DNA of 64,000 nucleotides, from positions 1-64,000 of the forward strand of contig JASMKZ010000003.1 in NCBI GenBank assembly GCA_030748955.1. The letters run 5' to 3'. A model generated the notes under the pieces. The model was not told the origin of the DNA and made no database searches. It worked only from the letters and a program-made list of their open reading frames with translations. The stretch comes from Fidelibacterota bacterium (GTDB taxonomy: Bacteria; Fidelibacterota; Marinisomatia; SCGC-AAA003-L08; D37C17). Numbering within the stretch: the first letter of the stretch is position 1; each line of letters opens with the position of its first letter. A program made the position numbers and the translations under genes. Below, in pieces: positions 1 to 64,000 of the stretch.

Positions 1-1
1 G

Positions 2-313
2 AAAATCCAGGCACGAATAAAAAATCTCATTCGTGCTTCCCGATTAAAAGCAAAACCAAAAAAAGTGGAAGCGCCGAAAGAAGTGGAAACAGTGGTCCAA
101 GCTACTGAAGAAGCAATAAAACCAACTGAGGTTAAAAAATCTCCAGCTAAAAAGCCTGCTGCCAAGAAAAAGGCTCCGGCTAAAAAGCCTGCTGCAAAGA
201 AAAAAGCCCCAGCTAAAAAGTCTGCTGCCAAGAAAAAGGCCCCGGCTAAAAAGCCTGCTGCCAAGAAAAAGGCCCCGGCTAAAAAGCCTGCTGCCAAGAA
301 AAAGGCTGAGTAA
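2..313 (+). CDS. 3' end of a Lys/Ala/Pro-rich repeat-tail protein (5' end outside window)
   Basis: Frame is open from base 2 (KIQARIKNLIRASRLKAKPKKVEAPKE...), so the tracked GTG start at 65 is probably not the true start. Ends in five PAKKPAAKKKA-type units. Confidence 0.6.
   Translation, partial: KIQARIKNLIRASRLKAKPKKVEAPKEVETVVQATEEAIKPTEVKKSPAKKPAAKKKAPAKKPAAKKKAPAKKSAAKKKAPAKKPAAKKKAPAKKPAAKKKAE
140..304 (+). repeat. Tandem 33-nt (11-aa) repeat, about 5 units, (S/A)PAKK(P/S)AAKKK
   Basis: Direct reading of DNA and translation. Confidence 0.85.
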
Positions 314-329
314 AAAGTTTATTGAAAAT

Positions 330-404
330 CGAGGTGTAGCGTAGTCCGGTCAGCGCACCTGCTTTGGGAGCAGGGGGTCGCAGGTTCGAATCCTGCCACC
401 TCGA
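330..404 (+). tRNA. tRNA-Pro (anticodon UGG)
   Basis: Acceptor CGAGGTG (330-336) pairs with CACCTCG (397-403), discriminator A404. Anticodon stem CCTGC/GCAGG encloses loop TTTGGGA (TGG 365-367). T-arm GCAGGTTCGAATCCTGC present. Confidence 0.95.
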
Positions 405-578
405 CATAGAAAAAGCCTTTAGAGTAATCAACTCTAGAGGTTTTTTTGTCCTCGGAAAATTCCCATATTGTTCAGTTAGTAACCTAATCAATAATCAAAA
501 TCGTGATGCGTATTTTGTCAGTTCATTTTTACGTAGAACTGACATAATAGGTGACACGAACAGACATAGGAGAAGAAA

Positions 579-1043
579 ATGGATAATATGAGAAAAATAA
601 AGAATACTTATTACTCTGACTTTTTAAACAGTCAAGGTAAGCGTGTACGTAAAAGCTTGGGCAAGAAATTAGCTGAAGCTAAAATCAAGTTGGCTCAACT
701 ACAGGCTGATGTTGATATTGACAGTATAGCAAAGGATGAAGCTATGCCATCTCAGGGTAAGGTATTTAAGACTGCCTTGAATGAATTTATCTCTAGTGTA
801 TTTTCTAAGCATAAAATAGAAAATGCTTACGAGATCAAGAAAGGTGGCTGGAACTTAAAAACCCATAGACAACCCCAAGTAATAACCTCAACCCTTAAAA
901 ACTTTGAAGCTCATTCTGGTATTAAGAATGTTAAGGATGCTACCTTGCCCCAGATGTTAAAGTTTATAGCTGATGGTTCTAAACAGCATCTATCTGGCAC
1001 AGTTAATAAACACGGGCGATGGCAGTCTATCTTATTCATTTAA
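579..1043 (+). pseudogene. Truncated tyrosine-recombinase/integrase-like ORF (N-terminal/core-binding part only)
   Basis: 154 aa; 'YYSDFLNSQGKRVRKSLGKKLAEAKIKLAQLQ' resembles an integrase N-terminus. No catalytic R...HxxR...Y domain. Lies just downstream of a tRNA and overlaps the 3' end of gltB. Confidence 0.5.
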
Positions 1044-4000
1044 CAAAACTCCCATTCGATAGGATGCCTGTTGGTTATATATTTTATCTAGGTTTATGAT
1101 TTCCATGGCCTTAGGCACTATCTTGGAAAAATGAACTTTCTCCTTCTTCCATTTGGTAATAATATCTTCCGCAATATGCGATCCGGTATGAAAGCGGTGA
1201 CTTCTCAAAATACGTAAAATTAATAATTCATCGTCTTCATGTAGTTCTGTCGTTTTCACATAATTCTTATTTAAATTATCTAAATTACTTTTGGTTTTAG
1301 AATATAAAAAGGCAATACCTCCCGTCATCCCTGCACCAAAATTCTGCCCGATGCTATCCAGAACGATGATGGTCCCACGAGTCATGTACTCACATCCATG
1401 ATTACCAATTCCTTCAACCACCGCCGTTGCTCCGCTGTTACGAACAGCAAAACGTTCCCCTGCCCTGCCTGCAATATGAATTCTTCCACCTGTGGCACCA
1501 TATAAGGCAGTATTGCCAATAATAGTCATATTCTTACGCTTTTCCCGTACCTGTTTATCCAAACGGATGGTGATCAATCCGCCATTCATCCCTTTGCCTA
1601 CATAATCATTAGCGATCCCCTTTAGTCTAAGCTCAATACCATCCACCAAATAAGCCCCCATACTCTGCCCTGCAACTCCCGTCATTCGGTACTGAATATT
1701 CCCTTTAAATAACCCCTGCCCATGCAATTGAGATAATTCACCGGAGAGACGGGTGCCAATTGCGCGGTCGGTATTATTAACTACCCTTCGGAATACCGCT
1801 CTACCATGGGTCATAATTTCCAAGCGGTGCTCCTGAATTATGCGGTCATCTAACTGAGACTCCATTCGGCTTTTTACTAATTTGACTTTTACTGTGGAAG
1901 ACGGTTTGAGTTCATTGCGGTCACTGTGTATTAGAAACTGATTTAAGAGTACACGGTTGTTACAGGCTGATTTCTTGTATTTTGGGCTTAGTTCCAGTAA
2001 ATCCATCCTTCCCACAATATCACCCAATGAATGAATGCCGTTTTCTGCCAGGGTTTCCCGCACACCACTTGCAATATTATTCAGGTAATTGGCAATGTTT
2101 TCAGGAGTTCCTTTAAAACGCTGAATTAGGTCTAAATCCTGAGTTGCAATGCCTGTCGGACAGGTATTTTTCTGGCACTGCCGGACCATAATACAACCGA
2201 TGGCAATGAGAGCCGATGTACCAAAATCATATTCCTCCGCTCCAAGCAAAGAAGCAATAATTATATCATTGGGATATTTTATACCGCCATCAACTCTTAA
2301 TATCACCCTGTCTCTCAGGCCAGACTCCAAAAGGGTACTATGTACTTCTTTTAACCCAAATTCCCAGGGCATGCCCGTATGCTTGAGAGATCCCAGCGGA
2401 CTGGACCCAGTGCCACCTTCACCACCAGCTACTAAAATGATATCTGCTCCCGCTTTTACAACTCCACAGGCAATGATACCAATTCCAGGCTGTGCCACTA
2501 GTTTTACAGATACTGCTGATTTAGGATTTATCTGTTTTAAATCATAAATAAGCTGGGCTAAATCTTCAATACTATAAATGTCATGATGAGGCGGTGGTGA
2601 AATAAGAGGTACCCCCGGGGTGGTTCCCCGAGCATTTGCAATATATAGTGTGACCTTATTACCCGGCAGTTGCCCACCCTCTCCAGGTTTGGCTCCCTGT
2701 GCAATTTTTATCTGGATTTCCCTTGCTGCAGTGAGATAATCAGGAGTCACACCAAAGCGCCCGCTAGCCACCTGCTTTATATAGCAGTTTTCAGATTTAT
2801 CTGGATTTTGATGGGCAAAACGATCCGTGTGTTCTCCCCCTTCTCCACTATTGCTGCGAGCACCAACTAAATTAGCACCCTTGGCCAGAGTTCGATGGGC
2901 CTGTTCAGAAATTGCACCAAAAGACATGGCACCAAGTCCAACCCGCTTTAGAATTTTCCTAGAGCTTTCCACCTTTTCAATCGGCACACGTCCTTGTTTT
3001 TTTATCTGAAAATAATCCCGAATCATGATAGGCTGATAATCTTGAAATTCCAAGGCAGATAGATTATCAGCCAGGTTCTGTATTTTTTTAAAGTGCACCG
3101 GAGAATTGGCGTGCAATTCTCCATTTTTACGGTACTGAAAACGTCCATAAGAAGGAAGTTTGGTATCGATATTTCCAAATGCCAATGCATTTGCTTTTAA
3201 CTGTAGATTGTGCAGTGTTTTTATATTTGTGGTACCGGGAATGTTGATAATATAGGGGAAATATTTTTTCTGCAGCTGTTTAGATAATCCAATGCTATTA
3301 AAGAGCATACTGCCGTTATAACTGCTGAAGGTTGAAATACCCATTTTAGCCATGATTTTCAGTAGACCCTTTTCTACTGCATACCGGTAATTGGACATAT
3401 GGATAGCCCATTTTTCATTTTGGAATCTGTGGCGGATAATATCATAAGCTAAGTACGGGTAAACAGCACTAGCACCCATACCAAGCAGACAGGAAATTTG
3501 ATGTTCATCTACGACATCGGCAGTTATGGGAATAATGGAAACCCTGCTTCTATATTTTTTTTCAGCCAGATAATAATGCACAGCTGATACTACCAGCAAC
3601 ATGGGCACTGGGAGAAGATCTTGATTTAAATCTTCATCACTTAGAAATAAAATTCTGGTACCGTTTTTTACTGCCTTTTCACATTCTATGATAATTTCTT
3701 TTACTCTTTGTTCCAGTGAAATACTTTTTTCATACAAACAAGAAATCATCCGGTGATTAAATCTCCTGTGCTGCTTTTTCAATCGTTTTATATCAAGGGG
3801 AGACAAGATTGGGCTGGTGATACGAATTACACCTGAAAACCGGATTTCATCAGCCAGAATATTTTCTTCACTACCCAAGTATTTACATAAATTTGTTACC
3901 AATTTCTCCCGGATAGGATCAATGGGAGGATTGGTCACCTGTGCGAATGCCTGTTTGAAATAATCATATAGTTTTCGATTCACGGTTGACATTACTGCAG

Positions 4001-5507
4001 GCGGGGTATCATCCCCCATTGAACCGATAGGTTCTCTACCGCTATTTGCCATTGGGATGAGTACCTTCTGAATGGATTCTTCATCAAAACCAAAAGCAAT
4101 GGCCAGATGCTGAAAATATTTTTGCGGTGATTTTGACCAAGGCATAAATTCGTCTTCTGCCTTACTACGTTTAATTTTTATCATATTTTTTCTAATAAAA
4201 TCTGAATAAGGATAAGATTGCGCTATCTTTTGCTTAATCTCATCATTTTCAAATATGCCACTACCATCCAATGCCAAACTAAAAACCTCACCAGCGCTCA
4301 TATGGCGATGCTGTGCCAAGTCCTTTGGCTTGATATCAACCACCCCAGCTTCGGAGGCCATTATAACCAACCCATCTCTGCTAACAGTGTAACGAAGAGG
4401 TCGCAAACCATTCCGATCCAACTTGGCGCAAACATGATCTCCATCGGTGAAAACAAGTGCTGCAGGGCCATCCCAGGGTTCCATGAGATTCTCATGATAA
4501 ATGAAAAATCCCTTTAGGGATCGGGGCATTTTTGTATGATACTTGTAAGGATCAGGTATAAGCATCATGATGGCCTCTAACACGGTTCTTCCACTACGAG
4601 TGAGAAACTCCAGCACATTATCAAGGCTGAAAGAATCACTACCACCCATCCTGATAATGGGGTAAAGAGATTTTAAATCATTTTTCCAAAAAGAAGATTT
4701 GAGATTTTTCTCCCGAGCTTTCATCCACAGACGGTTGCCTTTAATCGTATTAATTTCTCCATTATGCGCCAGAAATCTGAAGGGCTGTGCCATCCACCAA
4801 TTGGAGACTGTATTGGTAGAAAAACGTTCATGAAAGATTGCAACACGTACCTTAAAATCAGAGTGGTTCAGATCATCATAAAACCTGTCCAATTGGTTTG
4901 CCCTCATAAGCCCCTTATACACAATTGTTTTAGATGAAAGTGAACAGAAGTGTATTTTTTCATGCCTATTATTTAATTTGTTCTCAATGCGTTTTCTGAT
5001 AAGATACAGCCGGGATTCTACTTTTTTAATCTTCCCTAGCTTAAGGCTGAAAAAATACTGTAAAATCGTTGGGCATGTTTCCAGAGCAGTTGGGCCTAGA
5101 CTAGAATTGTTTACTGGAACCTTTCTTTTTCCAATGTAATTGATTTTAAGCTTCTGACAGGAATTTTTTATTTCTTCTTCTGTGGTTGTTTGAAAATGTT
5201 TTGGGACAAACACCATTCCAATACCAAGAATTTCATCAGGCTTCAATTGAACATTAAATTTATCTTTTACTAAACCTGTAAAAAAAGGTACTGGAATATC
5301 TACAAGTACTCCTACACCATCACCAGTTTCTTCATCAGCACCAATAGCGCCCCTGTGTTGCATATTCTGCAATGCTTTAAATGAAAGCTCCAATACCCTT
5401 CTAGATGGATTTCCACTGGATTCAGCAATAAAACCAATACCACAGGCATCATGAAATTGATCTATTTTCGATAGTGAAAATTGGTTTTCTGATTCCATCT
5501 TATTCAT
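1032..5507 (-). CDS. gltB: Glutamate synthase large subunit
   Basis: 1491 aa; N-terminal HDACGIGFIAE..., FMN/Fe-S region GGEGGTGSSPLGSLKHTGMPWE...CPTGIATQDL, C-terminal GXGXG helix domain. Confidence 0.95.
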   Translation of the reverse strand: MNKMESENQFSLSKIDQFHDACGIGFIAESSGNPSRRVLELSFKALQNMQHRGAIGADEETGDGVGVLVDIPVPFFTGLVKDKFNVQLKPDEILGIGMVFVPKHFQTTTEEEIKNSCQKLKINYIGKRKVPVNNSSLGPTALETCPTILQYFFSLKLGKIKKVESRLYLIRKRIENKLNNRHEKIHFCSLSSKTIVYKGLMRANQLDRFYDDLNHSDFKVRVAIFHERFSTNTVSNWWMAQPFRFLAHNGEINTIKGNRLWMKAREKNLKSSFWKNDLKSLYPIIRMGGSDSFSLDNVLEFLTRSGRTVLEAIMMLIPDPYKYHTKMPRSLKGFFIYHENLMEPWDGPAALVFTDGDHVCAKLDRNGLRPLRYTVSRDGLVIMASEAGVVDIKPKDLAQHRHMSAGEVFSLALDGSGIFENDEIKQKIAQSYPYSDFIRKNMIKIKRSKAEDEFMPWSKSPQKYFQHLAIAFGFDEESIQKVLIPMANSGREPIGSMGDDTPPAVMSTVNRKLYDYFKQAFAQVTNPPIDPIREKLVTNLCKYLGSEENILADEIRFSGVIRITSPILSPLDIKRLKKQHRRFNHRMISCLYEKSISLEQRVKEIIIECEKAVKNGTRILFLSDEDLNQDLLPVPMLLVVSAVHYYLAEKKYRSRVSIIPITADVVDEHQISCLLGMGASAVYPYLAYDIIRHRFQNEKWAIHMSNYRYAVEKGLLKIMAKMGISTFSSYNGSMLFNSIGLSKQLQKKYFPYIINIPGTTNIKTLHNLQLKANALAFGNIDTKLPSYGRFQYRKNGELHANSPVHFKKIQNLADNLSALEFQDYQPIMIRDYFQIKKQGRVPIEKVESSRKILKRVGLGAMSFGAISEQAHRTLAKGANLVGARSNSGEGGEHTDRFAHQNPDKSENCYIKQVASGRFGVTPDYLTAAREIQIKIAQGAKPGEGGQLPGNKVTLYIANARGTTPGVPLISPPPHHDIYSIEDLAQLIYDLKQINPKSAVSVKLVAQPGIGIIACGVVKAGADIILVAGGEGGTGSSPLGSLKHTGMPWEFGLKEVHSTLLESGLRDRVILRVDGGIKYPNDIIIASLLGAEEYDFGTSALIAIGCIMVRQCQKNTCPTGIATQDLDLIQRFKGTPENIANYLNNIASGVRETLAENGIHSLGDIVGRMDLLELSPKYKKSACNNRVLLNQFLIHSDRNELKPSSTVKVKLVKSRMESQLDDRIIQEHRLEIMTHGRAVFRRVVNNTDRAIGTRLSGELSQLHGQGLFKGNIQYRMTGVAGQSMGAYLVDGIELRLKGIANDYVGKGMNGGLITIRLDKQVREKRKNMTIIGNTALYGATGGRIHIAGRAGERFAVRNSGATAVVEGIGNHGCEYMTRGTIIVLDSIGQNFGAGMTGGIAFLYSKTKSNLDNLNKNYVKTTELHEDDELLILRILRSHRFHTGSHIAEDIITKWKKEKVHFSKIVPKAMEIINLDKIYNQQASYRMGVLLNE

Positions 5508-5550
5508 ATATTACATTAGTTGTAGATCTTGTTAAAAGCATCCTTTTCAA

Positions 5551-5634
5551 TTAAACTAGATAAGTCATAAGGATAGAGGGAGAATTATAAAGAAACCTTT
5601 GGAGGAGCTGATAATAATACGCAAGGCAATCCAT
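5551..5634 (-). CDS. Possible 27-aa small ORF between ilvE and gltB
   Basis: MDCLAYYYQLLQRFLYNSPSILMTYLV*, preceded on the minus strand by AAAAGGAGATTGGGGGGG-ATG (SD-like). Confidence 0.3.
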   Translation of the reverse strand: MDCLAYYYQLLQRFLYNSPSILMTYLV

Positions 5635-5697
5635 CCCCCCCAATCTCCTTTTGACTTAACATAAATGTTTACTTTCTCTTTTTTTATTTTTTTTAAA

Positions 5698-6666
5698 TTA
5701 TATATCATAAATTTTTAATTCCTTAGATTTTGAACAATGATTATTATAAGAAGTATATGTTAGCCAATTATTATATATTTTTATCTTTCCATGTACAATA
5801 TCTAAATATAGCCTTTGCAATTTTTTAGTTAAAGGACCAGGCTTACCATTGTTAATTATGAGTCCATCTACAATACTGATTGGCGTAACTTCGCTTGCAG
5901 TTCCAGTAAAAAATGCTTCATCTGCATTAAATAGTTGTTCTAAAGATAATCGGCATATATTGACATTAATATCATTATTTTTAGCTAATTGAATAATTGT
6001 ATCTCTGGTAATACCCATCAAGATACTAGAATCTTCAGTATTGGTAAAAAGCTCACCATCTTTTACTAAAAATATATTTTGACCTGCACCTTCAGCGATT
6101 GTACCCTCTTGGTTGAGTAGCAATGCTTCATCATACCCTTTATCCTTTGCATCACGCACTGCCAAAAGGGAGTTCAGATATTGCCCACAGGCTTTGGCTG
6201 TTGTCGGAAATGAAGATGAATGAAACTTTTTCCATGGAGAGATAGTCACGCTTATACCATTTTTCAATGCATCCTGCCCTAAATATGCACCCCAGTAAAA
6301 TGCTGCTATGGATACAGTAATAGGACATTCTTTAGGATGTATAGCTAGAGAATCATAGCTATAAAAAGCAATTGGACGAATATATCCATTATCAATATTA
6401 TTATGCTGGACCAGATCCAAACAGCCTTGTTTAATCTCTTCGAAAGAGTAAGGTATATCTATTTTATATACTTCTGCTGATGCATATAATCGGTTTATAT
6501 GACTATCTAGTTTGAATAAAGCAGGACCCGAGTGCGTTTTGTAACATTTAATCCCTTCGAAAACACCACTTCCATAATGAAGGGCATGAGACATTACATT
6601 AGTTGTAGCCTTATTGAAAGGCATAATTTCTCCATTGAACCAGGTTAAATCACAATGATTAGACAT
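5698..6666 (-). CDS. ilvE: Branched-chain amino acid aminotransferase
   Basis: 322 aa class IV aminotransferase (SHALHYGSGVFEGIKCY, EGAGQNIFLVKDG, FFTGTASEVTPI). Confidence 0.93.
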   Translation of the reverse strand: MSNHCDLTWFNGEIMPFNKATTNVMSHALHYGSGVFEGIKCYKTHSGPALFKLDSHINRLYASAEVYKIDIPYSFEEIKQGCLDLVQHNNIDNGYIRPIAFYSYDSLAIHPKECPITVSIAAFYWGAYLGQDALKNGISVTISPWKKFHSSSFPTTAKACGQYLNSLLAVRDAKDKGYDEALLLNQEGTIAEGAGQNIFLVKDGELFTNTEDSSILMGITRDTIIQLAKNNDINVNICRLSLEQLFNADEAFFTGTASEVTPISIVDGLIINNGKPGPLTKKLQRLYLDIVHGKIKIYNNWLTYTSYNNHCSKSKELKIYDI

Positions 6667-8290
6667 AATTCTTTATTTTTTCATTTTTGTTGGCTGATTG
6701 AATTATTTGTTGAGATTTTAATAATTTATAATTAAAACTATCTTGTAAAGCTTGCCAACTTGCCTCAATTATATTTTCGGAGACACCAACTGTTGACCAG
6801 CTATTAAGTCCATCAGAACTCTCTATTAGAACTCTAACTTTAGATTCCGTGCCATGTTGTCCATTAAGCACTCTTACTTTATAATCAGTCAATTTCACAT
6901 CTTTTAATTCAGGATAAAACCGCTGTAATGACTTTCTAAGGGCGCAACTAAGGGCATTAACAGGTCCGTTGCCATCTGCAATAGTATGCTCTATTTCATC
7001 ATTAACCTTAATTTTTAACATCGCATCTGCCTGACGATGACCAAATTGATCATAATTTATATTGATACGAGAATCAATTACCTCAAAATACGGAGTGAAT
7101 CTTTCTAATGCTTCCAGCATCATTAATTCAAAAGATGCATCAGCAGCTTCATATTGATACCCTTCATTTTCAAGCATTTTTATTTTCTGCGCCAATTGTC
7201 TTGGTAATGTTTTATCGTTTCCTAGAGCAATGTTTAATTCAGCAGCTTTATAACTAATATTACTTTGTCCTGAAAGATCAGATACCAGTACACGCTGTTT
7301 GTTACCTACCAACATAGGATCAATATGCTCATACATTGTACTATTTTTCATTACAGCACTAACATGAATCCCCCCTTTATGTGCAAATGCTGATTTGCCT
7401 ACAAAAGGTGCCTGGTCATCTGCATGCATATTCATGGTTTCATATATAAAATGGGTAAGAGAAACTAAATTTTCAAGTTTTAAAGAAGTCTTAGTTTCCC
7501 GCTTCATTTTCAATAGCAGGTTTGGAATTACAGTTCCCAGACTTACATTGCCACAGCGTTCACCTACCCCATTAAAGGTACCCTGGACATGGGAAGCCCC
7601 AGCATTAACAGCTGCCAGCGTATTGGCAACAGCCAAGCCACCATCATTATGTGCATGTATACCTACCTGTGTTTTAAATTTATCTATAATGCATTTTGTG
7701 GCGTTACTAATATTATGTGGTAAAGAGCCCCCATTGGTATCACACAAGACAATTGTCTCTGCACCACCTTCAATTGCAGCTTGTATCATCATTAAGGCAA
7801 ATTCAGGGGATTCATTATAGCCATCATAAAAATGTTCTGCATCAAAAATCACCCTTCTTCCAGCTTTTGCTAATAACTCTACCGATCTGAAAATAACCTC
7901 AGCATTTTCATCTGCTGATAATCCCAGACCTTTCTGAGAATGCAATGACCATGCTTTACCAAAAATAGTGACAATTTCAGTTTCAGCTTTCAGAAGTTCC
8001 TTAAGATTAGAATCTGTAGCTACAGTTTTAGGGGATCGTGCCGTTGACCCAAATGCTGCGATACATGCCTGTTTTAGTGTTAGTTCATTTTTTGAACGTT
8101 TAAAAAACTCCATATCTCGGGGATTGCTTCCAGGCCATCCTCCCTCAATAATATTAATGCCAAATTCAGCTAAACGGGCGGCAATATTCAGTTTATCATC
8201 TACAGATAAATTTACACCTTCACCTTGGGTACCATCTCGCAAGGTCGTATCAAACAGTTCAATTGATTTAAGTATTTTTCGCTGTGTCAT
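6659..8290 (-). CDS. cimA: (R)-citramalate synthase
   Basis: 543 aa; [45 protein letters not shown] is the CimA-type variant of the LeuA family, with a C-terminal regulatory domain. Confidence 0.88.
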
Positions 8291-8931
8291 AATGATCTAA
8301 ATAACCAGGGATTTGCATCCCTATGTTTTTTCTCAAATTTTTTAATAATATCTGTATGGGTAAGGGTCTGTCCAATTTCATCTAAACCTCCCAGCAGTGC
8401 ATCTTTACGAAATTTTTCAATTTCAAAATATATCCTTGTATCCAATGGATCTGCAATAATCTGCGCTTCAAGGTCAACCGTCAGCGTATATCCGGGTTTT
8501 GCCAAAGTTAGTTCAAAAAGTGAATTAATGATCCCTTCTGTTAAACAAATTGGGAGGATCCCATTTTTAAAACAATTATTGTAAAATATATCAGCATAAC
8601 TCTCCGCAATAATTACTCTGAATCCATAATTATCCAATGCCCAAGGTGCATGCTCACGACTTGAACCACAGCCAAAATTTGAACGGGTAAGAAGAATCCC
8701 TGAATTCATATATCTTTTCTGATTCAGGACAAAATCAAGATTCAACGGCCGGTTACTGCAATCCTGCCCCGGCTCACCATGATCTAAATACCGCCATTCA
8801 TCGAACAAATTATCACCAAACCCACTACGGTTTATTGACTTTAAGAACTGCTTCGGAATGATGGCATCTGTATCTACATTATCCCGGTTTAACGGTGCTA
8901 TAACTCCAGTAAATGTTTTAAATCTGTCCAT
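8287..8931 (-). CDS. leuD: 3-isopropylmalate dehydratase small subunit
   Basis: 214 aa; [32 protein letters not shown]. Confidence 0.95.
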
Positions 8932-8933
8932 AA

Positions 8934-10334
8934 TTAATTATCCAAATATTTTGATACATTTGTGAAGTGTCCCTCTATAGCTGCTGCCGCTGCCATGATA
9001 GGGCTTACTAGATGTGTACGCCCGCCTTGACCTTGACGTCCTTCAAAATTTCGGTTTGATGTTGATGCACAGCGTTCACCCGGTTCTAAATAATCCGCAT
9101 TCATGGCAAGACACATGGAACAACCTGGTTCTCGCCATTCAAATCCAGAATCAATAAATATTTTATCTAACCCTTCTTCTTCTGCTTGTTTCTTTACCGG
9201 TCCAGATCCTGGAACAACAAGGGCCAACTTAATACTATCTGCTATCTGCTGTCCTTTAAGTATATTTGCAGCCAACCGAAGATCTTCAATCCGTGAGTTT
9301 GTGCAGGATCCAATAAATATTTTATCTAGATGTATATCTTTAATTGCGGTGCCTGAAGTTAAACCCATATAATCCAATGCTGCATCAATTGTGCTAGAGT
9401 TTCTATTATCAGAAATAGGTATTGTACCGCTTACTTCCGTAACCATTTCGGGTGATGTCCCCCAGGTAACCATGGAGTTAATTGATGAAGCATCAATCTG
9501 AATTACTTTATCAAATATTGCGTCACTATCACTTTTCAGATTTTTCCATGATGAAACTGCTTTTTCCCATTCATTTGCAGTAGGTGAAAATGGTCGACCT
9601 TTAATATAATCTATTGTGACTTGATCGACAGCTATCATTCCCGATCGGGCACCTGCTTCAATAGCCATATTACAGATTGTCATTCGACTTTCCATGCTCA
9701 GGTTTTGAATAGCTTCACCAGAAAATTCAATGGAAAATCCTGTGCCACCTGCTGTTCCGATTTGTCCTATAATATACAGTATCATATCTTTTGCTGTCAC
9801 ACCTATATTGAGTTTTCCATTTACAGAGATGAGCATGTTTTTTGATTTTTTCTGTATCAGGCATTGAGTAGCTAAAACATGTTCTACTTCAGAGGTTCCG
9901 ATCCCAAAGGCTAAAGCTCCCAAAGCACCATGAGTGGAGGTGTGGGAATCTCCACAAACTATAGTCATACCAGGAAGGGTCAAGCCTTGTTCAGGTCCTA
10001 TCACATGAACGATCCCTTGATTGGGATCTGACATAGAAAACTCTTTAATACCAAAATCAGCGCAATTTTCTGAAAGCGTATCCACTTGTACATTTGAAAC
10101 AGGGTCTGTAATACCTAAATGTCGATCCTTTGTTGGGATATTGTGATCCGGAACCGCTACATTAGCTGATTGTCGCCAGCTCTTACGTCCTTCTAAACGT
10201 AATCCCTCAAAGGCTTGTGGTGATGTTACTTCATGAATAAGCTGTCTATCAATGTAAATTAAGCTGGTACCTGAAGTGTCTTCACGTACAAGGTGAGAAT
10301 CCCATAATTTGTCGTATAATGTTTTCCCTGCCAT
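8934..10334 (-). CDS. leuC: 3-isopropylmalate dehydratase large subunit
   Basis: 466 aa; [59 protein letters not shown]. Confidence 0.96.
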
Positions 10335-10346
10335 ATTTGTATTTCC

Positions 10347-11921
10347 TTATGCTGCTGAGATATTTTCAAAAAGTGTACCAACATCCTGTACGTACACATA
10401 ATTATTTAGTGCCTGGAGGTAGGCTAGGACACTAGCTTCAATAGTATCGGTTGATATCCCTCTTCCAGTATAGGTTCCAGTTTCAGAGCGAAGTCGTACC
10501 GTTACCTCACCTTGAGCATCTTTACCTCCAGTAACAGAGCGAACCTGGTAATGTTCCATGGTCAGTGAATCCTTCAGGTTTATACTGCGTTTAATTGCAC
10601 GTATACATGCTGCCACTGGACCATCACCTGTAGATGATTCTTCTACTATTTGCCCGTCAAATGCAATCCGTACTGATGCTGTGGGGATGACACTGGTCCC
10701 AATATTAACATGTAAATATTCTAGAGTAAAATAACCGTTTTGATTTTTACTATCATCGCCCATGAGAATGCGCAAGTCCTCATCAAAAACTTCTTTCTTT
10801 TTATCTGCCAGTTCCAGAAAACGATGATATATATTATCCATTTGTTCGTCAGAAAGAATATATCCCAACATTTCTAATCTTGAAGTCAAACCGTGACGAC
10901 CTGAATGACGACCCAATACAATTTTATTTTGGGTAATCCCTACTGATGCTGGGGTCATAATTTCATAGGTATCCCTTTTCTTGAGAACGCCGTCCTGATG
11001 TATGCCAGATTCATGTGCAAAGGCATTTTCACCCACAATTGCTTTATTGGGTTGTATCAACATTCCTGTGAAACCGGTTACCATTTGACTGGTATTATAT
11101 AATTGCTCAGTATTAATATCAGTATAATAATCCCAGTAATCAGAGCGTACTTTTAAAGCCATGACAATTTCTTCAAGGGATGCATTCCCAGCACGTTCAC
11201 CAATTCCATTAATGGTACATTCTATCTGGCGTGCACCGACACTTATTGCACTAAGTGAGTTGGCAACTGCCAAGCCCAGATCATTATGGCAATGAACACT
11301 GATCACCGCCTGATCAATATTGCTTACACGTTGTTTAATTTCACCGATCTTCTTGCTAAATTCCTGAGGAATAGTATAACCCGTTGTATCTGGAATATTT
11401 ATTGTTGTGGCACCAGCTTCAATGACAGCTTCAGTAATTTCTGATAAAAAACCAATATCTGTACGACCGGCATCTTCTGGAGAAAATTCAATATCATCAG
11501 TAAAAGATTTAGCATAGGTAACAGCTTCACAGGCCATTTGCATAATAGTAGACTGCTTTTCTTTGAGATTATATCCATATCGAGAGTCGCCGAATTTTCC
11601 AGTAATATGAATATCAGAAGTGCCTATAAAGATATGAATGCGTTTACGGGGAGCATTCATCAGAGCCTCACCAGCTGCTTTTATATCATTATCAATGGAA
11701 CGGGCCAAACCGGTAATAATAGCATCAACAGAATCAGCAATTTGTTGAACCGCATCGAATTGCGCCTGTGATGAAACAGGGAATCCAGCTTCAATTACAT
11801 CTACATTCAAATTAGCCAGTTGATGGGCGATCTCCACCTTTTCAAATACATTTAAAGAAGCTCCAGGAGATTGCTCTCCATCGCGCAGTGTGGTATCAAA
11901 AATTATTATTTTTTCACTCAT
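10347..11921 (-). CDS. leuA: 2-isopropylmalate synthase
   Basis: 524 aa; [37 protein letters not shown]-terminal regulatory domain. Confidence 0.95.
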
Positions 11922-12655
11922 TAGTTTCCATTCAATCCATTAATTCCTATACTATCACTCGTGTGAAGTCCACATTCAGTTTTATCCGATTCCTTCCAAC
12001 GCCCAGAACGATCATCACCACCAGGACAAACAGGACTGGTGCACTGTTTACAGCCAATACTGGGATAGCTATTGTCATGTAGAGGGTTGTATGGTAGATT
12101 ATATTTTTTTATGTAGTTCCAAACTTCATCATGAGACCAGTTGATAAGAGGATTAATCTTAATTACTTCAAAACGGGATTCAAACTCAATAAGATCTGAT
12201 TGATTTCGAATCTTCGTCTGTTTCTTCCGAATACCGGTAATCCAAAAATTATATTTTTTCAGTGCATTTTTTAGTGGAATCACTTTTCTTATACTGCAAC
12301 AGCTATCTGGATTTTTTTTCCATAGTTTTTCACCATAGATTTCTGCCTGATTTTCAGGGGTTAATTCTGTTGAAAATCGTAAGAATTCAAATCCATATTT
12401 TTTCTGTAGTTTATCTCTTAGTTCATATGTTTGATCAAATAAAAAACCAGTATCAATATAAAATACAGAAATATCACGGGTTTCCCTCAATAGCATATCA
12501 AGTAGGACAATCCCTGGAGGACCAAACCCTGTTCCCATTACTATTTTATTAACTGGTAAGTTCTTCTTTATCCACCTCAATAAGGCTGCAGGATTATTCC
12601 TGCAACTATTTATTTCATTAGTTTGCACTTGATGAAATGCATGTTTAAGTTCCAT
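11921..12655 (-). CDS. cysH: Phosphoadenylyl/adenylyl-sulfate reductase family protein (APS-reductase-like)
   Basis: CCSIRK, GCKQCTSPV and ECGLH motifs. The track starts at 12673 with GTG, but ATG 12655 follows GGAGGAAGG, so the likely true start is 12655. Confidence 0.85.
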   Translation of the reverse strand: MELKHAFHQVQTNEINSCRNNPAALLRWIKKNLPVNKIVMGTGFGPPGIVLLDMLLRETRDISVFYIDTGFLFDQTYELRDKLQKKYGFEFLRFSTELTPENQAEIYGEKLWKKNPDSCCSIRKVIPLKNALKKYNFWITGIRKKQTKIRNQSDLIEFESRFEVIKINPLINWSHDEVWNYIKKYNLPYNPLHDNSYPSIGCKQCTSPVCPGGDDRSGRWKESDKTECGLHTSDSIGINGLNGN

Positions 12656-12740
12656 ATATTTTCCTTCCTCCACCCCTTTATAATTTTTCCCTTAATATAT
12701 TTATGAAATTGTTATCATATGATAGATCTTTGCATTTACT

Positions 12741-13850
12741 CTATGCATTAATGAATTCCGTTTCATCAACTTTCTTATTTTCTATCTTCATGGATTCGAT
12801 AATTTTCGCAGTCATCTCTGTAGTTGATAAAATATTATCTTCTATTTTGGCTACTTCTGCAGTGCGGTAACCCGATGCTAATACAGATTCTATTCCTGTT
12901 TTTACAGACTGAGCAGCATGAGAATGTTTACAAGTTATCTCCAATAGCATAGCAACAGAGGCAATCATAGCAATAGGGTTGGCAATATTTTGACCTGCAA
13001 TCTCCGGTGCAGTTCCGTGAACTGGCTCATATAGCGCGTACTTTTCACCCACTGATGCTGAAGGGAGCATCCCTAAACTACCTGTTATCATGGCCGTTAT
13101 ATCACTGAGAATATCACCAAACATATTTTGGGTAACAATTATGTCAAATTGTTTGGGATCACGCACTAACTGCATTGCCGCATTATCCACATACATTTCA
13201 TCCAGCATTACATCAGAGTAAGTCTTATGAACATCTGCAACTACATTTTTCCAGAATTGTGAACTCTCCAACACATTAGCTTTATGCACGGAGGTAACCT
13301 TACCGTCCCTTAGCCTGGCTAATTCAAAAGCCGTTTTTGCAATACGTTCAACTTCTGTGCGAGTATAACGTAGTGTATTCCAACCTTCATTATCATCTAT
13401 TCCCCGAGGGGATCCAAAGTAAATACCCCCAGTAAGTTCGCGAACAACCATGATATCTGCACCTTGGATCACTTCTGGTTTCAAAGATGATGCATCTACT
13501 AAGCTGGGATAGATAGTAGCTGGTCTCAAATTTGAATAAAGCTCTAGGGCTTCGCGGAGTTGCAATAATCCTTTTTCAGGCTTCTGATCCTGAGGAAGAC
13601 TGTCCCATTTTGGACCACCAACGGCACCTAAAAGTACTGCATCAGAATCTTTGCAGGCTGCTATCACCTCATCAGTAATTGGTGAACCAGATTCATCAAT
13701 GGATGAGCCACCTACTAAATAAGAATCGTATTGAAATGACAAATTATATTCTTGACCAACAGTTTCGAGTACTGACAGTGCAGATTTCATTACTTCAGGG
13801 CCAATTCCATCTCCGGGAAGTATAGATAGTTTATAGGATTCGGTCACCAT
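12741..13850 (-). CDS. leuB: 3-isopropylmalate dehydrogenase
   Basis: 369 aa; ILPGDGIGPEVM, VVRELTGGIYFG, HGTAPEIAGQNIANP. Confidence 0.95.
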   Translation of the reverse strand: MVTESYKLSILPGDGIGPEVMKSALSVLETVGQEYNLSFQYDSYLVGGSSIDESGSPITDEVIAACKDSDAVLLGAVGGPKWDSLPQDQKPEKGLLQLREALELYSNLRPATIYPSLVDASSLKPEVIQGADIMVVRELTGGIYFGSPRGIDDNEGWNTLRYTRTEVERIAKTAFELARLRDGKVTSVHKANVLESSQFWKNVVADVHKTYSDVMLDEMYVDNAAMQLVRDPKQFDIIVTQNMFGDILSDITAMITGSLGMLPSASVGEKYALYEPVHGTAPEIAGQNIANPIAMIASVAMLLEITCKHSHAAQSVKTGIESVLASGYRTAEVAKIEDNILSTTEMTAKIIESMKIENKKVDETEFINA

Positions 13851-14894
13851 TTATAGATTCTCCGGACGTAATTTGCGAAGTTGCTGTCCAGCAATCCACA
13901 TCTCCTGATTTTTCACTTCCTCTAATTCAACTTCTAAATTTTCTCGATAATCAATCTTTGAATTAGACTCTATAGATATTTTAGCTTCATTTCCATTGAG
14001 GACATTTTGATAACAGTCTTCAATAACCGGTTTTAAGGCTTTATGAAATTTCGGCGCCCAATCAAGTGCACCTCGTTGCGCTGTGGTTGAGCAATTTGCA
14101 TACATCCAATCCATTCCATTTTCTGAAACCAAAGGATATAAACTTTGTAATGCTTCCTCAATAGTTTCATTATATGCTTCAGAAGGTGAATGCCCATGTT
14201 CACGTAAAACCTCAAATTGAGCAAGAAATGCGCCTTGAAGCAACCCCATGAGCACACATCGCTCACCAGTGAGGTCACTGTGAACTTCTTTTTCAAATGT
14301 TGTCTCAAATAGGTGTCCAGATCCGATAGCAAACGCAGTAGCGATACAACGATCTCGAGCATTACCAGTATAATCCTGATGAACTGCAAATGATGAATTT
14401 ATACCTCTACCTGCTTGAAAGTGAGTTCGTACAGTTAATCCACTCCCCTTTGGTGCAACTAAGATAACATCAATATCTTCTGGGGGTTCAATTTTTGTTT
14501 GCTCATTAAAAACAATTCCAAATCCATGTGAAAAATACAATGCATTACCCGGAGACAAATTTTCCTTCACCGTTTGCCAAGCGTGTATTTGGCCTGCATC
14601 AGAAAGCAAGAATTGAATTATAGTTCCTCTTTTTACTGCTTCTTCTATTTCAAAAAGATTTTCACCAACTACCCAACCATCAGATAATGCTTTTTCCCAA
14701 CTACTACCTTTGCGAAGTCCCAAAATAACATTAAACCCCTGATCTCGCATATTAAGGCTTTGGCCACTTCCCTGTGGCCCATAACCCAAGATTGCAGTAA
14801 CTTCCTTAGCTAAGATATCTCTACACCTTTCGAGAGGATAATCGGACCTTTCTATTATGTCTTCTAAATAACCATTAATGTTAATCTTTTTCAT
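13851..14894 (-). CDS. ilvC: Ketol-acid reductoisomerase
   Basis: 347 aa; AILGYGPQGSGQSLNMRDQGFNVILGLRKGS, LSPGNALYFSHGFGI, DLTGERCVLMG. Confidence 0.92.
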   Translation of the reverse strand: MKKININGYLEDIIERSDYPLERCRDILAKEVTAILGYGPQGSGQSLNMRDQGFNVILGLRKGSSWEKALSDGWVVGENLFEIEEAVKRGTIIQFLLSDAGQIHAWQTVKENLSPGNALYFSHGFGIVFNEQTKIEPPEDIDVILVAPKGSGLTVRTHFQAGRGINSSFAVHQDYTGNARDRCIATAFAIGSGHLFETTFEKEVHSDLTGERCVLMGLLQGAFLAQFEVLREHGHSPSEAYNETIEEALQSLYPLVSENGMDWMYANCSTTAQRGALDWAPKFHKALKPVIEDCYQNVLNGNEAKISIESNSKIDYRENLEVELEEVKNQEMWIAGQQLRKLRPENL

Positions 14895-14906
14895 CTTTCC
14901 CCTTTC

Positions 14907-15473
14907 CTACGAGTTAAAATAGCTAATTATTTTTTTTTCAGCCCAATGGGCAGCATCTTCTTGACTTTCACTAACAATATTATCAGAATCTTGGGATACC
15001 CCAATTCGCATTGCTATTTTTCCTGTTCTCATGATCTCTTTGATGTTAAATTGACTCAAGTTTTCAATAAGTTCTGTTATAGCTTTTTCTTCTCCTGCAG
15101 CTTCTATAATTACAGAGCCTTTCCCCATATCTACAATTCGTGCACCATTGTTTTTAGTCACTTCACCAATGGAACTCCACTTTCCAGAACCAGCATGAAT
15201 TTTAATGAGAACATACTCTCTGTTAATACAGGGAAGACTTGTTATATCCTCAACGGAGATTACATTGACCAAATTTAATAAATTAAAATATATATTCCCG
15301 CGTTTGGTAGAATCTGGTTCATTTGCAACAATAGTCATCCTGCTGATTCCAGGCGTTTCACTAGATCCCACAACTAAACTTTCAATATTAAAGTTTCGCC
15401 GTCTAAACATACTTGATATACGGTTGAGTATACCCGGTTTGTCATCAACCAGGACCACGAGTGTTTGCTTCAT
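14907..15473 (-). CDS. ilvN: Acetolactate synthase small (regulatory) subunit
   Basis: 188 aa ACT-domain protein (VLVDDKPGILNRISSMFRRRNFNIESL) overlapping ilvB. Confidence 0.93.
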   Translation of the reverse strand: MKQTLVVLVDDKPGILNRISSMFRRRNFNIESLVVGSSETPGISRMTIVANEPDSTKRGNIYFNLLNLVNVISVEDITSLPCINREYVLIKIHAGSGKWSSIGEVTKNNGARIVDMGKGSVIIEAAGEEKAITELIENLSQFNIKEIMRTGKIAMRIGVSQDSDNIVSESQEDAAHWAEKKIISYFNS

Positions 15474-17224
15474 TTAACTGCCTCCTCTTTAACTTGTTTT
15501 AATATATCGGAATTATTGTTATATGGTCGGTATATCATCTGATGCAGATCTGCACCAGATGGAACCATTGGATATACCATATCATGCTGTTCTACAACAA
15601 ATTCTATAAGTGATGGGCCATTAACATGCTGTGCTTGTTTCATAGCTGGTAATATTTCATCTATATGGGTTACTCTTTGCCCTGAAAGACCATAGGCTTC
15701 AGAAACTTTTACATAATCAGGACTGGAAATTGGTGTTTCAGCATAACGGGCATCGTAGAACATTTGCTGCCATTGACGGACCATTCCAAGATAACCATTA
15801 TTTATAATTGCAATGTTTATATTTACATGCTCTTGAACGGCTGTGGCCAGTTCCATAATGGTCATTTGTATGCTTCCATCACCAACAATTATCCACACTT
15901 CCTTGTCTGAACCGTAAAAACTGGCGCCTATACCTGCAGGAAGGCTGAACCCCATTGTGCCAAGGCCTCCTGAGGTAATTAGCGTTCGAGGTTTTTCATG
16001 ATTAAAATACTGTGCTTCCAACATTTGGTGCTGTCCAACATCTGTAACTACAATGGCATCACCTTTGGTACCTTCCCATATCTTACGTATAACTTGTGCA
16101 CCCATCAGAGTTGTAGAACCTGTTTTGATTATGTCTCTTTGATGCGAATCCTGTTGCCAGATTGATATACTCTTAAGCCAACTCCTATGATTGTTTTCCC
16201 GAATTTGTGGATTTAGTGCTTTTAAAAATATTTTAACATCACAATGGACCGGCAGATCAACATGTACATTTTTATTAAATTCTGATAAATCAATATCGAT
16301 ATGGATTTTCTTGGAATGAGGGGAATAAGTCTTCAAATTACCTGTAACCCTATCATCAAATCTCATGCCACAGGCAATAATAAGATCGGCTTCCTGAATG
16401 GCTCGATTTACCCATGCTTCACCATGCATGCCCATCATACCTAAAACTAAAGGGTGGCTATCTGGAACACTCCCAATTCCAAGGAGTGTTGTTGCAATTG
16501 GAACCCCACTTTTTTCAGATAATTCAATAATTTCAGAAGAGGCGCCGGAAAGCAGTACGCCATGACCAGCAAAAATGATTGGTTTTTTTGCATCATCAAT
16601 CAGTTCAACTGCCGACTTAACTTGGTTTTCCAGTGGAGACTGTGGTAAATAATAACCAGGCAATTCAATTCTGGATGTGGGATATACGAATTCTATAGAT
16701 TCATTTTGAACATCTTTTGGTATGTCAATAAGAACAGGTCCAGGGCGCCCGGTTTTAGCTACATAAAATGCCTCATGAATCGTTGATGCCAATTCTCTAA
16801 TGTCCATAATCAGATAACTATGTTTTGTAATTGGCATGGCGATACCACTTATATCTATCTCCTGAAACGCATCAGAACCAATAACAGATCTTGAAACTTG
16901 ACCTGTTATACAGACAATAGGGGAAGAGTCCATCATAGCTGTGGCTAAGCCTGTAATCATATTTGTAGCGCCAGGTCCAGATGTCGCTATGGCTACCCCC
17001 ACTTTTCCACTGGCTCGAGCATATCCATCAGCCATATGTGTTGCTCCCTGTTCATGACGAGTAAGTACATGATGAATTTGATCTTTATATTTAGTGAGCG
17101 CATCATATGCCGGTAAAATGGCCCCGCCCGGATATCCAAATACAACAGACACTTTTTCTTGTAAAAGGCATTCCCAAATAATTTCTGCCCCAGTTAATAC
17201 TTTTTTTGAAGTAGAATTACCCAC
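15470..17224 (-). CDS. ilvB: Acetolactate synthase large subunit
   Basis: 584 aa ThDP enzyme; VFGYPGGAILPAYDAL, GPGATNMITGLATAMMDS, GDGSIQMTIMELATA. Confidence 0.95.
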   Translation of the reverse strand: MGNSTSKKVLTGAEIIWECLLQEKVSVVFGYPGGAILPAYDALTKYKDQIHHVLTRHEQGATHMADGYARASGKVGVAIATSGPGATNMITGLATAMMDSSPIVCITGQVSRSVIGSDAFQEIDISGIAMPITKHSYLIMDIRELASTIHEAFYVAKTGRPGPVLIDIPKDVQNESIEFVYPTSRIELPGYYLPQSPLENQVKSAVELIDDAKKPIIFAGHGVLLSGASSEIIELSEKSGVPIATTLLGIGSVPDSHPLVLGMMGMHGEAWVNRAIQEADLIIACGMRFDDRVTGNLKTYSPHSKKIHIDIDLSEFNKNVHVDLPVHCDVKIFLKALNPQIRENNHRSWLKSISIWQQDSHQRDIIKTGSTTLMGAQVIRKIWEGTKGDAIVVTDVGQHQMLEAQYFNHEKPRTLITSGGLGTMGFSLPAGIGASFYGSDKEVWIIVGDGSIQMTIMELATAVQEHVNINIAIINNGYLGMVRQWQQMFYDARYAETPISSPDYVKVSEAYGLSGQRVTHIDEILPAMKQAQHVNGPSLIEFVVEQHDMVYPMVPSGADLHQMIYRPYNNNSDILKQVKEEAVK

Positions 17225-18897
17225 TATTGAAGTACGGCTCCTGAATTTGCTGAAGTTACCATGCGAGTATAGCGTCCCAAATAGCCATGTTTAATTTTTT
17301 GCTTAAATGGTTTTAGATCTTTCATTCGTTTGCTAAACTCATTTTCGCTTATATTTAATTCGATTGTCCGATTAGGGATGTCGATTGATATCGAGTCACC
17401 TTCTTGAACGATAGCGATGGGACCTCCTGCAGCAGCTTCCGGTGAAATATGTCCCACACAGGCCCCCCGTGTCCCTCCAGAAAAACGTCCATCGGTAATA
17501 AGGGCGACAGAATCACCTAAACCCATGCCCATAATATTGCTGGTTGGAGCCAGCATTTCAGGCATGCCCGGTCCACCTTTAGGGCCCTCATATCGTATTA
17601 CAACTATATCACCTGGCTGAACCTTTTCACCTAGAATACCTTTTGCTGCATCTTCCTGGGATTCATAAATACGTGCAGGACCGGTATGGACTTTCATATT
17701 TTCACATACTGCCGCAGTTTTGACAACTGAACCCTGCGGGGCAATATTGCCAAAAAGAACTGCCAAGCCGCCCTCTTTTGAAAAAGGGTTATCTACAGAT
17801 CTAATAATTTCTGGTGAGAGATTCTTAGCCTCTGCAATTACTTCACCCAGATTAAAGCCCGAAACAGTTGGACGACTGAGATCTAACACATCTTGTTTAA
17901 CTGAAAGTTCTTTTAAGATAGCTGATATACCACCAGCATTATTCACATCTTCCATATGGACAAATTTAGTAGCTGGACTAACTTTGCAGAGATAAGGTGT
18001 CTTGCAACTAATTTCATTAAGGTCCGCTAAATCAAATTTGATTTTAGCTTCATTGGCCACAGCTAAAGTATGCAGAACAGTATTGCTACTGCCACCCATA
18101 GCCATATCAAGGGCAAAGGCATTTAGTATGGATTCCTTGGTGACAATATCACGTGGCTTTAAATCATCATGAATCAGACGAACAATCGCTTCACCTGCTT
18201 TTTTTACTAAATCTAATCTCTTGGGATCTACGGCTAAAATTGAACCATTTCCAGGCAACGCCATACCTAATACTTCTAACAGGCAATTCATGGAATTGGC
18301 GGTAAACATTCCAGAACATGACCCGCAAGTTGGGCAGGCATTTTCTTCGAGTTCTTTTAACTCATCCGCTTTAATTTTTCCAGCCTGATGTTGGCCAACC
18401 CCTTCAAATACAGAGATCAAGTCCACCTTTTTGCCGCTACTTGTTACCCCGGCTTTCATAGGTCCACCGGATACAAAAATAGTTGGGATATTTATGCGCA
18501 TTGCTGCCATAAGCATTCCAGGAACAATTTTATCACAATTAGATATACAAACTAGCCCATCAAGGCAATGGGCTTCAGCCACCGTTTCAATACTGTCAGC
18601 GATCAGCTCACGACTAGCCAATGAATAACGCATTCCGATATGACCCATGGCAATACCATCATCAACACCAATTGTATTGAATTCAAATGGTAGACCACCT
18701 GCTTCACGAATTGACTCTTTTGCGACTGTTCCAAATTTCTGAAGATGAACATGCCCAGGAATTAAATCAATATATGAATTGGCGACACCAATAAAAGGTA
18801 GGTCAAAATCTGAATCTTTACGAATAATTCCCGTTGCATGCAAAAGACTGCGGTGCGGTGCTCGTTCTATTCCTTTTTTTATTTGATCAGATCTCAT
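17224..18897 (-). CDS. ilvD: Dihydroxy-acid dehydratase
   Basis: 557 aa; [54 protein letters not shown]. Confidence 0.96.
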
Positions 18898-18985
18898 TTA
18901 TCTCTACATAACTCATTCAATGACAAAAATACAGTATCTATCTAAGTCAGTGATTGCATCTTGAATCAGGTATTAATATTTATTG

Positions 18986-19060
18986 GGTGAAATGTGAGTT
19001 TCACCTTGCCTAACACCTGATTTAAATATGCTTCTAAATAATCAGGTGATCGGCAAGGTG
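18986..19060 (-). promoter_or_regulatory. Candidate BCAA attenuator: two overlapping hairpins upstream of ilvD
   Basis: Minus-strand RNA. Hairpin A: CACCTTGCC(19060-19052)+CACCTGATT(19048-19040) pairs with AATCAGGTG(19022-19014)+GGCAAGGTG(19010-19002). Hairpin B: GGTGAAA(19005-18999) pairs with TTTCACC(18992-18986). They share 19005-19002. A further ACCTGATT copy lies at 18971-18964. Confidence 0.7.
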
Positions 19061-19158
19061 ATCACTAGAATCAGTACGATTATAATAATCGAATACAAAC
19101 TAGGAGATAACAGACTTACATATTGCAATATATTAATATTTCGATTATCGTAATGCAT
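19042..19158 (-). CDS. Putative BCAA leader peptide (38 aa), ilvL-like
   Basis: ATG...TGA read on the minus strand: MHYDNRNINILQYVSLLSPSLYSIIIIVLILVITLPIT*. Ten consecutive Ile/Val/Leu codons; the stop lies inside hairpin A. Start codon choice uncertain; no strong SD seen. Confidence 0.65.
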   Translation of the reverse strand: MHYDNRNINILQYVSLLSPSLYSIIIIVLILVITLPIT

Positions 19159-19184
19159 GCTTTATATATATTATTTCCATTATC

Positions 19185-20345
19185 TTAAGAAGCAGCATGA
19201 ATAACTTCACCTACTCCCTGATTAAGGTTAAATTTAAATTTTTCTACATTAATCTTAGGCTCATGCCAAACACCATAATTCCCAGACATAATTAGTTTCT
19301 GAATATAGCTCTGAGTAAGTGCATCTGTAGAAATATTATCATAATATCTAATATCAATTTTGGCACCATTTCCTGTTATTGCACCTAATAATGCTGAAAG
19401 GAACGTTTGCCTATTTTCAGTATCAGTATTTATTTTACAGAAACCAGCCTCAATTAAACTCTCTATCTGGTCCCAGTCCGTACCTACGAATTCCTGCCAT
19501 TTTGTAATTACACCGTTGGTATTTTTTAACATTTTTAATTTATCAACAGCATATTCTACAATATTTGGATAAAGTGTTGATGCACCGTGAGCAACAAAAA
19601 CCAGCTCATCATTTATTTTATTTGCTAAACCAAGTAGTTCATGTGCAAGCGCAATATTCAGTTTAACTTTTTGACCGGGTTTCCCTTTATTAGGTCCATG
19701 CATCGTACCAATTGTTGGTGCTAACATAAGCACTCCAGTTTCATTCAAAAATTGCTCCAGTTCATCGGCGTTGGTATATGTTGAAAATTCAGACTTTGTA
19801 TCTTCATCTTCTTCACCTGCCAACACTCCCAATTCACCTTCTACTGATAATCCCAATGGGTGAGCCATATTGACAACCTCACGTGTTAGATCGATATTGT
19901 CTTTTAATGGCATGGCTCTTTTATTGATGTGGTCGGTAGAGTTATCAGCCATAACACTTGTTAAATATCTTATGGAAGATTGCAAAACTTTTCGACCCGG
20001 CTCTGTGATATAATCACCATGATCCAAATGAGTTGCTATCTTTACCGATGTTCGGTGTGCTTTTTTCTCAATATATCCGGAAAGTAGTTCTAATGCAAAA
20101 GTCTGATCACCATCACCAATATGTTTAAGAGCAGAGTTTGAAAATGCTAGCAATCCTGAAGATCCTAATAATTCGCAGGCTTTGATCACAGCATTTATTC
20201 CTTGAAATGTAGTTACATTAAAAGCTGGAACAGCATAACGTGTAGATTTTGAATTTCCCTTTTCACCCCTTTTTGCTTTCAACAATAAGGTATGGGCATT
20301 GACCATATTGTCAGGAAATTTTCTATCTTTATTTAATATTATCAT
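19185..20345 (-). CDS. fba: Class II fructose-bisphosphate aldolase
   Basis: 386 aa; YAVPAFNVTTFQGINAVI, KIATHLDHGD, VEGELGVLAGEED, FVAHGASTLYPNIV, CKINTDTENR. Confidence 0.92.
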   Translation of the reverse strand: MIILNKDRKFPDNMVNAHTLLLKAKRGEKGNSKSTRYAVPAFNVTTFQGINAVIKACELLGSSGLLAFSNSALKHIGDGDQTFALELLSGYIEKKAHRTSVKIATHLDHGDYITEPGRKVLQSSIRYLTSVMADNSTDHINKRAMPLKDNIDLTREVVNMAHPLGLSVEGELGVLAGEEDEDTKSEFSTYTNADELEQFLNETGVLMLAPTIGTMHGPNKGKPGQKVKLNIALAHELLGLANKINDELVFVAHGASTLYPNIVEYAVDKLKMLKNTNGVITKWQEFVGTDWDQIESLIEAGFCKINTDTENRQTFLSALLGAITGNGAKIDIRYYDNISTDALTQSYIQKLIMSGNYGVWHEPKINVEKFKFNLNQGVGEVIHAAS

Positions 20346-20525
20346 AATTGTAATTATATTGCACTTCTCTGCAATTAATTTACATATTATACATATATTA
20401 AAACAAGCATAATTTCGTTATCACAATATCATACTTCACAATATATATTAAAAGTATATTGTATATAAATACATATATTATGCAAATAGTTTGCATTTTT
20501 ATATATTATTTATTATGAGTTTATT

Positions 20526-23315
20526 TCAGCCAGTGGTTTGCATTGCAGCTGCAATAGCATTAATGCTGAGGAAAATAGACTGCTGGAGGCTTTCTTTTTT
20601 CTTTGATTCGTTTTGTGAACGTTCAAGAAGCTCCACTTGGATCAAGTTAAGGACATCAGTAAAGGGATTTCGAAAACTGATAGATCGTTCTATGACCGGA
20701 TTACGTTGCAAGAGTGCTTCATGTTCTGAAATTTTCAGATAAGCATCTTCAACCTTTTTGAATTCAATTTCTATGGTTTTAAAGAAATGATTCTCTCGGT
20801 TTAATTCATTATAACAATGGGATATTTGCAATCGACACCGCGCCATCTCAAAAGTAATATTCCTTAATAGTAATTGGAAAAAAGTAGAATGATTATATAA
20901 TTTTCTTAATTGTATTAGCCCCTCATCCTTTTCTAACCAACATTCCAATGCTGATCCCATGCCGAACCAACCGGTAATATTTGTTCGAGTCTGAACCCAT
21001 GAAAACACCCAAGGTATTGCACGTAGACTATCAAAATCAACTTCGGAATTATTATTGAGTTTTTTTCGAGATACAGGACGTGATGCCAATGGCAAATTTG
21101 ATATATGATGGATCGGAGTACAATCAATAAAGAAATTCCAACAGGAATCAGAGAACACTTTGTCCCTGTAAACGGACATGGAATGGGCTGTGAGTTTCTT
21201 AATAATTTCCAACTCTTCTTTTGAATCATCTAGATTAGATTCAGCTAGTCCCACCAAAACCGCATTAGTAATCTGCTCTAAGTGGCGTTTGGCAATCCTA
21301 TCCAAGGCATACCTATAGGAGATAACTTCGCCTTGTTCAGTCATGCGAATACGACCGTTACGACAACTCGCGGGATGAGCCAATATGGCCTTGTTAGAAC
21401 GACCTCCTCCTCGGCTAACGGAGCCTCCCCGTCCATGGAACAGTCGAAAGTCCACACCATGATTTTCAAGTATTTTAGAAATTTTTCGTTGAGCAGATTG
21501 TAATGCCCAGTTGGCCATGCCAATACCACCATCCTTATTACTGTCTGAGTACCCTAACATGATCTCCTGAAATTCTCCCCGTGATTTAATATGGGCACGG
21601 ATCAAGGGATTGGTCATAATATTTTCCATAAGCATGTTAACATTTTCAAGATCTTCTATAGTTTCAAACAAGGGAACCACATCTAAGGGTAAATGAACCT
21701 CGTCTTTAACAGTGGATAGTAGCCCAGTTTCAAAGGCTAGATAGAACACCTCCAAAATATCACTTTCAGAATGCGTCATACTAATAATGTATGATTGAAT
21801 CGACTGAGAATCAATAAATAGCTCCGTGGCAATAGCTCGAAAGGTATGGATGAGCTCTTGTGTTTTATCAGAATATACCATCAAATCCTCATCAATATGT
21901 TTCTTACCGTCCTGAATTAGATATGTTAAGGCATTACACCTTTCCTCTTCATCTAATTCAAGATAGTCTATGGCAAGTGATGAGATGTTTAATATTTCAC
22001 TAATGGCTCCTTCATGGATATCTGAATGCTGACGTATATCCATAGTCATTAAAGAGAAACCAAATGTACGAGCCTGAATAATAAGATTGTCCAAAACCGT
22101 GCTGTAAATTTGCGTATTACCAATAGATTCTATCGCCGTTTTAATTAACTCCAAATCGATGATAAATGCCTCTGCTGAATACTGCATATTTTTATTGATG
22201 GAGAGTGCATTTTGTGAAAGTTTTAGCTTTTCCTGAATGCAGATCACTTTTAGACGAAAAGGTTCCAATTGGCTTGTTAATTGTTGTACTTCATCCAATT
22301 CAATAAGTGTAAGATCATCTTGGATAGATGATAATAGTTCAGCAGGTATTATTGATTTACGGGCAGAAATACTCAACTCTTCTCGAAGCTCCTCTAATGC
22401 TGAAAAATATTTACGGAAAACACCTCTTCGCTGAATTCGAAATGCTTCCTGAGTGATATCTGAAGTTACAGAAGGATTACCGTCACGATCACCGCCAATC
22501 CAGGTTCTATATCTTAGAAATGTTGGGATATGAGGCACTTCCCCATAATACATCTGGAAGGCTGTTTTAAAATCACGATACAATGTAGGTATTGCATTCC
22601 AAATAGTTTCCTGACAGAAGTAAAGTCCATAGCGAACTTCATCTAGCACAGTAATTCGTTCAGTGCGTATTTCATCAGTTAGCAGCAGTAAATTTAATTG
22701 CTGTTTCATTTGTATTTTAACATCTTCCCGTTCACGGTTTCCCAATGTGCCGAAGAGGTATTTTTCCATTAGTTGAGTAATCAATTTCTGCTTATTCATT
22801 ACCGACCGCCGCCGAGCCTCTGTTGGATGGGCAGTGAGAGTAGGTTGAATATCAAGCCGGTTCAAAAATGCAACAGCATCAGAATATGAAAAACCATCTT
22901 CAGCAAGTTTTTTCACTGCTTCAAAAATGGAATCTGGGCGAGGCATGGCTTTGGTGGCATCATTCCCACGGATGCGGTTGATCCGTGAAATCTCTAATAG
23001 TTCAGCCTGATTTAGCAGATGGAAGAAAATTGTGAGAATTTTTAAGACTTGGTCCAGCTCTTCTTGTTCCCAGAGGGTAAAATATTTTCGAGCATGGTCA
23101 GGATCAAAATCATCAGCATTAGTTTGGATTAATTCTGATAAAATAGGAATTAGTTTCGGAAATGCAGTATATTCATCACAATCTAACACTTCATCCATTA
23201 ATTCAGCAATGCAGGTGACTGAAGTAGCCATAGATTGTGATAATTGGCATTCTTCAGAAAATGTGTGGACTAATTTTGCAAAGGTCATATTTTTAGCAAC
23301 ACCTGTCAAGATCAT
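20526..23315 (-). CDS. ppc: Phosphoenolpyruvate carboxylase
   Basis: 929 aa; LTAHPTEARRRSVMNKQ, GGDRDGNPSVT, MLGYSDSNKDGG, FHGRGGSVSRGGG, ITGWFGMGSAL. Confidence 0.96.
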   Translation of the reverse strand: MILTGVAKNMTFAKLVHTFSEECQLSQSMATSVTCIAELMDEVLDCDEYTAFPKLIPILSELIQTNADDFDPDHARKYFTLWEQEELDQVLKILTIFFHLLNQAELLEISRINRIRGNDATKAMPRPDSIFEAVKKLAEDGFSYSDAVAFLNRLDIQPTLTAHPTEARRRSVMNKQKLITQLMEKYLFGTLGNREREDVKIQMKQQLNLLLLTDEIRTERITVLDEVRYGLYFCQETIWNAIPTLYRDFKTAFQMYYGEVPHIPTFLRYRTWIGGDRDGNPSVTSDITQEAFRIQRRGVFRKYFSALEELREELSISARKSIIPAELLSSIQDDLTLIELDEVQQLTSQLEPFRLKVICIQEKLKLSQNALSINKNMQYSAEAFIIDLELIKTAIESIGNTQIYSTVLDNLIIQARTFGFSLMTMDIRQHSDIHEGAISEILNISSLAIDYLELDEEERCNALTYLIQDGKKHIDEDLMVYSDKTQELIHTFRAIATELFIDSQSIQSYIISMTHSESDILEVFYLAFETGLLSTVKDEVHLPLDVVPLFETIEDLENVNMLMENIMTNPLIRAHIKSRGEFQEIMLGYSDSNKDGGIGMANWALQSAQRKISKILENHGVDFRLFHGRGGSVSRGGGRSNKAILAHPASCRNGRIRMTEQGEVISYRYALDRIAKRHLEQITNAVLVGLAESNLDDSKEELEIIKKLTAHSMSVYRDKVFSDSCWNFFIDCTPIHHISNLPLASRPVSRKKLNNNSEVDFDSLRAIPWVFSWVQTRTNITGWFGMGSALECWLEKDEGLIQLRKLYNHSTFFQLLLRNITFEMARCRLQISHCYNELNRENHFFKTIEIEFKKVEDAYLKISEHEALLQRNPVIERSISFRNPFTDVLNLIQVELLERSQNESKKKESLQQSIFLSINAIAAAMQTTG

Positions 23316-23392
23316 TAATAATAAATATCACAAGCACTAATAATTTGGCTTGGCTTAAGAAATTAGAATTGCGTGTAAGGTTCATATCCATA

Positions 23393-24499
23393 CTACAAAT
23401 GTATATATCCCTTATGAACTAGAAGTTCAGCAGTTAATATGGCACCGCCAGCAGCACCTCTTATAGTATTGTGGGAAAGCGCAACATAACGAATATCAAA
23501 GAACTTATCTTCAGCCAAACGGCCAACTGAAATAGCCATTCCCTTTCCCAAATTACAATCCATTCTGGGCTGCGGCCGGTTCTCTTCTTCAAAATAATAA
23601 ATGGGGACTTCTGGAGCCATGGGGAATTGTTCAATCTGAGGAATTGATTTAAAGTTTTTCCAGATAGATTTAATCATATCTAATGATGGCTTCTTATTTT
23701 TAAAATTAATACTAACAACAGCAGTATGCCCATCAACCACAGGTACGCGTGTACAGATTGATGATATTTCTATTCTATCTGTATTCTCAATCCCTGATTC
23801 TGTTATTCTACCTAATATTTTTAATGGCTCTTTCTCTGTTTTTTCTTCTTCTCCACTAATAAATGGAATTACATTTTCTTTAAATTCCTGAGCTATCAAG
23901 ACTTTTTTTCCTCCGCCGGAAAGGGCTTGGAGTGTTGTTACATGTACTTGGTCTACTGGAAATCCTGCTTCCTCCAAGGCCGTTAATGTAACTAAATATG
24001 TCTGAAGTGAGCAATTTGGTTTTACTGCAACAAAACCATTTTTGGGAAGACCTCGATTAGTTTGTTGGATCGGTATTATGTCAGCATGATCTGCATTAAT
24101 TTCCGGGATAATCATCGGGACATCACTTGTCCAACGATTGGCAGAGCTATTACTGATAACAGGATAACCTTTTCCAGCATATTCAAATTCCAGATTACTC
24201 GTGTCATTTTTTATCGGCAAATCCATTGCTGAAAATATGCACTGAATGCCTACGGGGAATTCATCAAGATTTTGGACATCTCGAACCACCAGATTTTCAA
24301 CAGAAGATGGTATTTTATCCGGCATCAGCCAATTGTCACCTACTGCTTCAATATATCTGTTTCCTGCAGAGCGAGGAGACGCAGCAACATCTACAACATC
24401 AAACCAGGGATGGTTGGATAGTAATCGTATATAATTTTGCCCCACCATTCCGGTGGCGCCTAATACACTTACATTAATATTATTTGTCACTTTATCCAT
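23393..24499 (-). CDS. asd: Aspartate-semialdehyde dehydrogenase
   Basis: 368 aa; VSVLGATGMVGQNYIRLL, VAVKPNCSLQTYLVTL, HTAVVSINF. Confidence 0.92.
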   Translation of the reverse strand: MDKVTNNINVSVLGATGMVGQNYIRLLSNHPWFDVVDVAASPRSAGNRYIEAVGDNWLMPDKIPSSVENLVVRDVQNLDEFPVGIQCIFSAMDLPIKNDTSNLEFEYAGKGYPVISNSSANRWTSDVPMIIPEINADHADIIPIQQTNRGLPKNGFVAVKPNCSLQTYLVTLTALEEAGFPVDQVHVTTLQALSGGGKKVLIAQEFKENVIPFISGEEEKTEKEPLKILGRITESGIENTDRIEISSICTRVPVVDGHTAVVSINFKNKKPSLDMIKSIWKNFKSIPQIEQFPMAPEVPIYYFEEENRPQPRMDCNLGKGMAISVGRLAEDKFFDIRYVALSHNTIRGAAGGAILTAELLVHKGYIHL

Positions 24500-26921
24500 C
24501 TACTAGGCATGATTGTATATCATAAAATACACCAGCGGCAGTAACAGATGCGCCAGCTCCATGGCCTTTGATCACCAGAGGCACATCATTATATCTATTG
24601 GATCTTAACACTATAAGATTCTCTCTCCCTTTCTGATTATAGAACGGACTTTCAGTAGAAACTTCTTCTAATCCGACCTTTGCCTTTTTTCCGTCCCAGG
24701 ATCCAATATAACGTAATACTTTCTGCTTTGATCTGGCCTTGTCAAATCGCTTCAGAATAAGCTCATCAAAATCAGCCAATTCATTTATAAATTCATCTAC
24801 CGATAGCTCTAGATTCAATCCATCTGGAATCAAGCTATCTACCGATATATCATTCAATTCTAATTTTACTCCTGCTTCCCGAGCTAATATTAATATTTTT
24901 CTGGCCACATCCATACCGCTTAAATCTTCACGGGGGTCAGGCTCAGTGTACCCTTTTCCCCTGGCATCCTTGATGAGCATACTGAATGGTTTTTTACCAT
25001 CAAAAGTATTAAATAAATAACTCAGCGTTCCTGAAAGAACGCCTTCAATACTTAATATTTTGTCACCTGTTGCAGTAAGTCTCTGCAATGTACTAATTAT
25101 TGGAAGTCCAGCTCCAACATTAGTTTCATATCGAAATTGTACATTATTATTTTGGGCTGTATTCCGAATCGAATGATAATAATCTAGGTCAAGGGTATTT
25201 GCGATTTTATTTGCAGTCACCACTGAAAAACCTCGACTTAAAATATTTACATATTCTTTTGAGATCGATTCACTGGCAGTGCAATCTACAAATATTTTTT
25301 GTTTCGATCCTTGCCCACCATTAGTACTGACAAAATCCTCAAGTTCAAATAGAATACCTGTTTTATTCAAATCATCCTTTGTGGTGACCAAATTTACCCT
25401 ATCATTTCCAATAAGCATTTTTTTACTTGAGCCCAGAGCATGTACAGAAATCCTCTGAGGACTTTCTTTTCTAATAATATCCAGTAATTCACTGCCAACC
25501 GTTCCTACTCCCAACAGATAAATATCAGCAACATTATCATTTTTATCAAAATATTCAGAATGTAATACTTTTAGTGCTTGATTCACATCTTCATCATGCA
25601 CAATAAAAGAGATATTGCGTTCCGATGATCCTTGTGCAATGGCAATTACGTTTATATTATTTTTCCCCAATGTACTAAATACACGGCCAGAAACACCCGA
25701 TGTGTGACGCATCTCTTCACCAACTACGGCTATTAGTGATAGATTATTTTCTACTTTTATTTTATCGATATAATGATTTTTTAATTCAAGGCTAAATTCA
25801 CTTTCAAGTGTCTTTACAGTTTTGGATATCCATTTTGGTTTAATAGCAAAACAAATGGAATGTTCACTAAAAGCTTGAGATACCAGAATGATATTGATAT
25901 TTTCGTTTGCCAGTGAAGAAAATATTCGTCCAATTATACCTTTCATACCCACCATACCAGCACCTTGAAGACGGATCAGTGTTACATTAGACATGGAAGA
26001 AATAGCAACCACACTATTACCTTTTTTTGTTCGATCTTTAGAAATAATAGTACCCGTTTGATCAGGCTTAAATGTGTTCTTTATTACAATAGGTATATTT
26101 TTGTACAGCGCTGGTATCATGGTCGGAGGGAAAATAACTTTGGCTCCAGCGTGTGCTAATTCCATTGCTTCTTCATAGGTCAATTTATGTACAACTTCTG
26201 CTTGGCTAATAATATTAGGGTCAGCAGATAGGATACCATCCACATCTGTCCAGATTTCAATTATTTCAGCATTTAATGCCGCTCCAAATATAGCTGCCGT
26301 ATAATCTGAACCGTTTCTACCTAAAGTTGTAGTTTCTCCAGAAACAGTGGCACCTAGAAAACCGGTTATAATTTGCGTACTTGTTATATTATTAAAATAA
26401 TCGCGAATCTTATCGTATGAATCCTGATAATGCACATAGGCATACCCGAATTGGTCATCAGTTAGAACCACTTTTCTTGAATCTAACTGCTGAGAAGGCA
26501 AACCAATTTGGGATAAATAGCCTGCAAGTATTGTGGTAGATAGTAATTCGCCATAAGAGAGAATTTTATCAAGCAATTGGGTTGTGAGGTGTTTTTCTTT
26601 TGATATAACAGATAAATCGAATTTCAGGCCTCTAAAATACTCATCGATCGTAGATACAATTTCATCTTTATCATTTATTAATAACTTAATTAAACATTTC
26701 TTATGTTTCTTGGTCAAAGCATCAAGGCTGGAATCAAAATGATTCCCTGCAGCTGCTGTTTCAGCCATGGTTTTCAATGAATTTGTAACACCAGATAAAG
26801 CAGACACTACTATACTAACTTCACTGCATTTTCTCGAATCTTTTATGATACTGGATACATGCCGGATTTTATCTGCATCAGCTATAGACGAACCACCAAA
26901 CTTTAATATTTTCATAGACAT
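24492..26921 (-). CDS. thrA: Bifunctional aspartokinase / homoserine dehydrogenase
   Basis: 809 aa; KILKFGGSSIADADKI, ACT repeats, then HSD domain GVGTVGSELLDII...ANKIAN...EGVLSGTLSYLFN. Confidence 0.95.
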   Translation of the reverse strand: MSMKILKFGGSSIADADKIRHVSSIIKDSRKCSEVSIVVSALSGVTNSLKTMAETAAAGNHFDSSLDALTKKHKKCLIKLLINDKDEIVSTIDEYFRGLKFDLSVISKEKHLTTQLLDKILSYGELLSTTILAGYLSQIGLPSQQLDSRKVVLTDDQFGYAYVHYQDSYDKIRDYFNNITSTQIITGFLGATVSGETTTLGRNGSDYTAAIFGAALNAEIIEIWTDVDGILSADPNIISQAEVVHKLTYEEAMELAHAGAKVIFPPTMIPALYKNIPIVIKNTFKPDQTGTIISKDRTKKGNSVVAISSMSNVTLIRLQGAGMVGMKGIIGRIFSSLANENINIILVSQAFSEHSICFAIKPKWISKTVKTLESEFSLELKNHYIDKIKVENNLSLIAVVGEEMRHTSGVSGRVFSTLGKNNINVIAIAQGSSERNISFIVHDEDVNQALKVLHSEYFDKNDNVADIYLLGVGTVGSELLDIIRKESPQRISVHALGSSKKMLIGNDRVNLVTTKDDLNKTGILFELEDFVSTNGGQGSKQKIFVDCTASESISKEYVNILSRGFSVVTANKIANTLDLDYYHSIRNTAQNNNVQFRYETNVGAGLPIISTLQRLTATGDKILSIEGVLSGTLSYLFNTFDGKKPFSMLIKDARGKGYTEPDPREDLSGMDVARKILILAREAGVKLELNDISVDSLIPDGLNLELSVDEFINELADFDELILKRFDKARSKQKVLRYIGSWDGKKAKVGLEEVSTESPFYNQKGRENLIVLRSNRYNDVPLVIKGHGAGASVTAAGVFYDIQSCLVDG

Positions 26922-26965
26922 ATAAGAGCTATATTAATACTAATTTCAGATTACATTAATGACAT

Positions 26966-27000
26966 GTACGGGCCTGTGTGTGCTACTCACAGACCCGTAC
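26966..27000 (-). promoter_or_regulatory. Stable intergenic RNA hairpin between glnB and thrA
   Basis: Minus strand GTACGGGTCTGTG / CACAGGCCCGTAC: 13-bp stem with one G-U pair. On the plus strand that pair is a C-A mismatch, favouring minus-strand RNA. No U tract follows. Confidence 0.6.
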
Positions 27001-27024
27001 TTGGAGAAACCAACATGAAGAACG

Positions 27025-27369
27025 TTATCCTATTGCTTTTGTCCCCGTTTCACCGGATCTAATGCGGATGCATTCGTCTATTGGAAGAACAAATATTTTA
27101 CCGCGGCCTTTGTCACCATCCTTTTTAGCCACTGTAGTAATCGATTCAATTACAGCATCTACAAACTCATCATTAACCGCTATTTCCAGTCGTACCTTAT
27201 TTAGCAATTTAATTTCATGGGCAACCCCTCTGTATACTTCCTGCAAGGGATATTCTACTCCCTGTCCCTTAGCATTGGTTACCGTAAATTTGTAGATTTT
27301 TCTCTTTAAGAGCTCTTCCTTAATTTCTGGAAGCTCTTCTGGTTGAATGACTGCAATAATTAATTTCAT
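27025..27369 (-). CDS. glnB: Nitrogen regulatory protein P-II family
   Basis: 114 aa; MKLIIAVIQPEELPEIKEEL...GDKGRGKIFVLPIDECIRIRSGETGTKAI; adjacent to amt. Confidence 0.9.
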   Translation of the reverse strand: MKLIIAVIQPEELPEIKEELLKRKIYKFTVTNAKGQGVEYPLQEVYRGVAHEIKLLNKVRLEIAVNDEFVDAVIESITTVAKKDGDKGRGKIFVLPIDECIRIRSGETGTKAIG

Positions 27370-27378
27370 AATTGTCTC

Positions 27379-28677
27379 CTATTCTACTGTAAAGATTTGG
27401 AATCCAGCGTACGATTCTTCATTATGCTCACTAATATCAAGCCCAATTAATTCTTCTTCCTCAGTTACCCGTAATCCCATTACTTGCTTTACGATTTGAA
27501 AAATAATAATTGAACTTATTAAACAGAAAGCACCATATCCCAATACTCCAATTGCTTGGGTTAACACTGATTTCGAACTAAAAATACCAACGGCCAATGT
27601 GCCCCATATCCCGCATATTAAATGAACAGAAATAGCCCCTACTGGATCATCAATTTTAAGTTTATCCAACTGTATTACAGATATTACAACTATAATTCCA
27701 GCAATTAAACCTACTAAAACAGAATACATTGGGCTTATTAAATCAGCACCTGCAGTAATTCCAACTAAACCTGCTAGAGAACCATTTAATATCATGGATA
27801 GATCTGGTTTTTTTGATATAATTGTAGATGTAATCATCGCACCTATTACGCCTGCTGCTGCAGCTAGCGTTGTGGTTACAAATACAAGGGAAACTCCGCC
27901 CGGATCTGCTGAAAGCACAGAGCCACCATTAAACCCATACCAGCCAAACCAAAGTAAAAATACACCAATAGTTGCTAGTGGGAAATTATGTCCAAGAATA
28001 GGATTAATTTTCCCATTCTTCGTATATTTTCCTAAACGTGGCCCTAACGTGTATGCACCTACTAGGGCTGCCCAGCCGCCAACACTGTGCACTAATGTTG
28101 AACCTGCAAAATCATGAAAGCCCATAGCACTTAACCAACCTCCACCCCATTGCCATGATCCTGCAATTGGGTAGATAAGTGCGACATAAATTGTGGAAAA
28201 TACCAAGAAACTATTTAGCTTGATTCTTTCCGCTACTGCACCTGATACAATGGTTGCTGCTGTTGCTGCAAACATGGCTTGGAAAATAAAATCAGTCCAA
28301 TAAGTATAGGCACCGTCTGCATATCCTATTAATCCTGCGGCCCCTTCCGGCGCACTAATTCCGAAACCAGCAAAACCAAAATATCCATTAAAGTCACCCG
28401 GATACATTAGATTGAAGCCACAAGCAGCATACGTCAATATTCCAATAGCAACAATACTAACATTTTTAAACAGAATATTTACAGTGTTTTTTGATCTGGT
28501 AAGACCCGATTCCAGAGCTGCAAACCCCAGATGCATGATAAATACTAGAAAAGCTGATATCAACATCCATGTATTGTTAACAGTAAAAATGGCATCTGCT
28601 GCTGTCGGTCCACCTTCTGCAAAAAGCAGAGAGCCTGACAGGCACATCACCATTAATAATATGTATTTATTTTTCAT
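27379..28677 (-). CDS. amt: Ammonium transporter
   Basis: 432 aa polytopic protein; FQAMFAATAATIVSGAVAERIKLNSFL, DFAGSTLVHSVGGWAALVGAYTLGPR. Confidence 0.96.
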   Translation of the reverse strand: MKNKYILLMVMCLSGSLLFAEGGPTAADAIFTVNNTWMLISAFLVFIMHLGFAALESGLTRSKNTVNILFKNVSIVAIGILTYAACGFNLMYPGDFNGYFGFAGFGISAPEGAAGLIGYADGAYTYWTDFIFQAMFAATAATIVSGAVAERIKLNSFLVFSTIYVALIYPIAGSWQWGGGWLSAMGFHDFAGSTLVHSVGGWAALVGAYTLGPRLGKYTKNGKINPILGHNFPLATIGVFLLWFGWYGFNGGSVLSADPGGVSLVFVTTTLAAAAGVIGAMITSTIISKKPDLSMILNGSLAGLVGITAGADLISPMYSVLVGLIAGIIVVISVIQLDKLKIDDPVGAISVHLICGIWGTLAVGIFSSKSVLTQAIGVLGYGAFCLISSIIIFQIVKQVMGLRVTEEEELIGLDISEHNEESYAGFQIFTVE

Positions 28678-28691
28678 TTTTCAATCTCCTA

Positions 28692-29342
28692 TTAAAAGTT
28701 AACACCAAATACAAGAAATGATGTTTCCTGATTAGGATTTATAATGTATGATGCGGAGAAATTATCTCTGCTGGCAGATACACCAATACTCACGGGGGCA
28801 AATTCACCATCAGTAGAATAGGCGCCATTGCCTAATCCCAATGAAAACGCACCATATGTTAGCTCAAGGTAGGTTGAATTATCATCATCGCCACTCACAT
28901 TAGCTGCCGCTAATACAGAAACAGGTCCTACATCGGCACCAGCACTAAGTTCAATAGTATGTTTATCTACATTCAAGAGTGAATCGGTTCCGGCATAAGC
29001 AGGAAAGAAATAATCTGTCACTGTTAGACCAACAGGGCCCACAGTGGTTGATGCATATAGATCACATTCATTTCCGCTCGCTTCAGTTACCATATTATCA
29101 TCACCTTCATCATTTTGGGTCCCATCGAAATATAGACCTGGACTAATTGACCAAGATCCCCAGGCACCTACAGTAATTGGACCTACTGCTGTTTCAATGC
29201 CCGGCTGCACAGCGGCTGCATTTCCATAATCAGTTCCACGCCACACATAGCGGCTTACCACATCTGCTCCAATGGTCACCTCCCCGTATAACATAGATAA
29301 TACCAATAATGAATACATAATTGATAAGGTAAAAACTCTCAT
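28692..29342 (-). CDS. TorF-family-like putative porin
   Basis: 216 aa, signal peptide, beta-rich (SRYVWRGTDYGNAAAVQPGIE...; ends SFLVFGVNF); next to amt/glnB. Confidence 0.65.
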   Translation of the reverse strand: MRVFTLSIMYSLLVLSMLYGEVTIGADVVSRYVWRGTDYGNAAAVQPGIETAVGPITVGAWGSWSISPGLYFDGTQNDEGDDNMVTEASGNECDLYASTTVGPVGLTVTDYFFPAYAGTDSLLNVDKHTIELSAGADVGPVSVLAAANVSGDDDNSTYLELTYGAFSLGLGNGAYSTDGEFAPVSIGVSASRDNFSASYIINPNQETSFLVFGVNF

Positions 29343-29601
29343 TTTACTATCTCCTTTTATAATTTATGAATTATTTAATTTAGACTATTAACTATTTACA
29401 ATTAATAATCAACTACATTATATTATTAAGCATATCTAATATAATGCAATATATATTTAGATTTATCTATCTATGTCCTTATTATTTTAGTATTATTATC
29501 ATATATGCCTTATTATATTAGTTTGGCTATTTATAGATTTGAGGAGGTGCTTTCAGCGCTAGAAAAAGCAACCGGAAATAGAGGTTTTAAGCTGTTAGAT
29601 T

Positions 29602-29686
29602 AGAATGAGCGTCTAATTATTTACTACTTAAATATATGCAAACTGGGTTAGGAAGGAAAAATTGGAGAGGTGGGTTTAGCTGCCAA
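29602..29686. repeat. Dispersed direct repeat, copy 1
   Basis: agaatgagcgtctaattatttactac...ggaaggaaaaattggagaggtgggttta; about 80% identical by eye to 30755-30838. Confidence 0.8.
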
Positions 29687-29732
29687 GACAGTAATATCTA
29701 ATAAGTTTTTGTTAATTGATTTAACTGATTAT

Positions 29733-29779
29733 TAGATTAGGAAGGACGAACTGGAGAAGCGGGTTTAAGTGCTGCTCCA
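29733..29779. repeat. Dispersed direct repeat, partial copy
   Basis: tagattaggaaggacgaactggagaagcgggttta matches the 3' half of copy 1. Confidence 0.6.
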
Positions 29780-29806
29780 AAAGTAGGAGTAGAGTTCAGT
29801 TTGAAG

Positions 29807-30022
29807 CTATCTCGAATTCCTATCTTCATTATTTTTTTCAGATGCAGCCTTTAATGTTTTTCTATCACTACAATGGTCAAGACAATAGCTATGCTTATTG
29901 TTTGTAATTACAGCAGGCTTGTTGCACCGTGAACATGATACGTAAAATTTTCCATTTTTAACTAATCCTTTTTTAACATTTTTACCCTCAATAAAATGGA
30001 AATAGCAGTAGACATAGCTCAC
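29807..30022 (-). CDS. Small CxxC-containing (zinc-ribbon-like) hypothetical protein
   Basis: 71 aa; CSRCNKPAVITNNKHSYCLDHC. Confidence 0.5.
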   Translation of the reverse strand: MSYVYCYFHFIEGKNVKKGLVKNGKFYVSCSRCNKPAVITNNKHSYCLDHCSDRKTLKAASEKNNEDRNSR

Positions 30023-30113
30023 AAAAGAGAGGAGGAGAAGTCTACTGCTACAAATGAAAACAAATAACCATTTACCCTAACAGTTAAATAAGTTTTGCTC
30101 TCTAAGGATAAAT

Positions 30114-30125
30114 GTAAGTACTTAC
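30114..30125. promoter_or_regulatory. Perfect 12-bp palindrome GTAAGTACTTAC, candidate TetR-type operator
   Basis: Lies between tetR (stop 30149) and the small ORF starting at 30022. Confidence 0.45.
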
Positions 30126-30148
30126 TAACATACAATGCAATATATTTT

Positions 30149-30733
30149 TTATTTAAGAGACCTTAGAAAATTATCAATACCAATCTCTATGATTTGGTCA
30201 AAATCATATGTTTTAACTTCTCTTAATAGAAATACATTTTGTACAATATTAAAAAAACCAATACTATTTATTAAAAGTTTTACGGTAATATCGCTATTAA
30301 CTTCTTTCCTGTACCCCCAATGCTTCTTACCATAGTCAACTATTTGCTCAATGGGTCCAGCTATTTGGCTCTCATATATAGCAGCATATTTAAAAAAGGT
30401 TTTTTTTCTGTACATCCCTATATATAAGAAAATTTTAAATAGCTTCCTTTGGAGTGGGTCAGATTTGATTGCTTTTGTAAAAAATTTAATTAACTCAGTC
30501 CTAAAATTTTCTTCACTATTAATATTAAGTGATTCAAAGCCAACAATCATTTTGAAAAACTTATCTGTAAGAATATCTAAAAGAGATTCTTTATTAGTGA
30601 AGTGCCTAAATAGAGTGACCTCAGCAACCCCAGATTCTTCTGCAATTTCCTTAGTTGAAATCTGTTGGAATGGCTTTTTATCAATTAAAGAAAGTGTACC
30701 ATCAAGCAACTTATCTTTTGTTTCTTTAGACAT
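30149..30733 (-). CDS. TetR/AcrR family transcriptional regulator
   Basis: 194 aa; STKEIAEESGVAEVTLFRHFTNKESLLDIL HTH. Confidence 0.9.
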   Translation of the reverse strand: MSKETKDKLLDGTLSLIDKKPFQQISTKEIAEESGVAEVTLFRHFTNKESLLDILTDKFFKMIVGFESLNINSEENFRTELIKFFTKAIKSDPLQRKLFKIFLYIGMYRKKTFFKYAAIYESQIAGPIEQIVDYGKKHWGYRKEVNSDITVKLLINSIGFFNIVQNVFLLREVKTYDFDQIIEIGIDNFLRSLK

Positions 30734-30754
30734 TTAGTAATTTACAAACATCCA

Positions 30755-30838
30755 TCAGAATAAGCGCCTAATTATTTACTACTGAGATACATACAAACTG
30801 GATTTGGAAGGAAAAATTGGAGAGGTAGGCTTAACTGT
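30755..30838. repeat. Dispersed direct repeat, copy 2
   Basis: agaataagcgcctaattatttactac...ggaaggaaaaattggagaggtaggctta; abuts the stop of the adjacent GH16 gene. Confidence 0.8.
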
Positions 30839-32234
30839 TGAGTATGATATTAACTAATACAACAATATCAAGTACATTTAGTTGTCCATCTTCATTTACA
30901 TCACCTGCTACATCGTAGTCATTACTAAGTATCAGGTTTACTGTCATTACTATATCAATAACATTTATTATACCATCAGCATTCACATCACCTAATACGT
31001 TATCAGATTCAGAGAGTTCACATGAACCAAAATAGTAGGGCCCCAAAACCAAATCTGTGTTTGAAAAAGTGAACTGGCGGTCGCTCCATTGGCCAAATCC
31101 ACATTCTGCAGGTAAATCTGGCTCCCAACCTGGACTATCCCAATAATCATAAAATCCATTCCTGAATTTATAGGTATAGGTGCCTGGGGATATTGAAACT
31201 GTTAACGACCAAATACCATTCCCTTGATCTGACATTAATAATCCTGAAGGGCCCGCTAATTGTGAATCTCCACCTGAAACATATACTCCTGTTCCGTCTA
31301 CCTCTTCATATTGCATATCTACCAAGAAGGTAACTGTTGGGTCTATTGGTATATCAACACAATTCCCATTATCACATGTTTGGCCTTCATCACATATTAT
31401 ATCTGCGCATGAATCTTGATATTCATATACTCGCACATAATCAATCTCCATGGGACTTTCAGTGAAACCGGAAGCAATACTTGGCTCTATAGCAATATTT
31501 AATAATAAATACAGTTCGGAATCAAATGGCCATGTATCTGAATTATAATTAGCTGGATCATAGGTGTAATGAATATTTCCATCCACACTAAATATCATTT
31601 CCTGTGCAGACCAATCGATAGTGTATATATGGAATTGACTTGAAGCAGTTGATATATATTGACCTCCTAAATTGATTGTACCCCCGTAACTTGAAGGGGT
31701 ATGAATGGCACTTTGAACATAATTTTGGTTAGATCCCCAGTGTTCCATAATATCTACTTCGCCACAAGCAGGCCAGGGGGTGGTTCCATAACCCTGAGTC
31801 TCCCAATACGCTCCTGGTTCGTTAATATTCTTTCCTAACATCCAAATTGCAGGCCAGGTGCCAAAACCTTGAGGTAGTTTTGCTCTAATTTCCACTTTCC
31901 CATAAGTGAACGCATATTTCGAGTTTAGCCTTGCTGAAGTATATTCTTTTGTGTGCCCCTGATCTGTATAGGTTTCCTTCTTGGCAACAATCTTTAAGGT
32001 GCCATTACTTACATACGAGTTGACTATACGGTCCGTATAATGTTGTACTTCACCATTATACCACCCCCCACCCAATGGTAACTGTGTTTGATGGAACCAA
32101 TTTGCTGAATTAATTGCACCGTTACCGTCAAATTCATCAGACCAGACTAATTGCCAATCCTGAGCGTGTCCGAAACTAATAGCAAGAATAGAAACTAATA
32201 ATGCATAATATTTTATTAAAGTCGTTAAAAACAT
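30831..32234 (-). CDS. Secreted GH16 beta-glucanase (laminarinase-like) with CBM-like module and two dockerin-like repeats
   Basis: 467 aa; WSDEFDGNG, GEVDIMEH catalytic motif; VTFLVDMQ...GTYTYKFRNG module; GDVNADGIINVIDIV / GDVNEDGQLNVLDIV. Confidence 0.9.
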   Translation of the reverse strand: MFLTTLIKYYALLVSILAISFGHAQDWQLVWSDEFDGNGAINSANWFHQTQLPLGGGWYNGEVQHYTDRIVNSYVSNGTLKIVAKKETYTDQGHTKEYTSARLNSKYAFTYGKVEIRAKLPQGFGTWPAIWMLGKNINEPGAYWETQGYGTTPWPACGEVDIMEHWGSNQNYVQSAIHTPSSYGGTINLGGQYISTASSQFHIYTIDWSAQEMIFSVDGNIHYTYDPANYNSDTWPFDSELYLLLNIAIEPSIASGFTESPMEIDYVRVYEYQDSCADIICDEGQTCDNGNCVDIPIDPTVTFLVDMQYEEVDGTGVYVSGGDSQLAGPSGLLMSDQGNGIWSLTVSISPGTYTYKFRNGFYDYWDSPGWEPDLPAECGFGQWSDRQFTFSNTDLVLGPYYFGSCELSESDNVLGDVNADGIINVIDIVMTVNLILSNDYDVAGDVNEDGQLNVLDIVVLVNIILNS

Positions 32235-32320
32235 TCAATTCCTGATTTTAAACTTTTTGTAGTAAAAAGTACTGCTATATACATTTTTATCATATTACCC
32301 TATAAAAAGACTTTATATGT

Positions 32321-35300
32321 TTAGTTACCTAAAATAATGTTAACAAGCTGAACAATATCAAGCACATTTAAAACACCATCCTGATTCATATCTCCAAATA
32401 AAATATAATCATCATCATTTAAAATAGTACTTACAAGGGAAACCACATCCAGAACGTTCAATAAACCATCACTATTCATATCCCCTAGCAGAAATTGCTC
32501 CGATTCTTCATTAGATATGCCTGGAGTTGGGCTTTCAAAAAACTGCCATTCATCCACACCATCTGATACTCTGCCGTAAGAGACATCTTCGGTTTGTGCA
32601 TCAAATGAAAGACCATCTATTAAGTTTCCATATATATCATATAATCCGATATCTTCACCATCACTTGTTAGCTTGAAATTTGTATGAAGCGGACCATCTT
32701 CCTGATCGTTATCTGCCCAGATTAGTAAAAATCCCTCTCCTGATATTTCAATATTTGGGAATATCCACATATAAGGCTCACTCAAATTGTCTGTAAGTGA
32801 ATATCCTGATAAATTTATTGTTTGCTCTGTATTATAATAGAGTTCAATCCAATCTTCATATTGACCCATCTCATCAGCAATAATGGTTCCATTATCAGCT
32901 AATAATTCATTAATTAGTATTATGGGAGGGTTGTTATCTTCAACAAAAACGGCAGTAAAATCTATATTGCTAGATAAAGTTAAAGTAAGCGTGGGCTCAT
33001 ATACAACGCCAGGCCCAGCCCAATGTGAAAAAATATACCCGGAATTTGGAACGGCTGTTAACTCAATTGGGACATCATTAAAATAGGTTGCTTCCCAAGG
33101 GTTTTCAGGAATTTCTTGATCAGAGGTATATATTCTACCTCCACCCTCAGGAGTGGATGAAACTGTTATAGTAGAGGATTCTGATAACCCAAAATATGAA
33201 GATAAATGATTGTATACATAATCATGGCGCAAATTCCCAAATTGTGTTATGGTATTTACATTTTGATACCATTGACTTATACTACCTCCCCATCTATCAA
33301 TATGGTTTGGCATTTCATCTGAAATATTTACGACAGTATTTGCAATATGCTGATTAACATAATCTGGCTTAAAGCGTGTACTTAAATAAAAACAGAAATG
33401 ATTAATAAACTGAATTTGGAACTCCTGGTTCTCCATTAAACTTCTAAATAAAAACGTCGACCAGGGAGGGTTAGGCCACCCCGGTCCATTAGCCTCTAAA
33501 GCAAATTGGAGAGTGTTATGCCCATACCATTCAACAAGCCCAAAACTAAAATCCGTATCATATAATATCCATTTCCACTTGCTGCCGGTAATTTGAGGTC
33601 TCCAAAATTTGATATTATTTCCAGGCCAATCAGTATTTGCAATAAAAATTTGTGCTATATAGTAATCAATGAAGTTGTTTATATCCATTTGTTCTTCAAC
33701 AACCATGTAATTGTCCGGATTACTTAGCGGGTTATGCTCAATAAAACTTATCATATTCAAATAATCTTGATTATCCCCTTCAACAATTCCAGCATTGGCC
33801 TCTAGTTCATCTATCTCATCAGGGTCAACACCAGGATTATTATCAGCTAAAAACTCTTCATTTACTTTCTCTCTAATATTATGAATTCCCCAGTATTCTC
33901 CATTTATATACACTACGGCAGGCTTATATGCTTGATGATCAACCCCCGTATTATCCATTAGTCCAGTTGCCATACCATCTCTAAGCATTGAATTTGAACT
34001 CCAGTTTTCTCCACTATACCAATCATTCCCTGAGTTTCTAAGCACAATTGATTCAAACTCATGGATGTCTTTATCTGGGAATATCTGATAATTAATCTTA
34101 TTTGATCCATATTCTGAGCGAGCGAAAATGGATAGTGATTTCTGAGCCATTGCACGGCTCCAACCACCAAAAATCTTTACTCCCGCATCTTGACTAAACC
34201 CCAACGTTCCATCTGTTTCAAAAAATTCTATATGAATGGGCCGCTCCCAATCTTCCCAGAAATTTGCTCCAAAAAATGGCATATCACTACTTGCATTATC
34301 ACCTAAAACGTAAATCCCAATATCATTATCCCAAAAATTTTCAGGATTAGTTGACAAGGAAACAACTGGAAGATTTACCTCTTCATCAATTAAATATGTT
34401 TGTGTGGTTATTTTATTTTCTATGCAATCGGTGGAAACAGTAGCGGCTCTTAAAACAGCAGTTTGTTCAATCATTATTGGATTTTCATAAATGAATGAAT
34501 CTATCGTTGGCTTAGAGCCGTCTAAAGTATAATATACAGGATGATCAGTAAGACTTGTAGAAATCTGCACCTCTACAGCTGTCAAATAAAACCCTCCATC
34601 ATATGAAAAATCTGGATAATCACAAAATACATTATAACCTTCATCTCCATTTGATTCACCTGGTGTAGGCTCTGAAAAATACACCCAAGTCCCTGAGTCA
34701 CCAAATTGGCGACCATATGAAATATCAGTGGGTATTACAATTGGATCTACAATATCTTCAGTTACACTTTCAATATTTGTTAATAAGATAGATTCACCGG
34801 AGGATGAAATTTTAAAATTTGTATGCAAATTAGATGATCCAAAATTAAGAATCTCTGCCGCTCCCTGAGCATCAACTGGAGCACTACTCATACCTAATGT
34901 TAAAAAGGGAATAAGGCTCATATCAGATGAAATAGCATCATAATTGTGAACCTGCATTGTTAATATATTCTCATCCTCCTGCAGAACATCCAAAAAAGAA
35001 CCTACTTCAAATTTATCCGGCAATCCGCCACTGTAAATCTGGGCTTCATGCCATTCATTAGCACCCGTATTATAATTTGGAACAACCCCCGGTGTTCCAA
35101 TATTAGCCCGTGCTATCTCAACCCCATTTATGTATGCTACAAAGGCATCATCATAATCAACATGTAAAACTATATCAAGTAGATTATCGAGAGATTCAAT
35201 AGTAAAAGTTTTTCTCATAAATACTGACATAACTTGTGGAACCAAAGTTGCATCATCTCCATCTCCATACCCAAACCCGCTTGGACCAACCAACCAAGAT

Positions 35301-35701
35301 GAATCTACAAAATCGATTTCCTTCCAATTACTTGGAGGCTCCTGAGTTCCAATAAAATAACTCCAACTATCACCCCAATCTATGACGGTCTCCCAATGCT
35401 GAATTAAATATTGATCTTCTCCTGAAGCAAAAACAAGTAAATATTCATTTGGATTAATATTAATATTTGGGAATATCCACTTAAATGGTTCCTCAATATC
35501 ATCAGATAAACCATAGCCATCTAAATTAACAATAAAATCGTTAGTATTATATAATTCAATCCAATCAGGTGTATCACCATCTGATGTATAAATTGTATTT
35601 GAATTTGATGACATAATTTCATTAATATGGATCTGCGAAAATAAATCCGTAGAAATTATGATTAAAAATGCAAAAGCTAATATGTAGATATTCCTATTCA
35701 T
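32321..35701 (-). CDS. Secreted CotH-kinase-like protein with lamin-tail domains, chitobiase-C-like domain, and dockerin-like repeats
   Basis: 1126 aa; INEIMSSNSNTIYTSDGDTPDWIELYN, VYYTLDGSKPTIDSFIYENPI, VKIFGGWSRAMAQKSLSIFARSEYG...IVLRNSGNDW, C-terminal GDMNSDGLLNVLDVV/GDMNQDGVLNVLDIV. Confidence 0.85.
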   Translation of the reverse strand: MNRNIYILAFAFLIIISTDLFSQIHINEIMSSNSNTIYTSDGDTPDWIELYNTNDFIVNLDGYGLSDDIEEPFKWIFPNININPNEYLLVFASGEDQYLIQHWETVIDWGDSWSYFIGTQEPPSNWKEIDFVDSSWLVGPSGFGYGDGDDATLVPQVMSVFMRKTFTIESLDNLLDIVLHVDYDDAFVAYINGVEIARANIGTPGVVPNYNTGANEWHEAQIYSGGLPDKFEVGSFLDVLQEDENILTMQVHNYDAISSDMSLIPFLTLGMSSAPVDAQGAAEILNFGSSNLHTNFKISSSGESILLTNIESVTEDIVDPIVIPTDISYGRQFGDSGTWVYFSEPTPGESNGDEGYNVFCDYPDFSYDGGFYLTAVEVQISTSLTDHPVYYTLDGSKPTIDSFIYENPIMIEQTAVLRAATVSTDCIENKITTQTYLIDEEVNLPVVSLSTNPENFWDNDIGIYVLGDNASSDMPFFGANFWEDWERPIHIEFFETDGTLGFSQDAGVKIFGGWSRAMAQKSLSIFARSEYGSNKINYQIFPDKDIHEFESIVLRNSGNDWYSGENWSSNSMLRDGMATGLMDNTGVDHQAYKPAVVYINGEYWGIHNIREKVNEEFLADNNPGVDPDEIDELEANAGIVEGDNQDYLNMISFIEHNPLSNPDNYMVVEEQMDINNFIDYYIAQIFIANTDWPGNNIKFWRPQITGSKWKWILYDTDFSFGLVEWYGHNTLQFALEANGPGWPNPPWSTFLFRSLMENQEFQIQFINHFCFYLSTRFKPDYVNQHIANTVVNISDEMPNHIDRWGGSISQWYQNVNTITQFGNLRHDYVYNHLSSYFGLSESSTITVSSTPEGGGRIYTSDQEIPENPWEATYFNDVPIELTAVPNSGYIFSHWAGPGVVYEPTLTLTLSSNIDFTAVFVEDNNPPIILINELLADNGTIIADEMGQYEDWIELYYNTEQTINLSGYSLTDNLSEPYMWIFPNIEISGEGFLLIWADNDQEDGPLHTNFKLTSDGEDIGLYDIYGNLIDGLSFDAQTEDVSYGRVSDGVDEWQFFESPTPGISNEESEQFLLGDMNSDGLLNVLDVVSLVSTILNDDDYILFGDMNQDGVLNVLDIVQLVNIILGN

Positions 35702-35782
35702 TCCTCCAGCATGTACGTATTCATTGTAATTTACACTTATTTACTCTATTATTTAAAGGCACTATTCCTCTTCTTGAAATAG

Positions 35783-35798
35783 TGTGATGCGTATCACA
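35783..35798. promoter_or_regulatory. CRP/FNR-family-like site TGTGA-TGCGTA-TCACA
   Basis: Exact TGTGA-N6-TCACA, about 82 bp upstream of the CotH-like gene start. Confidence 0.5.
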
Positions 35799-35886
35799 AA
35801 AGACACCTAAATGCTTATACGGAAAAAGGCTCTGGAGTGGTTTCCATATTTACTACTCTCAAAGTATGATATTAAGTAAAGCGTAT

Positions 35887-36678
35887 TTATTGGTACACTT
35901 TAATCCAATCAATTATAAATTGAGATTTTCTAAAATCATCCTCCGGATCGCCTGGCCAAAACCCTCCTATAGCTTGATTTATAATTAAAAAATAATTGTT
36001 ATCAAATGGCCATTTATCATCAAAATAATCTTTTTTATCAATTCTATGATATATATTGTTATCAATAAACCAAACCAGTGATTGTGAATTCCACTCCAAT
36101 CCAAATGTATGAAATTCTATATCCATATTATCTATTATCATATTTCCACCTATTTGGGTGTTATTCATATGATTATACTTTTCAGAATGAATTGTACCAT
36201 AGATAATATCTTCATTATTTACATGTTCCATAATATCGATTTCACCACAATTTGGCCAGCCATCAGTGTATATAGTTTCACTGAGCAGCCAGATTGCCGG
36301 CCATAGACCTTTTTGTCTTGGTATCTTTGCCCTAATTTCAAACCTCCCATATTTCCAACGGGACTTTCCGCTTGTATTTATTCTACCTGATGTATAATTA
36401 GCTGTGCCGTAGCTTTCTTTAATTCCCTGAATCACTAAATTATTTTTTTCTATATATATATTATCTTGCTTGTCAGTGTATGCTTGCAATTCATTATTCA
36501 CCCATCCCGGGTCTCTAATTTCTATATTCCATTTATTTGTATCTAGACGACTCTCATTAAATTCCTCACTCCAAATAAGCTGATAATCACTTTTTAATAT
36601 CCCAATATGAGTTAGATTACTTTTATAAGACATACAAGAAAGTAACAATAATAAAATGGAAAGTATTAATATTTTCAT
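35887..36678 (-). CDS. GH16 beta-glucanase, probable lipoprotein
   Basis: 263 aa; LLLLLSCMSY lipobox-like; WSEEFNESRLD, GEIDIMEHVN. Confidence 0.9.
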   Translation of the reverse strand: MKILILSILLLLLSCMSYKSNLTHIGILKSDYQLIWSEEFNESRLDTNKWNIEIRDPGWVNNELQAYTDKQDNIYIEKNNLVIQGIKESYGTANYTSGRINTSGKSRWKYGRFEIRAKIPRQKGLWPAIWLLSETIYTDGWPNCGEIDIMEHVNNEDIIYGTIHSEKYNHMNNTQIGGNMIIDNMDIEFHTFGLEWNSQSLVWFIDNNIYHRIDKKDYFDDKWPFDNNYFLIINQAIGGFWPGDPEDDFRKSQFIIDWIKVYQ

Positions 36679-36735
36679 AAGTTCATTTACTATATGTCAA
36701 AGCGATTTTTCATGGCATTATACTGACAGACCTGT

Positions 36736-38145
36736 TTATTCCACTTTATGAATCTTTAGCATATTGGTAGTTCCACTCACGCCGGCAGATACACCAGCTG
36801 TAATAATAAATAAATCTCCTTTATCTACAAACTCTAGATCACTAAGTAAACTGCCCGTATTTTGAATCATTTCTTCAGTAGTGGAATAGGGCTCTACCAA
36901 GACGGGAGTAACTCCCCAGATCAAAGACAGCTGAGAACATACTTTTTCATTTGTGCATAAGGCAAATATTCTGGCTTTAGGCCTATACCGGGCCATTTTC
37001 ATTGCAGTTAAACCCGATTCTGTCATGATAACAATATTATTAATCGACAAGTCATTGGATAAAATCATTGCAGCATGACAAATAGAGCCACGAAAATCTT
37101 GTATACGCCAACGTTCCTGATATATATAACGATTAAAATTTCGAGTATCTAAATCTTTATCTATTGAGCATGCAACTTCATCCATCATTTTTACAGATTC
37201 CACTGCATATTCACCCACTGTGGTTTCACCAGAGAGCATCATTGCATCCGCCCCATCATATATTGCATTGGCAATATCATTCACTTCCGCTCTAGTTGGA
37301 TTTGGGCTATGAATCATTGTATCTAACATTTGTGTTGCAATGATAACCGGTTTTCTTTTCTGCAGACATTCATTTACAATTTTTTTCTGCAGTATAGGTA
37401 GTTCTTTAAGAGGCATCTCAACTCCTAAATCCCCCCGGGCAACCAAAATACCATCAAAAGAATCAATAATTACACCTAAATTATCAATGGCTTCCGGTTT
37501 TTCAATTTTGGCAATTACCGGGATTGATGCCCCCACTCTTTCTAATTCTTTATTTATTGTACCATAATCATTAGCTGATCGAACAAATGACATTGCCAGC
37601 CAATCTGCACCGAGTTCAACCGCCAACTTTAAATCTCTCTTATCTTTCTCAGTCAGTGAGGGCAAATCTAACTTGACACCGGGAAAGTTCACTCCTTTTC
37701 CAGATGAAATCTCTCCTGAATTATGCGCTGAGAGTTTTAAGGTATTATCTTCAACTTCTGCAATATCAAAGGATAAACTTCCATCATTTACCTTCACTGC
37801 TCCACCGGAAGAATGTGAAGTAAAAGACAAATCTATATTTAAAGGAATATCACAATTAGTACCGCCCAAAGTATAATGGTTCCCCTTCTTAATTGTAATA
37901 CTACCATTTTTCAGTTTTCCAACTCTAATCTTAGGTCCACATAAATCAAATAAGATGGCAACAGTCCTACTATATTTCACTGCCTGATCTCTAATAAAAT
38001 GAATATGCTTATCTAAACCAATCTTTTCATTGTAGTGGGACATATTAATCCGGGCAACATCCATTCCATTATCCATCAGCCCTGAAATAGTTTCCTGATT
38101 AAATGAAGAAGGGCCAAGTGTGGCTATAATTTTTGTTTTTCTCAT
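36736..38145 (-). CDS. pyk: Pyruvate kinase
   Basis: 469 aa; KIIATLGPSSFNQETI, VARGDLGVEMPLKELPILQK, ATQMLDTMIHSPNPTRAEVNDIANAIYDGADAMMLSGETTVGEY. Confidence 0.97.
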   Translation of the reverse strand: MRKTKIIATLGPSSFNQETISGLMDNGMDVARINMSHYNEKIGLDKHIHFIRDQAVKYSRTVAILFDLCGPKIRVGKLKNGSITIKKGNHYTLGGTNCDIPLNIDLSFTSHSSGGAVKVNDGSLSFDIAEVEDNTLKLSAHNSGEISSGKGVNFPGVKLDLPSLTEKDKRDLKLAVELGADWLAMSFVRSANDYGTINKELERVGASIPVIAKIEKPEAIDNLGVIIDSFDGILVARGDLGVEMPLKELPILQKKIVNECLQKRKPVIIATQMLDTMIHSPNPTRAEVNDIANAIYDGADAMMLSGETTVGEYAVESVKMMDEVACSIDKDLDTRNFNRYIYQERWRIQDFRGSICHAAMILSNDLSINNIVIMTESGLTAMKMARYRPKARIFALCTNEKVCSQLSLIWGVTPVLVEPYSTTEEMIQNTGSLLSDLEFVDKGDLFIITAGVSAGVSGTTNMLKIHKVE

Positions 38146-38225
38146 TTTTTTCGCTTGACTCCTAATTAATAATTATTATTGATTCCTTATCTGACAATTA
38201 AATGGTTAGTTTATTAATGCTCACT

Positions 38226-39119
38226 TCAATTTTTCTGTTTAATGAACATCGCTGCACCCAGATGTGTAGAATTTAACTGATCTTTACTTGCCTTAATTTT
38301 AATGGAATGGTAGATAAATGATGGGCTGTACTCAGAGAGGACAGCCTCCATTGAACCTTTAAAATACGGAAATGCTCTCGATATCCCCCCACCCAAGGTA
38401 ACAACAGCCGGATCTAGGAGGTTAACCAGATGGCTAATGACTAATCCCAGTTTATGCCCAAACTCTTGCCAGATATTTTGGGCTTTTACATTACCATCTT
38501 CAGCCATTTGAAATAGTTCTTTAGGAGATTTTACCTCTGAAAATTCTATTATTGATAATTTTTCGATGCCCTCTATGGAAATCTCATCTTCCCAGACGCC
38601 CCATTTTACTGGAGAAATACCATATTCAGCTCCCATGCCATGAGAACCGGTAAATACTCTCCCTTCTATGACAACTCCAACTCCTAGTCCCGAACCCAGG
38701 GTCAAGCCAGTAATTACACTTTCTTTGCGGTAATGTCTATACCACTCCCCCCATACAAAGAGATTCGCATCATTTTCTATTTTCACAGGAATACCCAGTT
38801 CAGATTCCATTAACCCCGCCAAATTTGTATTTTGCAGCATGGTTAAATTAGGGGTATCAAGAATCAGTCCTTTCCGGCTGTCCAATGGCCCCGGTGCAGA
38901 TATGCCTAGGCCAACAATCTCATCCATACTGATATTATGTTCACTGTATAGCCTTTTAAGTTGATTGGTAAATCCAGAAATGAGGTCTGGCTTACTACCA
39001 TATTCCTTTATATAAGACTCCATTGACATACCAACTTGATTGAAATCTAAATCAAACAAGGCAGAAGTAAAGGTGGTTCCGCCAATATCCATAGTGATAA
39101 TATATTTTTTCTTATTCAT
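38226..39119 (-). CDS. ROK family sugar kinase (putative glucokinase)
   Basis: 297 aa; ITMDIGGTTFTSALFD, LGISAPGPLDSRKGLILDTPNL, ENDANLFVWGEWYR, VVTLGGGIS. Confidence 0.85.
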   Translation of the reverse strand: MNKKKYIITMDIGGTTFTSALFDLDFNQVGMSMESYIKEYGSKPDLISGFTNQLKRLYSEHNISMDEIVGLGISAPGPLDSRKGLILDTPNLTMLQNTNLAGLMESELGIPVKIENDANLFVWGEWYRHYRKESVITGLTLGSGLGVGVVIEGRVFTGSHGMGAEYGISPVKWGVWEDEISIEGIEKLSIIEFSEVKSPKELFQMAEDGNVKAQNIWQEFGHKLGLVISHLVNLLDPAVVTLGGGISRAFPYFKGSMEAVLSEYSPSFIYHSIKIKASKDQLNSTHLGAAMFIKQKN

Positions 39120-39142
39120 AGTAAGAAAAATCGTAAGAATTA

Positions 39143-40585
39143 TTATCTGCTTTTTCCATAGTCGATAGTATGATTATCAGTTAATATTGGAAATTGTGGT
39201 ATCGGGCTCTGATATGCTGCATTTTGATTTGATACGTGCATAGGTATTGAAGTTAAATTAATCGAATTGAATAATTCAAGATTAATCTGGATGTTATCAC
39301 TGTATTTATTAAATAGTTCCTTTATAATTGGATTTAAATATTCAATATCGCTGGTATTGGAAGATTTCGATTGTAATAATTTAGCACGTACACTAGTGGC
39401 AATAAAATGCTCTTTCCACATATCGACATATTGATTAATATATGGGTCATCATCATAGTTGAGCTCTAATGCTTCTTGTGTTAAGTAATAATTTCTAACC
39501 AGATCTGCAATTGCATTTTTAACTGCATCAGGAAATTCCGCTTTTGAGATTTTCTTTTTTCTAAAAACAAGAGGATGACTGTTTATTAAATTCTGCAAGT
39601 CAGACATTGTCCAATCTTTTCCATCTAGGTTAAATATTATTTCATTTTCATCGATATTCACGGAAGTGTATCCCCCACTTAGCACCAGATTATTTTCAGG
39701 CCAGATGGCTTTTTTGAATAATTCATTTTTTGAATTTTCAAATTGGAGCATCTCATAGTAGAGATTATTAATCAGCTTTGTAAATGAATTCTGACTAAAT
39801 TTTAATGTTTTATTATTCATAACTGCATGTATATAATCTGCATACTGCTCAATATTTCTCAGCTGGGTAAGGTGTTCCTTAACCTTTCTTAGGTATTCTC
39901 GCTGACTGCCCTCGGAGAGTCTTCTTTCTGACCGCCAACCTTCAACACGCATGATGATAGATGTACCATCTTTAATATTCAGAGGGCCAATAATCTCATG
40001 TTTATCTAATCTATTTGAAAAGATTGCCCGGTGTAAACGATAATTATGCTCCGAAAAGAATGAAACATTTCGGCGGACTATTTCTCCGGCATCAAACATA
40101 CTATTTATTATTTCTGCTGAATGGTTAAGATTCAGCAGTGTATCAGACACAACATCATTGGGCAATGTAATAAACGAGAGGTGGTATGTACGTTCAGCTG
40201 TTTTCAGGTAATTGTTTAATTCCTCACTACTTAGTGCATTAGACTGACTCTTAGCAAAGAAGAGCTTTTCCCGCATACTCTGTGTCTTCAGGCCATTAAG
40301 AAAATTGGAGATTGTATGTAGATTGAATAATGGCTCACCTTCAATAGCCAATAGCTTTTCAGCAATAAGAGAGTTTAGAACAATCTGTTTATGCACATTA
40401 TTTCCCTTACTGCAATAATCGGGTCTTAATACATATTCGGCTCTTTGTATAAATTCATTTTTTAATATTATATGATTATCTATTTGGGCAAGAACAGAAT
40501 TTTTAAAAGTAAATGGCTCACTTTTATTTGAAGTACAGCTATGAATAACTATTATAATGATGAGAAGGAGTGACTTATACATCAT
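39143..40585 (-). CDS. SurA/PpiC-like periplasmic lipoprotein (tentative)
   Basis: 480 aa; lipobox-like IVIHSC; VLAQIDNHIILKNEFIQRAEYVLRP is a SurA-type N-terminus; no clear parvulin motif seen. Confidence 0.45.
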   Translation of the reverse strand: MMYKSLLLIIIIVIHSCTSNKSEPFTFKNSVLAQIDNHIILKNEFIQRAEYVLRPDYCSKGNNVHKQIVLNSLIAEKLLAIEGEPLFNLHTISNFLNGLKTQSMREKLFFAKSQSNALSSEELNNYLKTAERTYHLSFITLPNDVVSDTLLNLNHSAEIINSMFDAGEIVRRNVSFFSEHNYRLHRAIFSNRLDKHEIIGPLNIKDGTSIIMRVEGWRSERRLSEGSQREYLRKVKEHLTQLRNIEQYADYIHAVMNNKTLKFSQNSFTKLINNLYYEMLQFENSKNELFKKAIWPENNLVLSGGYTSVNIDENEIIFNLDGKDWTMSDLQNLINSHPLVFRKKKISKAEFPDAVKNAIADLVRNYYLTQEALELNYDDDPYINQYVDMWKEHFIATSVRAKLLQSKSSNTSDIEYLNPIIKELFNKYSDNIQINLELFNSINLTSIPMHVSNQNAAYQSPIPQFPILTDNHTIDYGKSR

Positions 40586-40603
40586 CCAGGGAATTGATTC
40601 TTA

Positions 40604-41635
40604 TTAAAACGTGAGACTCAGGGTATAATTATGTGTATTATCAAACGTCCAAATGGTTCGATAACAATAATCCAGCTTAATGCCTTCACCACTTTTCAAC
40701 TGATATTTCATACCTGCTCCAAAAGCCGGTCCGAATTCTCCGTCAACCATGAATATACCCTTTAATCCTGAACGCAGGTAAAATTTTGTTCTAGCGCTTG
40801 GAGCAAAGGTAAACTGAGAGCCCAGATTCAAGTACTCACTGTTATTATTTGAATGGATGGCATCCACAGCTAGAATTAATTCCGAAGTCTGGCTAACCCA
40901 TGGTTTAGCTGATAGCCCAATACGGAACAGTAGAGGCAGTTCCCATCCCTGAGTTTTGAACTGACCTTCTACATTGCCATAATTACCATATTCTGAGGAT
41001 ATATCAATGGGGTTTAACAAATCAATTCCGCCATATTTTATTTTAGTGCCATAATTTGAAATGCTCATACCTATTCTAATACCATCTTTCTGGGCATCTG
41101 TCATTGAAAGAAAAGGTGTATTGATAAGAACCCCTAAATCAATGGCTGCAGCACCGGCACTACTATGCCATATTTTCGATGATATGTATTTCACGCTGGT
41201 GCCAAAAGAAAACCAGTTAACAAACTTTTTTGCATATGATAATCCAATAGAATATTCCTTTGGATGATAATATTCTCCAGTTCCATCCTGATTTTCAATG
41301 TTTGTCACTTCAATGCTCCCATAATCTAGATAGTTAAGGCTAATTCCGACGCTATTGGCATTATCAATCTTTATGGCAGATGCAATAATGTACCGATTGG
41401 TTTCTGCTATCCAGGGTTCATGAATTAACAGTAGTTCATTCTGATTGAGGTATACAATATTTGCAGGGTTCCAATAGATGGAGGTTACATCATGGGTCAT
41501 ACATACATAGGCCCCGCCCATGGCAGAAGCAGCACTGCCTACATCGATTTCAATAAAATTTGCAGATGTAGTTCCATTTCTATTCTGAGCAAATAAACTT
41601 GAGAAGATTATTATGGATGTAATAATTCTATACAT
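40604..41635 (-). CDS. PorV/PorQ family outer-membrane protein
   Basis: 343 aa; TTSANFIEIDVGSAASAMGGAYVCMTHDVTSIYWNPANI, beta-barrel C-terminus. Confidence 0.75.
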   Translation of the reverse strand: MYRIITSIIIFSSLFAQNRNGTTSANFIEIDVGSAASAMGGAYVCMTHDVTSIYWNPANIVYLNQNELLLIHEPWIAETNRYIIASAIKIDNANSVGISLNYLDYGSIEVTNIENQDGTGEYYHPKEYSIGLSYAKKFVNWFSFGTSVKYISSKIWHSSAGAAAIDLGVLINTPFLSMTDAQKDGIRIGMSISNYGTKIKYGGIDLLNPIDISSEYGNYGNVEGQFKTQGWELPLLFRIGLSAKPWVSQTSELILAVDAIHSNNNSEYLNLGSQFTFAPSARTKFYLRSGLKGIFMVDGEFGPAFGAGMKYQLKSGEGIKLDYCYRTIWTFDNTHNYTLSLTF

Positions 41636-41644
41636 ATTAAACTA

Positions 41645-44600
41645 CTACTTTATCACTCCAAACTTACCAACTTTTGACCCTACTGACCCTTCAGTGAAAG
41701 ATTCAACATGGTACACATACATTCCAGCAGAGACTTCCAACCCCTCATTGGTGAGCAGGTCCCAGTATGCAATACCCTTATTTGTAGAATTAAATACATA
41801 TATTTCATCTACTAGAACTCCGCTTATGGTATATATTTTTATCTTACATCTGGCTGGCAAGTGTGTGAACATTAATTTTCTTCGCTGATTAAGATCACTG
41901 TTTAATATTGCCTCTTCAAAGACATTGGTTCCCACGTATGGATTGGGTACAACCCTGATGTCATCTAAAGAATTATTTTCCACTTGAACGTTTATACTGT
42001 CCTGAAACGAGAATGTCTGAAAATGAAGCGTGTCAGTTGACCAGAATGGACGTTTAAACTCAATTGAATATACATCCCCCGGATCGGGGTAAGTACTCTC
42101 CAGTATCCCTCTAAAATCAATAACAAAACTAGTTCCCAGCCACTTTCCGTCATTATCAACCGAGCCCACCAATACAAGATCTTTTAATTTATCATATTCT
42201 CCATTGCCATCCTGATCATGAACAACAAGACTCGCATTGTGATTAAAAGACATATTTTTTACTTTAAAATCAAATATTGAATTCAAGAGTAATGCATTAG
42301 CATTAGGTGTTAGACCATTATGATCATAAATAAAATCAGATTGTAGTACTTTATCTTCAATATAAAGATTATCTGAACTTAAAAATGTAATCTCAAAGTC
42401 CCAAGGGACAATTTTTGATTCCCTGTGATCGATATAAGGGAAAGGTAAAATAATGATTTCTTTATCTGGTGAAAAAACTTCGTACCATCCTTGTGATTTA
42501 ATGACTGCTGACTCAACATCCTGCACAATAGTCAACTGAAGCCCTTCAAAAATGTCTGTGATAATATCTTTTGATGTGTTGAGTGTCCAATAATCACTAC
42601 CTGATTCAAAAATGATATTCTGATTTATGGACTTGGGGTCTCCTGCTTCGCTATACCCTCCTGTTTCACTGTATACAAGACTCAGGCTATCACCTGATCG
42701 GGAAAATATTTCAAATCCACTAGTTACAATCATAAGAGGCAAGGTATTACTATTATTGAACAATGTATCATTTTGGAAGGTGAGATAATAATCCATATTA
42801 TCCTTGATTAAATCTTTAGCCATAATATTTACTGAAATCTCACCCGTTCCCAATAGGTCCTGATTGCTTACATTAATAGTTGGTTCAATAAAACTCGAAG
42901 AAGGTACACGGGGAATGACAACCGCCACATTGGGTCCAGATCCTACAACATATTCATTATCATCCAAATCGATGATCCAATTATTCTCTGAAGGCGGTAT
43001 GCCATAAATCAACTCTTCTGTGGGAGCTAAACCATAATCGTATGCAACTAATGCATAATAATATGTTCTCCCATTTTGCACATCTGTATCAATAAAATGA
43101 TGTTTGAGCCCACTATCATCTCCCATATAGTAACCGGTACCGAATACTGGAGCAAAGTTTGAAAAGCCTGTTACTCCGTCAATCTTATCACACTGAAATA
43201 TTGGCAGATTAAACAGGTCATCTCCAAAACCATCTGTAATTAACTGAGAGTCTTTGAAATATTTATCTGTTGCTTTATATATTTTATAGCCTTCAAAATC
43301 ATACTGAAGTGAATCAGGTAAAAACTGATCTCGTGATGATTCTGCAACATTATTCCATGACAAAATTACCTGACCATCTCCAGCTTCTGCATAGAGAGTG
43401 GGCATTCTAGGCGGTGTTGCAAAACGGTAATCCGTTTCATAAATAAGCTGGACCGTTGTTTTCAGTTGAAATAATGCCGGTGCATCAATTGAAGTCTCTC
43501 CAGGGGATCCTACGAGGGGGTCAAAGCTGTGAAGTTCTGCCATTGAAATACGCTCTGTCTGGCCTGATAAAAGTGAAAATGTGCCGGATGCAAAAAGTTC
43601 AACTAAGTTTGAAGGAGTAGCAGAATATTGAACAAGCACGGTATCTGCCATCATTTCATATAAAAGAGAATCGTTATAAAACCAGACGCCATTATTGCTG
43701 GGTAATTTGCCTCCTTCATCTATGGCAAACAGCTGAAATGTAGTCAAACCAATCATATCTGACTCTGAAATATCAGTTTCTCCAAAATTAGGTTCACATC
43801 CTCGGCCTTCTGCGCAGTCAGGCTCACCATTACATTCGCCTTCATCGGGACCACTGTAATTCAAGTCTCCTGGTCCTATACCATCTAACCCAACGTCATC
43901 ATTAGGATTACATGAACCATCATCATTGATGGTACTACTAGTCCAATCCTGATCCTCATCTCCTGACCAATGAGCTTTAAGGTCCGATTCTTCCAGATTA
44001 TAAAATTCTAAGAACTGATTTACATCAGAAATACCACCAAATGGATTTTCTTCCCAAAAACCTTTGTCGTAGCTCCTGCTTTCATCTACAAGACCATCCT
44101 CATCATTGTCAGTATTATCAGTGGATATACCTGGGCTTTCTAAAAATGCAAAGCCCATAATACCGGGGACAACTGTTCCAAGGCCAACACCATCAATATC
44201 CCATGAATATGATAAATCCAAATAGGTGTCAAAATATCCCACTTCATCTGTATTTCCATCTGATCCAATGGCATTATCCACCCAATATCCAAATGAGACC
44301 TCATTGATATCAAAATCAGATATATTGGTGATATTGTATTCAAAGAACAGTGCATTTTTCACCAGTGGATTATTCCATTGGAATCCACGTGTTTCCACAC
44401 GAATTCCTAGACCACCCCAGGGTAGTCCCGAACCGGCAGAGGCATCACTCTGTATCAATTTACCAGGCCGAGGATAATATTTATAATCAGGCCCCTGAAG
44501 ATTTTCCTGGTCCTGTGCATCGTTGGCAACAAAATAGGTTTCCAGGTCCGCATACTGAACCCCTTTACCAAAGCGTCCATCCCAAACACCTTTCCATTTT

Positions 44601-45145
44601 GTATCATTTCCAGAAGCAGGCCATCCTTGTGTCGGCCAACTACCCGGCTTATCACTCATAGCCGGTTCATCCTGATCCGGATTAAAATATCCAAATGGTG
44701 GATAAAATCCCCAGTCTAATGTATTTGAAGGGTTATGATCCATCTCTTCACGATAACTGGTCTGCAGAAAATAAACTTCATGCTTAGAAATACTTTGGTC
44801 TTCAATCTGCCCTAAATCATCAATAATAACCGTATCCACTGTTGTTGGATTATTATCATCCTGTATATACACCTTGGCTGCAATTAAAAGGCCAATACCA
44901 TCCACCATTCTAGTGCCTGTTCCGTCATCAGGCCAAATGGATACATTGTCCAGTCCTCCAGGTGCCCAGTCTGATAATTCCGTGGTATTCTGGAAGTAGA
45001 GCAAGATTCGATTCCCATCCATATGCGATGCCCTAATTGCACTTGGGTCGCCGGCCAAATCATCTGGACCAGCATAGTCAGATTGACCTGTTAACAGGAT
45101 GAGAAATATTAATAAGCTTACGTATTTACTGAAATATTTTCTCAT
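41645..45145 (-). CDS. Large secreted surface protein with C-terminal sorting (T9SS-like) domain
   Basis: 1166 aa; signal peptide; C-terminus KIYTISGVLVDEIYVFNSTNKGIAYWDLLTNEGLEVSAGMYVYHVESFTEGSVGSKVGKFGVIK; FnIII-like segment. Confidence 0.65.
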   Translation of the reverse strand: MRKYFSKYVSLLIFLILLTGQSDYAGPDDLAGDPSAIRASHMDGNRILLYFQNTTELSDWAPGGLDNVSIWPDDGTGTRMVDGIGLLIAAKVYIQDDNNPTTVDTVIIDDLGQIEDQSISKHEVYFLQTSYREEMDHNPSNTLDWGFYPPFGYFNPDQDEPAMSDKPGSWPTQGWPASGNDTKWKGVWDGRFGKGVQYADLETYFVANDAQDQENLQGPDYKYYPRPGKLIQSDASAGSGLPWGGLGIRVETRGFQWNNPLVKNALFFEYNITNISDFDINEVSFGYWVDNAIGSDGNTDEVGYFDTYLDLSYSWDIDGVGLGTVVPGIMGFAFLESPGISTDNTDNDEDGLVDESRSYDKGFWEENPFGGISDVNQFLEFYNLEESDLKAHWSGDEDQDWTSSTINDDGSCNPNDDVGLDGIGPGDLNYSGPDEGECNGEPDCAEGRGCEPNFGETDISESDMIGLTTFQLFAIDEGGKLPSNNGVWFYNDSLLYEMMADTVLVQYSATPSNLVELFASGTFSLLSGQTERISMAELHSFDPLVGSPGETSIDAPALFQLKTTVQLIYETDYRFATPPRMPTLYAEAGDGQVILSWNNVAESSRDQFLPDSLQYDFEGYKIYKATDKYFKDSQLITDGFGDDLFNLPIFQCDKIDGVTGFSNFAPVFGTGYYMGDDSGLKHHFIDTDVQNGRTYYYALVAYDYGLAPTEELIYGIPPSENNWIIDLDDNEYVVGSGPNVAVVIPRVPSSSFIEPTINVSNQDLLGTGEISVNIMAKDLIKDNMDYYLTFQNDTLFNNSNTLPLMIVTSGFEIFSRSGDSLSLVYSETGGYSEAGDPKSINQNIIFESGSDYWTLNTSKDIITDIFEGLQLTIVQDVESAVIKSQGWYEVFSPDKEIIILPFPYIDHRESKIVPWDFEITFLSSDNLYIEDKVLQSDFIYDHNGLTPNANALLLNSIFDFKVKNMSFNHNASLVVHDQDGNGEYDKLKDLVLVGSVDNDGKWLGTSFVIDFRGILESTYPDPGDVYSIEFKRPFWSTDTLHFQTFSFQDSINVQVENNSLDDIRVVPNPYVGTNVFEEAILNSDLNQRRKLMFTHLPARCKIKIYTISGVLVDEIYVFNSTNKGIAYWDLLTNEGLEVSAGMYVYHVESFTEGSVGSKVGKFGVIK

Positions 45146-48100
45146 TTATAACTGATAGCTAAATTCAGCTTTATCTGCCTTGGAGCAGAGTACATGGCAG
45201 GATTCTCATATTGATCGTATACATCCGTAAAGGTACTTCTGTACCCCAGAATTTCAGTTGAATTTACAATATTGCTATATGCCCTTCCTGTTTTTGGATA
45301 CACCCAAATATCGTTTAATGTATCAAATAAATTATATATTGAGAATGACAGCCTGGCCTCTAAATCATTATTTTTCCATAAACGATAGTAGCCAGTAACA
45401 TCAACACTGTAGTTGGCAGGCTTGTAATCATTGTTGGGAAGCAGGTTAATAAGTGCAGTGACAGATTGAGAAACGGGTTCAAAAGTATAAGGAGTCCCTG
45501 AATTATAATATGCTGTTGCTGTTAATCCAAAATCATCTCTATTATACGCCAATGTTGTATTAAAAGTATGCCTTTGATCCCAACTCATGGGAATCAGTTT
45601 TGAAACAGGGTCCTTATTCTCACCTTCACGATTAAAGGATTGAAGAGGTGTATCTGCATTCCCCCGAGTGTATTGAAGCGTATAATTGCAATAGATGGCA
45701 AGGGCATTAAAGTTAACATCATACTTTAATTCTAATCCCCTTACATTACCATAGTCTTTATTTGAGTAGAGACCATATTTCACCTGATTGTATGTCTTCA
45801 AAACTTTTGTACCAAGAAGATTATATATATCCCGATAAAACATATTTATTTCTAGCGCCATAAGAGCATTTAGTTTTTGCCATAATCCAATTTCATAGGT
45901 CACTGTTTTTTCAGCTTCAATATTGGGATTTCCCAAAACGGTTTCATAATCACCTGTAGGCACAATCCAGTTGTTATGAGCATACATTGAATACATTGGC
46001 GGCATTTGGAAAAAATGACCATAACTGAAATGAACAATTGCAGCATCAGCTACCTGGTATGCAATCCCCAGTCTGGGGCTCCAAAAGGAAAATTCATTAG
46101 CCACCAAACTATCTGATTGAGAAACATTACTAATGGTATTTGCAGGATTCCTGTAATCAGAAGGATAGTAGCAGTTGGGGTTGAAATAGTCATACCTTAA
46201 GCCCAGATTTATTACCATTTCATCATATTCTGCTTTATCCTGTATAAAAAAAGAAAATTCACTTGGATTAACATCAAAGATGTCATCATCGGGAGATTGA
46301 ATTGAGTCTGGTTGAATATAGGCAGAATAGACCCCAACAAGGCTGGAGTCTGGATTTTCAATAATAAGATACTCTTTGTTATTAATTTTATAATCAGAAT
46401 AGTCAAGACCCGTTTTCAAACTATGGTTCCTATTCAATTGCATATTTAGTTTAATGCTTGATGTATGTTCCGTGGTCGTTCTACGGGTATGAGATTTGTC
46501 CATCCCCCCTGTTGAAAAACCCGGTACACCTGCAGAATAATTATCTGATATATAGCCCGTGCTATAGGGGTTTTTAAATAAGTAGCGCCCATAATAGTTT
46601 GACGTATATGAATGCTTCCCTTCAATAAAAAAAGAGCGGGTGATCATATAGTTCCACTGCATAGCCGTTAAGGAGTTACTGCTTTCACTTTTTGGTAAAC
46701 CAAAAGGATTATATTTATAGTAATGATTATACTCAATCCAATTATTTTTATTCCTTGAATGCAATATGGAAAAACGAAGATCATCAATAATGTGAAATGT
46801 AATTTTGCTAAACAGAGAGGAATTTTTTGTTGCATTCAAGGGTACAAATATGTCTGAAGGAGTTCCAATATGGTATCCAATATCTACACCTGGTATAAAT
46901 ATTGTATTTTTATATGGGTTATTCATATCAGTGGTGTTTTCATAATAATCACCCAGCGCAATGCACTGAGTTTTACTCATTTTTTCTCTGACTGTATAAT
47001 TCTCAATAAATGTTCCACTTAATTCTCTTTCACAATAGAGTTGATTATGGGTTGGAATGATACCTTGATTAAATGAACATACCGACAGTAAAATCTCACA
47101 TTCTCCATATTCATTGACGCATACGGATTCATCAAATATATAATGATTTTCTTCATCCAAAATAGCTACACCCTTGCTACTCATACAGTGGGATTCCATT
47201 TCATGTTCCCCCGTATGTTCAGATAGCCAACTGCTAGATGAGTCGCTGAGATAATTGCTCTTATCGGTTGGATTAAAGTAATGTAGCCCATTTAAGTGAT
47301 TATAGTTATCTTCTAACCTGTAATTAACAAAAAAGTTAACTTTACCTTTGATGATTGGGCCACTGAGCTGAAAACGATAATCTAGGCTTCTATTCTCATC
47401 AAGCTGATCTATTCCCGGAAAAACTTCAACGTTTGACGTAATATAATTTGCATATCCGGATTGCAGAGAGGTCTTAAATTCGTCACCACCAGATTTAGTT
47501 ACCTGGTTAACAACGCCACTCATTGCTTTGCCATACTCTGCATTGAATGTGCCGGTAATTACCTCCAATTCGCTGACTGAGCCAGTTTCAAGCTCTGTCG
47601 TGCTAGATGAACCACCATATACCTCATCAACTTTAATGCCGTCAACAAGGTAGGTAACTTCTGTACTGCGCCCACCCCTGAAATGGCCTGCTACAATACC
47701 CGCCTGCATACCTATAATTTGCCCAATGTTTTCAACTGGCATAATATCAATTTGATCAGAGGATATATTCTTTACTGAACTGGTTTGATCTTTTTTAATT
47801 GAAACCTGGTCTGCCTTTACCACTACCACATCACCTTCCAATACTGATGGAGCCATCTTAAGGGTTAATGGAGTAGTACGGTTAACCGAAACCCGTACTT
47901 CTTCAATCATTGCGTTCTTATACCCAATCATACTTAGAGAAAGATTGTATGAGCCAGGCGGGAGATTAAGAAGAAAAAAATCTCCATTTATATCCGTGGC
48001 TGTCCCCAGATTAGTTCCAAGGAGCATAATATTCACTCCGATTAAAGCCTCTGAAGTTTCCACATCAGATATTTTACCTGTAATCTTGCCAGTAGTCTGA

Positions 48101-48162
48101 GATAGACAAACTGTTGTAATTAGATTACTCAAAAAAAACAATGTTAATATTCTTAATTTCAT
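45142..48162 (-). CDS. TonB-dependent receptor with N-terminal carboxypeptidase-regulatory-like domain
   Basis: 1006 aa; GKITGKISDVETSEALIGVNIMLLGTNLGTATDINGDFFLLNLPPGSYNL; plug domain GRSTEVTYLVDGIKVDEVYGG; beta-barrel. Confidence 0.93.
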   Translation of the reverse strand: MKLRILTLFFLSNLITTVCLSQTTGKITGKISDVETSEALIGVNIMLLGTNLGTATDINGDFFLLNLPPGSYNLSLSMIGYKNAMIEEVRVSVNRTTPLTLKMAPSVLEGDVVVVKADQVSIKKDQTSSVKNISSDQIDIMPVENIGQIIGMQAGIVAGHFRGGRSTEVTYLVDGIKVDEVYGGSSSTTELETGSVSELEVITGTFNAEYGKAMSGVVNQVTKSGGDEFKTSLQSGYANYITSNVEVFPGIDQLDENRSLDYRFQLSGPIIKGKVNFFVNYRLEDNYNHLNGLHYFNPTDKSNYLSDSSSSWLSEHTGEHEMESHCMSSKGVAILDEENHYIFDESVCVNEYGECEILLSVCSFNQGIIPTHNQLYCERELSGTFIENYTVREKMSKTQCIALGDYYENTTDMNNPYKNTIFIPGVDIGYHIGTPSDIFVPLNATKNSSLFSKITFHIIDDLRFSILHSRNKNNWIEYNHYYKYNPFGLPKSESSNSLTAMQWNYMITRSFFIEGKHSYTSNYYGRYLFKNPYSTGYISDNYSAGVPGFSTGGMDKSHTRRTTTEHTSSIKLNMQLNRNHSLKTGLDYSDYKINNKEYLIIENPDSSLVGVYSAYIQPDSIQSPDDDIFDVNPSEFSFFIQDKAEYDEMVINLGLRYDYFNPNCYYPSDYRNPANTISNVSQSDSLVANEFSFWSPRLGIAYQVADAAIVHFSYGHFFQMPPMYSMYAHNNWIVPTGDYETVLGNPNIEAEKTVTYEIGLWQKLNALMALEINMFYRDIYNLLGTKVLKTYNQVKYGLYSNKDYGNVRGLELKYDVNFNALAIYCNYTLQYTRGNADTPLQSFNREGENKDPVSKLIPMSWDQRHTFNTTLAYNRDDFGLTATAYYNSGTPYTFEPVSQSVTALINLLPNNDYKPANYSVDVTGYYRLWKNNDLEARLSFSIYNLFDTLNDIWVYPKTGRAYSNIVNSTEILGYRSTFTDVYDQYENPAMYSAPRQIKLNLAISYK

Positions 48163-48225
48163 TAATCTGAACTCAAATAAATATCATTCTATTCATTATT
48201 ACAATGACTTGCTCATAAAAATACT

Positions 48226-49782
48226 TTAATCACATGGCTGCTTATATACTTTAACATAATCAACAATGAACTCAACGGGGAATATTTCAGGTGATACTGT
48301 TCCTCCCCAGGTGCCCCCAATTGCTAAATTTATCAATAAATTAAATTTCTGATCAAATGGCCACAGTTCAAAGCCAGAGCCAAGATTATCATATGTTAAT
48401 ATTATCTGTCCATCAACAAAAAATATAATTTTGTCTTTCCTCCAAATCATTGAATAGATATGTGAGGTGCTAATATCTCCTACAGTTTTAGATTTTGTCT
48501 GTGACTGCGGCATACCATCATTATCAGGATGATTTGGATCAAAATTTGTATTATAAATAGCATTATGAATAGATGAATGTACATTATTTGGGTCTTTACC
48601 AACATATTCCATAATATCTATTTCCCCGCTTGCAGGCCACTCCCCGTAAATATTTTCAGTAGGCAGCATCCAGATAGCAGGCCAGGTTCCTTCTCCAAGT
48701 GGCAGCTGCGCTTTGACTTCTACTTTAGCATATTGCCAATCTCCTTTATGCTTTGTAGTTATTCTGCCAGAGGTATAAAGTGCATCAGCTACACCATTAT
48801 CATCAGGGTCATATGTTTCTCTGAGTGCTCGAATGTGTAATTTACCATCTGCCAGATAAATATTATCAATTTCATCTGTGTAAGCCTGCTTTTCTTCGTT
48901 AAATGCCCCAGCTGGCCATTTTTCAATATTCCATTTATCAAGATCCAATTCATCACCATCAAATTCGTCTTGCCAGACCAGTTCGTATTCTACATATGAG
49001 TCGCCTCCACACACACCACAATCATCTTCTACAGCACTGCCACCACATTCACCACTACAATCTAAGACTGCATCACCATCACATTCTCCTGTGCAGTCTA
49101 CAATTGCATCACCTCCACACTTGCCCTCACAATCACGACAATCATCCTTGCAATTGTTAGCAACAACCCAGTCACCGCAATTTCCACATACGTCAGTAAT
49201 ATTACTCCCGCCGCACTGCCCTGCACAGTCTTCTCTTCTCCCATCGCAGTCACATCTACCTTCCTGAATACCTGTACAGCCGCATTCATATATTGCCCCT
49301 AGTCCATTGCAAATGCCACATTCATCGAATATTCCCGAAGGGCAGGAGCAACCAAAGAGATCATAAACATTTCCATCACAAATACCACAAATATCCTCAA
49401 CTGCATTGCCACCGCAAACTCCTGAACAATCAAGTCCATTTTCATCTAAATTATTACCAGTTGCTATGCAATTTCCATCACAGTCATAATTACTATCTAA
49501 GATTCCATCATCATCCATATCAAATATGGTCCCATCACACACGCCACATTCATCTACAACAGCAGAGCCGCCGCATTCACCGGCACAATCAACATCAACA
49601 AGGCAGTTATCATCACAGTCATAGTTCTCTTCAGCAAATTCACAGCTATCATCATCCAAATTTGCACTTACATCAAAGTTACATGCCGTTTTTTTTGTAC
49701 ATCCAGGGACTTCACTGATCTGCGGATTGTTACAATAAATACACAGCAGCAGAAAAATGATTATATAGAAGGTTTTATACAT
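48226..49782 (-). CDS. GH16 beta-glucanase, probable lipoprotein, with long N-terminal Cys/Asp-rich repeat region
   Basis: 518 aa; LLLCIYCNN; multiple DCxGxCGGxAxxDxCGxC units; WQDEFDGDELD, GEIDIMEYVG. Confidence 0.9.
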   Translation of the reverse strand: MYKTFYIIIFLLLCIYCNNPQISEVPGCTKKTACNFDVSANLDDDSCEFAEENYDCDDNCLVDVDCAGECGGSAVVDECGVCDGTIFDMDDDGILDSNYDCDGNCIATGNNLDENGLDCSGVCGGNAVEDICGICDGNVYDLFGCSCPSGIFDECGICNGLGAIYECGCTGIQEGRCDCDGRREDCAGQCGGSNITDVCGNCGDWVVANNCKDDCRDCEGKCGGDAIVDCTGECDGDAVLDCSGECGGSAVEDDCGVCGGDSYVEYELVWQDEFDGDELDLDKWNIEKWPAGAFNEEKQAYTDEIDNIYLADGKLHIRALRETYDPDDNGVADALYTSGRITTKHKGDWQYAKVEVKAQLPLGEGTWPAIWMLPTENIYGEWPASGEIDIMEYVGKDPNNVHSSIHNAIYNTNFDPNHPDNDGMPQSQTKSKTVGDISTSHIYSMIWRKDKIIFFVDGQIILTYDNLGSGFELWPFDQKFNLLINLAIGGTWGGTVSPEIFPVEFIVDYVKVYKQPCD

Positions 49783-49962
49783 TTAGGGGAAGTAATTTAT
49801 TCTCATATAAAATTTTAAACATAAATTAATATTATTATTATCCAAAAAGTACATGTAAAAATAGTAAGGCCAGTCCATACCAATATATTTTTCCGTGGTA
49901 ATTTTAACTTACTAGAACCTAGTATATTAATTATACTACTTTTCAACATTATTGTAGAATTA

Positions 49963-50958
49963 TCATGTGTGCATTAACCGGATAAGATCAACCACCCTGT
50001 TTGAATATCCCCATTCATTGTCATACCAATTTATAGTACGAACATATTTTTCAGAAATAACCTTTGTACATTTACTATCATAGATAGATGAGTAGGGATT
50101 CCCAATAATATCAGATGAAACAATATGGCTGTCTGAATAATAAAGTATATTTTTCATACGTTCGGTTTCAGATGCCACTTTAACTGCATCATGAATGTCT
50201 TGAATAGTTACTTTTTTCTCTAATTCTATAAATAAATCAACGACAGATCCGTCTGGAACTGGTACTCTGGATGCTATACCATCTAGTTTGCCATTTAGCT
50301 GTGGCAAAACCATACCAACGGCTCTGGCTGCACCGGTTGACGTTGGTATAATATTTTCTGCTGCAGCACGGCTTCTCCTTAAGTCTGAATGAGGCACATC
50401 TGCTAAGCGCTGATCATTTGTGTAGGCATGAACTGTATTCATCACTCCCTGCTTAATCCCAAATGATTCATCTAATATTTTTGCCATGGGAGCAAGGCAA
50501 TTGGTTGTACAACTTGCATTTGATACAATCCTATGCTCCTTCTTCAGGGTATCTTCATTTACACCTATAACAACAGTATTGTCTATTGTATCTTTTGCAG
50601 GTACAGTGAGTATTACTTTGCGCGCACCAGCTTTTAAATGAGTTTCCAGTGCAGAGCAACTTCTAAAAACACCCGTTGACTCTATGACTATGTCAATATT
50701 CAAATCTTCCCAAGGCAAATTAGCGGGATCTATTTCACTGAGCATTTGAATAGATTCATTATCTGTATGCAGCATATCCTTTTCAATATTCACATTGCCG
50801 CTGAATCTTCCCATAATGGTATCATATTTCAATAGATATGCTAATGATTCCTGATCACTTAAGTCATTAATTGCAATAACTTCTATATCTTTATTTTGAT
50901 CAAGTATTCGAAATACAGACCGTCCGATTCTTCCAAATCCATTTATAGCTACTCTCAT
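49963..50958 (-). CDS. gap: Glyceraldehyde-3-phosphate dehydrogenase
   Basis: 331 aa; INGFGRIGRSVFRI, SNASCTTNCLAPMAK, WYDNEWGYSNRVVDL. Confidence 0.96.
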   Translation of the reverse strand: MRVAINGFGRIGRSVFRILDQNKDIEVIAINDLSDQESLAYLLKYDTIMGRFSGNVNIEKDMLHTDNESIQMLSEIDPANLPWEDLNIDIVIESTGVFRSCSALETHLKAGARKVILTVPAKDTIDNTVVIGVNEDTLKKEHRIVSNASCTTNCLAPMAKILDESFGIKQGVMNTVHAYTNDQRLADVPHSDLRRSRAAAENIIPTSTGAARAVGMVLPQLNGKLDGIASRVPVPDGSVVDLFIELEKKVTIQDIHDAVKVASETERMKNILYYSDSHIVSSDIIGNPYSSIYDSKCTKVISEKYVRTINWYDNEWGYSNRVVDLIRLMHT

Positions 50959-51960
50959 TTATTTAAACCCTTCAAGTTTACTGTATGCTTTGATAACATC
51001 TAATATACGCATGGCATGACAATGCCCATTATCGTACCAGGCTAATACTTTTACAATACTATTTCCACCTTTCATAGTGGCCTTAACATCAAATACCAAA
51101 GATCTTGGGTCTCCAATTATATCACTTGATACAATGGGATCATTGGTTATCCCTATAATATCAGGATATAACTCTGACGCTGCTATAATGGCACTGTTCA
51201 CATCTTCAATGCCAACTTTATCATCCTCAAAAGCAATTGATAAATCCAGCATTGAGCCTTTTTGCACCGGTACGTTTAATGCATTGCAATTGATTTTATC
51301 ATTTAATTCAGAGAATAATTTTATTATCCATTTTTCAGCTTCACTACTATTAGGGATAATATTTTCAGATGCTGATCGACTACATCTAAAATCAGCTCCA
51401 ACAGTATCCTGAAGCGATTGATCACTAGTATATGAGTGAATAGTAGTCATATTGACAGCATTAATGCCAAAAGGTAGTAGTGAATTAAGCAAATGTGCCA
51501 ACGCATTTAATGTTGATGAACCTGCAGATATTTTTCTATCTTGAAGCTTGATAGAGTCTTGGTTTATACCAAAAATAACCAGACGATCAATACTTTCGCT
51601 TGGGAGTGTAGAAACAATGACTCTCTTGGCCCCGGCATTCAGGTGACTATCCAGATATTCAGGACTATTAAATTTCCCCGTTGCATCAACAACAAAATCA
51701 ACATCAAATAAATCCCATGTCATCTCCCCAGGAGTAAATGCACTTAATATGCGGGAACGATAATTATTATTTATTAGATAGTTATTATCTAATGATACAT
51801 TTTTGGTATTTTCAAATTCTGTTTTAAGCAAATATTCAAGTATTTCAGGGTCTCCAATATCACTTATAGCAGAAATTTCGATATCATTATTCTTTAAAGA
51901 TTCACTATATAGTTTTCTCCCAATATTCCCAAATCCCATAAGTCCTAGTTTTATTGTCAT
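50959..51960 (-). CDS. GAPDH paralogue lacking the catalytic cysteine
   Basis: 333 aa; LMGFGNIGRKLY, SAGSSTLNALAHLL in place of SNASCTTNCLAP, HSYTSDQSLQDTVGADFRCSRSASENIIP. Confidence 0.88.
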   Translation of the reverse strand: MTIKLGLMGFGNIGRKLYSESLKNNDIEISAISDIGDPEILEYLLKTEFENTKNVSLDNNYLINNNYRSRILSAFTPGEMTWDLFDVDFVVDATGKFNSPEYLDSHLNAGAKRVIVSTLPSESIDRLVIFGINQDSIKLQDRKISAGSSTLNALAHLLNSLLPFGINAVNMTTIHSYTSDQSLQDTVGADFRCSRSASENIIPNSSEAEKWIIKLFSELNDKINCNALNVPVQKGSMLDLSIAFEDDKVGIEDVNSAIIAASELYPDIIGITNDPIVSSDIIGDPRSLVFDVKATMKGGNSIVKVLAWYDNGHCHAMRILDVIKAYSKLEGFK

Positions 51961-52082
51961 ACGTATCCTTTAGCGGTTTTATATAATAATTATTTTCATT
52001 ATATTGAAATTTATTATTATATTATTGATAACGAACCCTTAAATATAATCACAATTAAATATTAAAAACACTAATTAATTAT

Positions 52083-53078
52083 ATGAAATGCACGCTAAAA
52101 GATTTAGCCCGTGAAACAGGATTTTCCGTCTCAACTGTGTCACGCTTTCTCTGTGGTAAAAGGCGTTATTATAATCAAAAAGAAAAGTTGATTTTTGATA
52201 CAGCAAATAAATATAATTACCCATATATTCAAAACTTTTATAATAATGGAATAAAATTAAAAATATCTCTAATAACCACTATTCGAAAGGGTGAATTCTT
52301 TTCAGCATTACTATCAGATTTTCATCTAGCGGCAAAGAAAAGTAATTGTGATATTGAAGTAATAGATATTGAAAAAGATGATTTTATATACAATAAAATA
52401 GGATACTTTGCTGAGAATAAAGATGGATTATGCATATTATTCCCCGATTTAAATAAAGAAGATTGCAACATAATAGAATCCTATACCAATAAGATCCCTA
52501 TTTTATCACTTTCTCCAATTATAGATGCTTCCGTTAATACAATTACTTTTGATAATTATAAAGGTGGTTACCTCGCCGCAAAAAACTTAAAAGAGCTGGG
52601 TTATGAGAATATTGGAATAATTTCAGGCGATGATACTGTATTTGAAGCAGTTCAAAGAAGAAATGGATTTATAGATTATCTCGCATCTAATAACATGAAA
52701 TGTCAATGGGAATTTAAAGGCGACTATTCATTGGAATCAGGCAACAAAGCCTTTATAGATTTCCATAGCAAGAAGTTAAGTAATATAGGTATTTTTGGAG
52801 TGAATGATTATATGTGCTTTGGATTTATGAAATTGGCATTATTATCAGGCATCAATATTCCGGAAAAATTATCAATTATAGGATTTGACAATACGCCATT
52901 TTGCAATAATACAATACCAGAATTATCATCCATATCTACTGACTTTATTGAACTTGGAAAAAGATCCCTATCATCCCTTGAAAAATCTTTTATTAATTAT
53001 AATAAAACCGAACTTTTCACAAATTTAGTCCCAGTGGAACTTATAGAAAGATCCAGCACAAGAGACTTAATAAAATGA
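52083..53078 (+). CDS. LacI family transcriptional regulator
   Basis: 331 aa; TLKDLARETGFSVSTVSRFLCGKRRY HTH plus periplasmic-binding-like domain. Confidence 0.93.
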   Translation: MKCTLKDLARETGFSVSTVSRFLCGKRRYYNQKEKLIFDTANKYNYPYIQNFYNNGIKLKISLITTIRKGEFFSALLSDFHLAAKKSNCDIEVIDIEKDDFIYNKIGYFAENKDGLCILFPDLNKEDCNIIESYTNKIPILSLSPIIDASVNTITFDNYKGGYLAAKNLKELGYENIGIISGDDTVFEAVQRRNGFIDYLASNNMKCQWEFKGDYSLESGNKAFIDFHSKKLSNIGIFGVNDYMCFGFMKLALLSGINIPEKLSIIGFDNTPFCNNTIPELSSISTDFIELGKRSLSSLEKSFINYNKTELFTNLVPVELIERSSTRDLIK

Positions 53079-53989
53079 AAAGCATTCTTTTCATCTTCCT
53101 TTCATGTATTTTTGCAAACCTTCCATATCATAGCAACGCAGTCTGCTATGGCCCTTTTAGAGATGGGCAGAGCCCTGGAGGCATTGACCCAACAGAAAAA
53201 CAATTAACAGAAGATCTTAGAATTTTATCAAAATATTGGTCCGCTTTCAGGATGTACGGCAGCAGAGGAAGCACCGAGAAAGTTCTTAAAATAATAGAAA
53301 GTGAAAAAATAACTATAAAACTATTTTTAGGTGCATGGATAGCCAATGAAACTAAAGACTCAACGGCATCTGTATCCAATATGAAAGAACTTAATAAGAC
53401 AATAGAATTGGCAAATAAATACCCTGAAATTGTTGAGGCAATAATTATTGGCAATGAAACACAGGTTTTCTGGTCATGGAATAGAGTTAACTATAATACA
53501 TTGAAAAAATATATACGATATGTTAAATCAAAAACTAAACAACCAATAACTACGGCAGATGATTTCAATTTCTGGAACAAGCCTGAGGGGTTAGAACTGG
53601 GATCAGAAGTTGACTTTATCATGGTTCATATTCATCCATTGTGGGCAGGTGCTCTGCTGAATGATGCGCTTCCTTTTGTTTCAAGAATTTATGATGAAAT
53701 AAGTGTTCTATACCCTGATAAACAAATAGTAATAGGAGAAACAGGATGGGCTACTTCGGTGCATACTGAAGGCGAGCAGTCAGAGCTAATAAATGGAATC
53801 GCAGGCATCAAAGAGCAATTAATATTTTATAATTCAATAAATGACTGGTCAAGGGAAAACGGTGTCCTGTCATTCTTTTTTGAAGCTTTTGATGAAAAAT
53901 GGAAAGGTGGTGAGCATCCTAATGAAGTAGAAAAACATTGGGGCTTAATTTATTCGGATAGAAAACCAAAGCATAATCTCAAAAAATGA
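53075..53989 (+). CDS. Secreted GH17-like beta-1,3-glucanase
   Basis: 304 aa; VCYGPFRDGQSPGG, IIIGNETQVFW (acid/base), IVIGETGWATS (nucleophile), FFEAFDEKWKGG. Confidence 0.88.
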   Translation: MKSILFIFLSCIFANLPYHSNAVCYGPFRDGQSPGGIDPTEKQLTEDLRILSKYWSAFRMYGSRGSTEKVLKIIESEKITIKLFLGAWIANETKDSTASVSNMKELNKTIELANKYPEIVEAIIIGNETQVFWSWNRVNYNTLKKYIRYVKSKTKQPITTADDFNFWNKPEGLELGSEVDFIMVHIHPLWAGALLNDALPFVSRIYDEISVLYPDKQIVIGETGWATSVHTEGEQSELINGIAGIKEQLIFYNSINDWSRENGVLSFFFEAFDEKWKGGEHPNEVEKHWGLIYSDRKPKHNLKK

Positions 53990-55635
53990 AACTTATTTTC
54001 AAATATATTCCTTATGCTATCGTAGGAATATTTGCTTTTCAACAATGTGCAGACTCTACAACTAAAAAGAACTACAAAGGACTTGTTGTATCACAGGAGC
54101 AACAAGCTTCATGGATCCGGAATTTTAATCCCTTAACCCCCGGGGGATCTGCAAGGTGGCCAACAGCAGCAGGTATCTATGAACCCTTAATGATCTATAA
54201 TTCCATGAAAGGAAAATATATCCCTTGGCTGGCAGTTAAACATGAATGGAATGTAAGAAATGACATATTAATATTGGATATAAGAAAAGATGTCAGCTGG
54301 TCAGATAGTCAACCATTTTCAGGAAAGGATGTTTTATTTACTTTTAATTTGCTTAAGGAATTTCCTGCATTTGATATACGAGCCTTATGGTCATATCTGG
54401 AAAGTGTGAAACTATTAAATGAATACGAAGTGGAATTTACGTTCTCTTCTATTTACGTACCTGGCTTAGATGCCATTGTAGGTCAAACCATTGTTCCAGA
54501 GCATATATGGTCAAAAGTAGAAGATCCAATTAAGTTTACTAACCCAGACCCAGTAGGCACAGGCCCCTATACTGAAATATTAAAGTTTCAAAATCAAGTA
54601 TGGGAACTAGGGAAAAACCCAAATTACTGGCAACCGGGAAAACCCAAAGTAGAAAAACTTACCTTTCCCGCTTTCCCTACTAATGTCCAGGCTACGTATG
54701 CACTAATAAATGGAGAGGTAGACTGGGCTGGTAATTTTATCCCCGCAATTGATCGTATTTTTGTTGATAAGAATCCAGAGAATCATCATTATTGGTTTCC
54801 ACGTTCAGGTGGATCAATATTTTTATATCCAAATACTACAAAAAAACATTTAAACAATAAAGCATTCAGGAAGGCTATCAGCTATTCGATTGATAGAGAG
54901 TTGATTGCTAAAGTCGCCATGTATGATTATACAGTTCCTGCAGATATAACGGCACTGTCTGAAGGGATGTCAAGATGGAGAGAGAATAAAAAACGAAACG
55001 AAAACTGGAATAAATTCAATCGTGATAAAGCAATAAGTCTTTTAGATAGCTTGAAATATTCATTTTCAAAAGATAAAACTTCATATGACAATAATGAACT
55101 AGCTTTTGAGATTATTGTAGTGAGTGGCTGGTCAGATTGGATTCGTGCTGCACAAATAATTTCCAGAAACTTAAAAGCTATTGGAATTAATGCTTCAGTG
55201 CGTACCTATGATTTTGGTACTTGGTTCAGCAAGCTCCAAACAGGAGATTTTGACTTGGCAATTGCATGGGCTGAAAAAGGTAATACTCCTTATAATCTCT
55301 ATAGAGGCCTCATGTCACAAAAATTAGTAAAACCAATTGATGAAACTTCATCTCTCAATTGGCACAGATATGGCAATGCGGAAATAGATGTTTTGTGCCA
55401 GCAATATGAGAAGACATCAGATCCAAAATTGATAAAAAATATTATATTTAAAATGCAGGATATCTTTATTGAAAATCTGCCTGCAATCCCATTATTCTCT
55501 GAACCAAGCTGGGGTGAATACAATACATCTAGGTTTACAAATTTCCCCAATGAGCAAAATCCTTACGCACAGCTTTCTCCGAATAATGTCCCCGAAAATC
55601 TCTTAGTCCTTATCGAACTAGAGCCTGTTAAATGA
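53986..55635 (+). CDS. ABC transporter substrate-binding protein, family 5 (oligopeptide/oligosaccharide type)
   Basis: 549 aa; WSDSQPFSGKDVLFTFNLLKEFPA, DPVGTGPYTEI, NNKAFRKAISYSIDRELIAKVAM. Confidence 0.9.
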   Translation: MKLIFKYIPYAIVGIFAFQQCADSTTKKNYKGLVVSQEQQASWIRNFNPLTPGGSARWPTAAGIYEPLMIYNSMKGKYIPWLAVKHEWNVRNDILILDIRKDVSWSDSQPFSGKDVLFTFNLLKEFPAFDIRALWSYLESVKLLNEYEVEFTFSSIYVPGLDAIVGQTIVPEHIWSKVEDPIKFTNPDPVGTGPYTEILKFQNQVWELGKNPNYWQPGKPKVEKLTFPAFPTNVQATYALINGEVDWAGNFIPAIDRIFVDKNPENHHYWFPRSGGSIFLYPNTTKKHLNNKAFRKAISYSIDRELIAKVAMYDYTVPADITALSEGMSRWRENKKRNENWNKFNRDKAISLLDSLKYSFSKDKTSYDNNELAFEIIVVSGWSDWIRAAQIISRNLKAIGINASVRTYDFGTWFSKLQTGDFDLAIAWAEKGNTPYNLYRGLMSQKLVKPIDETSSLNWHRYGNAEIDVLCQQYEKTSDPKLIKNIIFKMQDIFIENLPAIPLFSEPSWGEYNTSRFTNFPNEQNPYAQLSPNNVPENLLVLIELEPVK

Positions 55636-56618
55636 ACACATCTGTACAATATTTATTAAAAAGACTCGGCATTTATACCATTGCAGGATGGGCTGCAGTT
55701 ACGTTGAATTTTTTCATCCCCCGTATGATGCCGGGCGACCCCGTTTCTGTAATGTTTGCAAGCTTTAGAGGAAAATTAAAACCAGAAGCAATAGAAGCTC
55801 TAAAGCAAACATTTGGCTTTACAGATGAACCACTCCTTAATAAATATATTAATTATTTGAGTCATTTATTGAAAGGGGATCTTGGTATATCGACGGCTTA
55901 TTTCCCTGAAAAGGTTTCATCCATTATATTGTCCGGTTTGGGATGGACACTATTATTAGTGGGTATTTCGCTTATAATATCATTTGTAATTGGCTCATTA
56001 ATAGGTATGATTATTGCATGGAAAAGAGATGGAAAACTAGATTCTATTCTGCCTCCTAGTTTTTCTTTTATTAGTTCATTTCCATATTTTTTTACAGCAA
56101 TGTTATTACTGTATTTTTTGGGCTTTAAATTAGGGTGGTTTCCAATAAGACATGCCTATAACTCAGATTTAATTCCAGGATTTAATATTGAATTTATAGT
56201 AAGCTGCCTACATCATGCTTTACTGCCTGCAAGCACACTGATTTTTATGGGAATAGGCGGCTGGATGCTCCAAATGAGAAATAATATGATAGGGACAATC
56301 TCCACAGACTATATTTCATTTGCCAAATCAAAAGGACTGTCTCAAAAGAGAATAATGATTTGGTATGCAGCTAAAAATGCGATTCTTCCAATTATTACAA
56401 GCTTTGGTATGGCAATAGGTTTTATTCTAAATGGTACGATATTGACAGAAATTATATTTTCATATCCTGGGCAAGGCTACATCCTATTTCAAGCAGTTCA
56501 AGCTCAAGATTTTCAATTAATGCAGGGAATATTTTTAACAATTACATTATCAGTACTTGCGGCTAATTGGTTAATTGATATTTTAGTTTTAATCTTAGAT
56601 CCACGTACAAGAAAATGA
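55632..56618 (+). CDS. ABC transporter permease (DppB-like)
   Basis: 328 aa; YLLKRLGIYTIAGWAAVTLNFFIPRMMPGDP. Confidence 0.93.
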   Translation: MNTSVQYLLKRLGIYTIAGWAAVTLNFFIPRMMPGDPVSVMFASFRGKLKPEAIEALKQTFGFTDEPLLNKYINYLSHLLKGDLGISTAYFPEKVSSIILSGLGWTLLLVGISLIISFVIGSLIGMIIAWKRDGKLDSILPPSFSFISSFPYFFTAMLLLYFLGFKLGWFPIRHAYNSDLIPGFNIEFIVSCLHHALLPASTLIFMGIGGWMLQMRNNMIGTISTDYISFAKSKGLSQKRIMIWYAAKNAILPIITSFGMAIGFILNGTILTEIIFSYPGQGYILFQAVQAQDFQLMQGIFLTITLSVLAANWLIDILVLILDPRTRK

Positions 56619-57529
56619 ATAGAACCTGGTATAATAGAATTTGGATTAATAATAAAGCCCGTTTGGGTATTATTATTGTAAGTATTTTCATAATAATTGC
56701 AGCCATAGGCCCTATCTTTTTTGAAGATCCAAACGCATATATTGACACACCATTATTGGAACCTTCATTTGTGCATCTATTTGGAACGACAGGACAGGGT
56801 CAGGATGTATTTGCACAGACTATCGCTGGAGCGAGGTCAACATTATTTATTGGATTTGGCACAGGAATTCTAGTTGTTTTACTTGGCTTAATAGTGGGTT
56901 CACTGTCTGGATATTTTGGAAGAAGAGTTGACAATGTATTATCGCTGATAATTAATATTTTCTTATTGATGCCTGGTTTACCTTTAATGGTCATAATTGC
57001 AGCCTGGCTTCCACCTGGTCCTTTTAGTATAATGGGGGTTTTAGTTTTTACCGGATGGGCATGGAATGCAAGGGTTCTTAGATCGCAGGTTCTTTCATTA
57101 AGAGAAAGGGATTTTGTAAATGCCTCAGTTGTTAGTGGAGAATCAAATATAAAAGTCATCATTTATCAAATATGGCCTCAAATGTTATCGCTAATAATGG
57201 CATCTTTTATCGGAGCTACAGTATATGCTATAGGCGCACAAGTTGGCTTAGAGTTTTTAGGACTAGGTGATGTTGATAAAGTAACCTGGGGCAATAACCT
57301 GTATTGGGCTACAAATGATCTTGCCCTTTTAACTGGTTCCTGGTGGACATTTGTACCAACAGGTTTATGTATTGCCCTGGTCAGTTTTGGACTGACTTTA
57401 ATTAATTATGGGATTGATGAAATTTCTAATCCCCGCTTATTATCAGAAAGAATTGTTAAATCAAGATTGCCTAACTTATTTAATCGAAATGGTTCTACAC
57501 CTGTAGCAAGGAAGCTTTTTGGAAAATAA
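56615..57529 (+). CDS. ABC transporter permease (DppC-like)
   Basis: 304 aa; HLFGTTGQGQDVFAQTIAGARSTLFIGFGTG; RSQVLSLRERDFVNASVVSGES. Confidence 0.93.
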   Translation: MNRTWYNRIWINNKARLGIIIVSIFIIIAAIGPIFFEDPNAYIDTPLLEPSFVHLFGTTGQGQDVFAQTIAGARSTLFIGFGTGILVVLLGLIVGSLSGYFGRRVDNVLSLIINIFLLMPGLPLMVIIAAWLPPGPFSIMGVLVFTGWAWNARVLRSQVLSLRERDFVNASVVSGESNIKVIIYQIWPQMLSLIMASFIGATVYAIGAQVGLEFLGLGDVDKVTWGNNLYWATNDLALLTGSWWTFVPTGLCIALVSFGLTLINYGIDEISNPRLLSERIVKSRLPNLFNRNGSTPVARKLFGK

Positions 57530-59156
57530 GATTTTAGATATCAATAAATTGAATGTTGATTACCTTACGGAAAGATCATCAATAAATGCGGTAAGAGATT
57601 TTTCCATGCATATTAATGAAAATGAAATTTTTGGACTTGTTGGAGAGTCTGGAAGTGGCAAGTCAACCGTCATCAAATCAATTCTACGCATTTTACCCGC
57701 ACCTGGAGTTATTACCAAAGGAGAAATCAGGTATAATAATCAAGATATTTTAGAATTTGACGAGTCAAAACTATCTTCCTTGCGGTGGAGTCATATTTCA
57801 GTTGTGAAGCAAAAAGCTTTAAACTCACTGAATCCATTATTGAAGATTAAGGAACAGATAATTGACACAATGCAAGCCCATGAACAGATAAGAACCAAGG
57901 ATGCCATACAAAGATGCAATGCGCTTATGGATCTTGTAGAAATTGACAGAAACTATCTTAACAGCTATCCGCATGAATTATCGGGAGGAATGAGGCAGAG
58001 AGTTGTCATTGCCATAGCCCTAGCATTAAAACCTAAATTGATTATTATGGATGAGCCTACCACTGCGTTGGATGTAGTGATTGAAAAAGAGATTATATTA
58101 AAAATATTGGATTTGAAATCTCAATTGGGCTTTTCTCTTCTATTTATAACTCATGATTTAAATCTTATTCTGGGGTTTGCTGATAGGGTTGGTGTGATGC
58201 TAGAGGGAGAATTAGTTGATATAGATTCAGCTGAAATAATAAAATCTGGAGGGAATAATGCGTATACAAAAAAGCTTATCAATTCTATTCCTGACCTTTC
58301 AAACTATAACCAATCCAAGACAAATAAAAATGAACCCGAGCTGATACATGTTAAGAATTTAATAAAATCCTACAGTAGACACTCAAGTATTTTTTCTTCA
58401 GATAAATTCCATGCAGTAGATGGGGTATCATTTAATGTTAATAAGAATGAAATTGTAGGGCTTGTTGGAGAGTCTGGAAGTGGTAAATCAACTATTTCTA
58501 AAATACTGACTAAATTAATTGATTTTGATGGTGGACAACTATTGTTCAATGGAGAGGATGTAAGTGGTATAACAAAAAGTAAAGATCTACTTGCTTATCG
58601 AAAAAAGGTCCAGATGATTTTTCAGGACCCATTTGCATCTTTAAATTCTATACACACTGTATATCACCATCTATCACGTCCTATTCTCATCCATAGACTC
58701 TATAATAAACATTCAAAGAAAGAGCGCGATGAAATGGTTTTAAAAGAGAGTATAGATATTTTAAAAGAAGTGAACCTTTCACCGCCTGAAGAATTTTTAT
58801 ATAAGTTTCCACATGAAATGTCAGGTGGCGAAAGGCAACGCATTGCCCTGGCAAGAGCGCTTCTTGTACAACCCCAAATAATCATTGCCGATGAACCTAC
58901 ATCCATGCTTGATATGTCAATACGTATGGAAATATTAGATTTGTTAAAAAGTCTTCAAGCTAAGAAAGGAATTTCTATACTATTTATAACACATGATATT
59001 GCTTCAGCTTGTTACTTGTCTAACAGATTGATCGTACTAAAAAATGGAAAAATAGTAGATTCCGGAGTTGTGAGTGAAATGATAAATAATCCAAAAGACA
59101 AGTATTCCAAGCTACTTATTGATTCATGTGAATCCGGCTGGTTTATTAATCAATAA
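57519..59156 (+). CDS. ABC transporter ATP-binding protein, two fused ATPase domains (DppD-DppF type)
   Basis: 545 aa; two Walker A GLVGESGSGKST; two signature motifs LSGGMRQRV and MSGGERQRI. Confidence 0.95.
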   Translation: MENKILDINKLNVDYLTERSSINAVRDFSMHINENEIFGLVGESGSGKSTVIKSILRILPAPGVITKGEIRYNNQDILEFDESKLSSLRWSHISVVKQKALNSLNPLLKIKEQIIDTMQAHEQIRTKDAIQRCNALMDLVEIDRNYLNSYPHELSGGMRQRVVIAIALALKPKLIIMDEPTTALDVVIEKEIILKILDLKSQLGFSLLFITHDLNLILGFADRVGVMLEGELVDIDSAEIIKSGGNNAYTKKLINSIPDLSNYNQSKTNKNEPELIHVKNLIKSYSRHSSIFSSDKFHAVDGVSFNVNKNEIVGLVGESGSGKSTISKILTKLIDFDGGQLLFNGEDVSGITKSKDLLAYRKKVQMIFQDPFASLNSIHTVYHHLSRPILIHRLYNKHSKKERDEMVLKESIDILKEVNLSPPEEFLYKFPHEMSGGERQRIALARALLVQPQIIIADEPTSMLDMSIRMEILDLLKSLQAKKGISILFITHDIASACYLSNRLIVLKNGKIVDSGVVSEMINNPKDKYSKLLIDSCESGWFINQ

Positions 59157-59166
59157 TATGATAATC

Positions 59167-59203
59167 AAAAAAAAGCCCTGCAGATGAAAGTAGGGCTTTT
59201 CTG
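59167..59203. terminator. Bidirectional intrinsic terminator between convergent genes
   Basis: AAAAGCCCT (59171-59179) / AGGGCTTTT (59192-59200), A-rich 5' and T-rich 3' flanks. Confidence 0.85.
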
Positions 59204-59240
59204 TATTAGATTTATTTAAGGTAAGTTTTTTCAATACATA

Positions 59241-60623
59241 TTATTTTTGGTAAATATTAATTTCATCTTTTAAAAACTTTTGGTACCATTTATATGAGCG
59301 TTTTGGAATTCTCTTTTGGGTATCAAAATCCACATGTATCAATCCAAAGCGATGATTGAGGCCTTCTGCCCATTCAAAATTATCCATCAACGACCAGCAG
59401 AAATATCCCTGTAGAGGCACTCCTTGATCAACAGCTTTTTTACAGGCATGAATGTGTGATTCTAAATATTCAATTCTTTTTACATCATTAATATCTTCCG
59501 TTTCTTGAATATCAGAATCATACGATGCGCCGTTTTCGGTAATAAATATACTTTTTGGCGAATAGTCCTTATTAATTCGGACTAGCAGCTCTTCTAGCCC
59601 CTGTGGGAAGACTTCCCAATCAAATTTTGTTTTCTCCCCTGGAACAATCTCCACAGGTAAATTTTTATGTTTTTCAGTTTTAGAACAACGAATTATTGCA
59701 CGAGAATAATAATTAATTCCAAGAAAATCTGTAGGTTCAGAAATTACCTTAAAATCATCATCCTTGATAAAGTCTAAACCCTGTGTTAACTTGCCCTCAT
59801 TTTTCCATGACTTTATAATATTTTCAGGATATTGATTGCCATACAGGGGTTCAAGGTACCAGGCATTGAAATATTCATCAAACAGCTGTGCAGCTTTTAT
59901 ATCAGCTTCACTTGATGATGCAGGATATGCCGGGTTTAAGTTAAGCGCAATACCCACTTTAGAATCCTTTGAATTTTCTCTAATTATAGGTACTGATAAA
60001 CCATGTGATAAAAGTAAATGATGATTCACAGCAAGTGTTTTTTCAAGAGATTTATGTCCTGGAGCATGTGTACCTTCATTGTATCCTAAATACGCAATAA
60101 TCCATGGTTCATTATGAGTAATCCAGTTTTTCACCCTGTCACCTAAATTATTAGTGATAATATCCACATAATCTAAAAAATACTCTATAGATTCTCTATC
60201 AACCCAACCACCTTTTTCCTGGAATTCTTGAGGAATATCCCAATGATTTAGGGTAACAAATGGATCAATATTTCTTGATAATAAATCATCAACCAACCTA
60301 TCGTAATATTCTATACCCTTTGGGTTTTCTTGTTTCAAATCACTTTGAACCACTCGAGGCCATGATATTGAGAACCTATACGAATTTACTCCCAGCTTTT
60401 CAAGCAGATCAAAATCTTCTTTCCATAGATTATAATGATCACATGCAATCTCAGCATGTTCCGTATCTTTTATTTTTCCAGGAGTTTTAGCGAATCTATC
60501 CCAAATAGATTCGAGTTTACCATCAGCATCAATATTGCCCTCAATTTGAAAACTTGATGTGGCAGTGCCCCATTTGAATCGGGGGTTGAAATCACGTTTT
60601 TTCATATCTTTTATTTTATACAT
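59241..60623 (-). CDS. GH1 beta-glucosidase
   Basis: 460 aa; FKWGTATSSFQIEG, NSYRFSISWPRV, ITHNEPW, IFITENGASYD, YFCWSLMDNFEWAEG. Confidence 0.97.
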   Translation of the reverse strand: MYKIKDMKKRDFNPRFKWGTATSSFQIEGNIDADGKLESIWDRFAKTPGKIKDTEHAEIACDHYNLWKEDFDLLEKLGVNSYRFSISWPRVVQSDLKQENPKGIEYYDRLVDDLLSRNIDPFVTLNHWDIPQEFQEKGGWVDRESIEYFLDYVDIITNNLGDRVKNWITHNEPWIIAYLGYNEGTHAPGHKSLEKTLAVNHHLLLSHGLSVPIIRENSKDSKVGIALNLNPAYPASSSEADIKAAQLFDEYFNAWYLEPLYGNQYPENIIKSWKNEGKLTQGLDFIKDDDFKVISEPTDFLGINYYSRAIIRCSKTEKHKNLPVEIVPGEKTKFDWEVFPQGLEELLVRINKDYSPKSIFITENGASYDSDIQETEDINDVKRIEYLESHIHACKKAVDQGVPLQGYFCWSLMDNFEWAEGLNHRFGLIHVDFDTQKRIPKRSYKWYQKFLKDEINIYQK

Positions 60624-60638
60624 TAGATAACTTATTAT

Positions 60639-62501
60639 TTATTTGATTAGCATGATCTTTTGATTATAGACTTCCCTTCCAACTTCAGTCTTAATAAAAT
60701 AGATGCCACTAGGGGCATTCGTTCCATTCCATGTAAAACTGTAAGTACCACTTGACATCTGGCCATCTGCAATCACGTCCACCAACTGTCCATTCATATT
60801 GAATACGTTAACAGATACATCTGCAGCTGTAGTAAGTGTGAGTGACATCTGCGTTGTAGGGTTGAATGGATTGGGGTAGGCATCACTGATACTAAAGCTG
60901 GTTGCCAGAGGAAAATCTACTGATACTTCATACTGGGTATTAGCTACAATGATCTCTATTATTTCAAAATCGCCTTCATAGATAAATAGATCTTCTGTTT
61001 CAGGGGTAATGACCAATAAGCGGGTTTCATTACCTGTTGTAAGGTAATCAGCAAGAAGTGCACGATCTGTCATTTCAATAGAGAAATCATCACCGTGTGC
61101 TAGTGTCATCTGTACACCACCAATAAAACCATCTGCCTCAATGGATACCATATTATCCTCTATAATAAGCTTAGAATGGTTGGCATCATCTACTCTGCCA
61201 CCACAGTTATCTGCAAGTACACAGTTGGCTAGTTGAACAATATCTAGCACATTATAAGAGGTATCACCATTCATGTCAGAGGAACAGCCACCTTCAATAC
61301 CACCACAGGTGGATGCCAGTACACAGTTGACTAGGGCTACTATATCCAGCACGTTCCAGCCACCATCACCATTCACGTCGCCAAGGTCTGATGAGCAACC
61401 TTCACATGTTTCACCGCATTCACCTGCACAGTAAGAAACCGTTAAGGTAGTCTCACTACCAATAGTAAAGCCATAATTATTATATTCATCTGTTGGGTCC
61501 CAATCACATTCTGAGCCAAGTGGAGCCCCATATTCTGTTGATGAACCCCAAATATCTTCCCACCAACCATCTATTGATTGATCAACGCATAATATTTTGA
61601 ATTCATGATCCCCAGCAGGTACTTGGGCCTCCATCCCGGTATCAGTGGTTGCACCCCAGCCTGACCAGTTATCAAACGAGCCAGTTACACTTACAAAATC
61701 ACAATCAGCAACACCATCAAGATCAAAGGTTACTGTAGACGTACTTCCACCACCATCACCACAATCACCATCCGAACAACAACCAAATGCCGTAACATCT
61801 AAAATTAAATTCCCGCCGGATAAACTAAAACCATAATTCGCATATTCATCACCTGGTACGAAATCACAAGATGAATTTAAGGGAGCAAAGCCTTGGAGCC
61901 CTTCCCAGCCATTTGTTGTGTAAATATATTCGTATGATGGACTCTCAGGTAAACTTATTGTCAATGTGTAAATACCATCTCCAGTTGCATCTGACATTGG
62001 GTTGCATATTCCACACCACCCATTAAATGATCCCTGCAGATACACACCATCAGCTGGGTTAAAACCATCTACATCGTTCATATCTACCTGAAAAGTAACA
62101 TCATAATTGGTAATGGTAATACATTCACTGGTACAACTGCTAAAACACACCGTTTCAAGTACCATATCGGCCGCGCCTACAATAACCTCTCTATCGCTCC
62201 ACTGACCAACAGCACAATCCTGTCCTAATAAACTTTCCCATCCACTTCCAGTATCCCACTCCTGCCAGGCACCATTTCTATATTTAAAGGTATATGTTGC
62301 AGGATCTAAATCTAAGGTAATAGACCAGACACCGTCTCCATCTGGGTCTGTCATGGCAAAACCTGGGTCAGGATAATAAGCTCCCATCCAAAGGGTGGGA
62401 TACTCTTCACCTACATCCTCCTGCGACATGTCCACATTAAATGTAACATATGAGGGAAAAGCCATTGCGGTTAATATTAAAAATACAATTATTTTATTCA
62501 C
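60639..62501 (-). CDS. Secreted multi-CBM-like protein with dockerin-like repeats and C-terminal T9SS-like sorting domain; no catalytic domain seen
   Basis: 620 aa; three E-set/CBM-like modules (YVTFNVDM, YDVTFQVDMND, STVTFDLDG), GDVNGDGGWNVLDIV/SDMNGDTSYNVLDIV, SISDAYPNPFNPTTQ...IYFIKTEVGREVYNQKIMLIK. Confidence 0.8.
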   Translation of the reverse strand: MNKIIVFLILTAMAFPSYVTFNVDMSQEDVGEEYPTLWMGAYYPDPGFAMTDPDGDGVWSITLDLDPATYTFKYRNGAWQEWDTGSGWESLLGQDCAVGQWSDREVIVGAADMVLETVCFSSCTSECITITNYDVTFQVDMNDVDGFNPADGVYLQGSFNGWCGICNPMSDATGDGIYTLTISLPESPSYEYIYTTNGWEGLQGFAPLNSSCDFVPGDEYANYGFSLSGGNLILDVTAFGCCSDGDCGDGGGSTSTVTFDLDGVADCDFVSVTGSFDNWSGWGATTDTGMEAQVPAGDHEFKILCVDQSIDGWWEDIWGSSTEYGAPLGSECDWDPTDEYNNYGFTIGSETTLTVSYCAGECGETCEGCSSDLGDVNGDGGWNVLDIVALVNCVLASTCGGIEGGCSSDMNGDTSYNVLDIVQLANCVLADNCGGRVDDANHSKLIIEDNMVSIEADGFIGGVQMTLAHGDDFSIEMTDRALLADYLTTGNETRLLVITPETEDLFIYEGDFEIIEIIVANTQYEVSVDFPLATSFSISDAYPNPFNPTTQMSLTLTTAADVSVNVFNMNGQLVDVIADGQMSSGTYSFTWNGTNAPSGIYFIKTEVGREVYNQKIMLIK

Positions 62502-62535
62502 TTTATCTCCTTAATCTTCTTATTATTGATTCTTA

Positions 62536-64000
62536 TTAACTTTCTAATATTGCTGAAACCAACGACACTAAATCTAAGATATTTGTTATTCCATCCTGGT
62601 TAAAATCACTGCAGGGATCACTCATTTCATCTGACAAGATTATATTTATAATGGTTACTATATCCAATATATTTAATACATCATCATTATTTACATCACC
62701 CAAGGTATCACAAGAGTTTTCATTTTCACAGGGTTCACATGAACTGAAGCAGTATGGCCCGACTACAAAATCTTCATCTGAAACTGTGATCTGCCTGTCA
62801 TTCCACTCTCCAACGCCGCAATCCTCCAAACTATTAGCGTCTTCCCAGCCAGGACCATCCCAGTAATTATAATAACCGTTCCTGAATTTATAAGTATATG
62901 TGCCAGGCTCTAATGGAATCGTAACCGACCAGATATTATCATTATCTGAGTCTGACATGAATATTCCTGCAGGCCCTGCTAACTGCGAATCTCCCCCTGA
63001 AACATAAATACCTGATTCATCTATCTGCTCATTTTGCATATCAACTAAAAAAGTAACATCTGAACTCCCTGGCTCAGAGCCACCACCACCCTGATATACC
63101 CGAACATATTCAACCTCCATCTGCACTGGGAATATACTATCATCAATGCCCTGCTGGCCACCCCAGGTTCCACCGATAGCAATATTAAGAATTATAAAGA
63201 AATCATGATTATAAGGCCATGTAGACCAACTAGAAGTGTTTGAATAGGTGTAGTATAGTGTCTCATCAACGAACCATTTTAAACTACTTTCAGTCCACTC
63301 TAATGTATACGTATGGAAATTTTCATCAAAATCATTTACGTTTAACTCTCCTCCTGGTGGCGGTATACCATCATACCAATTATAGGTATCATTATGACAG
63401 GTAGCATGTATAGTCCCTGGATCAAAACCAACATGTTCCATAATATCTATTTCACCACTATCTGGCCAGCCACCATATTCAGAATCAGTAGGCATCATCC
63501 AAATCGCAGGCCATGTACCAGTACCAGCCGGCAGTTTTGCCCTTATTTCAAATCGCCCATAGGTCCAGTCGCCTTTATTTTTTGTCACCATTCGGGCAGA
63601 AGTATAATCGGAACCTGCATAATACTGGCGTATTGCCTTAATAATTAATTTTCCGTCTTCAATAAAGGAATTATTAGAATTATCCGTATAATATTGTGCT
63701 TCGCCATTCCCCCAACCCCAATTACCAGTACCCACTTCGTAGCTCCATTTATTCATATCTATTTCTGGCGCATCAAATTCATCAGACCAGACCAGAACCC
63801 AATCGGCATTATCTTCACCATCTTCAGATATATCACAACTAGCATAGTAATATGTTTCCAAACTCAAGCTTTCATTGAGAGTACTTAAGAATCTATTTGT
63901 ATATCCATAGTTGGTGACAGTACACGTCCCCTCAGGAGGTAAATTTTCTAATTGCCATCCACAGATCCCAAATTTGAATTCGTAATAGCTATTAGGGTTA
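62536..64000 (-). CDS. GH16 beta-glucanase with CBM-like modules and dockerin-like repeats (5' end beyond window)
   Basis: WSDEFDAPEIDMNKW, GEIDIMEHVG; VTFLVDMQ...GTYTYKFRNG; GDVNNDDVLNILDIV. Frame stays open from 63867 to the window edge (NPNSYYEFKFGICGWQLENLPPEGTCTVTNYGYTNRF...), so the tracked start is internal. Confidence 0.9.
   Translation of the reverse strand, partial: NPNSYYEFKFGICGWQLENLPPEGTCTVTNYGYTNRFLSTLNESLSLETYYYASCDISEDGEDNADWVLVWSDEFDAPEIDMNKWSYEVGTGNWGWGNGEAQYYTDNSNNSFIEDGKLIIKAIRQYYAGSDYTSARMVTKNKGDWTYGRFEIRAKLPAGTGTWPAIWMMPTDSEYGGWPDSGEIDIMEHVGFDPGTIHATCHNDTYNWYDGIPPPGGELNVNDFDENFHTYTLEWTESSLKWFVDETLYYTYSNTSSWSTWPYNHDFFIILNIAIGGTWGGQQGIDDSIFPVQMEVEYVRVYQGGGGSEPGSSDVTFLVDMQNEQIDESGIYVSGGDSQLAGPAGIFMSDSDNDNIWSVTIPLEPGTYTYKFRNGYYNYWDGPGWEDANSLEDCGVGEWNDRQITVSDEDFVVGPYCFSSCEPCENENSCDTLGDVNNDDVLNILDIVTIINIILSDEMSDPCSDFNQDGITNILDLVSLVSAILES

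Follow-up and report, generated by a model that had tools for sequence, protein, structure and literature searches.

Probable attenuation without a terminator upstream of ilvD

Attenuation by leader peptides is usually equated with a U-tract terminator, and genome scans seek that terminator. Searches of this kind miss systems such as the terminator-less leader described here, which is found upstream of ilvD in a Fidelibacterota bacterium. What does this leader sense, and how does it act on the operon behind it? The sequence under study is a stretch of 64,000 nucleotides from contig JASMKZ010000003.1 (the window, to which all positions refer). The ilvD gene (17224-18897, minus strand) is the first of 12 same-strand genes with few gaps, and is followed co-directionally by ilvB, ilvN, ilvC, leuB, cysH, leuA, leuC, leuD, cimA, ilvE and gltB (1032-17224, minus strand). 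The gene content agrees with the preliminary description of the locus, which had announced a 12-gene operon for branched-chain amino acids (BCAA) and glutamate downstream of the leader.

The leader ORF (19158-19042, minus strand) encodes a peptide of 38 amino acids, MHYDNRNINILQYVSLLSPSLYSIIIIVLILVITLPIT*, and ends with a TGA stop codon at 19044-19042. Like the other gene starts, leader starts and promoters considered here, its start is a prediction; it lies about 26 nt past the stop of fba, the gene for class II fructose-bisphosphate aldolase (19185-20345), and no clear Shine-Dalgarno sequence is present upstream of the leader ATG. The end of the ORF is separated from ilvD by 144 nt, which places the leader directly ahead of its cognate biosynthetic operon. 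Translation bears out the ten consecutive Ile/Val/Leu codons that had been reported for this ORF, namely ATT ATT ATA ATC GTA CTG ATT CTA GTG ATC (19089-19060). This is the longest I/L/V run among the 1053 ORFs of 15-80 amino acids in the window. The short ORF is thus rich in codons for the products of the operon, and this property is kept in its counterparts, which are found in those relatives of the window's class whose sequence ahead of ilvD is readable.

Two mutually exclusive folds

Folding of the leader RNA yields two mutually exclusive structures, termed S1 (1:2 pairing) and S2 (2:3 pairing), with all segments on the minus strand. In S1, TCACCTTGCC (19061-19052) forms 10 bp with arm 2b, GGCAAGGTGA (19010-19001), and arm 1b, CACCTGATT (19048-19040), which holds the leader stop codon, forms 9 bp with arm 2a, AATCAGGTG (19022-19014). 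Arm 1a as a whole, GTGATCACCTTGCC (19065-19052), lies within the end of the leader ORF and begins at the last two regulatory codons. It contributes the extra pairing of GTGA (19065-19062) with TCAC (18997-18994), so that the two-part hairpin of 18 bp that had been noted at the leader 3' end is present, but slightly longer than thought.

In S2, arm 2 and the linker upstream of it (19031-19010) pair with arm 3a and the outer arm, TTAATACCTGATTCAAGATGC (18976-18956), around an inner hairpin of GGTGAAA (19005-18999) and TTTCACC (18992-18986). Arm 2a is common to S1, where it pairs with 1b, and S2, where it pairs with 3a, and arm 2b overlaps the 5' arm of the inner hairpin. The latter is the second hairpin (19005-18986) of the preliminary description, which had correctly placed it over the 3' arm of the first hairpin, and had also foreseen that a further repeat copy could compete for pairing. 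The third ACCTGATT copy (18971-18964) indeed pairs with AATCAGGT. Since this copy and the second hairpin nest in S2 (19031-18956), they are parts of one structure.

The ribosome was modelled by trimming the RNA, and was imagined upstream for S1 and on the stop codon for S2, so that the dependence of the folds on ribosome position is a modelled one. In these states, both folds are about five standard deviations more stable than dinucleotide shuffles (z = -5.1 for S1, z = -5.0 for S2). The Rfam covariance models, including those for riboswitches, T-boxes and ilv-associated motifs, gave no match at gathering score to the ilvD leader of the window or of 14 relatives. The idea that the leader belongs to a known RNA family was rejected, as the weak cmscan matches were to plant and animal miRNA hairpins and far below the gathering score.

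Conservation and covariation of the leader

Wherever the region upstream of ilvD is readable in relatives of the window's class, it holds an I/L/V-rich leader that ends 111-166 nt ahead of the gene. The nucleotide sequences of these leaders differ greatly. In a set of 40 leaders from the window's class and family f30, the mean z against shuffles is -2.9 for S1 and -1.8 for S2. The preliminary description had made its reading depend on the conservation of the I/V/L run and the stem pairing in close relatives, and both recur upstream of ilvD across the class. Two of the genomes (G039 and G040) carry two ilvD copies each, and every copy has a leader of its own.

Covariation was assessed for 14 alignable relatives, using blocks (1a, 1b, 2, 3a and an element D) that were chosen by eye from the sequence alignment; the 3a block of one leader (L126), misaligned by MAFFT, was placed by hand. 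Compensatory changes are seen for both folds. The S2 helices (2a:3a and 1b:D) show two-sided changes at 8 of the 15 pairs, and their covariation score is 0.384, compared to 0.182 for shuffled controls and at most 0.12 when the blocks are slid. For S1, 90.9% of positions are paired, four pairs are changed on both sides, and the score is 0.153 against 0.115 for shuffled controls. The lower variation of S1 is expected, because its arms are located inside coding sequence. A helix equivalent to that of arm 1b is present in the 14 relatives. The outer helix of S2 is built differently in the window, from the linker that follows arm 1b instead of arm 1b itself, and element D differs accordingly. Taken with the composition of the peptide, these data make it very probable that the leader is a two-state sensor of BCAA.

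Similar ilvD leaders without a U-tract also occur in MAGs labelled Bacteroidetes and CSSED10-310 (L023, L024 and L029), and the terminator-less type may be wider than Neomarinimicrobiota.

Absence of an intrinsic terminator

An intrinsic terminator, that is a GC hairpin with a U-tract, is missing ahead of ilvD. In the window, no U-tract follows the S2 hairpin. The earlier caution that the second hairpin has no evident U tract was correct, and applies to nearly all of the class. A terminator further downstream, or at the start of ilvD, was considered and rejected, because none was found in the window. A terminator score of dG <= -11 is reached by 3 of the 40 leaders of the class and f30 (L011, L016 and L119, none of which is clearly a terminator) and by 22 of the 22 ilvD leaders in the other lineages of the phylum, counts that are not independent, as several leaders come from closely related genomes. 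In those other lineages, a C-rich arm, for example CCCCTTCC, pairs with the 3' end of the leader, and its alternative partner gives rise to a terminator with a U run upstream of ilvD.

The same simple scan was applied to the trpE and hisG leaders of the class and f30. A U-tract terminator was found for 13 of the 14 trpE leaders (with a Trp-rich leader detected in 11), and a His-rich leader together with a U-tract terminator for 11 of the 13 hisG leaders. At the two exceptional hisG loci, the scan seems to have taken the wrong ORF. With U-tract terminators retained at trp and his in these lineages, the ilvD exception is specific and does not reflect a general habit. Judged from sequence, the ilvD leader appears to have given up intrinsic termination.

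Textbook trp attenuators, with a YYSWYWFF-type leader and a U-tract terminator, are represented by L231-L239 and L241-L244, and textbook his attenuators, with HHHH-type leaders, by L218-L225, L227, L228 and L230. For trpE of the window genome itself (L240), the scan found neither leader nor terminator. At convergent gene ends, U-tract hairpins are present in 5 of 10 cases in the window genome, compared to 2% in shuffles from a small background set, and in 25-38% of cases in f8 genomes. The one f3 genome tested showed no enrichment.

Proposed mechanism and sign of control

We infer that the ilvD leader is a ribosome-mediated attenuator for the ilvD-gltB operon, which senses Ile, Val and Leu and has an OFF step other than intrinsic termination, and we regard the chances of this complete scheme as even. 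When Ile, Val or Leu is scarce, a ribosome would stall within the I/V/L run, and arms 1a and 1b would be left free to pair with arm 2 (S1). Within the run, Ile, Val and Leu codons first occur at 19089, 19077 and 19074, which is 28, 16 and 13 nt upstream of the TCACCTTGCC arm. With at least 13 nt in between, a stall at these codons should leave both arms free. When supply is ample, the ribosome would reach the stop codon in arm 1b and cover arm 1, so that arm 2 would pair with arm 3 (S2), in a long hairpin that ends about 58 nt upstream of the ilvD ATG. S1 is taken as the ON state and S2 as the OFF state. S2 would most likely cause pausing or termination that depends on a protein factor (Rho with NusG/NusA) instead of a U-tract. 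Rho is encoded in 167 of the 171 genomes of the class, including that of the window (G000:C222, above the curated cut-off). Whether the output is indeed factor-dependent at the level of transcription is, in our judgement, evenly balanced.

We slightly favour S1 as the ON state, by comparison with how the trp and his attenuators of these lineages, and the canonical ilvD leaders found elsewhere in the phylum, are laid out. From a reading of peptides and terminators, the trp leaders have several codons between the Trp codons and a G-rich stretch that can pair with the C-rich arm of the terminator. A stalled ribosome should therefore leave that arm free. This order is shared by the canonical ilvD leaders of the phylum. 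The window leader fits it as well, which by analogy argues for S1 as the ON state.

The same sensor could also operate with the opposite sign, which we consider rather unlikely. The C-rich, G-poor segment 3 would then be a Rho loading site that is exposed in S1, making S1 the OFF state, and a late stall would mask arm 1a, favour S2, hide the segment and turn expression on. A ribosome halted on the last two regulatory codons, which reach into arm 1a, would shift the balance towards S2. The exposure of segment 3 in S1 would fit a Rho-dependent OFF state in S1 rather than in S2, which pairs the segment and has a strongly covarying outer helix. By C>G bubble and YC counts, many relatives rank with the highest 10% of background 5' regions, and several f8 members are extreme. 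The window, however, is no outlier: its rut-like C>G signal is unremarkable, as 17% of the background 5' regions, a small set, score as high. The C-richness of arm 3 also results from the need to pair with the purine-rich arm 2, and the spacing between the first hungry codon of each type and the TCACCTTGCC arm suggests that most stalls should leave this arm free.

Family f3 bears on both the sign and the level of control. In three loci of f3, a family of the same taxonomic order (L006, L008 and L014), freed region 3 is predicted to form a hairpin that abuts the ilvD Shine-Dalgarno sequence (z of 2.6-5.4 against shuffles). In the models, the 2:3 state thus looks like the ON state in this family, contrary to the sign that we prefer, and the three leaders may be translational in output. 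High scores for an effect of region 3 on the ribosome binding site (RBS) are likewise seen in two individual leaders, L108 and L126. A translational attenuator, in which one fold hides the ilvD RBS as in the actinobacterial LEU element, could be imagined for the window as well, and the topAI/toiL system shows that such control can precede Rho termination (PMC12121999). For the window leader this is improbable, since the opening energy with region 3 free is not above that with region 3 shuffled (z = -0.6), and RBS accessibility across leaders shows no consistent difference between the S1 and S2 states. The idea that element D pairs with the ilvD start codons was dropped, as it failed a permutation test (p = 0.085) and was not seen by eye in the window. 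According to the folding models, RBS occlusion is not supported for the window, but plausible in f3.

It could further be argued that the leader is an ordinary attenuator with intrinsic termination, which functions despite a poor U tract. S2 forms a strong, well-placed hairpin, and terminators with weak U tracts that are assisted by NusG/NusA occur in other bacteria. Yet in 37 of the 40 leaders of the class and f30, strong hairpin and good U tract do not occur together, whereas perfect examples of the combination are retained at trp and his in these lineages, and we see little room for this explanation. Finally, AT-rich DNA yields many I/L-rich ORFs, but a functionless coincidence of ORF and hairpins is hardly credible for the longest I/L/V run of 1053 small ORFs, with fold z values around -5, covariation in relatives, and a constant position upstream of ilvD across the class.

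We lean somewhat towards a BCAA attenuator that extends across the window's class of Neomarinimicrobiota, in which the covarying two-state sensor has been kept and intrinsic termination has been replaced, by a factor-dependent step in most families and by a translational one in f3, while the trp and his attenuators are still classical.

Relation to known systems

The preliminary description had likened the layout to attenuation in enterobacterial ilv operons. This is apt for the sensing part, with its leader peptide and competing, covarying hairpins, but not for the output, because the U-tract terminator is missing. Like the enterobacterial ilvGMEDA, ilvBN and leu attenuators, the ilvD leader has an I/V/L-rich peptide and alternative hairpins with a common arm ahead of a cognate operon. 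In contrast to them, arm 1 consists of the last part of the leader ORF, stop codon included, the first gene is ilvD, and the phylum is a different one. The ilvD leaders of other Neomarinimicrobiota lineages (f23 and f26-f29; L132-L156) share the leader peptide upstream of ilvD and the regulatory codons just ahead of an arm formed by the leader 3' end. However, 2:3 pairing gives them a classical U-tract terminator (in 22 of 22), and their arms have the opposite purine/pyrimidine polarity. In staphylococci, which belong to the Firmicutes, a leucine-rich attenuator peptide is likewise located upstream of ilvD of an ilv-leu operon, but there the conserved terminator has a poly-U (PMC5794164).

Amino acid leader peptides without a terminator have been proposed before, for the cys leaders and the LEU element of Actinobacteria. 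Rho was suggested to act at the cys leaders, whereas in the LEU element Leu codons pair with the leuA Shine-Dalgarno sequence (PMC1262725), a type of pairing that is not supported here. The toiL-topAI switch of E. coli senses antibiotics. Stalling on its uORF changes RNA structure, the output is Rho-dependent, and RBS occlusion has been proposed (PMC12121999). The ilvD leader resembles it in the proposed coupling of stalling to RNA structure and Rho, with the difference that Rho output is a hypothesis here and RBS occlusion is unsupported. A literature search of mainly open-access papers found no description of such a leader in Marinimicrobia/Neomarinimicrobiota.

The ilvD leader can thus be regarded as a new variant form of ribosome-mediated attenuation, the sensing part of which is well supported. 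It allows different outputs of a single sensing principle to be compared in nature, since the classical trp and his attenuators are present in the same lineages. It is also a candidate regulator of BCAA synthesis, amenable to testing, in little-studied marine bacteria from a phylum in which a strong ilvD match is present in only 32 of 94 genomes (>=90% completeness, low contamination).

Genomic context

Misbinning of the contig was rejected as a simple explanation. The pyruvate kinase of the window is closest to genomes of the same genus, and the nearest named genome match of IlvD is in a Candidatus Neomarinimicrobiota MAG. The contig therefore belongs to its genome. Across 22 other genomes of the window's family, no match was found for ilvD, leuA or the window-type fba. 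In the window, these genes are part of an amino acid island (thrA-asd-ppc-fba-leader-ilvDBNC-leuB-cysH-leuACD-cimA-ilvE-gltB, 1032-26921), which from genome comparison seems special to the window species. IlvD is closest to that of another family of the class (f18, 75%). Loss elsewhere and gain by transfer are both possible histories of the island.

Within the BCAA operon, cysH (PAPS reductase, 11921-12673) is found between leuB and leuA. Just ahead of thrA, a small ORF resembling PII proteins (GlnB/GlnK) was identified by eye (about 27000-27370, minus strand), and is followed by a near-perfect inverted repeat, GTACGGGTCTGTG...CACAGGCCCGTAC, also recognized by eye.
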